Shown here one piece after another: positions 1 to 49,873 of a stretch of 49,873 nt of DNA. Each line of letters begins with the position of its first letter. The first letter of the stretch is position 1. Source of the DNA: Candidatus Nealsoniibacteriota bacterium (GTDB taxonomy: Bacteria; Patescibacteriota; Minisyncoccia; Minisyncoccales; PWPS01); the NCBI GenBank assembly GCA_003555075.1, contig PWHW01000001.1:1-49873 (forward strand), in the 5' to 3' direction. The notes below the pieces were generated by a model. That model was not told where the DNA came from. It was given only the letters and a program-made list of their open reading frames with translations, and made no database searches. The position numbers and the translations under genes were made by a program.

Positions 1-3000
1 CCGGAAGAGTGAAATCCAACTCTTCTTCTTTCTCTTGTTCTTCTTTCTCACCCTCCCCCTCTTCTTCTTCCTCCTCCTCTGGATCCTTTTTGTCTTCGGA
101 GGTATCCGGAAGAGTGAAATCTTGTATTCCTTCTCTTTCTAGGCTTTCATCCCTATAGTCTACTTTTGGAACCTTTACTCCTTTTTTCTCCAATGAAGAG
201 TTGATCTTCTCCAGTTTTTGTATCAGGTCGTTCTCTCTGCCCTTGATCGCTTCAATTTCGTTCTCTTTTTGTTTTATTTCCTTGAGCTTCTCTTCTATTT
301 TCCACCTTTTTTTCTCTATTCTTCTTCTTTCTTCTTCTATTTTCCACCTTTTATTTTCTACTTCTTTCCTTTCTTTTTCGTTATCTATCAACTCTTCTTC
401 CTCCTCGATTTCTCTTTCCTTGTTTACTATCTTATCTTCTTTTGTTTTTATTTTTTCCAGCCTTTTTTCTCCTTTTTCTTTTTTGGGCTTCAGTTCTTGC
501 TCTTTTCTTTTTAAAGCTCCTTTTATGGATTTTATTCTTGAGAGTTCTTTTTCTTTTTTCTTCTTTAGTTGCCTAAGTCCTATGGTGTTCTTTTTGTCTT
601 GCAATTCTTTTTCCTTTTTCTTTAATTTCTCTCTTTCTGTGATTATTCTTTGGCAATGAAGCTCTATGTTTTCCATTCTCTTCTTTATTCCTTCCATTTT
701 CTCCTGGGCTTCCCATTTCTTCTTTTCTATATCCCTTCTTCTTTCTTCTATTTTCCAATGTTCTTTCCTTAGCTCATTTTCTTCCTCTTTTGTGTCGGCA
801 CTCTCTTTCTTCTTTCTCATCTTCTTTTCCTTGTTCTCTATGCTTTTTTCTCGATGGAGAATGAGCTCCAGTTTTTCCTTTACATTTTCCAGCCTTCTTT
901 CTACTTTCTTTCTGCCGATCTCCAGATCTTTTTGCTCTTCTTTGAGGTAGAACTCTTTTGCCTTCAAGCTTTCGATATCCTTTTCCAGTTTCACTTTCTC
1001 TTCTTTTTTAGAAATCTTCTTCTCTTTTCTTTTATTCTCTTTTAATTTTTCCTTTAAGAGGCGGTATTTTTCTTCCGCTCTTTGCCTTTTCCTTCTTATT
1101 TTTCCAAGTTCTTCTTTTACTTTCCAGATCTCTTCTTCCACACCTTTCTTCTCTTCTTCCACTTCCCACCTTTTTCTCTCCACCTTTTCTCTCTCTTTCG
1201 TATCATAACTTACTCTTTCTTTCTCCTCTATTCTTTTTTTCTTTTTATCGGTTTCTTTTTCTTTTTTCTTCAAAGAGTGTAACTTGCTCTTGACTCTACT
1301 TTCCTTCTTTCCGTATTTGTTAATATCCAGCTCGGTATCTTTTTTTCTCTTCAATAACTCGAAAGACCTATTATCAATTTTTTCCTTGATCAGATTTATT
1401 TTTTTAAGCTCCAACTCTTTTCCTCTTTTCCCTTCTTCTATTTCTTCTTCTTTTTCTTTGTTTGCTCCTCTTTTTTTTGTGGTTTCCTTAAAGTCCTCTT
1501 TTTTATCAAGCTCCTCCTTTTCTTCCTTTTCTTTTCTTTCTTTTTTGAGCAACTTTTTTTCTTTTGTCTTAAGAACTTTTTCCTTTTTTTCTATATTTCT
1601 TATTTTCTTGTTTATTGTTTCAAGCTCTCTTTCAAGGGACCATCTTTCTTCCTCCATGCTTCTTCTTTCTTTTTCCTTTTTCCATCTTCTTTGCTTGTCC
1701 TCTTTCTCTTTTTCTGTTCCTCTGGAAAGAGCTTCTTCTTTTTCTATTTTTCTGCACTCTGCTTCAATCTCCCTTTCTTTTTTTATTGTTTCCTCTAGCT
1801 TTTCTGAGATCCTTGTCTTTTCTGAGAATAATTTCTTCTTTTCCTTCTCGATTGAATTTTTACTCTCCATTATGAGCTGCTTGGGTTTCTTGGAAGTTTT
1901 CTTTATCTCTCTCTTCTCTTTATGAGGAGCGATTGGGAATTGTTTTTGGCTGTCTCTTATTGTTTCTTTCAATCCTTTAATTTCTTCTTTAATCTTCTTT
2001 ACCTCTTCTCTTATCTCTCCTTTTCTTTCTTTTACCTTTACCACCTTGTCCTCCATTCTCCATCTTGCTCTTTCCACTCTTTGCCTCTTATTTTCTAATT
2101 CTCTATACCTCTTCCTAACCTTTCTTCTAAGCGGGCTATTGACTTCAAGAGACTCCTCCTTTTTTTCGAGCAATTCTTGTCTTTTTTCGATTTCCTTTTC
2201 TTTGCTCTCTATGTTTTTCAATCTTTCTTCTTTCTCCTTTTTTTGCTTAATTAATTTATTAAGCTCTTCAAGCAAGGACTCTCCTTTTTTTCTTTTCAAT
2301 AAAAGATCTTTTATATTAACAACTCTTCTTATTTTTGCTTTTTTTCTTTTTAGATTATTGAGCTTTTCTTCTTTAAAGGAAGAGTCTTCTTCGGAGCCCT
2401 CGACTCTTTCCTCGGATTCTTTGGACAGCCTTCTTATTTGCTCAATAATAGAACTTTCTTTTTCAAGCAATCTTGATATTTTTCTCTCTTCTTCTTTTTC
2501 ATGCAGTCTTTTTCTCTCTTTTTCTTTTCTTTGCTCTCTTTTCTTTTCATTTATCTTTTTGTTTATTTCTTTTTGCAGCGAGGCAAGGCCACTTCTTTGC
2601 TCTTTTATTTTTTCTTTTGTTTTCTCAATTTCCTTTTCCAGCTCGGAAAGGTGGTTTGAAAGAGAGTCCATTTCTTTTTTTTCTTCCCTTCTCTTTTTCT
2701 CTACATTTTCAAGCTCCTTTTTCCACTCTTTTTCTTCTTCTTGTGCACACCTTTCCCTTTCTTTGAGTTGTTCTTTTTCCTTTTCAAGAGCTCCTTTTTC
2801 AAAAGGATCCTTTCCGCGGCGCTTCCTTTCATTTATGTCTTTCTCTCTTTCCGTAATTATCTTTTTTATTTTAGAAATGGACTCCAGTTTTTCTTTTAAT
2901 CTTTTTACTTTTTCACTATGTTGACTTGCCAACTTTTCGTGAAATGATTTTTCTTCTCTTAGAGTCATTATTTTGTATCGCAAAGAAACAATACTCAAGA

Positions 3001-4588
3001 GAAGCGAAAGTATTTGGTCTTTGTATTTAAGGCTTTCCGCTTTTTTCTTTCCTATCCTCTCACTGTTATCTAGTATAATTTGCCTATGAGAAAGGGAGCG
3101 AATGTTCTCTTTTATCTTTTCTATTTTTTCTATAGTACTCCATCTTTCTTTCTCGAAACCTCTTCTTTCTTTTTCTATTTCCCATTTTCTTTCTTCTAGC
3201 GACTTCTTTTTTTCCGGGTCTTGCGTGGCATCTATAGCTTGTTGTATTTCTTTTTGCTTTCCTTCTACTTCTTTTTCTTTTTTCAATAAGCTCGCTTTAT
3301 TTTCTTCAAGATTGGTCATTTCTTTTCTCAGTTGCTCCTTCTTTTCTTCCAATCCTTTTTTTTGTTCCAACAGTTCGCTCAAATAACCTTTTAGTTTTTC
3401 ACCATAAAGGGTGTTTTTTTTCATTCTTTCTTCCAGATCTTTTCTTGTTTTCTTTTCTTTTAAAGAAATTCTTTCCTTTTTCTTTTTTGTTTTTTCGATC
3501 CAAAAGTTTTCTTTTTCATTTTCTTCTTTCCTTTTTTTCTCTTCTTCCTCTCTCCTTTCTTTTCTTCTTTCTCCCTCTTCTTTCCTCTTCTTTTCCTCTT
3601 CTTTTTCTCTTTCCTCCTGTCTCTTTCTTGCCTCTTCTTTCTCTTTTTCTTTTAACATCTCGTCTACTTTCTCAAGATGCTCTTTTGCTACTTTATCTTT
3701 CGCATCTTTGCTTAGCACGTTCTCAAGCTTTCTTTTTGCTTCCTTGTAGTTTTTTCCTTGATAATCATTTATTGCTTCTTTGATGTTTTTTATTTTTTCT
3801 AAAACTTTCTTTGCATCTTCCTTTTCAGGATTCAATTGCAAAACTTCTTCCAATAGGTTTTTGGCCTCATTAAGGTCTTGTGATTTGTACTTTTCCAACG
3901 CAGAACTAAAAATTTTCCTTTCTCTCTCCTTTCTCCTTTCTTCTTCCGCTTGTCTTCTTTCCTCCTCTTCTCTCGCCCTTTTTCTTATTTTCTTGACCAT
4001 CTCCTTTTCTTCCTCCTCTTCTTTTTCTCTTTCCTCCTGTCTCTTTCTTGCCTCTTCTTTTTTTGCCTCTTCTTCCTCTTCTTCTCTTTTTCTTCTTTCT
4101 TCTTTCTTGTTCTTCTTTTCTTGATCGTTCTCTGATCTTTCCTTGGGAGCTTCCTTCTTTTTCCTTCCCATTCTTTCCTCCTCTTCTCTCGCCCTTTTTC
4201 TTATTTCTTTGACGAGCTTTCTTTCTTCAATATCGCTTCCCTTTAGGCCCTTTTCTTCCTCCTCCTCTTCTTTCTTTCCCTTTTCCTTTTCTTCTTTCTT
4301 GCCTTCCTTTTTTTTCACTCCTTCCTCCTCCTCTTCTTTCTTTCCCTTTTCCTTTTCTTCTTTCTTGCCTTCTTTCCCTCTCTTTTTATCTTCACTTTTT
4401 TCAACAGGCTCTTTTTCCTCTTTTTTTTCTTTGGAGGTATCAGGGGTATCAGAAGAAGGCGAAAACTTATTCGCCTTTATCGGTGGAGGGTCGGTGGAAG
4501 GTGATTGCTTAGCTCTTTGAAGTATGGGTTCTAGAGAGGGTTTGCCCACATTTATTTCCTGCCCGGCATTATCAAGGTCCTTCTTCAT
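1..4588 (-). CDS. Giant Glu/Lys/Arg-rich coiled-coil protein with N-terminal TPR-like repeats (3' end runs off the window)
   Basis: Minus-strand ATG at 4588 preceded by GGAGGG; nearly the whole frame was read and showed no stop down to base 2. N-terminus MKKDLDNAGQEINVGKPSLEPILQRAKQSPSTDPPPIKANKFSPSSDTPDTSKEKKEEKEPVEK. TPR-like segment ALEKYKSQDLNEAKNLLEEVLQLNPEKEDAKKVLEKIK, then long coiled coil such as KRWKIEEERRRIEKKRWKIEEKLKEIK. Not in the ORF track, probably because it lacks a stop in the window. Confidence 0.9.
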   Translation of the reverse strand, partial: MKKDLDNAGQEINVGKPSLEPILQRAKQSPSTDPPPIKANKFSPSSDTPDTSKEKKEEKEPVEKSEDKKRGKEGKKEEKEKGKKEEEEEGVKKKEGKKEEKEKGKKEEEEEEKGLKGSDIEERKLVKEIRKRAREEEERMGRKKKEAPKERSENDQEKKNKKEERRKREEEEEEAKKEEARKRQEEREKEEEEEKEMVKKIRKRAREEEERRQAEEERRKERERKIFSSALEKYKSQDLNEAKNLLEEVLQLNPEKEDAKKVLEKIKNIKEAINDYQGKNYKEAKRKLENVLSKDAKDKVAKEHLEKVDEMLKEKEKEEARKRQEEREKEEEKKRKEEGERRKERREEEEKKRKEENEKENFWIEKTKKKKERISLKEKKTRKDLEERMKKNTLYGEKLKGYLSELLEQKKGLEEKKEQLRKEMTNLEENKASLLKKEKEVEGKQKEIQQAIDATQDPEKKKSLEERKWEIEKERRGFEKERWSTIEKIEKIKENIRSLSHRQIILDNSERIGKKKAESLKYKDQILSLLLSIVSLRYKIMTLREEKSFHEKLASQHSEKVKRLKEKLESISKIKKIITEREKDINERKRRGKDPFEKGALEKEKEQLKERERCAQEEEKEWKKELENVEKKRREEKKEMDSLSNHLSELEKEIEKTKEKIKEQRSGLASLQKEINKKINEKKREQRKEKERKRLHEKEEERKISRLLEKESSIIEQIRRLSKESEERVEGSEEDSSFKEEKLNNLKRKKAKIRRVVNIKDLLLKRKKGESLLEELNKLIKQKKEKEERLKNIESKEKEIEKRQELLEKKEESLEVNSPLRRKVRKRYRELENKRQRVERARWRMEDKVVKVKERKGEIREEVKKIKEEIKGLKETIRDSQKQFPIAPHKEKREIKKTSKKPKQLIMESKNSIEKEKKKLFSEKTRISEKLEETIKKEREIEAECRKIEKEEALSRGTEKEKEDKQRRWKKEKERRSMEEERWSLERELETINKKIRNIEKKEKVLKTKEKKLLKKERKEKEEKEELDKKEDFKETTKKRGANKEKEEEIEEGKRGKELELKKINLIKEKIDNRSFELLKRKKDTELDINKYGKKESRVKSKLHSLKKKEKETDKKKKRIEEKERVSYDTKEREKVERKRWEVEEEKKGVEEEIWKVKEELGKIRRKRQRAEEKYRLLKEKLKENKRKEKKISKKEEKVKLEKDIESLKAKEFYLKEEQKDLEIGRKKVERRLENVKEKLELILHREKSIENKEKKMRKKKESADTKEEENELRKEHWKIEERRRDIEKKKWEAQEKMEGIKKRMENIELHCQRIITEREKLKKKEKELQDKKNTIGLRQLKKKKEKELSRIKSIKGALKRKEQELKPKKEKGEKRLEKIKTKEDKIVNKEREIEEEEELIDNEKERKEVENKRWKIEEERRRIEKKRWKIEEKLKEIKQKENEIEAIKGRENDLIQKLEKINSSLEKKGVKVPKVDYRDESLEREGIQDFTLPDTSEDKKDPEEEEEEEGEGEKEEQEKEEELDFTLP
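4255..4372 (-). repeat. Direct repeat, 52 nt identical, period 66 nt (22 codons), inside the giant coiled-coil ORF
   Basis: cttcctcctcctcttctttctttcccttttccttttcttctttcttgccttc at 4255-4306 and again at 4321-4372. Confidence 0.9.
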
Positions 4589-4712
4589 TGTTCGAATCCC
4601 TCCTTTTTGGTTTTTGTTTTCGGGCATAAAACGAAGTTCGTTTAACTTTAAAACAAGAAGAAAATCATTTTCTGATTATAGGATAAATGATTTCAAATAT
4701 CCAGAGCAGTTA

Positions 4713-6833
4713 TCAAGAATTTCTTTTTTGGGCTTCTTTCATTGAGAGGCTTATTTTTCCGTTGCTTTCTGCAGAGATCACTTTTACGGGAACTATTTGA
4801 CCTACTTTAACCTCGTCCTCTACACTTTTTATTCGACGGTCGGCAACCTCAGAGATATGGACAAGACCTTCCTGTCCGGGTAGTATCTCTACCACTGCTC
4901 CGAAGCCGAGTATCTTTACTACTTTTCCTTGAAAGATTTCCCCCTCTTTTACTTCTCTTGTGAGATTCTTTATCCAATTAACAGCTTTCTCAATAGAATC
5001 CTCGTTCTCGGAAGAAATGGAAATGAGTCCCGAGTCTTCAATGTCAATGGAAACGTTTGTTCCTTCTATTATTTCGTTTATTGTTTTTCCTTTGGGACCG
5101 ATAACATCACCGATCTTTTCGGGATTGATCCTTATGGTCTTGATCTTTGGAGCAAAAGGAGAAAGCTCTTTTCTTGGCTCAGGGATAGTTTCCTTTATTT
5201 TTTGAAGTATCTTCATTCTGGTATCTTTTGCTCTTTCAAGTGTTTCTTTGATCATTTCTTTTTTGAGACCTTCTATTTTCACATCAAGCTGTATCGCGGT
5301 TACTCCTTTCTCGGTTCCGGCTACCTTGAAATCCATATCACCGTAATGATCTTCAAGTCCTTGAATATCAGTAAGCAATTCATAGTTTCCTTTCTCGTCC
5401 GTTATTAGGCCGATGGAAATTCCTGCCGCTGGTCGTTTAATGGGTACACCGGCATCCATCAAAGCCAGAGTGGTGCCACATACGGATGCCATGGAGGTTG
5501 ATCCGTTGGAGGACACTATTTCTGATACCGCACGGATGGTATAAGGAAAGTTTTCGCTGTCGGGTATCAAAGGAGCAATTGCATTCTCCGCAAGCATTCC
5601 GTGACCTATCTCTCTTCTTCCGGGAGATCTGATGGGCTTTACTTCTCCTACGCAATAAGGAGGGAAATTATAGTGATGCATAAAGCGCTTCTTTTCCTCG
5701 GTAGTCTCCATGTCATCCATTAATTGTTGTTCGCCGGGAGCTCCAAGAGTAATTATGGAAAGAGCCTTTGTTCCTCCTCTTTTAAAAAGCCCCGATCCGT
5801 GGGTGCGAGGAAAGAGTCCTACATCACCTCTTAATTCCCTTAATTCATCTACCGCTCTTCCATCGGTTCTTTCTCCTTTCTTTAAGATATTCTCTCGGAT
5901 CTTTTCTTCCATCACTTGCTCAAAGCAAAGAGAGGCATATTCTATTTCTTCTTGGGTTTCATATTTTTCTTCAATAAAAGATTTCATTCTATCTTTGATC
6001 TTTTCTATATTCTCTTCCTTGTTTTCGGAACAAAGAGCGTCATAAAGTTCTTCTTCCGTTTCTTTCCTTATTATCTCTTTTATTTCCTTGTTCTCATAAA
6101 CGGAAAAAATAAACTTTTCTTTCCCAACTTCTTTTCTTATCTTATCTTGGAGTTCACAAATTTTCTTTATAGGCGTTTCTGCCATATCAAAGGCTTTTAA
6201 TATTGAAGACTCGTCCTCCTCATTAAAGGACCCTTCTATCATATTAGTTATGAACTCTCCTTTTTCATTGAAAAAGCCGCTTATTGTGATATCCATGGAA
6301 CTGTCCGCTCTTTCTTCATAGTCGGGATTGACTCTGCACTCCTCTTTTTTTCCTATTCTGACTGCTCCCAAGGGACCTTCCCAAGGGATATTGGACGTGT
6401 GAAGAGCGGCGGAGGCGGCTATTAGCCCCAGAATACCGGGATCGTTCTTTTCATCAAAAGAAAGACAAGTAACAACTACTTGCACCTCGTTATTCATTTC
6501 TTTTGGAAATTTTGGTCTTATGGCTCTATCTATCATTCTGGATACCAAGGTTGCTCTTTCAGAAGGCTTTCCTTCTCTTCGTGTATAACGGGGACCACTT
6601 ATTTTTCCGGCAGCGTAGAACTTTTCCTCATAACTAACCGACAAAGGGAAGAAGTTCTTATCGCTTTCTTCTTCTGACATAGTGGCGGTTGCAAAAACAA
6701 CCGTATCCCCGTAGCGCACCAACGCCTCTCCATTCGCTCTTTCCGCTAAACTGCTCAGGGTAATGGAAAGCTCTTTATTTTCCAGAACTATGCCATATTT
6801 ATGCTTCATTTCTTCGATTTCCTTTTTTGCCAT
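4713..6833 (-). CDS. pnp: Polyribonucleotide nucleotidyltransferase (PNPase)
   Basis: RNase PH motifs (EALVRYGDTVVFATATMS, GKISGPRYTRREGKPSERATLVSRMIDRAIRP), C-terminal KH (RINPEKIGDVIGPKGKTINEI) and S1 (GEIFQGKVVKILGFGAVVEILPGQEGLVHISEV). Confidence 0.97.
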   Translation of the reverse strand: MAKKEIEEMKHKYGIVLENKELSITLSSLAERANGEALVRYGDTVVFATATMSEEESDKNFFPLSVSYEEKFYAAGKISGPRYTRREGKPSERATLVSRMIDRAIRPKFPKEMNNEVQVVVTCLSFDEKNDPGILGLIAASAALHTSNIPWEGPLGAVRIGKKEECRVNPDYEERADSSMDITISGFFNEKGEFITNMIEGSFNEEDESSILKAFDMAETPIKKICELQDKIRKEVGKEKFIFSVYENKEIKEIIRKETEEELYDALCSENKEENIEKIKDRMKSFIEEKYETQEEIEYASLCFEQVMEEKIRENILKKGERTDGRAVDELRELRGDVGLFPRTHGSGLFKRGGTKALSIITLGAPGEQQLMDDMETTEEKKRFMHHYNFPPYCVGEVKPIRSPGRREIGHGMLAENAIAPLIPDSENFPYTIRAVSEIVSSNGSTSMASVCGTTLALMDAGVPIKRPAAGISIGLITDEKGNYELLTDIQGLEDHYGDMDFKVAGTEKGVTAIQLDVKIEGLKKEMIKETLERAKDTRMKILQKIKETIPEPRKELSPFAPKIKTIRINPEKIGDVIGPKGKTINEIIEGTNVSIDIEDSGLISISSENEDSIEKAVNWIKNLTREVKEGEIFQGKVVKILGFGAVVEILPGQEGLVHISEVADRRIKSVEDEVKVGQIVPVKVISAESNGKISLSMKEAQKRNS

Positions 6834-6865
6834 GTTATTTTTTATGAGTTATTGGGTGCAAATTT

Positions 6866-7417
6866 TTATTGAGCATCGTTCCTCTTCTTTTTCCCTGTTG
6901 ATCTTTTTTGCTTTGAAGAAGTTAAAAGAAATTTCTTTTTACTGTTCTCAAGATTAATGAATTCATCGGCTACTTCTTTTAGCCTTGATGATGCCGATCT
7001 TTCAAAGGCCACTACCTCCCCCCTCTTACCTCTGTTTTTAAGATATTCCACGAGAGGAATGAAATCGCCGTCTCCTGTAACAAGAACGACAGCGTCTATT
7101 CCCGAAGAGATCCTTATTGCATCTACTGCGAGTCCCACGTCCCAGTCTCCCTTTTTCAGTCCTCCGTGAAACTCTTGAAGTTCTTTTACCCTGATCTCTA
7201 TTCCGATATTCGTAAGTGCTTCAAAAAAAGCCTTTTCTTCTCCCGTTTTCGTTTTTATTACATAAGCAAGAGCTCTTATGAGATTTCTTTTGCTTACCGC
7301 TTCCTTCACTACTTTATCAAAATCGACTCGAGCATCGTAAAGATGTTTTGCGGAATGGTAGAGATTTTGAACGTCCAAAAAAACTGCCACTCGTTGACCG
7401 CTATGTTTTATGAGCAT
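6866..7417 (-). CDS. NYN domain protein, LabA/DUF88-like putative nuclease
   Basis: RVAVFLDVQNLYHSAK ... DWDVGLAVDAIR ... DAVVLVTGDGDFIPLVEYLKNRGKRGEVVAFE, NYN/LabA pattern of acidic residues. Confidence 0.88.
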   Translation of the reverse strand: MLIKHSGQRVAVFLDVQNLYHSAKHLYDARVDFDKVVKEAVSKRNLIRALAYVIKTKTGEEKAFFEALTNIGIEIRVKELQEFHGGLKKGDWDVGLAVDAIRISSGIDAVVLVTGDGDFIPLVEYLKNRGKRGEVVAFERSASSRLKEVADEFINLENSKKKFLLTSSKQKRSTGKKKRNDAQ

Positions 7418-7452
7418 ATTAAAACAGGTTCAAGTAAAGCTTAAACCTTCTT

Positions 7453-7710
7453 TTATTTTTTCTTTAACCCTATTTTAGCGATAAGATCCTCGTGTTTCTT
7501 CTCATCCTTGCTTTTTAGGTATTTTAAAAGCTTTCTCCTTTTGCTTATCATATCAAGGAGTCCTTTTCTTGAATGGATGTCTTTGGGGTTCTCCTTCAGG
7601 TGAGCGGAAAGCTTTTCTATTTTTTTGGAAAGCAAAGAAACTTGTGCCTCGGTTCCACCCGTATTTTCTTTGTCTTTTAAAACTTCTTCTTTTTCTTCTT
7701 TTGTTAACAT
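7453..7710 (-). CDS. rpsO: 30S ribosomal protein S15
   Basis: MLTKEEKEEVLKDKENTGGTEAQVSLLSKKIEKLSAHLKENPKDIHSRKGLLDMISKRRKLLKYLKSKD; start trimmed from the 7776 ORF start to ATG at 7710. Confidence 0.95.
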   Translation of the reverse strand: MLTKEEKEEVLKDKENTGGTEAQVSLLSKKIEKLSAHLKENPKDIHSRKGLLDMISKRRKLLKYLKSKDEKKHEDLIAKIGLKKK

Positions 7711-7794
7711 ATTTTTGTAAATTAATTTGTTCATTGACTTGCTTGCTACTATTAAGAAAAGGAGCGTGCAAATCACTTTTCTTCTCGCTGCTTG

Positions 7795-7867
7795 TGCCTC
7801 CGGTAGGATTCGAACCTACGACCACCGGCTTAAGAGGCCGTTGCTCTGCCAGCTGAGCTACGGAGGC
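7795..7867 (-). tRNA. tRNA-Lys(CTT)
   Basis: Acceptor GCCTCCG/CGGAGGC, anticodon loop CTCTTAA, T-loop TTCGAAT; CCA not encoded. Confidence 0.92.
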
Positions 7868-7893
7868 GCTTTTAATCAAGCGGGCTTTCTTGG

Positions 7894-8328
7894 TCAATCC
7901 GGAAATCCGGGAATGCCGTTATCTATAAGTGGCCACACCCCTTCTACTCCGAGAAAGCTCAAGAAAGAGGAAAGAACAACAAATGAAAGATAAACGATAA
8001 CGAGTCCCACGATGGTTACGGTCATTATCCTGGTTCCCTCTTTCACGTGTTCTGGATTACCTCCTGAAAGATAATAACGAAATCCTCCCCACAAGAAAAG
8101 AACCGTGGCAAGAGGAGGAACTATCCATGTCAGTGTGAACCCCATAACGTTCCAGATAAGCCTTCCAAGGTGCCAGATCTCACATTGTTCATCTCCTCCG
8201 TGTTCTTCCATTCCGGGACCGCACGGCACGATGGGTATGAAGGGTGAACCTTCCCCATTAGATCCATTTGCCCATGAGGGGGTCGCCAAAAAAAGAATGA
8301 CAAAAACAAACAATACAAACTTTTTCAT
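7894..8328 (-). CDS. Small membrane protein, TrbC/VirB2-like pilin family as commonly annotated in CPR genomes
   Basis: Signal peptide MKKFVLFVFVILFLATPSWA; Cys pair (VPCGPG...EQCEIWHLGRLIWN); two TM segments with IVPPLATVLFLWGGFRYYLSGGNPEHVKEGTRIMTVTIVGLVIVYLSF. Confidence 0.7.
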   Translation of the reverse strand: MKKFVLFVFVILFLATPSWANGSNGEGSPFIPIVPCGPGMEEHGGDEQCEIWHLGRLIWNVMGFTLTWIVPPLATVLFLWGGFRYYLSGGNPEHVKEGTRIMTVTIVGLVIVYLSFVVLSSFLSFLGVEGVWPLIDNGIPGFPD

Positions 8329-8425
8329 TGAGAACAATTATAACTTTTTTTCTAAAAATTTAAAGTGTTCCTTTGGTCCTGAAAAAAAAGATTCTCGCCC
8401 GAAAAAACAGGAGCGCGGGCGAGCT

Positions 8426-8502
8426 TGGCGCCCTCGGCAGGATTCGAACCCGCAACCTTGTGGGCCGAAACCACACGCTCTATCCAATTGAGCTACGAGG
8501 GC
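8426..8502 (-). tRNA. tRNA-Arg(TCG)
   Basis: GCCCTCG/CGAGGGC acceptor, TGTGG-TTTCGGC-CCACA anticodon arm, TTCGAAT T-loop, encoded 3' CCA. Confidence 0.95.
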
Positions 8503-8508
8503 GTTTTT

Positions 8509-8536
8509 AATATACCAGATAAACCGTTTTTGTCAA
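8509..8536 (-). promoter_or_regulatory. Sigma70-type promoter for tRNA-Arg
   Basis: Minus strand TTGACA-N16-TATATT just upstream of the tRNA 5' end. Confidence 0.7.
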
Positions 8537-8638
8537 AGGCCATTTTTCTTACAGCCCCTTTTGTGATTGAAAAAAAGGGGAAAATGAAATAGAATTACAA
8601 CGCATTTTCCAAGATGATCAATTGATATTGTTTGTAAA

Positions 8639-10111
8639 ATGGATCTTCCCAGAGAAATCAAGAACATAATAACATCCCTTGAAGAACAAGGATTTGAGGG
8701 TTATGCCGTGGGTGGCTGTGTAAGGGATATCATAAAGGGGGTTGACCCCGAGGATTTTGATGTAGCGACCAATGCCAAACCGGAGGAAGTGGAAAGGATC
8801 TTTAAAAAAAGTTTCAAAGATAATGAGTTTGGGACGGTTACGGTTCTTACGGGATCTAAAAAAGAGAATTTGGAAAAAGTGGAAGTAACGACTTACAGAA
8901 AAGAGGATGAGTATGAGGACAGAAGGCATCCTAGTAAAGTAAATTTTGTAAGCCAGATAGAGGAAGATCTAAAAAGGAGGGATTTCACAATAAATGCTAT
9001 GGCGCTTGGATTGAAGCTTTGCAAGAAGAAAAAGGAGTCTTATTACTTGATAGACCCCTTTTCAGGTAAAAAGGATCTTGAAAAGAAGATCATAAGGGCT
9101 GTGGGTGATCCGGAGGAAAGATTCTCGGAAGATGCTTTGCGAATGATGAGGGCCATAAGGTTCTCTTCTTCTTTCGGGTTCTCAATAGAAGAAAAGACAA
9201 AAAGAGCTATCAAAAAGAATGCTCATCTTTTACGTGAGATATCAAGGGAAAGGATAAGGGACGAGTTCATAAAGATAATAATGAGTCCTGGAGCTGTAAG
9301 CGGGATAGAGGAACTTAGAAAGCTCAACCTCCTAAAAGAGTTCATTCCCGAATTACTAGAGGGGTACAAGGTTGATCAGAGTAAGCATCATATTTATGAT
9401 TGCTATACCCACTATATTTACTCCCTGGATTATGCTGTAAGACGCAATTTCAATTTTTACGTAAGAATGGCAGCCCTTTTCCATGACATTGGAAAACCCA
9501 GGGTCAAAAAAGGAAAGGGCGAAAAAGCTACTTTTTATAACCATGAAGTAGTAGGAGCAAGGATGACCAAAAAGATCCTGGAAAGGCTTAAGTTCAAAAA
9601 GGAAGATATAGAAAAAATCTCTCTTTTAGTTCGTTATCATCTCTTTTATTATAATGTAGGGGAGGTTTCCGAGAGTTCGGTGAGGAGACTTTTGAGGAAA
9701 GTGGGAAAGGAGAACATAGAAGAGCTTTTACAAGTAAGAATGTCAGACAGGATCGGGTCGGGAGTTCCCAAGGCTGAGCCTTACAGATTGCGTCATATGA
9801 GATATTTGATAGAAAGAGTGTCTCGGGATCCGATAAGCACGAGCATGCTTGAAATAGACGGAAATGATGTAATGAAAATAATGAACACCTCGCCGGGTCC
9901 GATAGTGGGCGAAGTTTTAAATATTCTTCTTTTAGAGGTAATGGATGACCCCTCTAAGAACAGGAGGGATTTTTTGGAAGGAAGGGTGAAGGAGATCGGT
10001 CAATGGAACGTGGATGAAATAAAAAAAGAAGGAAAGAGAGCGTACAAAGAGGTGGAAAGGGTAGAAACAAAAAAAGATGAGATGACCAAAAAGAAGTACT
10101 GGGTAACGTAA
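8639..10111 (+). CDS. cca: CCA-adding enzyme / poly(A) polymerase family with HD domain
   Basis: GFEGYAVGGCVRDIIKGVDPEDFDVATNAKPEEV, RRDFTINAMAL, SEDALRMMRAIRFSSSFGF, then HD motif AALFHDIGKP. Confidence 0.95.
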   Translation: MDLPREIKNIITSLEEQGFEGYAVGGCVRDIIKGVDPEDFDVATNAKPEEVERIFKKSFKDNEFGTVTVLTGSKKENLEKVEVTTYRKEDEYEDRRHPSKVNFVSQIEEDLKRRDFTINAMALGLKLCKKKKESYYLIDPFSGKKDLEKKIIRAVGDPEERFSEDALRMMRAIRFSSSFGFSIEEKTKRAIKKNAHLLREISRERIRDEFIKIIMSPGAVSGIEELRKLNLLKEFIPELLEGYKVDQSKHHIYDCYTHYIYSLDYAVRRNFNFYVRMAALFHDIGKPRVKKGKGEKATFYNHEVVGARMTKKILERLKFKKEDIEKISLLVRYHLFYYNVGEVSESSVRRLLRKVGKENIEELLQVRMSDRIGSGVPKAEPYRLRHMRYLIERVSRDPISTSMLEIDGNDVMKIMNTSPGPIVGEVLNILLLEVMDDPSKNRRDFLEGRVKEIGQWNVDEIKKEGKRAYKEVERVETKKDEMTKKKYWVT

Positions 10112-10165
10112 AGGAGGTTGGAAACAGGAAAGGTGTAAATGTTCTAAGTAAAGGTTTTTGCTATA

Positions 10166-10237
10166 CGGGGCGTGGTGTTAACGGCAGCATACATCCTTCG
10201 GGTGGATGTGGACTCGGTTCGAATCCGGGCGCCCCGA
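10166..10237 (+). tRNA. tRNA-Pro(CGG)
   Basis: CGGGGCG/CGCCCCG acceptor with C1-G72, CATCC-TTCGGGT-GGATG anticodon arm, TTCGAAT T-loop; no encoded CCA. Confidence 0.92.
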
Positions 10238-10252
10238 AATGGAATAAAGAAT

Positions 10253-10765
10253 ATGGTGGAGATAATAATTCTCATTTTGTTGGTAGGGATATTTTTTACT
10301 TTTGCGCATGGAGCCATAAGCGGAGCTCCATGGGTTCCCACCGGAAAAAGAGATGTAGAGCGCTTTTTGGAAATTGCCAATATAAAAGAAGGAGAAAGAG
10401 TTTATGACATGGGCTGTGGAGACGGAAAAGTGCTTTTTGCTTGCGCCAAAAAAGGTGCTAAAGCCGAGGGTTTTGAGATAGCGATATTTCCTTTTATCTT
10501 GGCCAAGATACGTCTTTTTTTCTGCAAAGAAAAAAAGAATGTAAAGATTCATTATGGAAATATATGGAAGTGGGATCTTCGAGGTGCGGATGTTATCTAT
10601 ATCTACCTTATGCCAAAAGCTTATCCAAGAATGAAAAGGAAGCTAGAAAAAGAAGCTAGAAAGGGGACGAGGGTGGTAACCTATTGTTGGCCCATAAGAG
10701 GATGGGAATCCTCCCTTAAAGAGCGAAATGAGAATAAGTTGGGATTCTTTCTTTATGAAATATGA
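10253..10765 (+). CDS. Class I SAM methyltransferase, FAM173/ATPSCKMT-like, with N-terminal TM helix
   Basis: MVEIIILILLVGIFFTFAHGA TM, then WVPTGKRDVERFLEIANIKEGERVYDMGCGDGKVLFACAKKGAKAEGFEI ... RGADVIYIYLMPKAYPRMKRKLEKEARKGTRVVTY. Start trimmed because the longer ORF overlaps tRNA-Pro. Confidence 0.75.
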   Translation: MVEIIILILLVGIFFTFAHGAISGAPWVPTGKRDVERFLEIANIKEGERVYDMGCGDGKVLFACAKKGAKAEGFEIAIFPFILAKIRLFFCKEKKNVKIHYGNIWKWDLRGADVIYIYLMPKAYPRMKRKLEKEARKGTRVVTYCWPIRGWESSLKERNENKLGFFLYEI

Positions 10766-10769
10766 TTTA

Positions 10770-10931
10770 TTATATCCCCGGGAGTTGTTCCGGACTTTCT
10801 CCGGTTTCTTCTTGAGGTGTTATGATATCAAAATGTGACTCATCTTCATCAGGGCGGAACAACCAACTTATGGCGAGTATAACAATGGAGATAAGAAGAA
10901 GTATGAGTAATTTTTTTGTACTGGGAGTCAT
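10770..10931 (-). CDS. Small single-TM protein, 53 aa
   Basis: ATG at 10931: MTPSTKKLLILLLISIVILAISWLFRPDEDESHFDIITPQEETGESPEQLPGI*, fills an otherwise empty gap; below the ORF-track cutoff. Confidence 0.5.
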   Translation of the reverse strand: MTPSTKKLLILLLISIVILAISWLFRPDEDESHFDIITPQEETGESPEQLPGI

Positions 10932-11007
10932 TTGTAAAGTTTTTATTAGTAGCTCTTTTAAATCTTAAACAAGAAGAGTAATTTTTTCAAGAGAAGGAGG
11001 ATGGAAA

Positions 11008-11616
11008 ATGAAAGAAAAAGAAATTCTTGAATTGCTCTTTAGAAGTGGCGTGATCATGGAGAATGTGCACGTTTCTTATTCTTCTGGTCTTCATGGGTCG
11101 GTGTATGTAAACAAGGATGTGTTGTTGCCGGATATTGAGCGAACGAAGAGTGTCGCTGAGGCACTTGCAAAGAAGATCGCAAAAAAAGGGATAAAAGTGG
11201 AAACAGTACTGGGGCCGGCTCCCGTAGGAGCAATATTTGCAAGAGAAGTGGGAAGAGCGCTTGCATGCATCATGAGAAAAAATGTCTACGCGGTTTATGC
11301 AGAGAAGCGAGATGATAAAGAATTTTTTATCGGACGTGGACAGGGAAGGTTTGTAAAAGAAAAGAAGGTGCTGGTGGTAGAAGATATCATTAATACCGGC
11401 GAGTCTGCAAAGAAAGTAATAGAAGCGGCAAGAAGATGCGAGGGAAATGTTGTAGGTGTAGGAGCATTGCTCAACAGAGGAGGGGTTTCTAGAGAGGACC
11501 TGGGAGTACCCTTTCTAGTTTCTCTTGTGTCTATGATCTTGGAGGCCTGGGCAAAGAAGGATTGTCCTCTCTGTGAAAAAGGAGTGCCCTTGTACTCAAG
11601 GTCAGAAGAAATATAA
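11008..11616 (+). CDS. pyrE: Orotate phosphoribosyltransferase-like PRTase
   Basis: PRTase loop KKVLVVEDIINTGESAKKVIEA; SSGLHGSVYVNKDVLLP; VLGPAPVGAIFAREVGRAL. Confidence 0.8.
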   Translation: MKEKEILELLFRSGVIMENVHVSYSSGLHGSVYVNKDVLLPDIERTKSVAEALAKKIAKKGIKVETVLGPAPVGAIFAREVGRALACIMRKNVYAVYAEKRDDKEFFIGRGQGRFVKEKKVLVVEDIINTGESAKKVIEAARRCEGNVVGVGALLNRGGVSREDLGVPFLVSLVSMILEAWAKKDCPLCEKGVPLYSRSEEI

Positions 11617-11648
11617 AGAGTTGCGAATGCAACTCTCTTTTTTTATTG
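11617..11648 (+). terminator. Rho-independent terminator after the PRTase gene
   Basis: agagttgc-gaat-gcaactct followed by ctttttttatt. Confidence 0.9.
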
Positions 11649-11708
11649 ATGAAAACCTCTTCCCGTGGTATCATAAAATGCACTGAATAACTACTAATAT
11701 CGTCAATT

Positions 11709-12881
11709 ATGGAAAAAGAAAGAAAAATAAAAGAGCTTTTAAGCAGAGGAGTGGAAGAAGTGATAGACAAGAAGAACCTGGAAAGGAGGTTGCGAAGCGG
11801 GAAGCGCCTTCGTGTTAAATTGGGAATAGATCCTACCAGTCCCAACTTGCATCTTGGAAGGTCCATTCCCCTTTTAAAGCTTAAAGATTTTCAGGAACTG
11901 GGACACCAGGTTGTCTTTATTATTGGGGATTTCACAGGCATTATTGGTGATGCTTCCGACAAAGAGAGTGAGCGTCCAATGCTTTCTGAAGAAATAGTGA
12001 GGGAAAATCTAAAAAATTATATAAAGCAAGCGTCAAAAATAATAGATACGGAGAAGGCAGAGATTTGTTATAACAGTAATTGGCTTGGTGACCTGGGTTA
12101 TGGAGAAATAGGAACGCAGGCCAACATTTTTTCTTTGAACGAATTCATTTCTCGTGAGAATATAAAAAAGAGGCTTGAAGAGGGTAAGAGGATATCTTTA
12201 AGAGAGGTTCTTTATCCTCTCATGCAAGGGTATGATTCGGTAATGGTAAAAGCTGATGTAGAACTTGGAGGAACTGATCAAAGATTCAATTTGTTGACCG
12301 GAAGAGAGATGCAGAGGTTTTACGGACAAGAGCCGCAGGATATGATAACAAACCCCCTGATAGAAGGGCTTGACGGAGAAAAAATGAGCTCCAGCAAAGG
12401 AAATACCATAAATCTTCTGGATGGTCCCAATGATATGTTCGGAAAGATAATGTCTCTCAAGGACGAGCTTATCGGGAGGTATTTCAAATTGCTTACGAGA
12501 GTGAAAAGCGAGGAAATAAATGAATACTTGGAAGAAGCGAAGAGTACTGGAAATCCCAGAAATGCCAAATTAAGATTGGCACATGAGATAGTCTCTATTT
12601 ATCACTCAAGGGAGGATGCGAAAAAAGCAGAGGAATACTTTATAAATACATTTTCCAGAAAAGAGACCCCAAAAGAGGTTCCGGAGCTCAAGCCCAAATC
12701 ATACGAGATCATTTCAGTACTTCTTGAAAGTGGGCTTGTTCCTTCAAGGTCGGAAGCAAGAAGAGTAATAAAGCAGGGAGGGGTAAAGGTTGAAGGAGAA
12801 ACAGTGAAAGATTTTGATCTTAAAGTAAAACCGGGAACAATGGTGCAAAAAGGAAAGATAAATTTCTTGAGAGTCCTTTGA
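11709..12881 (+). CDS. tyrS: Tyrosyl-tRNA synthetase
   Basis: LGIDPTSPNLHLGRSIPLLKL, YPLMQGYDSVMVKADVELGGTDQRFNLLTGRE, KMSSSKGN, C-terminal S4 domain. Confidence 0.96.
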   Translation: MEKERKIKELLSRGVEEVIDKKNLERRLRSGKRLRVKLGIDPTSPNLHLGRSIPLLKLKDFQELGHQVVFIIGDFTGIIGDASDKESERPMLSEEIVRENLKNYIKQASKIIDTEKAEICYNSNWLGDLGYGEIGTQANIFSLNEFISRENIKKRLEEGKRISLREVLYPLMQGYDSVMVKADVELGGTDQRFNLLTGREMQRFYGQEPQDMITNPLIEGLDGEKMSSSKGNTINLLDGPNDMFGKIMSLKDELIGRYFKLLTRVKSEEINEYLEEAKSTGNPRNAKLRLAHEIVSIYHSREDAKKAEEYFINTFSRKETPKEVPELKPKSYEIISVLLESGLVPSRSEARRVIKQGGVKVEGETVKDFDLKVKPGTMVQKGKINFLRVL

Positions 12882-12887
12882 GATTAT

Positions 12888-12915
12888 TTGACAAACTGTT
12901 TTATTCTGCTATTCT
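12888..12915 (+). promoter_or_regulatory. Putative sigma70 promoter upstream of nusA
   Basis: TTGACA-N16-TATTCT. Confidence 0.55.
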
Positions 12916-12999
12916 TTCCTATGAAGGGTGTCTTGAATTTTTGATTGTCCGTTGAGAAACGGGCATTAATTTTTTAAAAAGAGGTAAATAAAAAATTAT

Positions 13000-14136
13000 A
13001 TGGATGTAAAAGGATTCACTTCGGCAATATCTCAAATTGCTGCCGAAAAAGAAATACCACAGGAAAAGGTGGTGGAAATCATAGAGCAAGCAATAGCCAC
13101 TGCCTATAAAAAGGAATACAGAGAAAAAGGAGAAGTAGTGAAGGCCAAAATAGACCCAAAGACAGGGGAGGCCAGCTTCTGGCTTGTTAAAACGGTAGTG
13201 GACGAGAGTACGGCTGTTTTTACAGAAGAAGAAGGAAGTGAGGAGGAAGAAGAAGAGATCGAAGAGGGAAAAGTTAGGTATAATCCCAAAAGACATATCA
13301 CTCTTGAGGAGGCCAAGAAGGAGAATGATGATGTGGAAGTTGGGGACGAGATAGAAACTCCGTTGGAAGCAAAACAAGAATTTGGAAGAATTGCTGCTCA
13401 GACGGCAAAGCAAGTGATCTTGCAAAAGATAAAAGAAACAGAAAGAAACATTGTCTTCAATGAGTACAAGGAAAAAGAGGATGATGTTATTTCAGGCATT
13501 GTTCAGAGAGTGGAAGGAAAGAATGTGCTTATGGATATAGGAAAAATATTGGGAGTGCTTCCAAAGGAAGAGCAAATACCCGGTGAAGTGCATCGATCGG
13601 GCCAAAGGTATAAAGCTTATGTCATGAGTGTGGAGGATACTCCCAAAGGACCCAGTGTTACGCTTTCCAGGGCTTTTCCAAAGTTCGTTTCAAAACTTTT
13701 TGAGCTCGAGGTTCCGGAAATAGCTGCGGGAACTGTGGAAATAAAATCCATTGCAAGAGAACCGGGTTCACGAACAAAAGTTGCCATTTCTTCGGAGGAA
13801 GAAGGAATAGATGCTGTAGGAACAGCGGTTGGACAAAGAGGAACCAGAGTGGAAGCGATCATCAATGAGTTAGGAGGAGAAAAGATAGATATTATAGAGT
13901 ACGAAGATGAACCAAAAGAGTTTATAAAAAAAGCCTTGTCTCCGGCAAGAATATCAGAAGTTGAGATTGAGGATAACAGAGCGCTGGTAACGGTACCCGA
14001 GGACCAACTGTCCCTTGCCATAGGAAGAGAGGGGCAAAATGTCCGGCTAGCAGCAAAGCTTACCGGATGGAGGATTGACATAAAAGCAATCGGAAAGGAT
14101 GAGATAGAAGAAAGTGCAGAAGCGGAAACAGAATAA
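13000..14136 (+). CDS. nusA: Transcription termination/antitermination factor NusA
   Basis: IIEQAIATAYKKEY N-domain, S1, and KH motifs (VGTAVGQRGTRVEAIINELGGEKIDIIEY; AIGREGQNVRLAAKLTGWRIDI). Confidence 0.96.
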   Translation: MDVKGFTSAISQIAAEKEIPQEKVVEIIEQAIATAYKKEYREKGEVVKAKIDPKTGEASFWLVKTVVDESTAVFTEEEGSEEEEEEIEEGKVRYNPKRHITLEEAKKENDDVEVGDEIETPLEAKQEFGRIAAQTAKQVILQKIKETERNIVFNEYKEKEDDVISGIVQRVEGKNVLMDIGKILGVLPKEEQIPGEVHRSGQRYKAYVMSVEDTPKGPSVTLSRAFPKFVSKLFELEVPEIAAGTVEIKSIAREPGSRTKVAISSEEEGIDAVGTAVGQRGTRVEAIINELGGEKIDIIEYEDEPKEFIKKALSPARISEVEIEDNRALVTVPEDQLSLAIGREGQNVRLAAKLTGWRIDIKAIGKDEIEESAEAETE

Positions 14137-14179
14137 TTTCTCTATAGGGAACATTAAGTTTAAACTTTAAAAGAAAAAT

Positions 14180-14767
14180 ATGAATTTAATTCCAACAGTA
14201 ATAGAAAAAACTCAATTCGGAGAAAGAGCTTATGATATTTATTCAAGACTTCTCAAGGAAAGGATCATTTTTTTGGGAAGTGCTGTTGATGATAATGTCG
14301 CGAATGCAGTGATAGCTCAAATGCTTTTTCTTGCCAGCCAAGATTCAAAGAAGGACATAAAGCTTTACATAAACAGCCCGGGAGGATCCGTTACTGCGGG
14401 AATGGCGATTTATGACACGATGCAGTACGTTGATTGTGATGTTTCCACAGTTTGCGTGGGAATGGCCGGATCAATGGGAGCGGTTCTTCTTACTGCCGGA
14501 GCTGAAAAAAAACGTTTTGCGCTTCCCAATTCGGAGATATTACTTCATCAGGTAATGGGAGGAGCCCAGGGAGCAGCCTCGGAGGTGGAAATAACAGCAA
14601 AGCAGATCGTAAAGATAAAGGAAAGGCTTAACAAGATCATAGCACATCATACAAAACAGCCGCTCAAGAAAATACAAAGAGATACGGACAGGGATTTCTA
14701 TCTTTCCGCGGATGAGGCAAGAGAGTACGGAGTAATAGATGATGTGATAAAAAGTAAGAAAAAATAA
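14180..14767 (+). CDS. clpP: ATP-dependent Clp protease proteolytic subunit
   Basis: [61 protein letters not shown]. Confidence 0.97.
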
Positions 14768-14793
14768 AAAAGAATTGACTTAAAGTGTTCGGG

Positions 14794-14820
14794 CCCGGGA
14801 ATTTCTTCCCGGGTCTTTTG
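14794..14820 (+). terminator. Hairpin terminator after clpP
   Basis: cccgggaa-tttc-ttcccggg followed by tctttt. Confidence 0.7.
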
Positions 14821-14846
14821 ACAAAGAGCCTCTATTCTGATACTAT
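14818..14846 (+). promoter_or_regulatory. Strong sigma70-type promoter upstream of rny
   Basis: TTGACA-N17-TACTAT, directly after the clpP terminator. Confidence 0.7.
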
Positions 14847-15056
14847 AAAGCACAGTTTAGCAATTAATTTTTGGCTTGAAGCCCTGACTAGAATTGTGTC
14901 CGAGAAAAAGAATTCTCATCAAAAAAAACGCGCAAAAGTCGTTTCATCTCTAAAAGTGAATTCCTCAGAAGAACAACCGTTTTTCTCATAACACGGGTGT
15001 GTTTTTGACTTGTCGGACAAGGGATCTAAGGTGCATCAAGTCATCAAAACTTAATC

Positions 15057-16586
15057 ATGGAACAAATAATTTTATTTCTAGTGGGAGCAATATCTTTGCT
15101 CGTTGGTACTGCGCTGGGGTATCTTGCCCGCCAGTCTATTGCGAAAAGAGATCACAAGGCACTTGAAACAAAGGTGCAAAAAAGGCTTGATTATGCCAAA
15201 AAGAGAAGTTCGGAGATCATAAGCGAAGCAAAGGAAAAATATGCGGAAATGATAGAACAGGCGAAGAAGGAGACGGAAGAGAAGAATGAAGAACTATTCA
15301 AAAGGGAGAAATTCATTTTAAAGAGAGAGAATGCCGTGGATAAGAAGTTTGCTGACTACGAGAAAAAGGAAAAAAGTTTCAATCAGAAAGTGAAGAGACT
15401 GAGGGAGCTCAAGGAAGAGGTGGATGAAATGAAGAAAAAGGCGGAAGAAGAGATTAGTAAGATAGCAGGGCTTTCAAAGGAGGAGGCAAAGGAAGAGTTT
15501 TATAGAAGGCTTGAAAAAGAGAACGAGATGGAAGTAATGGAGAGAATGAATAAGCTTGAAAGAGAGGGAGAAGAAAAATATCTGACAAGGGCGAAAGAAA
15601 TATTATCCTCCGTCATTCAAAAATATTCCACTTCCCAGGTGGAGGATCTTACCACTACGAACGTCAGTCTTCCCGATGATGAGATAAAAGGAAGAATAAT
15701 AGGGAAAGAAGGAAGAAACATAAAAACTCTTGAAAAACTTACGGGAGTGGAGATTGTAGTGGATGATACTCCCGAGACAGTGGTTCTTTCCAGTTTTGAT
15801 CCTATCAGAAGGCAAATTGCCAAGATAGCTCTTGAGAAACTGATATTTGATGGCAGGATACAGCCAGCAAGGATCGAAGAGGTTGTAGAAAAAGCGGAGG
15901 AAGAAATATCGGACCAGATCAAAAAATCGGGAGAAGAAGCCGTGTATGAAACAAGTATCGTTGACCTTGATCCAAAGGTAGTGAATCTCTTGGGAAGATT
16001 AAAATTCCGTTCCAGTTATGGGCAGAATGTTCTAAGCCACTCCCTGGAGGTTTGTTTTTTGGCGGAAGCGCTTGCTGCGGAAATCGGAGCGAATACTTCC
16101 GTATGTAAGAAAGCAGGTCTTTTGCACGATATAGGAAAAGCTTTGGATCATCAAGTAGAAGGATCACATGTGGATATAGGAATGAGGGTTCTTGAAAAAT
16201 TCGGAGTGGAAAAAGAAGTGATAGATGCTATGAAGTCTCATCACGAGGAACACCCTTTTGAAAGCATTGAAGCGGTTATTGTGCAAACTGCCGATGCTAT
16301 TTCCGGGGCAAGACCCGGAGCAAGAAAGGATACTTTGGAAAATTACTTAAAAAGACTGGGAGAACTTGAAGAGGTTGCCAATTCTACGGCGGGCGTGGAA
16401 AAATCCTATGCGATACAGGCTGGAAGAGAGATAAGGATTTTTGTGAAGCCGGACGAAGTCGGCGATCTGGAGGCTAAAAAGATGGCAAGGGAAATAGCAA
16501 GCAAGATCCAGTCGGAGCTAAAATACCCGGGAGAAATAAAGGTTACTCTTATAAGGGAGCAAAGAATAATCGATTATGCGAGATAA
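15057..16586 (+). CDS. rny: Ribonuclease Y
   Basis: N-terminal TM plus coiled coil, KH ([57 protein letters not shown]), HD ([22 protein letters not shown]). Confidence 0.97.
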
Positions 16587-16616
16587 TTGCCTTTTTTTCG
16601 GGAATCGGTTTGAAAC

Positions 16617-16646
16617 AAAAAAACGGCAAAAGCCGTTTTTTGTTTT
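16617..16646. terminator. Bidirectional terminator between rny and tRNA-Gly
   Basis: aaaaacggc-aaaa-gccgttttttgtttttt, convergent genes on both sides. Confidence 0.8.
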
Positions 16647-16647
16647 T

Positions 16648-16721
16648 TGGAGCGGGCGAGCGGAATCGAACCGCCATCAGTAGCTTGGAAGGCTACGGTT
16701 TTGCCGTTAAACTACGCCCGC
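16648..16721 (-). tRNA. tRNA-Gly(TCC)
   Basis: GCGGGCG/CGCCCGC acceptor, GTAGC-CTTCCAA-GCTAC anticodon arm, TTCGATT T-loop, encoded CCA. Confidence 0.95.
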
Positions 16722-16799
16722 AAGCAACTACCTACGCTATAATACTAAATAAATTTTCCTATTAGTCAATAGCGAGTGGAAGTATGTGGGGAAGGTTTT

Positions 16800-16870
16800 T
16801 CGGAGAGCCGGGATTCGAACCCGAACTACATCCTCCCAAAGGATGCGTGCTGCCATTACACCACTCTCCG
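16800..16870 (-). tRNA. tRNA-Pro(TGG)
   Basis: CGGAGAG/CTCTCCG acceptor, CATCC-TTTGGGA-GGATG anticodon arm, TTCGAAT T-loop; no encoded CCA. Confidence 0.94.
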
Positions 16871-17002
16871 CCAAGACATCGGGGTGATCTTCTTTTCCCC
16901 GAAAAACTCTTTCTTAGTAGCAGGGTGATAATTATAACAAATTCCGTTTCAATTTAAAGGAAAAAATTTTATTTTTGGCTGTTTGGTGATATTATTAGAA
17001 AC

Positions 17003-17953
17003 ATGAAAAAAAAGAAATTGATTCTAATTGACGCGAATTCCATTATACATAGGGCTTTTCATGCCCTTCCTCCCTTGAAGACGAAAAAAGGTGAACCTGC
17101 AGGAGCTATTTACGGTTCTCTGCTTGCTTTTTTTAAGATATTATCGGATTTTACTCCTGATTATGTAGGAGCTTCTTTTGATTCTCCGGGGAAAACCTTT
17201 AGACATGAAGAGTATGAGGACTATAAGGCGCATCGACCGGAAGCTCCTAAAGAACTTATTTCTCAAATAATAAAGACGCAAGAGGTTTTTTCCGAAATGG
17301 GAGTGAAAGTTTTGGCTCACGAAGGGCTTGAGGCGGACGATATAGTAGGAAACATATCATCCTTAAAACCCGATGGAGTGGAGGCGGTGATCGCTACCGG
17401 AGACCTTGACCTTCTTCAGCTTGCAGCAAAAGAGGTGAAAATATATACTTTCAAAAGAGGAGTTAAAGAGGGCGTGCTCTATGATAAAGAGAAGGTAAAA
17501 GAGAAGCACGAAGGAGTTCCTCCCGAGAGAATACCGGACATAAAAGGCCTCCAAGGAGATCCCTCGGACAATATTCCCGGAGTGGAAGGTATAGGAAAGA
17601 AGACTGCTATAAAGTTAATAAAGAAGCTCGGAAGCATAGAGGAAGTGTATTCAAAAATAGAAAGCGATAAAGCGCTTGAAGGATTTAATGATAATATCGT
17701 GAAAAAGCTCAAAAAGGATAAGGAGAAAGCCTTTTTAAGCAAGGAACTTGCCACTATAAGAAGAACGGGGTTTCCCGAAATGGAATTCTCAGAACTCTTT
17801 TTTAAGATGAACAACGATAAAATAAGAGGAGTACTGGAAGAACTTGGCTTTAAGAGTCTTGCTAAACGATTTTCAGAGGATAAAGAAGATTCTTCTCGAG
17901 GAAACGCTACTTCTAACAATGAGAGCGAAAACAATTTGAGCTTTGATTTTTAG
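17003..17953 (+). CDS. Stand-alone 5'-3' exonuclease (PolA N-terminal-like)
   Basis: LILIDANSIIHRAFHALPPLKTKKGEPAGAIYGSL, GLEADDIVGNI, ATGDLDLLQL, DIKGLQGDPSDNIPGVEGIGKKTAIKLI; no polymerase domain follows. Confidence 0.9.
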   Translation: MKKKKLILIDANSIIHRAFHALPPLKTKKGEPAGAIYGSLLAFFKILSDFTPDYVGASFDSPGKTFRHEEYEDYKAHRPEAPKELISQIIKTQEVFSEMGVKVLAHEGLEADDIVGNISSLKPDGVEAVIATGDLDLLQLAAKEVKIYTFKRGVKEGVLYDKEKVKEKHEGVPPERIPDIKGLQGDPSDNIPGVEGIGKKTAIKLIKKLGSIEEVYSKIESDKALEGFNDNIVKKLKKDKEKAFLSKELATIRRTGFPEMEFSELFFKMNNDKIRGVLEELGFKSLAKRFSEDKEDSSRGNATSNNESENNLSFDF

Positions 17954-18049
17954 ATTATTTTTGCTCAAAAATATTTATGGGCTACCAGGTCACGGAAGAA
18001 AAAATACGTAAACCATAAATGCCAAAGAAGAGGGGTATCAAATTTTTAA

Positions 18050-18631
18050 TTGAATGGTGAAATGATCGAAGAAAAAAAGGAGTTGGAAAAATTAAAAGAG
18101 GATGTAGCCCTGCTTGAAGATTATGCGGAGGATCTTTTTTCTTTTATTCCCCTTCCGCTTTGTTTTGTAAATTCTCAAGGGGTTATTTTGGACGTTAATC
18201 CTGCTTTTATGAGGGTGACTGGGCAGAAAGAAGAGGAGTTAATAGGAGAACCCATTTCCACTTTCGTTAGAAAAGATGATGTGGAAGAAATGCTCAGGGA
18301 GGCAAAGAAAAGTGATGATATCAAAAGGAAGGAGACCAAAATAAGAAGGATCAAGGGAAAGGATATTCCTGCCACTGCTTTTGCCAAGGCCCGCAAGATA
18401 AGGAAGGATGTCTCCGGGGTATTCTTTTCTTTTCTTGACATTACGGAGATAAAGAAAAAAGAGGAAGAGGTTAAAAAAATTAATAGAAGGTTGAGAGAAA
18501 AAGTGGTGGAAATGGAAAAGATCAATCGTCTTACCATAGGAAGGGAGCTCAAGATGGTTAAGCTCAAAGAGAGGATCAAGGAGCTTCAAGAGGAGCTGGA
18601 AAAATATAAAAAAGAAGGAAGTCAGTCATAA
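18050..18631 (+). CDS. Soluble PAS-domain protein with C-terminal coiled coil, no kinase domain
   Basis: PAS core LPLCFVNSQGVILDVNPAFMRVTGQKEEELIGEPISTFV ... GVFFSFLDITEIKKKEEEV, then coiled coil to the stop. Confidence 0.8.
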   Translation: MNGEMIEEKKELEKLKEDVALLEDYAEDLFSFIPLPLCFVNSQGVILDVNPAFMRVTGQKEEELIGEPISTFVRKDDVEEMLREAKKSDDIKRKETKIRRIKGKDIPATAFAKARKIRKDVSGVFFSFLDITEIKKKEEEVKKINRRLREKVVEMEKINRLTIGRELKMVKLKERIKELQEELEKYKKEGSQS

Positions 18632-18633
18632 AC

Positions 18634-20382
18634 ATGGAAGAAAAAAAGAAGGAGGGAAAAAATGAAGAAAACAACGAAGAACTTGAAGATCTTCGCCGTT
18701 ATATAGAGGATCTTACATCTTTTCTTCCTTTGGCCTTTTGCATGGTAAGCCCTCTTGATCGCGTATTGGATGCAAATCGGAAATTTGAAGAAATGACCGG
18801 ATATGAAAAAATGGAAGTGGCGGGAAGCAAAATAGATTCTCTTTTTCGGGATAAAAGAGAGGTAGAAAGATTTATAGCCCTTGTTACGAGCAAGGACAGC
18901 GTGGAGGAAAAGGAGATGACCCTTGTTACTAAGCGAGGGATGGGTGTTCCCGTAAAAGTATCAGCTCTTGCAAGAAGGGATGCCGAAGGGGAATTTTCCG
19001 GTTATTTTATAACCATTGACGATATTACCGAAAAGAAAAGATTTGAAGATGAACTTGAAAGAAAGATAAAAGAAAGGACAGAAGAGCTTGAAAATGCCAA
19101 GGAAAAACTAGAAGAGTCGGAGGCTATATTGGAAGTCAAGGTCAATGCTCGTACCAGAGAATTGCGGGAGTTGAATGAAAAACTTGAAGAGAGGGTCAGG
19201 GAAAGAACAAAGAAGCTCGAGGAGAAAGCGAAGGAGCTTCAGGAAAAAGCGAAGGAGACAAAAAAGACTCAAACAGCACTGTTGAATATAGCCGAGGATA
19301 ACGAGAAGGCTTTGCATGAGGCCCAAGAAGAGAAACAAAAAACACTTGCTATTGTAAAGAATTTTGTTGACGGATTGCTCCTTTTTGATAATAACGGCAA
19401 GCTTTCCATGGTGAATCCCAAAGCAGGCGAGATGTTCGAGGTGGACTCAAAAGAAGTTTCGGGAAAGAGTATAACGAGCTTAAAGAAGTTTCCCAAGTTG
19501 AAAAAGTTGATAAATGAAGTTACAGGAGAGGAGATAAAAAAGGTTTTTCGTGAGGAAATGGAATTGGAGAATGAAGTGTTCTATGAAATTACCGTGATTC
19601 CTATTGAGCACGAGAAGAGGGAGATCGGAAGACTTATTACCGCTCATGATATTACGAGAGAAAAAAGTATAGAGAAAATAAAAAGCGAATTCGTATCGGT
19701 TGCCGCTCATCAATTACGCACTCCTCTTGCAGGAATAAAGTGGACTCTTCAAGCTGTTATAGAAGAGGATGAAGAAGCTGATATTCCCGAGGAGATCATG
19801 AGTTTTGTCAAGAAAGCATACGAAGCCAATGATCGAATGGTGAATCTTGTTAACGATCTTCTCAATGTAACACGAATAGAAGAAGGAAGGTATGCATATA
19901 AACCAAAGAAAGAGGATCTCAAAGAAATAATGACGACTTTAATAGATGAGTACAGAAAGGAGATAGAGGCAAAAGGAGTTTCCTTTAAAATAAATGAGCC
20001 CGAGGAAAAGTTACCTCCAGTGGAAGTTGATAAGGAAAAAATAATTCTGGTGGCTCAGAATTTTCTTGATAATGCTATGAAGTACACTAAAGAAGGAGAG
20101 GTTGTGATGTCTATGGGGCTAACAGAAGATGGAAAGAAAATAAAAGTATCTGTATCCGATACGGGCGTGGGAATACCTGAAAATCAGCAAGAGAGGATGT
20201 TTAGCAAGTTTTTTCGTGCGGACAATGTGCAACGAATGGAAACAGAAGGGTCGGGACTTGGATTGTTTATTGCCAAAAATATTGTAGAAGCGCATAAAGG
20301 AGCGATTTGGTTTGAGTCGGAAGAAGGGAAAGGGAGTACTTTTTACTTCACTCTTCCCGTGGCAAAGAATGAAAAAGATTGA
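18634..20382 (+). CDS. Cytoplasmic PAS-coiled coil-PAS histidine kinase
   Basis: Two PAS domains, H-box SEFVSVAAHQLRTPLAGIKW, N-box NFLDNAMKY, G-boxes DTGVGIPENQQERMFSKFFRADN and GSGLGLFIAKNIVEAHKGAIWFESEEGKGSTFYFTLP; no obvious TM helices. Confidence 0.93.
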   Translation: MEEKKKEGKNEENNEELEDLRRYIEDLTSFLPLAFCMVSPLDRVLDANRKFEEMTGYEKMEVAGSKIDSLFRDKREVERFIALVTSKDSVEEKEMTLVTKRGMGVPVKVSALARRDAEGEFSGYFITIDDITEKKRFEDELERKIKERTEELENAKEKLEESEAILEVKVNARTRELRELNEKLEERVRERTKKLEEKAKELQEKAKETKKTQTALLNIAEDNEKALHEAQEEKQKTLAIVKNFVDGLLLFDNNGKLSMVNPKAGEMFEVDSKEVSGKSITSLKKFPKLKKLINEVTGEEIKKVFREEMELENEVFYEITVIPIEHEKREIGRLITAHDITREKSIEKIKSEFVSVAAHQLRTPLAGIKWTLQAVIEEDEEADIPEEIMSFVKKAYEANDRMVNLVNDLLNVTRIEEGRYAYKPKKEDLKEIMTTLIDEYRKEIEAKGVSFKINEPEEKLPPVEVDKEKIILVAQNFLDNAMKYTKEGEVVMSMGLTEDGKKIKVSVSDTGVGIPENQQERMFSKFFRADNVQRMETEGSGLGLFIAKNIVEAHKGAIWFESEEGKGSTFYFTLPVAKNEKD

Positions 20383-20403
20383 TGTTAAAGAATTTTGTGG
20401 TAT

Positions 20404-20432
20404 TTGACATTATCCATGGGGGTGGATAGAAT
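20404..20432 (+). promoter_or_regulatory. Sigma70-type promoter upstream of the first response regulator
   Basis: TTGACA-N17-TAGAAT. Confidence 0.65.
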
Positions 20433-20480
20433 AAAGCAGTATCTGTTCTTTATGGTAATCGGATTATCAAAATTTTAAAC

Positions 20481-20873
20481 ATGAAAAAAATACTTATAGT
20501 AGAAGATGAGGAGATCCTTAGAAATCTACTACAAAAAAAACTTACAAAAGAAGGTTACGAGGTGGATACTGCGGAGAATGGAGAAGAGGGGCTCTCAAAG
20601 ATAAGGGCGAATAAACCCGATCTTATTTTACTTGATATTATAATGCCTAAAATGGGAGGGTTTGAGATGATGGAAGAGGTACAAAAGGATGATAATATTT
20701 CCAGCGTTCCGGTGATTGTCGTTTCTAATTCAGGGCAGCCGGTAGAGATTGACCGAGCCCAAAAACTTGGAGCTTGCGATTGGCTTGTAAAAACAGAATT
20801 CGATCCTCAAGAAGTGATAAACAAAGTGGTGACTCAAATAGGAAAAGGAGAAAAAGAAGAAGAGGAAGATTAA
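20481..20873 (+). CDS. REC-only response regulator
   Basis: KKILIVEDEEILRNLL, LILLDIIMPKMGGFEMM, VPVIVVSNSG, GACDWLVKTEFDP; acidic tail, no output domain. Confidence 0.93.
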   Translation: MKKILIVEDEEILRNLLQKKLTKEGYEVDTAENGEEGLSKIRANKPDLILLDIIMPKMGGFEMMEEVQKDDNISSVPVIVVSNSGQPVEIDRAQKLGACDWLVKTEFDPQEVINKVVTQIGKGEKEEEED

Positions 20874-20940
20874 AGAGGTAAGAGGTAACTAATATTCTAT
20901 TCATCAAGAAAAACATAATAAGCGTAAAAAGTAACCTTTT

Positions 20941-21303
20941 ATGACTAAAATATTAGTAGTTGAGGATGACAGGTTCCTAAGGGAAATGATCTCTCGCAAG
21001 CTCAACAAAGAAGGGTATGAAGTGATCGAGGCTGTTGATGGCGAAAAAGGGGAGGAAAAAATAAAAGAGGAAAAACCCGAGATAATACTTCTTGATCTTA
21101 TTCTTCCTGGTATTGATGGCTTTGAGGTTCTCGAAAGAATAAAAAAGGACTCCGAGGTAAAAGATATTCCTGTTATAATTCTTTCTAATTTGGGGCAAAA
21201 AAGCGAAGTAGAAAGAGGACTGAACCTCGGAGCCGTTGATTTTCTAATAAAGGCTCACTTTACTCCCGCAGAGATCGTAAAAAAGATTAGGGAGCTAATT
21301 TGA
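20941..21303 (+). CDS. REC-only response regulator
   Basis: TKILVVEDDRFLREMI, IILLDLILPGIDGFEVLERI, IPVIILSNLGQ, GAVDFLIKAHFTP. Confidence 0.93.
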   Translation: MTKILVVEDDRFLREMISRKLNKEGYEVIEAVDGEKGEEKIKEEKPEIILLDLILPGIDGFEVLERIKKDSEVKDIPVIILSNLGQKSEVERGLNLGAVDFLIKAHFTPAEIVKKIRELI

Positions 21304-21322
21304 TTTATTGAATTTTTCTCTC

Positions 21323-22156
21323 ATGCCGGAGCTTCCTGAGGTGGAAAGCACAGTGCGTTCATTAAGAAAAGAGGTCTTAGGAAAGACCTTTGTTGGTGGT
21401 TGGCAAGAAAGCGGAAAAGATTGGGTTGAAAGGGCAAAAGGAAAAAAAGTGGTGAATATAGAAAGAGTGGGCAAAAATATATTACTCCTTCTTGATGACG
21501 GGTACACCATGCTTGTTCATCTTAGAATGACGGGATATCTTCTTCTTGGCAATTGGAAATACAAGGACAATGAATGGATTGCAGAAGAAAAAGATTTAGA
21601 AGAAAGAAGTAACAGATTTTTAAGATTCATTCTTTTTTTGGATGATGGTAGAAGTCTTGCTCTATCCGATGCAAGAAAATTTGCCAAGGTATCTTTTATT
21701 TCAAGAAAGGAAGAAAGGGACTTGCGTAGAAATCTTGGTCCTGATCCGTTTTCTCTAAGCAAAAAGGATTTTCTCAGCCTTTTAAAGGGAAAAAAGAGGG
21801 AGATAAAGCCACTTCTTATGGACCAAAGTTTTCTTGCGGGGATAGGCAATATTTATGCTTCTGAAATTCTCTTTAAGGCCAAGATAAACCCCAAAAAGAA
21901 ATCATATCTTTTAAATGAAGAAGAAATAGAGAGTATTTATTGTCACATGAAGGATATCCTTGAAAAAGCTATTGAGCTTAAGGGAGATAGCACCAGTGAC
22001 TATAGGCTGACTGACGGAAGCAAGGGCGGATACCAAGAACGCCACCTTGTTTATAAAAGAGAGGGGTTGCCTTGCTTTGATTGCCATTCGAGAATAAAAA
22101 GAAGCACGGTTGGCAACAGAGGTACTTATTTTTGTCCCAAGTGCCAAAAATTATAG
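21323..22156 (+). CDS. mutM: Formamidopyrimidine-DNA glycosylase
   Basis: MPELPEVESTVRSLRKEVLGK, MDQSFLAGIGNIYASEILFKAKINP, C-terminal zinc finger CFDCHSRIKRSTVGNRGTYFCPKC. Confidence 0.96.
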   Translation: MPELPEVESTVRSLRKEVLGKTFVGGWQESGKDWVERAKGKKVVNIERVGKNILLLLDDGYTMLVHLRMTGYLLLGNWKYKDNEWIAEEKDLEERSNRFLRFILFLDDGRSLALSDARKFAKVSFISRKEERDLRRNLGPDPFSLSKKDFLSLLKGKKREIKPLLMDQSFLAGIGNIYASEILFKAKINPKKKSYLLNEEEIESIYCHMKDILEKAIELKGDSTSDYRLTDGSKGGYQERHLVYKREGLPCFDCHSRIKRSTVGNRGTYFCPKCQKL

Positions 22157-22188
22157 AAATTTTTTGGTAAGTAAAAATAAATGAGAAC

Positions 22189-23124
22189 ATGATAATTATT
22201 CTTTACGGAAAAGATACTTTCAGATCGAAGGAGAAGTTGAAGGAGATAGTGGAAGAATATAAAAGGAGACATGAAAGTGGACTCAATTTGAAATTCTTTT
22301 CTCCGGAGGATCATCCTGAAGAATTGGAGGATTGTGAGAAACAAGTATCCATGTTTGACGAGAAGAGGCTTGTAGTAATCAAGGAAGCCTTCTCTTCTGA
22401 TGGGATGAAAAATGTTGTTTTGAAGCAAAAAAGAAGAATGGTGGACTCGGAAGATATATTCATTATTCATCAGGAGGGAGAGGTGAAGAAAGGCGATGAG
22501 CTTTTAAAATCGTTCTCGGAAGAGGCAGGGGGGGTTATGATCCAAGAGTTTACTCCCCTTTCCTCCAAAGAACTTCTTTCTTGGATAGAAAGAGAGTTTC
22601 GCAACAAGGAAGTAGAGGTCAGCAGAGAAGCAGTAAAAGAAATTTCCAGTCTTGGCAACGAAAATACTTGGAGAATCAAGAATGAGATAGAGAAACTTTC
22701 TTTATATAAGAAAAAAGTAGGGAAAGAGGATGTCGATCTCATGGTGGATACGGAAGCAGAAACAAATATATTCAAAACCATTGATGCGGTAGCGGAAAAA
22801 AATAAAGAAAAGGCACTTCTTTGCGCTTACAATCATTTAAAAAAAGGAGATAATCCGCTTTATCTTTTCTCTATGCTTGGATATCAGTTCAGGAACTTAA
22901 TGATCGTCAAGGATCTTTCAGAAAAAGGATTTTCCTATAATGACATGAAGGAGAAGAGCGGTCTTCATCCTTTTGTATTCAAAAAAAGCTGTGAGCAAGC
23001 AGGCAAATTTTCTTTAGCGGAACTGGAAGAGATATATCACAACTTGTTTGAAATGGACTTAAAAACAAAAACGGGACAAATCGATCCCGTACTAGCCCTA
23101 CATCTTTTTATCTTTGATTGTTAA
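22189..23124 (+). CDS. holA: DNA polymerase III delta subunit
   Basis: IILYGKDTFRSKEKLKEIVEEY ... LSSKELLSWIEREF ... TIDAVAEKNKEKALLCAYNHLKKGDNPLYLFSMLGYQFRNLMIVKDLSEKG. Confidence 0.88.
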   Translation: MIIILYGKDTFRSKEKLKEIVEEYKRRHESGLNLKFFSPEDHPEELEDCEKQVSMFDEKRLVVIKEAFSSDGMKNVVLKQKRRMVDSEDIFIIHQEGEVKKGDELLKSFSEEAGGVMIQEFTPLSSKELLSWIEREFRNKEVEVSREAVKEISSLGNENTWRIKNEIEKLSLYKKKVGKEDVDLMVDTEAETNIFKTIDAVAEKNKEKALLCAYNHLKKGDNPLYLFSMLGYQFRNLMIVKDLSEKGFSYNDMKEKSGLHPFVFKKSCEQAGKFSLAELEEIYHNLFEMDLKTKTGQIDPVLALHLFIFDC

Positions 23125-23375
23125 GTGGTTGCTTTTGTGAGGCGTGATTTTTTCCTGGAGGCAGTATTCTCTTTTATGACTCCTTTTTTGGCAGCTTTGT
23201 CAATTAATTTATGTACTTCGGGGAGCTTTTTTTTGGCTTCTTTTTTCTTACCTTCTTTCACAAGCTCTCTGACCTCTTTTACGGCTCTTTTCATTCTTTT
23301 CTTGTACCCCAAATTAAGGGCATAACATTTTTTGTTCTGCCTAAGCCTCTTTTTTGCTGATTTAGTGATTGCCAT
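23121..23375 (-). CDS. rpsT: 30S ribosomal protein S20
   Basis: MAITKSAKKRLRQNKKCYALNLGYKKRMKRAVKEVRELV ... LIDKAAKKGVIKENTASRKKSRLTKA. Confidence 0.93.
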   Translation of the reverse strand: MAITKSAKKRLRQNKKCYALNLGYKKRMKRAVKEVRELVKEGKKKEAKKKLPEVHKLIDKAAKKGVIKENTASRKKSRLTKATT

Positions 23376-23424
23376 AGTCTTTCCTTAAAGAATTATTCTA
23401 TCAAGTAGGCTATTTTTTATCATT

Positions 23425-23454
23425 TTTTCACTTTTTAGTCAACTCTGGTATAAT
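23425..23454. promoter_or_regulatory. Overlapping divergent promoters for rpsT (-) and ruvA (+)
   Basis: Plus: TGG-TATAAT at 23449-23454 (extended -10). Minus: TTGACT (plus agtcaa 23437-23442) with an A/T-rich -10 17 nt away. The minus -35 lies in the plus spacer. Confidence 0.55.
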
Positions 23455-23498
23455 TAAGGCCACATTTAATAAGAAGCTCGAGAAAAAAGTAATTATTC

Positions 23499-24062
23499 AT
23501 GATTTATTACTTAAAGGGAAAGATTGTCATAAGAAAAGAAGAGTTTTTGGTTATTGATGTTGGAGGCATGGGTTATAAGGTTCTTGTTTCCCCCGAGGTC
23601 AAGGACTCGCTAAAAGAGAATGCCACTTTATATTGTTTTGTCCAAAAAGGAGAAAAAGAAGATCGCATTTATGGCTTCAAAAGTGAAGAGAATCTAAAGC
23701 TTTTTGAAAGGCTTTTGAAGATTTCGGGGATAGGGCCCAAGACGGCTCTTACGATTGCCTCTTGTGCTTCCATGGAAGAATTAAAGAAAGGAATAGAAAA
23801 GGAGGACAAGAAAGTAATGGAAAAAATATTCAGTGCCGGAGAAAAAAAGGGGCAACAGGTGATCTTTGAGATCTCAAGAAAAATGGTCGAGAAAAGAGAG
23901 AAAGATGAAGAGGGTAAGGACGAAGCATATGAAACCTTAAGAGGTTTGGGATTCAAAGATGGTGAAATAAAAAAAGCCCTAAGAAAAGTCGGAAAAAATG
24001 AAAAGAAAGAAAAAAGAGTAAAAGAAGCGCTAAAAATGTTGGGAAATGAAGAACATTCTTAA
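23499..24062 (+). CDS. ruvA: Holliday junction branch migration protein RuvA
   Basis: MIYYLKGKIVIRKEEFLVIDVGGMGYKVLVS, FERLLKISGIGPKTALTIAS, C-terminal YETLRGLGFKDGEIKKALRKV. Confidence 0.94.
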   Translation: MIYYLKGKIVIRKEEFLVIDVGGMGYKVLVSPEVKDSLKENATLYCFVQKGEKEDRIYGFKSEENLKLFERLLKISGIGPKTALTIASCASMEELKKGIEKEDKKVMEKIFSAGEKKGQQVIFEISRKMVEKREKDEEGKDEAYETLRGLGFKDGEIKKALRKVGKNEKKEKRVKEALKMLGNEEHS

Positions 24063-25350
24063 AAAATTGTTCGATCATCTAAAAAGCGTTTATCATTTTC
24101 TTTTAGCGTTCTTCGGAGCGCTCGTTTATCGTTTTCCCTCGCGGAGAATAAAAGTTTTCGGAGTTACAGGAACCAACGGAAAAACCACTACTGTAGATCT
24201 TGCTTGTCGAATATTTAAAAAGGCGGGTTATAAGGTGGCTGCTTTTTCTTCCATTAAATTTGAGATAGCCGGAGAGGAGAGACAAAATCTTTACAAGATG
24301 ACCATGCCCGGAAGAGCTGCTTTGCAAAAACTTTTACGTGAAGCGGTTAACAAAGGTTGCGATGTGGCGATAATGGAAGTGACATCCGAAGGAATAAAAC
24401 AACACAGGCACAGATTCATAGATTTTGATGCAGCATGTTTTACCAATCTTACGCCTGAGCATATTGAGTCACATGGAGGGTTTGAGAACTACAAAAGAGA
24501 GAAGGGCAAACTTTTTCAAGCTACCAAGAGTGTTCATATCATAAACAGCGACGATGAAAATGCAGGCTATTTCTTAAAATTTCCGGCGGAAAGAAAAATT
24601 ATTTTCGGTATTAAAGATAAGGAGCATCTCAGCAAGAAAGAAGAAGAGGAGCATCTTGTGTTGAATGCGGAAAAGGTGGAAGCTTCAAAGAATGGTATTA
24701 ACTTTAAGGTGGAAGGGAAGGAGTTCTTTTTGAGTTTGTCGGGAAAATTCAATATTTATAATGCTCTTGCCGCTATTGCTTTTTCCAAAATAGAAAGAAT
24801 TGATCCTGGTAAAGCAAGAGATGCCCTAAGAGAGGCAAAGGTGATACCGGGAAGAATGGAAGAGGTTATAAGCTCACCCTTTAATGTCATCATAGACTAT
24901 GCTGTAACCCCTGATACCTTGGAAGGAGTGTATACGGAGATGAGGGAAAGTCTCTCCGGTGGAAGATTGATGGCGGTACTTGGTTCTTGCGGAGGTGGGA
25001 GAGATAAATGGAAAAGACCGGTATTGGGAAAGATAGCGGCAAAGTATTGCGATAAGATCATTATTACGAATGAGGACCCTTATAACGAAGATCCGAAGGA
25101 AATATTGTCAATGATAAAACTTGGAATAATGGAAGCGGGATTTCCGGAGAAGGATCTTTACGAGATAATTGACAGAAGGGATGCAATTGGAAAAGCCTTG
25201 GATTTGGCGGAACCCGGAGATGGGGTGATAATCACCGGAAAAGGAGATGAGCCCTGGATGTGTGTTTCGGGTGGGAAAAAGATTCCTTGGAATGAACGTG
25301 AAATAATAAAAGAGGAATATGAAAAAAGAGAAATTCAAGAGAATAAATGA
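24046..25350 (+). CDS. murE: Mur ligase, MurE-like, with N-terminal hydrophobic segment
   Basis: VFGVTGTNGKTTTVDLACRIF, VTSEGIKQHRHRFIDFDAACFTNLTPEHIESHGGFENYKREKGKLF, LGSCGGGRDKWKRPVLGKIAA. Confidence 0.85.
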   Translation: MKNILKKLFDHLKSVYHFLLAFFGALVYRFPSRRIKVFGVTGTNGKTTTVDLACRIFKKAGYKVAAFSSIKFEIAGEERQNLYKMTMPGRAALQKLLREAVNKGCDVAIMEVTSEGIKQHRHRFIDFDAACFTNLTPEHIESHGGFENYKREKGKLFQATKSVHIINSDDENAGYFLKFPAERKIIFGIKDKEHLSKKEEEEHLVLNAEKVEASKNGINFKVEGKEFFLSLSGKFNIYNALAAIAFSKIERIDPGKARDALREAKVIPGRMEEVISSPFNVIIDYAVTPDTLEGVYTEMRESLSGGRLMAVLGSCGGGRDKWKRPVLGKIAAKYCDKIIITNEDPYNEDPKEILSMIKLGIMEAGFPEKDLYEIIDRRDAIGKALDLAEPGDGVIITGKGDEPWMCVSGGKKIPWNEREIIKEEYEKREIQENK

Positions 25351-26710
25351 TTGGACTTGGGAGGCCAAAAAAGAAGAGGGAATGAGAGTTCCTGCCAGGG
25401 TTTATGCTTCCCGTAAAATATTGGAAGAAACAGAGGAGGATGCGCTAGGCCAGTTAATGGATATAGCAAGGATTCCCGGCATTGTTTCTTATGCTCTTGC
25501 CATGCCGGATATCCACTCAGGATATGGACCTCCTATTGGAGGAGTGGGAGCTATGGATAAAAAAGAAGGAGTTATCTCACCTGCCTTCATAGGGTTTGAT
25601 CAAAATTGTGGCGTTAGAATTCTAACTTCTCAAGTGAAAAAAAGTGAGTTGAAAGGAAGGCTAAACAAAATAGCGGAGGAGGTTCATAGAATGATTCCTG
25701 CCGGCTTGGGAAAGGGAGGAGGGTTAAAGTTGAGTGCAAAGGATATCGATAACGTTCTTGAAGGAGGAGCTCCTTACTTGGTATCGAGAGGATGGGGAGA
25801 AGAGGGTGATATTGAAAGATGTGAAGAGAGGGGGAGAATGAAGGAGGCGAGAGCCGATCTTCTGTCAAGAAAGTCGAAAGAGAGGGGGAAGGGTCAACTG
25901 GGAACTCTAGGATCCGGGAACCATTTCTTGGAGATCCAAGAAGTAAAAGAGATTTTTGATGAAAAAAGAGCTCGAGATATGGGTCTTTTCAAAAATCAAG
26001 TGGTTTTTATGATACATACGGGCTCCAGAGGTTTGGGCCACCAGAATTGCAGTGATTATCTGGAAGTGGCAAAAAGGTTCATGAAGAAGAGTAATATGCC
26101 GCTTATAAACAAGGATTTGACATATTTTCCTTTTTACTCCGAGGAAGGTCAAAAATTTTTTGGATCTATGGCGTCCGCTTGCAATTATGCTTGGGCGAAC
26201 AGGCAGGTCATCACTTCTTTTGTAAGAGATTCTTGGAAAAAGATCTTTGGAAAGAAAGAAAGATTAATGCTTCTCTATGATGTAGCGCACAATATAGCAA
26301 AGATTGAAAAGCATGAGGTGAAAGAAGAGGAAAAGGAATTGATAGTGCACCGCAAAGGAGCCACAAGAGCCTTTCCGGAACAACCTGTTATTATTCCGGG
26401 CAGCATGGGTACATCTTCCTATGTGCTTTCGGGGACAAAAGAAGGGAGTTCTTCTTTTTATTCTACTTCTCATGGAGCGGGAAGGCGTCTTTCAAGAAAA
26501 GCTGCTAAAAAAACAATTTCTGGAAAAGAGACCATAAAAAGGCTTGAAAAAAAAGGAATAATGGTAAAATGCACCTCTGTGTCGGGAATTTCCGAAGAAG
26601 CTCCTGAAAGTTACAAGGATATTGAAGAAATCATAGAGGTGATCTATAATGCCAAGCTGTCAAATAAAGTTGCAAAATTAACTCCCCTTGCTGTAGTGAA
26701 GGGGGAATGA
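25319..26710 (+). CDS. rtcB: RtcB RNA-splicing ligase
   Basis: AMPDIHSGYGPPIGGVGAMD, GFDQNCGVRILTS, GQLGTLGSGNHFLEIQ, MIHTGSRGLGHQ, YDVAHNIAK, HRKGATRAFP, GSMGTSSYVLSGT, STSHGAGRRLSR. Confidence 0.97.
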   Translation: MKKEKFKRINDWTWEAKKEEGMRVPARVYASRKILEETEEDALGQLMDIARIPGIVSYALAMPDIHSGYGPPIGGVGAMDKKEGVISPAFIGFDQNCGVRILTSQVKKSELKGRLNKIAEEVHRMIPAGLGKGGGLKLSAKDIDNVLEGGAPYLVSRGWGEEGDIERCEERGRMKEARADLLSRKSKERGKGQLGTLGSGNHFLEIQEVKEIFDEKRARDMGLFKNQVVFMIHTGSRGLGHQNCSDYLEVAKRFMKKSNMPLINKDLTYFPFYSEEGQKFFGSMASACNYAWANRQVITSFVRDSWKKIFGKKERLMLLYDVAHNIAKIEKHEVKEEEKELIVHRKGATRAFPEQPVIIPGSMGTSSYVLSGTKEGSSSFYSTSHGAGRRLSRKAAKKTISGKETIKRLEKKGIMVKCTSVSGISEEAPESYKDIEEIIEVIYNAKLSNKVAKLTPLAVVKGE

Positions 26711-26714
26711 AAAA

Positions 26715-26879
26715 ATGACCAAAAAGAAACTTCCAAAAAGCATAAGAAAGTATTTGAGAAAGGAAAAGGCTCGTATTAGAAAATATTTTTCCGACTCTGA
26801 AGAGCAAGACAAGCTCATAAAGGAGCTTCTTGAGAGATATAAAAACGATAACAATGTTCCGCAAAGGTCTTCCCGGTAA
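26715..26879 (+). CDS. Small basic hypothetical protein, 54 aa
   Basis: ATG at 26715: MTKKKLPKSIRKYLRKEKARIRKYFSDSEEQDKLIKELLERYKNDNNVPQRSSR*; fills the rtcB-NIF3 gap. Confidence 0.6.
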   Translation: MTKKKLPKSIRKYLRKEKARIRKYFSDSEEQDKLIKELLERYKNDNNVPQRSSR

Positions 26880-26897
26880 AGCGGACAATCTTTTTTT

Positions 26898-27848
26898 ATG
26901 AAAATAAAAGATATTTACAAGCTTTCCATTGAGAAAGGAATGGAGTTCGATCCCAGAGGAAAGGAAGAAGCGAAGAAGATCCTTGAAAAAAGGAAAGAGG
27001 AGTACGAAGAAATGAAAAAGGAGGAGAAAGAGGGTTTTGACATGGAGAAACTTTCCAATCCCTATGATGACACCAGAATTCTTTATGGAGATGGAGAAAG
27101 GGAGGTGAAAAAAGTAATGGTCGGAGTGGATATAGACGGTGAGGAGCTTTTGCTCGCTCGTTATTTGGGAGATATTGATCTTGTTATTTCTCACCACCCT
27201 AGAGGAAATGCGTTGGCAGGGCTTGACGGGGTGATGGAGCTTCAAATAGACATGCTTCACAAGTACGGAGTTCCTGTGAATATTGCCGAAAAATTGCTTG
27301 AAAAAAGGATCAAAGAGGTATCAAGAAGCCTTTCTCCGGCCAATCACCAAAGAGCGGTAGATACAGCAAGAATTCTGGATATACCTTTCATGTGCATTCA
27401 CACTCCTTGTGATAATATGGTAGCTGATTTTGTCGAAAGGAAGATTGAAAAAGATGAACCTTCGAAGTTAGGGGACGTAATAAGATCTCTAAAAGAAATA
27501 CCCGAATACAAGAGAGCTTCGATGCTTGGCGCGGGTCCCGAACTTTTTACGGGAAATAAAAGAAGTAGGGCCGGAAAGATCCTTCTTACTGAGATCACGG
27601 GCGGAACAGAAGGGTCTGCAGATATCTACGAAAAGCTTGCACAAATAGGAGCAGGAACCATTGTCGGAATGCATCTTTCTGAAAAAAATAGAGAGGCGGC
27701 GGAAAAAGCGCATATCAATGTGGTGATTGCCGGGCACATATCTTCTGACTCCATAGGGATCAATCTTTTCTTGGATGAAATAGAAAAGAAAAGGGTGGAA
27801 ATAACTTCTTGCTCAGGACTTATCAGGCACTCCAGAAGAAAGAAATGA
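26898..27848 (+). CDS. NIF3/DUF34 family dinuclear metal center protein
   Basis: VGVDIDGEELLLARYLGDIDLVISHHPRGNAL, FMCIHTPCDN, IGAGTIVGMHLSEKNREAAEKAHINVVIAGHISSDSIGIN. Confidence 0.82.
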   Translation: MKIKDIYKLSIEKGMEFDPRGKEEAKKILEKRKEEYEEMKKEEKEGFDMEKLSNPYDDTRILYGDGEREVKKVMVGVDIDGEELLLARYLGDIDLVISHHPRGNALAGLDGVMELQIDMLHKYGVPVNIAEKLLEKRIKEVSRSLSPANHQRAVDTARILDIPFMCIHTPCDNMVADFVERKIEKDEPSKLGDVIRSLKEIPEYKRASMLGAGPELFTGNKRSRAGKILLTEITGGTEGSADIYEKLAQIGAGTIVGMHLSEKNREAAEKAHINVVIAGHISSDSIGINLFLDEIEKKRVEITSCSGLIRHSRRKK

Positions 27849-27874
27849 AAAGCATTGCTTTCAAATTCTTACTT

Positions 27875-29425
27875 TTAAAGTTCTTTGATCATGTAAGTTC
27901 TTTTTAGCTTGTACCCCATTCTTCTCCAATAGTTTCTTACGCCGACCCCTGATATAACGGCGAGGTACTTTCTCCCAAACTCTTTTTCTGCAATACTCTC
28001 AGCCTCTTTTATGAGCCTTTTCCCCATTCCTCGATGCTGGGGGGAGTCTTCACTTTTTGATTCAAAGGGAAGTTGTCTTCCATAGGTTCTTATTTCTCTT
28101 ATAACGGACATGTTCCTCAATAGAGGAAACGAAGAATTGCGTTCATCTCGCAATCTGAGCAAGGCATAAAGTTTCCCCCTTTCCTTGTTCTCGATACTCA
28201 AGAACAATTCTTTTCCCCCCGAGGCTTCGTAATCCTCTCTAAAGAGAGAGAGTTCTTCTTCAGGATTATACTCTTCTTTCACCTCTCTGCATCTTATACA
28301 CTTGCATTGCCAGTTATTCTTTATTTGATCATTTTTTATTACTTCTCTTAGATTGGAGATCTTACATCCTCCTTCTATGTCTTGCACGGGAATATCTCTG
28401 AAAAGCCTTTGAATTCTAACGTACCGGGGTATAGTGTTCTTTTTTATCTCTATTATCAATCTTGCCAACTCCTTGTCTTTATAGACTCTGTGTTCTCCTC
28501 TTTTAAAAAGATCATAAAGAGGAGTGTTTTTTATGACCAGACAAGGATAAATTTTTAAGAAGTCCGGTTTGAACTCAGGATTAGCGAAAAGCTCTGTAAA
28601 TGTATCCAGGTCTTCCCGGTAAGAGCTTTTGGGAAGATTGAGCATCATTTGATAGCACACCTTGAATCCGGCTTTCTTTAAAAGTTTAGTTGCTTTTATT
28701 GTCTCTTTTCTCCCGTGTCCTCTTTTTGTGAAAAATAATACTTTATCCGATAAAGATTGAACTCCCATTTCTACCATTGTCACTCCGAATCTTCGTAATC
28801 TGAGCACTTCTTTTTTCGTGATATAGTCAGGTCTTGTCTCAATTGAAAGACATACTATTCTATGCAACGCCTTTTCGTTTTTCTTTTTTGCTTCCTCAAG
28901 AGTATTACTTTCTTCCTTATTGCATGCATCGTAACATTTTTTTATAAACCATTCTTTATATTTCTCGGAGTAAAAAGACCATGTTCCGCCTACTATGCGA
29001 AGCTCTATTTTCCCTGTGGGATGCCCTGTTTTACTGAGGGCTTCTATTCTTTTTTTTACTTGTCTTTCGGGATGATAATCATTCTTGAGCGCTCGCATCG
29101 CGGCTGGTTCTCCTTTGAGATAACTTTTTGGCATCCCTTTTTCTTCGGGGCAATAGATGCATTTTCCGGGACAAGGGAAGGGTTTTGTAAGAACGGACAC
29201 ATTAACCACTCCCGAGAGAGAGCGAACGGGACGTGTTCTTAGAAGCGAAAGTATTTTTTGATTCCTTCCCTTCATTTTTTGATATTCTTGTAGTAAACTT
29301 GCGTTAGTAGGGAAAGAGATCTTTCGCTTTTTCGATATTTTTCTCTTTATGCTCTCCAGCTCCTTTTTGGAGTTTACTCTTCCTTCTATCAATTTTTTGA
29401 TTATTTCTCTTTTTCCTTCTGTCAT
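27875..29425 (-). CDS. Elp3-like radical SAM / GNAT tRNA U34 carboxymethyltransferase
   Basis: FPCPGKCIYCPEEKGMPKSYLKGEPAAMRALKNDYHPERQVKKRIEALSKTGHPTGKIELRIVGGTWSFY (CxxxCxxC), C-terminal GNAT HRGMGKRLIKEAESIAEKEFGRKYLAVISGVGVRNYWRRMGYKL. Confidence 0.93.
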   Translation of the reverse strand: MTEGKREIIKKLIEGRVNSKKELESIKRKISKKRKISFPTNASLLQEYQKMKGRNQKILSLLRTRPVRSLSGVVNVSVLTKPFPCPGKCIYCPEEKGMPKSYLKGEPAAMRALKNDYHPERQVKKRIEALSKTGHPTGKIELRIVGGTWSFYSEKYKEWFIKKCYDACNKEESNTLEEAKKKNEKALHRIVCLSIETRPDYITKKEVLRLRRFGVTMVEMGVQSLSDKVLFFTKRGHGRKETIKATKLLKKAGFKVCYQMMLNLPKSSYREDLDTFTELFANPEFKPDFLKIYPCLVIKNTPLYDLFKRGEHRVYKDKELARLIIEIKKNTIPRYVRIQRLFRDIPVQDIEGGCKISNLREVIKNDQIKNNWQCKCIRCREVKEEYNPEEELSLFREDYEASGGKELFLSIENKERGKLYALLRLRDERNSSFPLLRNMSVIREIRTYGRQLPFESKSEDSPQHRGMGKRLIKEAESIAEKEFGRKYLAVISGVGVRNYWRRMGYKLKRTYMIKEL

Positions 29426-29501
29426 GATTAACGAAAATTGATTGTTTGTTATGAGAATTTATTTGGAGATATTTTAAGTCACAGCTTTCTAATTCTATTT
29501 T

Positions 29502-30176
29502 ATGAAAAAAGAAGATGCAAAAAGAATAATGGAAAGATTAAAGGAGGATTATGATCTCATATCTTCTTCTTTTGCAAAGAACAGAGAGAGGGTTTGGCCG
29601 GAAATGAAGTTTCTTTTTGATAAGGCAAAAAAGGAAGAAAGGGTCTTGGATTTAGGATGCGGGAATGGACGATTTTCACAGTATCTCGAGCACACTCATT
29701 ATACAGGAATTGATTTTTCGGAAAAGATGATAAGTGAGGCGAAAGCGAGATTTCCAAAAAAAGATTTTTTAGTAGGCGATGCTCTTTCTCTTCCTTTTCA
29801 GGACAATTCTTTTGACAGAGTCTATAGTATAGCGGTGATTCATCAGATACCTTCAGAAGCTCTCAGAATAGAGGCTCTTAAAGAAATAAAGAGAGTTCTA
29901 AAACCGGAAGGAAGGCTATATATTACGGTTTGGAATATATGGAAGAACAACAAGTTCTTTTGTGTAAAACAAATGATGTTAAATTTTTTCTTTTCACGCT
30001 CTTTGGGACCGAGGGACATAATTTTGAAAAGGGACAGATATTATTATGTTTTTCGGAAAAAAGAACTTTCCCGTCTTGCTGAAAAAGCAGAGCTTTCTCC
30101 GGAGGAAGAGGGGCTGGTAGAGGAAGGGAAGAGAAGTAATTTTTATCTCATTGCAAAGAAAGAGAAAAAGAAGTAG
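29502..30176 (+). CDS. SAM methyltransferase resembling the Trm9/ALKBH8 MTase domain
   Basis: YDLISSSFAKNRERVWPEMKFLFDKAKKEERVLDLGCGNGRFSQYLEHTHYTGIDFSEKMISEAKARFPKKDFLVGDALSLPFQDNSFDRVYSIAVIHQIPSEALRIEALKEIKRVLKPEGRLYITVWN matches the Trm9 hallmark pattern. Confidence 0.8.
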   Translation: MKKEDAKRIMERLKEDYDLISSSFAKNRERVWPEMKFLFDKAKKEERVLDLGCGNGRFSQYLEHTHYTGIDFSEKMISEAKARFPKKDFLVGDALSLPFQDNSFDRVYSIAVIHQIPSEALRIEALKEIKRVLKPEGRLYITVWNIWKNNKFFCVKQMMLNFFFSRSLGPRDIILKRDRYYYVFRKKELSRLAEKAELSPEEEGLVEEGKRSNFYLIAKKEKKK

Positions 30177-30408
30177 TGAAATGGATCTGCTTCTTGACAA
30201 AAAAATATAAACTTTTAATATTAATATACCATGAAGGAAGAAAAAAAAGTCGCAAAGAAAGAGAAAAAAGATTCGTTCCTGAAGCGCTGCAGGAGTTCAT
30301 TTATGATCCCGGTATTTCCCAAGTGGGGAGAAGGTTAAGGTATAAAAAAACAGCACCTATCGGCATAGTTACTCCCCCTTAAACACAGGGGATTAATTTT
30401 TATAAAAC

Positions 30409-30873
30409 ATGGAAAAGAAAAAATATTATCTAACCAAAGAAGGATTGAACAGAATAAGGAAAGAGTATGAGGATCTCAAAGAAAAAAGAAGAGAAAAGCT
30501 TAAAAATGAAGCACCGGAGGTGTTCCATTCCGAGGATGTGAATCCTGAGTATCTTACTTTCCGAAGAGATCTTGGCATTCTGGAAGAAAAGATTTCCAAA
30601 ATGGAAGAGGTGTTGAATAATGTGGAAATAATAAGTTCGCCGGAAGAAGGTTGCAAGGAAGTCAAATTGGGAGCTCGAGTTACCATAGAGGCCGGAGGGC
30701 AAGAGGATGAATTCCATCTCGTAGGAACAATGGAGGCCGACCCGAATCTTGGTAAGATATCCAACGAATCCCCGGTTGGTAGAGCTTTAATGGGTCGAAA
30801 GGAGGGGGAAGAGGTTCCGGTTTCTTCTCCTATAAAAACAGTGTATAAAATTAAGAAAGTTCGTTATCAATGA
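30409..30873 (+). CDS. greA: Transcription elongation factor GreA/GreB family
   Basis: MEKKKYYLTKEGLNRIRKEYEDLKEKRREKL coiled coil, C-terminal EDEFHLVGTMEADPNLGKISNESPVGRALMGRKEGEEV. Confidence 0.93.
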   Translation: MEKKKYYLTKEGLNRIRKEYEDLKEKRREKLKNEAPEVFHSEDVNPEYLTFRRDLGILEEKISKMEEVLNNVEIISSPEEGCKEVKLGARVTIEAGGQEDEFHLVGTMEADPNLGKISNESPVGRALMGRKEGEEVPVSSPIKTVYKIKKVRYQ

Positions 30874-31502
30874 AAGGAATATTGAACCTTCTAAAAAAAG
30901 TGGGTACTTTAAAGGAGAAGCCCAGAAGAGGGTGGGTCATTCATGGAATAGATAATCCCGAGACCACCGCCGAACATATTTTTCACACAACTTTTTTAGT
31001 ATGGATCATTGGCAAAAGAAAGGATATTGATCTGGAAAGAGCCATTAAAATGGCTCTCATACATGATATTTGTGAGGTGTATGCTCCGGACATCACTCCT
31101 TCCGATACCAAAGGGCTTAGCGAAGAAAATATTGAAAGAAATGAGATACTCCATGAAAAACTCAACAAAGGTTATCCCACTACCGAGCAGAGAAAGAAGA
31201 TGGAAACAATAAAAAAGAATCTGGAGAATGATGCTATGGGAAAATTATTGGAAGGAACTGAGGGTGATTTGGAGAAAGAGGTTTGGGACCTTTGGAATGA
31301 ATACGAGGGAATGGTCACTCCGGAGAGCAAGTTCGTAAAACAAGTGGACAGAATAATAAATCTTTTCCAGGGATTGGAGTATCATAAAGAATATGAGAAT
31401 ATTGAATACGAACTTTGGATAAAAAGAGCGAAAGAGGTGATTGACGATCCGGACCTCTTAAAGCTTCTTGAAGAGATAGAGAGAGATATAAGCGAAAAGT
31501 AG
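30870..31502 (+). CDS. HD domain protein, HDDC2/YfbR-like
   Basis: RRGWVIHGIDNPETTAEHIFHTTFLVW, ALIHDICEVYAPDITP, FVKQVDRIINLFQGLEYHKEY. Confidence 0.85.
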   Translation: MKGILNLLKKVGTLKEKPRRGWVIHGIDNPETTAEHIFHTTFLVWIIGKRKDIDLERAIKMALIHDICEVYAPDITPSDTKGLSEENIERNEILHEKLNKGYPTTEQRKKMETIKKNLENDAMGKLLEGTEGDLEKEVWDLWNEYEGMVTPESKFVKQVDRIINLFQGLEYHKEYENIEYELWIKRAKEVIDDPDLLKLLEEIERDISEK

Positions 31503-31534
31503 CTTTTGAATTTTCCTTTTTTATGTAGTATTTT

Positions 31535-31567
31535 AAAGCAGGTATGAACCTGCTTTTATTATTTTTT
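31535..31567 (+). terminator. Rho-independent terminator between the two HD genes
   Basis: aaagcaggt-atga-acctgcttt followed by tattattttttt. Confidence 0.85.
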
Positions 31568-31573
31568 TGAAAA

Positions 31574-32854
31574 ATGAAGGATGTTCTAATTTTTTTATCG
31601 GAGGCGGGAAAACTCAAGGAGATGAAAAGAAGGGGGTGGGTGATAAATCGCATCAAGAATCCCGAGACGATCGCGGAACATATTTTTCGTGCCGCGATAA
31701 TGGGATGGATGTTGGGAAGAAAAAAAGAGAGTCTTGATACGGGAAGCCTCATTAAGACGGCTCTTGCTCACGATCTTTGCGAGGTTTATGCAGGAGATAT
31801 TACTCCCTATGACTCTGTGCTTCCTGATAGTGAAGAGGAGCTACGAAAGCTTATGAGAACCTGGCCGAGGTTTTCTTCTTCCCAGAAAGAAAAAAATAAC
31901 AACAAGAAGCACTTAAAGGAAAAAGCTTCTTTGAGAAAGCTTACTAGCATATTATCTTCTCGTCCCTTCAAGGGGGAGTTGATGGAGCATTGGATGGACT
32001 ATGAAAAGAGAATTACTTCTGAAGGAAAGTTCTTCAATCAGGCCGACAGAATGGAAAATTTTTTACAAGCTTACGAGTATTGGGAAAAATACAAGAAGCC
32101 TCCGTTGGAACCCTGGTGGATATGGGCGAGGGAATTTTTTGACGACCCTCTCTTGCTTGAGTTCATGGAAATTTTGGAGCTTAGATTTCATAGGCGTGAA
32201 ATACCCGAAGAACTGGAATCTTCTTATTCTATGGTGAGATTCTTTAATAGGATATGTGATCTTAAAAGGAAACCCAGAAGAGGGTGGGTGATTCACGAAA
32301 TAGAAGGGGCTGAGACCACGGCAGAGCATCTGTATCATACTTCTCTCTTAACTTGGATCTTGGGAAGCGAAAGAAAGGATATTAATTTGGAAAAAGCCTT
32401 AAAGATCGCTTTAGTTCATGACATATGCGAGGTATGTGCTCCGGACTTTACCTCTTATGATGCCGCCTCACTCTCAGAGAATAAGAAGATCACAGAAGAA
32501 GAAATAGGTAATATAAGGCCGATCAAGAAGCGTCCCACAAAAAAACAAAGAGAAAAGATGGAGCTTATAAAAAAAGAAATGAAAAACGAAGCCATTGATA
32601 ACGTGGTCAAAGGGCTGAGTAGTGATATTGGGAAAGAGGTTCGTGATTTATGGAAAGAGTATCAAGAAGAGAAAGGTGTGGAGGGTGTTTTTGTGAGGCA
32701 ATGCAATCAAGCAATAAATCTCTTTCAAGGAATGGAGTATCACAGGAAATATGATAGAATTGACCGTAAACTTTGGATAAAAAGAGCAAAAGAGGTAATT
32801 GACGACCCTCAAGTCCTGGAATTTGTGAAAGTCATGGAGAAGGACGAAAAATAG
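31574..32854 (+). CDS. Fused tandem double-HD protein (HDDC2/YfbR-like x2)
   Basis: First module RRGWVINRIKNPETIAEHIF...ALAHDLCEVYAGDITPYD...NQADRMENFLQAYEYWEKY; second RRGWVIHEIEGAETTAEHLYHT...ALVHDICEVCAPDFTSYD...RQCNQAINLFQGMEYHRKY. Confidence 0.85.
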   Translation: MKDVLIFLSEAGKLKEMKRRGWVINRIKNPETIAEHIFRAAIMGWMLGRKKESLDTGSLIKTALAHDLCEVYAGDITPYDSVLPDSEEELRKLMRTWPRFSSSQKEKNNNKKHLKEKASLRKLTSILSSRPFKGELMEHWMDYEKRITSEGKFFNQADRMENFLQAYEYWEKYKKPPLEPWWIWAREFFDDPLLLEFMEILELRFHRREIPEELESSYSMVRFFNRICDLKRKPRRGWVIHEIEGAETTAEHLYHTSLLTWILGSERKDINLEKALKIALVHDICEVCAPDFTSYDAASLSENKKITEEEIGNIRPIKKRPTKKQREKMELIKKEMKNEAIDNVVKGLSSDIGKEVRDLWKEYQEEKGVEGVFVRQCNQAINLFQGMEYHRKYDRIDRKLWIKRAKEVIDDPQVLEFVKVMEKDEK

Positions 32855-32857
32855 AGT

Positions 32858-33466
32858 ATGTACGTAATGAAACCCAATAAACTTATAGTCAAGCTGATTG
32901 TTACCAGTTTTTTTATTAATGCCGGCTGGGGGCTTATTCTTCCCATTTATGCTATCTTCGTAACGGAGCAGATAGAAGGGGGTTCTCTTGAGATGGTGGG
33001 TTTAGCAGTGGGTATTTTTTGGCTTGCAAAGGCGACCTCGCAACCCTTTTTTGCTTACAAAATGGACGTAGTAAGGGGGGAGCACGATGATATGATCTTT
33101 TTGTTAAAAGGAACTATTATTGCCGCTTTGATACCTCTTATTTACATCTTTGCTTTTGATGTTTGGCACATTTTTATCTTGGAAGCCATCAGAGGTTTTG
33201 GTTTTGCAATGGTAGAACCGACCTTAAGTGGAGTTTTTACAAGACATGTGGACAAGAATTGGGAGGCTTATGCCTGGGGGCTTCACAGTGCCTCTCTCGG
33301 ATTTGCTTATGGTTTTTCAGCGATTTTCGGAGGAATGATCGCTTCTTTTTTAGGCTTTAACACCCTATTCGTTCTGATATCATTATCAAGCTTCCTTTCC
33401 CTTATCATTGCTTATTTGGCAATAAGAAGGGATCCTTGGCTCAAGGATGGAACAGAGGAGGACTAA
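32858..33466 (+). CDS. Half-length MFS-type membrane protein (about 6 TM)
   Basis: FFINAGWGLILPIYAIFVTEQIEGGSLEMVGLAVGIFWLAKATSQPFFAYKMD...IRGFGFAMVEPTLSGVFTRHV; 202 aa. Confidence 0.7.
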   Translation: MYVMKPNKLIVKLIVTSFFINAGWGLILPIYAIFVTEQIEGGSLEMVGLAVGIFWLAKATSQPFFAYKMDVVRGEHDDMIFLLKGTIIAALIPLIYIFAFDVWHIFILEAIRGFGFAMVEPTLSGVFTRHVDKNWEAYAWGLHSASLGFAYGFSAIFGGMIASFLGFNTLFVLISLSSFLSLIIAYLAIRRDPWLKDGTEED

Positions 33467-33471
33467 AACAA

Positions 33472-33504
33472 ACCCGCCCAAAGAGGGCGGGTGGTTGGTT
33501 TTTC
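33472..33504. terminator. Bidirectional terminator between the MFS-like gene and rplT
   Basis: acccgccc-aaaga-gggcgggt flanked by T-rich tracts on both strands. Confidence 0.8.
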
Positions 33505-33519
33505 ATCTTGAGAGAAGTA

Positions 33520-33867
33520 TTATTTCTTTACTTCTTCCACTATCTTTGAGAAGGTTTCCGGTCTTTGCTTGGCAAGAGTGCAAAGTGCCTTGCGATCGAG
33601 TTCTATATTTTTCTCTTTCAGTCCACCGATGAAATCACGATAATTCATTCCATTTTTTCTGCACGCATTGTTTATAATAATGTTCCAATGCCTTCGCATC
33701 TCTCTCTTTTTTGTTCTTCTGTCACGGTAAGAGTAACTCCAAGCTTTCATTAAAGCTTCCTTTGCGGCCTTGTACTTTGACTTTCTTCCCCACTTAAACC
33801 CTTTTGCGCCAGCTAGCACCTTCTTTCTTTTTTTGTTGGTCGTTTTTCCCCTTTTAGTTCTGGCCAT
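33520..33867 (-). CDS. rplT: 50S ribosomal protein L20
   Basis: LAGAKGFKWGRKSKYKAAKEALMKAWSYSYRDRRTKKREMRRHWNIIINNACRKNGMNYRDFIGGLKEKNIELDRKALCTLA. Confidence 0.97.
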   Translation of the reverse strand: MARTKRGKTTNKKRKKVLAGAKGFKWGRKSKYKAAKEALMKAWSYSYRDRRTKKREMRRHWNIIINNACRKNGMNYRDFIGGLKEKNIELDRKALCTLAKQRPETFSKIVEEVKK

Positions 33868-33868
33868 A

Positions 33869-34066
33869 TTAGTACTTTAAGGATTTTTTTATCTTTTTCG
33901 CTTTCGGCTTATCCACTTGAACATATCTGCGAAGCTCTCTTTTCTTTTTTCCGCTTTTTTTGGACCTGTAGTGCATTTGTCCCACTATCCTTCTCAGGAT
34001 CTTTCCTCCTTTCGTTATTTTGAACCTCTTAGAGAGGGATTTTCTTGTTTTCGGTTTTTCCTTCAT
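33869..34066 (-). CDS. rpmI: 50S ribosomal protein L35
   Basis: KTRKSLSKRFKITKGGKILRRIVGQMHYRSKKSGKKKRELRRY. Confidence 0.93.
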   Translation of the reverse strand: MKEKPKTRKSLSKRFKITKGGKILRRIVGQMHYRSKKSGKKKRELRRYVQVDKPKAKKIKKSLKY

Positions 34067-34575
34067 TTTTTGATAATGGTTGCCGTTAATCCTCGCGGCT
34101 CCTTATTGATTTGTTTTTGAATTTGTATGTCGGACCTTTCTTGCAATACATCCAGAAACTGGCTCATCTTTTCTCGGGCTACATTTTCCAGTGCTTTTTG
34201 TCTTCCCTTGAGAGGAAGAACCACTCTTACGGAGTCCCCCTCATTTAAAAATTTTTCGGCCGATTTTGCTCTTATTTCCATATCATGCTCGGAAATAGAG
34301 AACCCTAGTCTTATTGATTTTACCTGCGCTTTATGCCCCTTCTCTTTCTTTTTCTTCTTCTTTTTTTCTTAGTAAGCGTACTTTCCGTAATCTATTATCT
34401 TGCACACGGGAGGCTCTACATTGTCTGTTATTTGAACCAGATCCAGCCCCTTTTTTTGAGCTATTTCCAAGGCTTTTGTAAGAGGCATCACTCCAGCGTG
34501 TTCTCCGTCATCGGAAACGACTCTTACTTCTTTTGCCTTTATTTTGTTATTTATAGGTGTTTTGTTTTTTCTCAA
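34063..34575 (-). pseudogene. infC: Translation initiation factor IF-3 interrupted by one in-frame TAA (may be split or readthrough rather than dead)
   Basis: N-domain 34369-34575 ends CKIIDYGKYAY-TAA; same frame continues EKKKKKKKEKGHKAQVKSIRLGFSISEHDMEIRAKSAEKFLNEGDSVRVVLPLKGRQKALENVAREKMSQFLD to 34063. Confidence 0.9.
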
Positions 34576-34618
34576 GTTTTTTATAGGTTATATGATTCTG
34601 ACTTAGAGATATTATTCA

Positions 34619-34973
34619 TGGTGGAGATGGGGAGATTGAACTCCCGTCCGGGATCATGAAAAAAACGAATCTACAAGCTTAGTTCGGTTTTTAGTGAGCA
34701 AGGAATGTGAACCGAACGAAACTTCCTTGCACTGAGTCCGTTATGGTTTCGGGTTCCTGAAAAGGACTCGCTTTCAAAAACCCTATCTCCATTTATGACA
34801 CCCCTTGGCCGCCTATGGAGACTTAGCGGTGGGATGCCCGCATTTAAACAGCTGGTGCTAATGCGGGTTCTTCTTCAAATAAGTTGGCACTTATTTTAAA
34901 GATGCAGGTTTAGCGAGTCTGCGCTCGGCTTGCATCATTTTTTTCAAAGGATCCCGTCGAAACATACATCCCC
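34619..34973 (-). ncRNA. ssrA: tmRNA
   Basis: 5' GGGGATGTATGTTTCGACGGGAT..., 3' GGACGGGAGTTCAATCTCCCCATCTCCACCA; internal tag ORF at 34844-34888 (ANLFEEEPALAPAV*). Confidence 0.96.
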
Positions 34974-34993
34974 ATGTTTCTTAAGCACTCCGT

Positions 34994-35022
34994 AATATAC
35001 ACGAAAAACTTGTTTTAGTCAA
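34994..35022 (-). promoter_or_regulatory. Sigma70-type promoter for ssrA
   Basis: Minus strand TTGACT-N17-TATATT about 20 nt upstream of the mature 5' end. Confidence 0.75.
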
Positions 35023-35050
35023 TAGCTTTCAAGGAAGAGGTTGTTCTTTT

Positions 35051-35494
35051 TCAATGTTTCATTTTTCTTTTTATTTCCCTGTCTATCTCTCTTTTTTTTA
35101 TAGCCTCTCTTTTGTCGTACTTTTTCTTTCCTTTTACTATTCCCAATTCCAGTTTCAAAAAATTTCCTTTAGTGTATATACTAAGAGGCACCAAGGTGAC
35201 TCCCCCTTCTTTCATTTTTCCGTAAAGACTGTCGAGCTCCTTCTTTTTTAAAAGCAATCTTCTTTCCTTTTTTGGATTATACTCTTCGGGGGTGTTCTTT
35301 GGTTGATAAGGAGCAATATTGGCGTTAACAAGGTATGCCTCTCCTTTTCTTATGGATACAAAAGCTCCGGAAAGTGAGATCTTACCGCTTCTTATTGATT
35401 TTACTTCTTTCCCGGAAAGCTCGATTCCCGCCTCTATTCTCTCAAGGATATGGTAATCGAAAAATGCTTTTTTGTTCTTGACCAGAACTGCCAT
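35051..35494 (-). CDS. smpB: SsrA-binding protein SmpB
   Basis: NKKAFFDYHILERIEAGIELSGKEVKSIRSGKISLSGAFVSIRKGEAYLVNANIAPY...RRLLLKKKEL...LVPLSIYTKGNFLKLELGIVKGKKKYDKREAIKKRE. Confidence 0.97.
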   Translation of the reverse strand: MAVLVKNKKAFFDYHILERIEAGIELSGKEVKSIRSGKISLSGAFVSIRKGEAYLVNANIAPYQPKNTPEEYNPKKERRLLLKKKELDSLYGKMKEGGVTLVPLSIYTKGNFLKLELGIVKGKKKYDKREAIKKREIDREIKRKMKH

Positions 35495-35579
35495 AATGGT
35501 TTCATTCTAACATAAATGGCAATTTTTCTTAACCCCCTCAAATGGACAAAAGAGGGTAATTAATGTAAAATAAACGAAT

Positions 35580-37217
35580 ATGAAAGAAAGATTGGAAAAA
35601 ATATTGGAAGAAGAACTGGGAATGGTTATAACCCTTGAAAGGCCCTTAAAAGAGCATGGGGATTATGCCTCCAATGTGGCTTTCTCTCTTGCAAAAAAAG
35701 AAAAGAAAAGCCCGAGGGAGATAGCGGAAAAATTGGAAAAGAGGGTAAGATCGGAGCTTTTCTCAAAAGTAGAAGCAAAAGACGGGTTTCTTAATTTTTT
35801 CCTCTCGGAAAAAGCTCTCAAAGAAGAACTTTTGACCGTGATAAATGAAAGGGAGGATTATAAAAGAGGAGGAGAAGGGGGTGTTATGGTAATTGACTAT
35901 TCTTCTCCCAATATTGCCAAGCCATTTGGGATAGGGCACCTCAGATCGACCATTATTGGTCAGTCCTTATATAATATTTATAGCTTTTTAGGATGGAGCG
36001 TTACCGGAATCAATCATCTCGGGGACTGGGGAACGCAATACGGAAAGCTTTTGTATCAGATAAAAAAAGAGAACAAAGATCCCGAAGAGCTTTCCGTGAA
36101 GGAATTGGAGGATCTTTATGTGAGGTTTCATAAAGACATGGAGAATGATCCTCGGTTGGAAGAAAAAGGAAGAGAGTGGTTCTTAAAACTTGAAAAAGGA
36201 GAGGAGGAAGCAAGAAGATTGTGGCAGATATGCAAAAGAAAAAGTCTTGAAGAGTTTGAAAAGATATATGAAGAATTGGAGGTGAGCATAGATCATACTT
36301 TAGGAGAAAGTTTTTATGAGGATAAGCTTCAAGACATAATAGAAGAAGCAAGAAAAAAGGGTGTGGCGAAAGAGAGCGAAGGAGCGCTTATTGTGGAGTT
36401 CAAAGATTTGCCGCCGGCAATGCTTTTAAAATCCGATGGGAGTACCACCTACTTCACAAGGGATCTTGCCGCTGTTAAGTATCGATTAGAAAGATTTTCT
36501 CCCGACAAAATGGTTTATGAAGTGGGGGCTGACCAAGTTTTGCATTTAAAGCAACTTTTTGAAGCGGCGGAGAAGCTCGGGTTGGCAAACAAAGAAAATT
36601 TCTTTCATGTAGCTCATGGAATGTTTCGATTAAAAGAGGGAAAGCTTTCTACAAGACGTGGAAGAACGGTGCATCTCGAAGATGTTCTTTCTCGCATTAA
36701 GGAAAAAGCGAGAGAAACGGTCAAGGACTCGCCTTCGTTGGAGGGTCTTTCCCCGGACAAGAAAGAGAGGGTTATAAGCAAGATAGCGGTGGGAGCCGTA
36801 AAGTACAATGACTTAAAGAGGCATTACAAGAGGAGCGTGGTCTTTGATTGGGATGAAATGCTTAGCTTGAAAGGAGATTCCGGCCCTTATTTACAATACA
36901 CATGTGTAAGATGCAAAAGTGTTCTTAAAAAGGGAGGGGAATATGATAAGGCAATAGATGAAGAATTCAACGAAAGAGAAAGGGAGTTGGTAAAGATGAT
37001 AGTTGCCTTCAGGGAAATCGTGGAAGCGGCGGGGAACAATTTTTCCCCCAACATTATTGCCGAATACACGCATAAACTAGCCAAGGAATTCAATTCCTTC
37101 TATGACGAGTACAAGATATCGGGGAATGACAAAAGGATGGCGATCACGGAAGGAGTTCTTGTGATAATCATGCAGTGCCTTTCTCTTTTGACCATCTCTG
37201 TTCCGGAAAAAATGTAG
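35580..37217 (+). CDS. argS: Arginyl-tRNA synthetase
   Basis: DYSSPNIAKPFGIGHLRSTIIGQSLYNIYSFLGW, NHLGDWGTQYGKLL, C-terminal DALR-type domain. Confidence 0.97.
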   Translation: MKERLEKILEEELGMVITLERPLKEHGDYASNVAFSLAKKEKKSPREIAEKLEKRVRSELFSKVEAKDGFLNFFLSEKALKEELLTVINEREDYKRGGEGGVMVIDYSSPNIAKPFGIGHLRSTIIGQSLYNIYSFLGWSVTGINHLGDWGTQYGKLLYQIKKENKDPEELSVKELEDLYVRFHKDMENDPRLEEKGREWFLKLEKGEEEARRLWQICKRKSLEEFEKIYEELEVSIDHTLGESFYEDKLQDIIEEARKKGVAKESEGALIVEFKDLPPAMLLKSDGSTTYFTRDLAAVKYRLERFSPDKMVYEVGADQVLHLKQLFEAAEKLGLANKENFFHVAHGMFRLKEGKLSTRRGRTVHLEDVLSRIKEKARETVKDSPSLEGLSPDKKERVISKIAVGAVKYNDLKRHYKRSVVFDWDEMLSLKGDSGPYLQYTCVRCKSVLKKGGEYDKAIDEEFNERERELVKMIVAFREIVEAAGNNFSPNIIAEYTHKLAKEFNSFYDEYKISGNDKRMAITEGVLVIIMQCLSLLTISVPEKM

Positions 37218-37225
37218 AAAGGAGT

Positions 37226-37813
37226 ATGGATAAAAAGAGGCTAAAAAATACATATTTTTTATTAAGGCACGGGAGTACCAGTTATCAAGATCAAGGAAAA
37301 GGAAAGATCTATCCCCGGGATAGTGTTAATGATATTCCTTTGTCCGAGAGAGGAAGAAGAGAAGTGCGAGAATCGGCGAAGGAGATCAAGAATCACAAGA
37401 TAGATCTCATTTATACATCTGATTTTTTGAGAACAAGACAGACAGCGAGTATAGTACAAAAAGAGTTGGGATTACGGGAAGCGCTTTATGACAAAAGACT
37501 TAGAGACATGGATCTGGGTGTTTATCATGGAAAGAAAAAGAAAGCTTTTTACTCCGATTTTCCCATAGAAGAGAGCGTGTTCTTCAAAGCACCGTCCCAA
37601 GGAGAGAGTTATGCGGATGTAATGCACAGAGTGAAGAATTTTCTTTTTGAAATGGAAGAAGAAAACGAAAAGAAGAGAATTCTTGTCGTTAGTCACGGAG
37701 ACACCTTGCTTCTTTTGGAGTGTTACTTAAAAGGTCTCGAAAAAAAAGATTTTATGAGCAAAAAAGAAGAAGGATCCGGAATGAGGCCTGCCGAATTTCG
37801 GAGAATCAACTGA
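37226..37813 (+). CDS. Histidine phosphatase (phosphoglycerate mutase-like)
   Basis: YFLLRHGSTSYQ ... LSERGRREVRESA ... IYTSDFLRTRQTA ... ILVVSHGDTLLLL. Confidence 0.9.
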   Translation: MDKKRLKNTYFLLRHGSTSYQDQGKGKIYPRDSVNDIPLSERGRREVRESAKEIKNHKIDLIYTSDFLRTRQTASIVQKELGLREALYDKRLRDMDLGVYHGKKKKAFYSDFPIEESVFFKAPSQGESYADVMHRVKNFLFEMEEENEKKRILVVSHGDTLLLLECYLKGLEKKDFMSKKEEGSGMRPAEFRRIN

Positions 37814-37895
37814 CTTTCCTGCCTATATTTGCGGATAGTTGCATTAGGTGATATATATTCAGTCAAATAAAAAATTCATTAATATAAGATCAGTC

Positions 37896-40733
37896 ATGAG
37901 TTTATCAAAAATAGAAGAGGAGGTCTTGGAATTTTGGGAAAAGGAGAATATTTTCAAAAAGTCCATAGAGAGGAGAAAGGATTCTCCCGTTTTTACTTTT
38001 TTTGACGGTCCTCCTTTTGCTTCCGGAAGTCCTCATTACGGACATGTTCTCGCCAGCTCCATCAAGGATACGGTGCTGCGCTATAAAACAATGAGGGGTT
38101 ATAAGGTCCCAAGAAGGCTTGGGTGGGATTGCCATGGTCTCCCCGTGGAGAATCTCATAGAAAAACAGTTGAACATAAGTACTAAAAAAGAAATAGAAGA
38201 GATGGGAATCTTAAGATTTAACGAGGCTTGCCGTAACAATGTATTCAATTGCGTGGATGAATGGAAGAGCACCTTAAGAAGAGTGGGAAGATGGGCGGAT
38301 TACGGAAATGATTATGCGACAATGAACAATGATTACATAGAATCGGTTTGGTGGGTACTGAGAACGCTTTGGGATGAAAACCTCATTTATAAGGATCATA
38401 GAGTTACTCCTTATTGTTGTCGTTGCGGAACTCCTGTTTCCAATTTTGAAGTGAATTTAGGATATGAGGAGGTTGAGAATCCTTCCATATTTGTTCGCTT
38501 TAAAATAGAAAAAGGACGATTCAAAGGTGCCTCACTTCTTGCATGGACCACTACTCCTTGGACTCTTGTTTCTAATGTGGCTCTAGTGGTGAATCCTGAA
38601 GTAACCTATGTACTTGCAGAAGAAGAAGGAGAAAAGCTTATTCTTGCAAAGGATAGGGTTTCTGTTCTAAGCGGTCCCAAGATAATTGAAGAAATGAAAG
38701 GAAAAGAGCTTGAAGGAACGGATTATGAGCCGCCCTTCAATTACATTACCAAGGAAGCTCCCAAAGGGGTAGAAAATGCTTTTAAGGTTTATTCGGGCGA
38801 TTTTGTTGGCACGCAAGAAGGCACGGGTGTAGTTCATACTGCAGTAATGTACGGAGAGGATGACTTTGAGATAGGGAAGAAAAAAGGACTCCCCTTCTTT
38901 CATGCGGTGGATGAAACAGGTAGGTTTTCTTTGGGAAAATGGAAAGGAAAGGGAGTAAAAGAAACGGAAGAAGAAATAATGGATGAACTTGAGAAAAAGA
39001 ACGTGCTAAAGAAAAAAGAAAGGATCACTCACAGTTATCCGTTTTGTTGGAGATGTGATACTCCCCTTCTTTATTATGCGTTGCAAACTTGGTATGTGAG
39101 AGTTACAAGAATAAAGGATAAGATGCTTGAGAACAATGAGAAGATATTCTGGAGGCCTGATCATATAAAAAGAGGAAGATTCGGGAAGTGGCTGGAGGGA
39201 GCTCGAGATTGGGCTTTTTCAAGGAACAGGTTTTGGGGTGCTCCCATTCCTATCTGGGAGTGCGAGGAATGTGAAAATGTAAGGTGCGTAGGGAGTAAAA
39301 AAGAACTTGGAAAGGAATTAAAAGATCTTCACAGGCCCTATATTGATGAGATTATTTTTGAATGCGAGAAATGCGGAGGAAAAATGAAAAGAGTTGAGGA
39401 GGTTTTTGATTGCTGGTTTGAATCGGGATCCATGCCTTATGCGCAATGGCATTATCCTTTTGAGAACAAGGATTATGTAGAAAAAACTTTTCCGGCGGAT
39501 TTTATAGCGGAAGGAGTAGATCAGACTCGCGGTTGGTTTTACACTCTCCATGTTCTGGCAACAGCTCTTACCAAGAGCGGTACTGGGCTTGGAAGAGATA
39601 AGCCCGCTTTCAGAAATGCTGTAGTCAACGGTTTTATTTTTGATGACAAAGGAAAGAAACTTTCAAAGAAACTGGGTAACTATCCTGACATGGGTGATAT
39701 TTTTTCTCGCTACGGGGCGGACTCTTTGAGATTCTTTCTTCTCTCCTCTACTCCTATCGGAGAAGATTATCGTTTTTCCGAGGAGAAAGTTAAAGAGGTT
39801 TATACAAGAGTTATATCAACCTTTTATCACTCCTTTTCTTTCTTTGAGACCTATTGCAAAAAAGAAGAAAAGAAGGGAAAACCTTCCTCTTTCTTGAATA
39901 AATGGATCGTGGCCAGAGTTAATGAAGCAAACGAAAATGTAGTGGAAAGAATGGAAGAATATGATCTTACAAGAGCGTCAAGAGAAATTGATGCTTTCAT
40001 AAACGATCTTTCAAATTGGTATATAAGGCGTAGCAGAGATGTTATAAAAGACGGTGATAGGGAGTCTTTGGCCATATTACGATCCGTGCTTCTTTCTCTT
40101 TCCAAGATGATAGCCCCCTTTACTCCCTTTATTTCCGAATATGCTTATAGAAGGCTTGCGGAAAATCTTTCTTCTGTTCACCTTGAGGACTTCCCTTGTC
40201 CGGATAAAAAGCTTATTGACAAAAATATTCTAATTGATATGAAAAAAGCAAGGGAAATATCTTCTTTGGGATTAAAAAGCCGGGCGGATGCAGGAATAAA
40301 AGTAAGGCAACCTCTTTCTCTTTTGAAAATTTCCTCCTCTCGTTTTCCTTCGATAAAGAACAAAGAGGAGGTGATGAATCTAGTAAAAGAAGAGGTGAAT
40401 GTGAAGGAGGTGCGCTTTGACAAGGATCTTAAGGAAGAAGTAGAGCTTGATACGAACATCTCTCCCGAGTTAAAAGAAGAAGGAATGATAAGAGAGATAA
40501 CGAGAATGGTCCAGAATTTAAGGAAAAAAGGAGGGCTTGTGCTTGATGACGAGATAATTCTATTCTATGAGGGAGATGACTTTGAAAGAATGTTCTCAAA
40601 ATGGAGCGACTACTTGAAAGAAGAAGTTACAGCGAAAAGAATAGAAAAAGGGTCTTCAAAAAATACTCTTTCCAGAAAGGAGATGGAGTTGGAAGGAAAG
40701 AGGCTTGTTCTTGAAATAGAGAGATCCTCTTAA
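37896..40733 (+). CDS. ileS: Isoleucyl-tRNA synthetase
   Basis: FFDGPPFASGSPHYGHVLASSIKDTVLRYKTMRGYKVPRRLGWDCHGLPVE, WTTTPWTL, DDKGKKLSKKLGNYPD (KMSKS variant KLSKK). Confidence 0.96.
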   Translation: MSLSKIEEEVLEFWEKENIFKKSIERRKDSPVFTFFDGPPFASGSPHYGHVLASSIKDTVLRYKTMRGYKVPRRLGWDCHGLPVENLIEKQLNISTKKEIEEMGILRFNEACRNNVFNCVDEWKSTLRRVGRWADYGNDYATMNNDYIESVWWVLRTLWDENLIYKDHRVTPYCCRCGTPVSNFEVNLGYEEVENPSIFVRFKIEKGRFKGASLLAWTTTPWTLVSNVALVVNPEVTYVLAEEEGEKLILAKDRVSVLSGPKIIEEMKGKELEGTDYEPPFNYITKEAPKGVENAFKVYSGDFVGTQEGTGVVHTAVMYGEDDFEIGKKKGLPFFHAVDETGRFSLGKWKGKGVKETEEEIMDELEKKNVLKKKERITHSYPFCWRCDTPLLYYALQTWYVRVTRIKDKMLENNEKIFWRPDHIKRGRFGKWLEGARDWAFSRNRFWGAPIPIWECEECENVRCVGSKKELGKELKDLHRPYIDEIIFECEKCGGKMKRVEEVFDCWFESGSMPYAQWHYPFENKDYVEKTFPADFIAEGVDQTRGWFYTLHVLATALTKSGTGLGRDKPAFRNAVVNGFIFDDKGKKLSKKLGNYPDMGDIFSRYGADSLRFFLLSSTPIGEDYRFSEEKVKEVYTRVISTFYHSFSFFETYCKKEEKKGKPSSFLNKWIVARVNEANENVVERMEEYDLTRASREIDAFINDLSNWYIRRSRDVIKDGDRESLAILRSVLLSLSKMIAPFTPFISEYAYRRLAENLSSVHLEDFPCPDKKLIDKNILIDMKKAREISSLGLKSRADAGIKVRQPLSLLKISSSRFPSIKNKEEVMNLVKEEVNVKEVRFDKDLKEEVELDTNISPELKEEGMIREITRMVQNLRKKGGLVLDDEIILFYEGDDFERMFSKWSDYLKEEVTAKRIEKGSSKNTLSRKEMELEGKRLVLEIERSS

Positions 40734-40774
40734 ATTGGTGCCATGACTCGGTACTTTCACTTAAAAATAGTAAA

Positions 40775-41491
40775 ATGTTCACTCATCACCGTGCCAGAGG
40801 AATAATCTTGAGTGCCAGAGAGAAAAGAGATTCCGATATAATTTTTACTATTTTTACGGAGGATATTGGAAAGCTGGAGGTCATAGGAAGATCGATAAGA
40901 AAAGGAGGCTCGAAGCTTGCAATGGGAATGTCTCTTTTTTCTTTTGTAGAAATCGGGTTTGTTGAAGGGAGAACTTGTAATACTCTTACAGATGCGGTGC
41001 CGATTCGCGACTTCAGGGAAGCAAAAAAGGATCTTGGTAAGCTATCTCTTTTGTATCGTGTATCCGAAATAACCCTCTTGCTTGTACATGGCCAAGAAAA
41101 GGATGAGAGAATTTTTTCTCTTTTGCTTTCAAGTATGGAAAAGATAAATGAGCTTTCGCTTTCGCGAAGAGAACTCAAGCTTTTTCTTTGTTTCTTTTCT
41201 TTTCACCTTCTTTATTTTTTAGGTTACAGGATGTATACTAAAAAATGCGTGTTTTGCAAGGGAAGAATAAAGGGAGATTGCTATTTCAACCCCAAAGAAG
41301 GAGGGGTGGCTTGCAAAAGATGTTTTAAGAGAAAACCTTCGGGAATTTATCTTGAAGATGTGAGTTCATTGAACTCCTTTTTCAAGTCCGATGTTAGTGA
41401 GATCTTAAGTGAGAACCCTGCTGTCTTCCTGAAGGTTCTCGATAATTATCTTTCCTTTATACCGGAAGCAAAGGGAAAGAGGTTTGTATAA
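40775..41491 (+). CDS. recO: DNA repair protein RecO
   Basis: RGIILSAREKRDSDIIFTIFTEDIGKLEVIGRSIRKGGSKLAMGMSLFSFVEI; zinc-finger-like CVFCKGRIKGDCYFNPKEGGVACKRC. Confidence 0.88.
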   Translation: MFTHHRARGIILSAREKRDSDIIFTIFTEDIGKLEVIGRSIRKGGSKLAMGMSLFSFVEIGFVEGRTCNTLTDAVPIRDFREAKKDLGKLSLLYRVSEITLLLVHGQEKDERIFSLLLSSMEKINELSLSRRELKLFLCFFSFHLLYFLGYRMYTKKCVFCKGRIKGDCYFNPKEGGVACKRCFKRKPSGIYLEDVSSLNSFFKSDVSEILSENPAVFLKVLDNYLSFIPEAKGKRFV

Positions 41492-41510
41492 TATTCATCT
41501 TCATGAAAAC

Positions 41511-43157
41511 ATGTCCGATCAAAAAAAACTAAAAAAAATAATTCTTTTTCTCATTGCACTTATTATTGTTACGGGAGCAGTGGGTTATGTTTACTACCAG
41601 AGGAATATCTTTGGTGATGACAGGTTGAGATTTGAAATAGAGGCTTCCGAGGAGGTGGAGGCGGGAGAAGTGATGGAATATACTTTACGCTACAGAAATA
41701 ATAGTGATATTCGTCTCGAGAATGTGAATCTTATTTTTGAATATCCTCAAAATATGGAACCGATGGACGAAGAAGAAGATGAAGATATTGTAAGAAGAGG
41801 AGAGGGCAGAAGAGAAGTAAAAATAGGAGAGCTCAATCCGGGAGAAGAAAGAACAACAATCTTTCACGGACGTCCCTTTGGAAAGAAAGGTGATTCTTTG
41901 AGAGCTCAGGCGGAGATCAGGTATATTCCCAAGAATCTGACTGCGAGGTACAGTGCCGACAGAGAGCATATGGCAAAAATAAATCGGGTTCCGATAGACC
42001 TTTCTTTTGAGATCCCATCCACAGTGGATCCCAGCAAGGAGGAAGGTATCAGGCTCAGATTTTCTTCCGAGATAGAGCTTCCTATAAGCGATCTGGAGAT
42101 AAGATTGGATTATCCGGAAGGGTTTGATTTTGTGAGAAGCACTCCCGAGACCGATGCAGAAGATAATGACACTTGGTCCTGGTCTATGTTGAACGAAGGA
42201 GAGGATGGTACAATCGATATAGAAGGGGTTTTAAGGGGAGAACCCGGAGATGGGAAAGTATTCAGCGCTGTTTTGGGGATATGGAGGAATGAAAGATTTA
42301 TTCCTTTAACGGAAACAAGTAGAGGAACCTCTCTTTCAGAGAGTGACCTTATTGTGGACATTCAAGTAAATGGCGATATTGATTATATAGCTTCTCCCGG
42401 AGAGTTGTTGCATTATGAGGTGTTTATAAGAAATGTGGGAGAGAAGACTTTGGAGGACCTCTTTTTGCTTGTTGATCTGGACAGAAATACTCTTAATCTG
42501 GAGAGAGTAGAGCCGGTAGATGGCAGATTCCAAGAAGAAAGAGGTGTTATCATATGGAGCCATGCCTTTGATTCCGGTTTCCATTCCCTAAAGGAAGGTG
42601 AAGAGGAAAGAGTTGAGTTTTGGGCGGAGGTAAAAGAAAGGGATCTTCCTTATGAACCGGAAATAGATGTAAAGGCTTCTATAGAGAGAGCAAGAAAAGA
42701 GATTGCCACCAAGGTGGGTACCATTCTCTTAGTGGACGCAGAGCTTCTTCGAGAAGACTCTCCTTTTGAAGAATCAGGACCTTTTCCTTTTGAAGTAGAG
42801 GAAAAGTCCAGTTATACGGTAAAGTGGGAAATAGAAAGTTCATTCAATGATTTTCGTAACGTAGCAATAAAGACTACCCTTCCGGAGGATGCCAGGGTTA
42901 CCGGGGAGAAGTACCCGACAGAAGCCTCTCTTTCCTTCGATTCGGATACTGGAGAAGTTAAGATTGAAAAGGATCATTTCTCCGCGGGAGTGGGAGAAGA
43001 GGTGTTCTTAGAGGTTGAGATAGAGCCTCGAGAGGAGCTTATGGAAGGTGATGTGCTTGTTGGGGAAACCAGCATATCCGGAGAAGATAGGCACACGGGG
43101 GAAAGAAGGACGGTCAGCGTAGAAGAGCTCACTCTAAAAGATCTACTTGAAAAGTAA
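41511..43157 (+). CDS. Membrane-anchored extracellular protein with DUF11/Ig-like repeats
   Basis: N-terminal TM KIILFLIALIIVTGAVGYVYY then repeats such as EVEAGEVMEYTLRYRNNSDIRLENVNLIFEYPQ and YIASPGELLHYEVFIRNVGEKTLEDLFLLVDL. Confidence 0.6.
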   Translation: MSDQKKLKKIILFLIALIIVTGAVGYVYYQRNIFGDDRLRFEIEASEEVEAGEVMEYTLRYRNNSDIRLENVNLIFEYPQNMEPMDEEEDEDIVRRGEGRREVKIGELNPGEERTTIFHGRPFGKKGDSLRAQAEIRYIPKNLTARYSADREHMAKINRVPIDLSFEIPSTVDPSKEEGIRLRFSSEIELPISDLEIRLDYPEGFDFVRSTPETDAEDNDTWSWSMLNEGEDGTIDIEGVLRGEPGDGKVFSAVLGIWRNERFIPLTETSRGTSLSESDLIVDIQVNGDIDYIASPGELLHYEVFIRNVGEKTLEDLFLLVDLDRNTLNLERVEPVDGRFQEERGVIIWSHAFDSGFHSLKEGEEERVEFWAEVKERDLPYEPEIDVKASIERARKEIATKVGTILLVDAELLREDSPFEESGPFPFEVEEKSSYTVKWEIESSFNDFRNVAIKTTLPEDARVTGEKYPTEASLSFDSDTGEVKIEKDHFSAGVGEEVFLEVEIEPREELMEGDVLVGETSISGEDRHTGERRTVSVEELTLKDLLEK

Positions 43158-43180
43158 AAATAAGATAAAAGTTTTCTTTT

Positions 43181-44602
43181 ATGACCGATAAAATGCAAAG
43201 AATAATATCTTTCTGTAAAGAAAAAGGATTTGTTTACCCGAACTCTCTTATTTATGGAGGTATGGCGAACTCATGGGACTACGGACCTTTGGGAATAGAG
43301 CTCATAGAGAATATAAAAAGAACTTGGTGGGACAGATTTGTCAGGGGAAGAACGGATATGGTCGGTATTTCCAGTGCTCTTATCATGAATCCTAAAGTAT
43401 GGGAGGCTTCGGGTCATACTTCCGGTTTTTGCGACCCTTTGGTGGAATGCAAGAGTTGTCATGCTCGCCATAGGGCGGATCATCTTGTTTCCGAATCGGA
43501 TTGGAAAAAGATGGAGGTGGAAATGGAGAAGGAGGATGACAAAGAGGGGTTTGTGAATAAGAACCTTCCTTCTTGCCCCAATTGTGAAAAGAAGGATTAT
43601 ACTGCTCCTCGAAACTTCAACCTGATGTTTAAGACTTTTGTGGGGCCCGTTGAGAATGACGCTTCCGTTGCTTATCTTAGACCGGAAACTGCGCAAGGGA
43701 TGTTCGTTAATTTTTCAAATGTTCTCTCTTCTACGAGAAGAACTCTTCCTTTCGGTATTGCGCAGATAGGGAAGGCGTTTCGTAACGAGATAACTCCCAA
43801 GAATTATATTTTCCGCACAAGAGAATTTGAGCAGATGGAAATAGAGTATTTCATTGAAAAACCTGAAAAGGAAGAGGATTGGCAAGAACATTTTGAATAT
43901 TGGCGCGAAGAGATGCGTTCCTGGCTTGACCTATTGGGAATAGATAGAAAAAATATAAAAGAGAATGACATACCAAGGGAAGAACTGGCTCATTATTCAA
44001 AGAAAACAGTGGATTTCGAGTACCATTACCCTTTTGGTGTAAAAGAGCTTTACGGGCTTGCTTATCGCACTGATTACGATCTAAAGAATCACGAGAAAAT
44101 GAGCGGAGAGAATATGAAATATCGAGACCCGAAAACGGGCGAAGAGTATTGGCCTCATGTTATAGAACCTACTTTTGGAGTAGAAAGAACTCTTCTTGCC
44201 GTAATAACAGAGCATTATGACGAAGAAGATTTGGGAGATGGTGATAAAAGGACGGTCTTGCGCCTTCCCTTCTTCCTTTCTCCGGTCAAAGCAGCTGTTC
44301 TTCCTCTCTTAAAGAACAAGAGTGAACTCACCAAGAAGGCCGGAGAAATATTTGAAGAGCTTTCTTGCGATATTGCTTGTCATTATGATGAAAGCGGTTC
44401 CATCGGAAAGCGATACCGCAGACAGGATGAGATAGGAACCCCGGTCTGTATAACCATAGACCATGACACTATCAAGGATGATACAGTTACCTTAAGAGAG
44501 AGGGATAGCATGAAACAGGTCAGAATAGAGAAAAGCAGATTAAAGGAGGTGTTGAAGGATGTTGTGAAAGGTGACACTTCTTTGTTCCGACAAGATGCTT
44601 AA
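43181..44602 (+). CDS. glyS: Glycyl-tRNA synthetase (alpha2 class II type)
   Basis: FVYPNSLIYGGMANSWDYGPLGIELIENIKRTWW, YLRPETAQGMFVNFSNVLSSTRRTLPFGIAQIGKAFRNEITPKNYIFRTREFEQMEIEYF. Confidence 0.97.
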   Translation: MTDKMQRIISFCKEKGFVYPNSLIYGGMANSWDYGPLGIELIENIKRTWWDRFVRGRTDMVGISSALIMNPKVWEASGHTSGFCDPLVECKSCHARHRADHLVSESDWKKMEVEMEKEDDKEGFVNKNLPSCPNCEKKDYTAPRNFNLMFKTFVGPVENDASVAYLRPETAQGMFVNFSNVLSSTRRTLPFGIAQIGKAFRNEITPKNYIFRTREFEQMEIEYFIEKPEKEEDWQEHFEYWREEMRSWLDLLGIDRKNIKENDIPREELAHYSKKTVDFEYHYPFGVKELYGLAYRTDYDLKNHEKMSGENMKYRDPKTGEEYWPHVIEPTFGVERTLLAVITEHYDEEDLGDGDKRTVLRLPFFLSPVKAAVLPLLKNKSELTKKAGEIFEELSCDIACHYDESGSIGKRYRRQDEIGTPVCITIDHDTIKDDTVTLRERDSMKQVRIEKSRLKEVLKDVVKGDTSLFRQDA

Positions 44603-44622
44603 AGTTTTTATTTGGTCTTCCC

Positions 44623-45885
44623 ATGAAAAAGAAAATTTTGGAAAACGGACTTAGGGTTGTCACCATACCTCTTAAGAACACCAAAGTCGCAACGGTTTTT
44701 GTTCTGGTGAAAACAGGGTCAAAGCACGAGGAAAAAGATATTTCCGGAATATCCCACTTCTTGGAGCATATGCTCTTTAAGGGAACAAAGAGAAGGCCAA
44801 GCCCCCTAAAGATTGCGGAGGACCTGGATAAAGTGGGAGGTCTTTATAATGCATTTACCGGAGAAGAGTATACCGGTTATTATGCAAAAGTTAATGCCTC
44901 CAAGATGGGCCTTGCTGTTGATTGGGTCTCTGATATTTATCTCAACTCCTCTTTACCAAAGAATGAAGTGGAGAAAGAAAAAGGAGTTATAAAGGAAGAG
45001 ATAAACATGCGTTTTGACAATCCTATGTCCCATTGTCAACTTTTGTTCAATAAGCTCCTTTACGGCGAGCAACCTGCAGGAAGAGATATAGCAGGAACCA
45101 AGGAGACGGTTTCCTCCATGGACCGAAAAGATCTTCTTTCCTATATGGATTCCCAATATGTATCCGAAAGTACAGTGGTGGTTGTCGCCGGAAACATAAA
45201 AGAGAAGGAGGCAAGAGAAGAAGTTGAAAGGGCTTTCTCGGGAATAAAAAAGGGCAAGGCAAAAGAATCTTTTCCGGTGATCGAAAAGCAAAAAGAGCCG
45301 AAGGTGTTGAATTTTAAAAAGAGTACGGATCAAACCCACATGGCATTGGGAGTGAGAGGGTTTGGGATATTTCATCCTCATCGATACACCCAAGAAGTAA
45401 TTGCCGCGGTGCTCGGAGGAATGATGAGTTCTCGTCTCTTCATCAAAATAAGAGATAAGATGGGACTTGCTTATTACATAAGGACCACTGCAGAGGATAA
45501 TCCCGACACGGGGTTCTTGGTCACTCAAGCGGGAGTTGACAATGAAAAGGCCAAAAGTGCAGTGGAGGCAATACTGGAAGAGTACCGAAGGATCAGGGAT
45601 AGGAAGGTTTCAGCAGAAGAGCTAAAAAAAGCAAAAGAACACTTAAAAGGAAAGACGGCCATTCTTTTGGAATCTTCCGATGCACTTGCCTATTTCCATG
45701 GAACAAGCGAGATCCTCGAGGGCAGGAGTTATAAACTGGAAGATATATTCGCTCTTATTGATGAAGTTACTGCGGAGGACGTAAAAAAAGCAAGTTTTGA
45801 AATGTTTAATCCGGAGAAATTGAATCTTTCTTTAGTGGGACCTCATAACAAAAAAGAGTTTGAGGAAATATTGAATAATTTTTAA
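44623..45885 (+). CDS. M16 family zinc metallopeptidase (insulinase/processing peptidase-like)
   Basis: HFLEHMLFKGT (HxxEH), NAFTGEEYTGYYAKV, EEINMRFDNP, C-terminal VLGGMMSSRLFIKIRDKMGLAYYIRT. Confidence 0.94.
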   Translation: MKKKILENGLRVVTIPLKNTKVATVFVLVKTGSKHEEKDISGISHFLEHMLFKGTKRRPSPLKIAEDLDKVGGLYNAFTGEEYTGYYAKVNASKMGLAVDWVSDIYLNSSLPKNEVEKEKGVIKEEINMRFDNPMSHCQLLFNKLLYGEQPAGRDIAGTKETVSSMDRKDLLSYMDSQYVSESTVVVVAGNIKEKEAREEVERAFSGIKKGKAKESFPVIEKQKEPKVLNFKKSTDQTHMALGVRGFGIFHPHRYTQEVIAAVLGGMMSSRLFIKIRDKMGLAYYIRTTAEDNPDTGFLVTQAGVDNEKAKSAVEAILEEYRRIRDRKVSAEELKKAKEHLKGKTAILLESSDALAYFHGTSEILEGRSYKLEDIFALIDEVTAEDVKKASFEMFNPEKLNLSLVGPHNKKEFEEILNNF

Positions 45886-45953
45886 AGCAAATATATTTGT
45901 ACGCTTTCTAATGAATTGTGTTATGATGACCAAAATAAACATTCCTTTTCTTT

Positions 45954-46979
45954 ATGTCCGATAATAAGCAATTTTTAGATATTTCTTGGGAAGGTATAGC
46001 GAGAATACTATTTGTCTTGATCATAGCCTATTTCCTTTACCATGTGGCGGAGGTTTTGATTTGGATCGTTTTTGCACTCATTATTTCCATACTCTTTAAT
46101 CCCATAGTGGATTATTTGCAAAAGATAAGAATTCCGCGAGGAGTGAGTGCGGCTTTTGCTTATTTGGGAGTTTTCGGTATCATTTGCTTTCTTATTTATG
46201 CGGTTATTCCCGGACTTTATGAGGAAATAAGAAGTTTTTCAGCTCTTCTTCCTGATTATATTGAGAGAGCGGCTCCCTTTCTGCAATACATTGGAATAGA
46301 AGGTTTTGAGACCATGGATCAAGTGGTTGAGACCTTGAAAGAATCTTCGGATGAAGTGGCAAGGAATATTTTTAATGCTCTTTCGGTAGTGTTCGGCGGC
46401 ATTTCTGCCGCGGCTTTCATTATCTCTTTGGCTTTTTTCCTTTCTCTTGAAGGGAATAGTGTGGAGAGAGCCATTCGAATTCTTATTCCAAAAGAGCAGA
46501 CCAATTATGCACTCTTTGTTTGGAAAAAGTGTCGCGATCAGGTAAGTAGATGGTTTCTTGTGAGAATATTGGCCTGTCTCTTTGTGGGTGTTTCCTCTTT
46601 TGTAGTGTTCTATCTTTTTAACGTGAATTATGCCTTGCTCTTTGCTATTATCGGAGGATTATTCAACATAGTTCCCTTCATCGGTCCCGTGATAGCCGCT
46701 CTTATATTTTTTGCGATAATTTCTTTAGAGAGTGTTGTGCAGGCTGTATTTGTCTTGGTGGCTTTTGGCGTTATTCAGGGGATAGAGAGCATTATTTCTC
46801 CCCTTCTCTCTGAAAGAGTTATGGGAATCTCCCCTGCTCTGGTCTTTGTGGCCATTGTTATAGGCGGATCTTTATGGGGAGCTCTTGGGGCTATTCTTGC
46901 CATACCTTTACTCGGGATAATTTTTGAATTCTTTAAGGCTTATCTTCAAAGAAAAAGAGAAAGGGAGGTCACTGTTTAA
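45954..46979 (+). CDS. AI-2E family (PerM-like) transporter
   Basis: Multiple TM; FNPIVDYLQKIRIPRGVSAAFAYLGVFG, NYALLFAIIGGLFNIVPFIGPVIAALIF, ESIISPLLSERVMGISPALVFVAIVIGGSLWGALGAILAIPL. Confidence 0.93.
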   Translation: MSDNKQFLDISWEGIARILFVLIIAYFLYHVAEVLIWIVFALIISILFNPIVDYLQKIRIPRGVSAAFAYLGVFGIICFLIYAVIPGLYEEIRSFSALLPDYIERAAPFLQYIGIEGFETMDQVVETLKESSDEVARNIFNALSVVFGGISAAAFIISLAFFLSLEGNSVERAIRILIPKEQTNYALFVWKKCRDQVSRWFLVRILACLFVGVSSFVVFYLFNVNYALLFAIIGGLFNIVPFIGPVIAALIFFAIISLESVVQAVFVLVAFGVIQGIESIISPLLSERVMGISPALVFVAIVIGGSLWGALGAILAIPLLGIIFEFFKAYLQRKREREVTV

Positions 46980-47011
46980 GAGTGTGTTTCCAATAAACTC
47001 TGCCTTATATC

Positions 47012-47050
47012 AACCATCTTTTTTATTCAATAAAGGATGGTTTTTGTTTT
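47012..47050 (+). terminator. Terminator after the AI-2E transporter
   Basis: aaccatc...ggatggtttttgtttt hairpin with T tract. Confidence 0.7.
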
Positions 47051-47065
47051 CACTGAACAAATCTT

Positions 47066-49066
47066 ATGGATTTTAGAGAGTATAAAAAATTTTTTTTACG
47101 CCTCGTTAACTTGGAAAGACGAGAAGAAATGAGAAGGCATAAAGAAGAAATAAGAAATCTTTCTCCAAGAGAAAGAGAATCCAAGGGGCGTGCCATATTG
47201 AGGCTCAAAGGAAAAGATGCCGGAAAAGTTCTTGGAGGAAGATATCTTGTAAGGTTTTCGCGAAAAGGTGAGCTTTCCGAAAACGAAATTTCCGTGGGAG
47301 ATCTTGTAATGGCAAGTACGAGCAATCCTCTCAGTATTGGAAATCCCACCGGAACGGTAGCTGAGAAAACAGGTTATTCTATTTCGGTGGCCTTTGAAAA
47401 CAAGCCCCCGCAGTTTCTTTATAAGAAAGGGGTGCGTTTGGATCTTTACGTTAACGACATAACCTTCCAGCGAATGATAGAAGCAATAAGTACTTTTAAA
47501 GAACTTCCCGACAATGATCCGGTGAAAGAATTACTTTTAAACAACAAAGAGCCGCGTTTTAAAGAATTGAGAAAACCTCTTGTATTCGAGAATAAGAATC
47601 TTAATGATTCTCAATGTTTGGCGGTTCAAGGTGCTTTGGAAGCAGAGGACGTTTTTCTGATCCATGGCCCTCCCGGGACGGGAAAGACCACTGTTTTAGC
47701 GGAAATAATAATTCAGCATATCAAAAAGGGATGTAAGGTGATCGCCACGGCGGATTCAAATGTTGCGATTGATAATTTGGTGGAACTCCTGGCATCTCAA
47801 GGAAGAAATGTAGTGAGGGTGGGTCATCCTTCCAGAGTTACTCCTGCTCTTCAAAGGCATACAGTGGATTATTTAATGGAGGAAAGCGAGCTTTACAAAG
47901 GAGCGCAAAACTTGAGGGAGAGAGCGGATGAGATGCAAGAGGAGCAAAGAAAACATGCCCTCCCTTCTCAGCAGATAAGAAGAGGGCTTGGTGATGAAGA
48001 AATAAAGAAGATTGCTTCCCATAACAAAAAAGAGAATATTAGAGGTGTTTCTTTTAAAAAAATAAAAAGCATGGCGGAGTGGATCAAGTACAAAGAGGAA
48101 ATAGGAAAACTTTCAAAAGAAGCCAAGGCTTTGGAGGAAGAGGCGGTAAACATTCTCCTTGAAAAAGCGGAAGTAGTTTGTACGACCAATTCTGGCGCAG
48201 GAAGTGAGATAGTCTCCGGATGGGGTTTTGACGTGGCGGTGATAGATGAGGCTACTCAATCTACGGAACCTTCTTGCCTCATTCCTGTCTGTCGTGCAAG
48301 AAAGATCTTGATGGCCGGAGATCACAAGCAGCTCTCTCCTACGATATTAAATGAAGAAGCAAAAGAAAAAGGGCTTGATAGAACTCTTTTTGAAAGATGG
48401 CTCAAGGTGTATGGTCAAGGGATAAAGAGAATGCTCTCCGTTCAGTACAGAATGAATAAGGATATAATGGATTTTCCAAATACCAAATTTTACGGAGGGG
48501 AGCTTGTCGCTGATAGTGATGTTCTAAATCAAGTTCTTGAAATAAATGGAGAAGTGACGGAGAAGGATTATTTGAGAAAAGTTCTGTCTCCGGAGAACTC
48601 AGTTGTTTTTCTTGATATGAGAGAAGGGAGCAAGGAAGAGACTCTCCCCGGCTCAACTTCCAAGAGGAATAAAGAGGAAGCTTTAATAACGGAGGAGATT
48701 GTGGAATCTTTTCTTGAAAGAGGAGTTTCTCCTTGTGACATCGGAGTAATATCTCCTTATGATGATCAGGTGAGGTTGCTGAAGGAAAATTTCGGAAAAA
48801 ATGAAACAGGGCTTGGAAAAAAGGAGGTTGAAGTAAAAACAGTTGATGGTTTTCAAGGAAGAGAAAAAGAGGTCATTATCATTTCTTTTGTAAGATCCAA
48901 TAAAGATGGAATTGTAGGATTCCTAAGTGATCTTCGCAGGCTCAATGTTTCCATTACTCGGGCAAGAAAAAAGCTTATCATGATAGGAGATACAAACACC
49001 TTGAAAGAAGAGCAAGTGTATAGAGAGCTTGTTGAGTATATCAAAGAGAGGGGTGTCTTGCTTTAA
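47066..49066 (+). CDS. SF1B DNA/RNA helicase, IGHMBP2/UPF1-like
   Basis: LIHGPPGTGKTTVLAEII, ADSNVAIDNL, FDVAVIDEATQSTEPSCLIP, MAGDHKQLSPTI, VQYRMNKDIMDFPN, VKTVDGFQGREKEVIIISFVRSN, LNVSITRARKKLIMIGD. Confidence 0.95.
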   Translation: MDFREYKKFFLRLVNLERREEMRRHKEEIRNLSPRERESKGRAILRLKGKDAGKVLGGRYLVRFSRKGELSENEISVGDLVMASTSNPLSIGNPTGTVAEKTGYSISVAFENKPPQFLYKKGVRLDLYVNDITFQRMIEAISTFKELPDNDPVKELLLNNKEPRFKELRKPLVFENKNLNDSQCLAVQGALEAEDVFLIHGPPGTGKTTVLAEIIIQHIKKGCKVIATADSNVAIDNLVELLASQGRNVVRVGHPSRVTPALQRHTVDYLMEESELYKGAQNLRERADEMQEEQRKHALPSQQIRRGLGDEEIKKIASHNKKENIRGVSFKKIKSMAEWIKYKEEIGKLSKEAKALEEEAVNILLEKAEVVCTTNSGAGSEIVSGWGFDVAVIDEATQSTEPSCLIPVCRARKILMAGDHKQLSPTILNEEAKEKGLDRTLFERWLKVYGQGIKRMLSVQYRMNKDIMDFPNTKFYGGELVADSDVLNQVLEINGEVTEKDYLRKVLSPENSVVFLDMREGSKEETLPGSTSKRNKEEALITEEIVESFLERGVSPCDIGVISPYDDQVRLLKENFGKNETGLGKKEVEVKTVDGFQGREKEVIIISFVRSNKDGIVGFLSDLRRLNVSITRARKKLIMIGDTNTLKEEQVYRELVEYIKERGVLL

Positions 49067-49148
49067 ATTTTGTGATATAAAGGGTAAAGTGTTATTGATT
49101 TTATTTTAAAGAAGAGGCAAAGTAAAGGAATAGTATTTTATTAAATAG

Positions 49149-49673
49149 ATGACAAATATGAGATCCATTGATTTTAGTAACAAAAAAACATTAATCGGCA
49201 CCGGAATTGTAGTTTTTATTTTATTATTTGCAGGGATTTTTGCTTATTTTCATTATTACGGATCACAAAATGACATATCAGAAAAAGAGGAAGATGTTCG
49301 TTATTCGGTAGAAGAAGGAAGTATTTCTATAAAAGAGATCTATCTTTTAGAGAGAAAGCCGGGAAGAAAAGAGGAAACTAGCAAGTTTGAACCACAGAGT
49401 TATTTAGAGATAAAAGGAAAATTCAGCATAAGAGAGGGAAAAGGAGTAAAGTTCCATCTTTTAGATGAAGAAAAAAATATACTGGAAGAGGATTTCTTGC
49501 CTTCGATTACAGAAGATACTCTTTCGTATTATCGACATGAGGAAGATGAGGAATTCAGTAGATGTTGCGGAACAACCCCTCAAAAAGAAGGAAATTATTA
49601 TGTAGGGATTTTTGATGAAGAAGTGCAATTAAAAAATTTGCCATTTACAGTTATTGAAACCGAAGATCAATAA
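49149..49673 (+). CDS. Membrane-anchored hypothetical protein
   Basis: One N-terminal TM (LIGTGIVVFILLFAGIFAYFHYY), then soluble domain; no family recognised. Confidence 0.65.
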   Translation: MTNMRSIDFSNKKTLIGTGIVVFILLFAGIFAYFHYYGSQNDISEKEEDVRYSVEEGSISIKEIYLLERKPGRKEETSKFEPQSYLEIKGKFSIREGKGVKFHLLDEEKNILEEDFLPSITEDTLSYYRHEEDEEFSRCCGTTPQKEGNYYVGIFDEEVQLKNLPFTVIETEDQ

Positions 49674-49719
49674 ATATTTATATTAGCTATATAATTGATT
49701 TTTTTCTAAAATAAAGATC

Positions 49720-49873
49720 ATGCCCTCCCCAATACGTCGCAAAAAGTTCATAAGGATATTTTTGATTATTCTGTTTTTAGGTGCTATTGGTATAGCACCT
49801 CTTGTTTACGGGGAATTCAGCGAAACGTTTGAAGCTAATTCCACCGGAAGAGAAGGAGAGATGCAAACTTGGA
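49720..49873 (+). CDS. Secreted/anchored protein, 5' part only (runs off the window)
   Basis: MPSPIRRKKFIRIFLIILFLGAIGIAPLVYGEFSETFEANSTGREGEMQTW..., signal-peptide-like N-terminus, no stop before the window end. Confidence 0.6.
   Translation, partial: MPSPIRRKKFIRIFLIILFLGAIGIAPLVYGEFSETFEANSTGREGEMQTW

Follow-up and report, generated by a model that had tools for sequence, protein, structure and literature searches.

The mcm5U chemistry at position U34 of tRNA is regarded as eukaryotic, with predictions in a few archaea. In eukaryotes two catalytic proteins act in sequence: Elp3, as part of Elongator, and Trm9 in complex with Trm112 (or ALKBH8 with TRMT112). For archaea of the genera Haloferax and Sulfolobus a stand-alone Elp3 together with a Trm9 homolog has been predicted (PMC2584109, PMC5372719), and the clustering of both genes in Sulfolobus solfataricus was noted in 2008 (PMC2584109). 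The bacterial MnmE-MnmG(-MnmC) pathway acts on the same position with presumably the same role in decoding, using different enzymes and a different chemistry. Thiolation by MnmA is shared by this bacterial pathway and the gene pair described below. A 2019 paper described Elp3 as rare in bacteria and named the stand-alone Elp3 of Dehalococcoides mccartyi (DmcElp3) as one such example (PMC6367351); according to a 2026 paper numerous bacteria have Elp3 (PMC13315578). For the Trm112-dependent methyltransferases a 2017 review reported that no homologs were detectable in bacteria (PMC5372719). Our search of the literature accessible without subscription returned no publication on Elp3 in Parcubacteria or the candidate phyla radiation, and none on wobble tRNA modification in Patescibacteria.

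Here we characterize a bacterial locus that encodes an Elp3 next to a Trm9-type methyltransferase. The mcm5U pathway as such is already known from eukaryotes and predicted in some archaea; what we rate as new is a bacterial form that lacks Trm112 and replaces MnmE/MnmG. If the reading put forward below is true, we found no earlier description of a bacterial mcm5U system, and none simpler would be known anywhere. A bacterial two-gene version without MnmE and MnmG would redraw the map of how purine-ending codons are decoded across life, and a Trm112-free Trm9 would serve mechanistic work. The nucleoside content of Patescibacteria provides a clear test of such a two-gene pathway.

The divergent gene pair

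The window, i.e. the whole stretch of 49,873 nucleotides that was analysed, is an entire contig (C7) of a 610-kb genome that comprises 12 contigs and has a completeness rating of 100%. Its closest named public relatives are Candidatus Nealsonbacteria (Patescibacteria), with 59% identity in the methyltransferase. An initial annotation of the window had described Elp3-like and Trm9-like ORFs in divergent adjacency at 27875-30176, and we recovered both at exactly these coordinates. The elp3 gene (27875..29425, minus strand) encodes a radical SAM and GNAT enzyme of 516 aa that is predicted to form cm5U34 from U34, SAM and acetyl-CoA. The gene of the Trm9-type SAM methyltransferase (29502..30176, plus strand) encodes 224 aa, with a predicted esterification of cm5U34 to mcm5U34. 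The two start codons are separated by 76 bp (29426..29501), a divergent intergenic region that presumably holds both promoters; the sigma-70-like matches around it are weak, describe the surroundings only and are not evidence of function.

On its other side elp3 adjoins a divergent DUF34/NIF3-like protein (26898-27848), homologs of which stand beside elp3 and the methyltransferase gene in 25 of the 70 loci with the divergent arrangement. Beyond the methyltransferase follow an HD-domain protein (HD_3/YfbR-like, 30870-31502) and, 3' of it, a 426-aa protein (31574-32854) that looks like two more copies of this HD domain in a tandem fusion.

We propose that the two genes constitute a minimal two-enzyme U34 pathway that is Trm112-free and fills the role of MnmE/MnmG, and we put the probability of this reading at roughly 0.8. 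Elp3 alone, without Elp1, 2 and 4-6, would use radical SAM chemistry and acetyl-CoA to attach a carboxymethyl group to C5, yielding cm5U34. To our knowledge, other Elongator subunits are not expected alongside a prokaryotic Elp3. The methyltransferase, acting without Trm112, would subsequently methylate the carboxylate of cm5U34 with SAM to give mcm5U34. Together with MnmA, which is encoded elsewhere in the genome, the pair is expected to yield mcm5s2U in tRNA-Lys(UUU), tRNA-Glu(UUC) and tRNA-Gln(UUG); tRNA-Arg(UCU) and tRNA-Gly(UCC) would carry mcm5U. We infer this product and these substrates for the pair. In this way the pair would take over the role held by MnmE/MnmG in most bacteria. The two catalytic proteins and the reaction order would be those of the eukaryotic pathway, with conserved active-site residues. 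In contrast to that pathway, the genes are adjacent and divergent, the genome contains no Trm112 match, and the s2 group would come from MnmA instead of Ncs6/Urm1. A compact two-gene mcm5U pathway had already been suggested in the initial annotation. It gains support from the identities of the two genes, in particular the grouping of the methyltransferase with Trm9, from the conservation of catalytic residues, from the co-occurrence and shared loss of the genes, and from the absence of Trm112 and MnmE/MnmG matches.

Elp3 and its active site

The window Elp3 matched TIGR01211 over its full length (protein 7-516 on model 1-522) with 554.7 bits at a cut-off of 350. The complete Elp3-type architecture claimed for it, a CxxxCxxC radical SAM motif plus GNAT, was thus found, with the Fe-S cysteines conserved as C85-x3-C89-x2-C92. 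Its best match in the PDB was MinElp3 from Methanocaldococcus infernus (6ia8, E 4.6e-131), and Dehalococcoides and eukaryotic Elp3 structures were among the other top matches. The N-terminal domain (ELP3_N, PF23613) is present, in contrast to DmcElp3, the bacterial stand-alone member of the same family, in which this region is reportedly missing.

The residues probed by mutagenesis in MinElp3 (PMC6367351, PMC13315578) were mapped through the 6ia8 alignment, for which a single offset fits all positions. MinElp3 K150, E207, K266, K302, Y304 and Y517 correspond to the identical residues K139, E196, K255, K291, Y293 and Y499 in the window protein. Q461 is replaced by E444, and a Glu is also found in DmcElp3 (E386). 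This is the only residue reported as essential in MinElp3 that is not kept. H463 is replaced by R446; the H463A mutant of MinElp3 retains activity (PMC6367351). The linker cysteines C374, C376 and C379 are kept as well. Judged by its sequence, the window protein looks like a complete, active Elp3.

Elp3 was for a long time described as a lysine acetyltransferase, and work on its homologs still follows this view. The window Elp3 might accordingly acetylate proteins or catalyse some other radical SAM reaction, with the pair acting outside tRNA modification. This we find barely credible: the residues of the radical SAM site and of the acetyl-CoA site that are required for tRNA modification are kept, and the Elp3 family modifies tRNA in archaea in vitro (PMC13315578).

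Identity of the methyltransferase

For the protein encoded at 29502-30176, METHYLTRANSFERASE, the curated Pfam and NCBIfam models yielded only generic labels of class I or UbiE-like methyltransferases. No curated NCBIfam cut-off was exceeded, and no Trm9 model was among the NCBIfam matches listed. The best of these was UbiE with 78.0 bits, below the UbiE/MenG family cut-off of 158.35 bits.

A closer relation emerged from structure-linked searches. The best PDB match was the Trm9 of Yarrowia (YlTrm9, 5cm2_Z), with an E-value of 5e-17 for the single sequence; YlTrm9 5cm2 again came first when a profile of 22 orthologs was used (E 3e-25). In the reverse direction, with YlTrm9 as query and the complete ORF set of the genome as target, the window methyltransferase was the sole match (5e-18), making the two reciprocal best hits. 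A Foldseek search with the AlphaFold model of the methyltransferase (pLDDT 89.6) ranked 3sm3 first and Trm9 5cm2 second; a fold comparison of such a model alone does not decide between Trm9 and other class I methyltransferases.

The motifs quoted earlier as a Trm9/ALKBH8 signature are present in the protein. In yeast Trm9 (ScTrm9), mutation of R29, H115, R241, Y243 or N271 impairs tRNA binding and activity (PMC5372719). These residues appear to correspond to R28, H114, R179, Y181 and N213 of the window methyltransferase, an assignment to yeast numbers that rests partly on spacing. Among 81 relatives conservation was high for R28 (80/80), H114 (72/81), R179 (66/79) and N213 (73/79), and the tryptophan of the VW motif, W144, was kept in 80/80 orthologs. 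The second Tyr of the C-terminal RYY is relaxed among the relatives (Y/F/V/I). In paralogous methyltransferases the Trm9 diagnostic residues are mostly missing.

We also calculated a tree that contained the orthologs, YlTrm9, the 22 nearest paralogous methyltransferases and two outgroups from the PDB. The orthologs and YlTrm9 formed one split with a UFBoot value of 93, apart from the 22 related methyltransferases; the only Trm9/ALKBH8 reference in this tree was YlTrm9, a single eukaryotic Trm9. PDB matches, reciprocal best hit, residues and tree agree in placing the enzyme with Trm9, as first annotated, and not with its nearest paralogs.

The generic labels would suit a UbiE/BioC-like small-molecule methyltransferase that lies beside elp3 by chance. 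This explanation is already disfavoured, and we hold it to be highly improbable: the reciprocal best hit, the Trm9-specific C-terminal RYY and N residues and the tree speak against it, as do a divergent adjacency conserved in tens of families and the joint loss of the two genes (see below). We filed the protein as a Trm9-type enzyme and not as a Trm9-Trm112 holoenzyme, because Trm9 is defined by its complex with Trm112 and the window genome gave no PF03966 match for such a partner.

Pairing of the two genes across genomes

Co-occurrence was determined in a sample of 119 genomes of the order, where methyltransferase orthologs were accepted at E < 1e-25, a threshold placed where the ranked scores show a break. 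The methyltransferase was found in 79 genomes, Elp3 in 87 and both in 77, such that 77/79 genomes with the methyltransferase also carried Elp3 (Fisher p 3e-17, uncorrected for relatedness; z about 5.0 for the association stratified by family). The adjacency of the two genes is not due to chance, because 76/77 pairs share a contig, all 76 of these are divergent, and 68 of the 76 have less than 300 b between the genes (median gap 25.5 b). In the sample of 211 genomes from the phylum the methyltransferase occurred in 54, every one of which (54/54) had Elp3, and 48 pairs were divergent and within 1.5 kb. The two genes thus co-occur and stay adjacent in both samples. The initial annotation saw a single locus; the pairing actually characterizes much of the Patescibacteria.

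Among 80 named loci, Elp3 was directly upstream of the methyltransferase and divergent in 70, a count that takes in three loci where Elp3 and the methyltransferase match overlap by only several bases. The pair-bearing loci belong to Nealson-, Staskawicz-, Portnoy-, Berkel-, Magasanik-, Komeili- and Peregrinibacteria among others. The same pair was seen in contigs of MAGs labelled Nanoarchaeia (L052) and Ignavibacteriales (L095). We read these as probably misbinned Patescibacteria contigs and did not count them toward a wider spread of the pair.

The two genes are also lost together. Eight families (f1, f2, f9, f16, f19, f21, f33, f43) vary solely in having both genes or neither, and two congeners of the window genome have neither. 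Joint loss within at least eight families is the outcome, with absence calls that depend on MAG completeness; many of these genomes are rated > 95% complete. The distance matrices of Elp3 and the methyltransferase were correlated (Mantel r 0.73, compared to 0.19 for the best of 999 permutations), a sign of co-inheritance in which the common history of the species is also contained.

Elp3 without the methyltransferase was found in ten genomes of the order. They include the entire family f5 (G004, G050, G077, G097, G113), in which all members carry Elp3 and none a methyltransferase ortholog. Because these ten genomes have Elp3 alone, the second step is dispensable. In family f5 the modification may end at cm5U or at some other derivative.

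Search for Trm112

PF03966, the model for Trm112, had no match anywhere in the assembly of the window genome, so that the lack of a Trm112-like protein, first noted for the window, extends to the whole genome. The model was positive in the controls Haloferax volcanii and Sulfolobus acidocaldarius; archaea possess Trm112, in contrast to the bacterial genome studied here, which gave no match. Within the order 6/119 genomes had a match above the cut-off, each within an ORF of 246-365 aa, perhaps as a methyltransferase fusion. One of the six carries the Elp3/methyltransferase pair (G060, match at G060:C51:591-734). We infer that the methyltransferase is independent of Trm112; for a Trm112-free Trm9 we found no precedent in the literature accessible to us.

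An alternative is that the methyltransferase does act on the Elp3 product, but that the modification ends in a different cm5U derivative or that the enzyme needs a partner protein unrelated in sequence to Trm112. We consider this unlikely. U34 products in archaea are diverse, for instance ncm5U in Thermoplasma (PMC5372719), which would fit another derivative; the residues that position the substrate in Trm9 are, however, kept in the methyltransferase. Known Trm9 enzymes, those of eukaryotes, require Trm112 (PMC5372719), which points to a partner. PF03966 is a model of only 40 positions, such that a diverged Trm112-type partner could escape it, and a 74-aa ORF in a pair-bearing genome (G090) scored just below its cut-off. 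On the other hand, the 70 loci show no third gene that stays with the pair, the next commonest neighbour appearing in 25, which argues against a dedicated partner. The two-enzyme pathway in its full form, in which Patescibacteria use a two-gene, eukaryote-type mcm5(s2)U34 pathway with a self-sufficient, Trm112-independent Trm9 in place of MnmE/MnmG, has in our view somewhat better than even odds.

U34 modification enzymes and tRNAs

In most bacteria U34 is modified at C5 by MnmE and MnmG. Neither exceeded its cut-off in any genome of the order (0/119 each), while both models were positive in the expected control genomes. Within the phylum sample MnmG was detected in 5/211 genomes and never together with Elp3; with five MnmG genomes this zero overlap has a P of 0.09, so that mutual exclusion across the phylum is only suggestive. 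Neither Elp3 nor MnmG was found in 127/211 genomes of the phylum, and most of Patescibacteria seem to be without both known classes of C5-U34 pathway. MnmA, which carries out the 2-thiolation, is present in 104/119 genomes of the order, with or without Elp3. It is also present in the window genome, and mcm5s2U would therefore be possible.

The three U34 tRNAs first reported for the window were all found by ARAGORN, each on the minus strand. tRNA-Gly(UCC) (16648..16721) is a likely substrate, being an mcm5U tRNA in yeast (PMC5372719). tRNA-Pro(UGG) (16800..16870) and tRNA-Arg(UCG) (8426..8502) are possible substrates. The whole genome encodes the U34 tRNAs Lys(UUU), Glu(UUC), Gln(UUG), Arg(UCU), Gly(UCC) and Leu(UAA), with a C34 partner for each. 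Such a full split-box set of U34 and C34 tRNAs fits a U34 that is tuned toward A-ending codons.

In addition, the genome encodes a tRNA-Ile(UAU) (L137 10633-10707). TilS (TIGR02432) stayed below its cut-off throughout the genome, where the sole weak match was MnmA. Because of these two observations a U34 tRNA, instead of one with lysidine, apparently decodes AUA, and U34 modification may matter here for avoiding the misreading of AUG.
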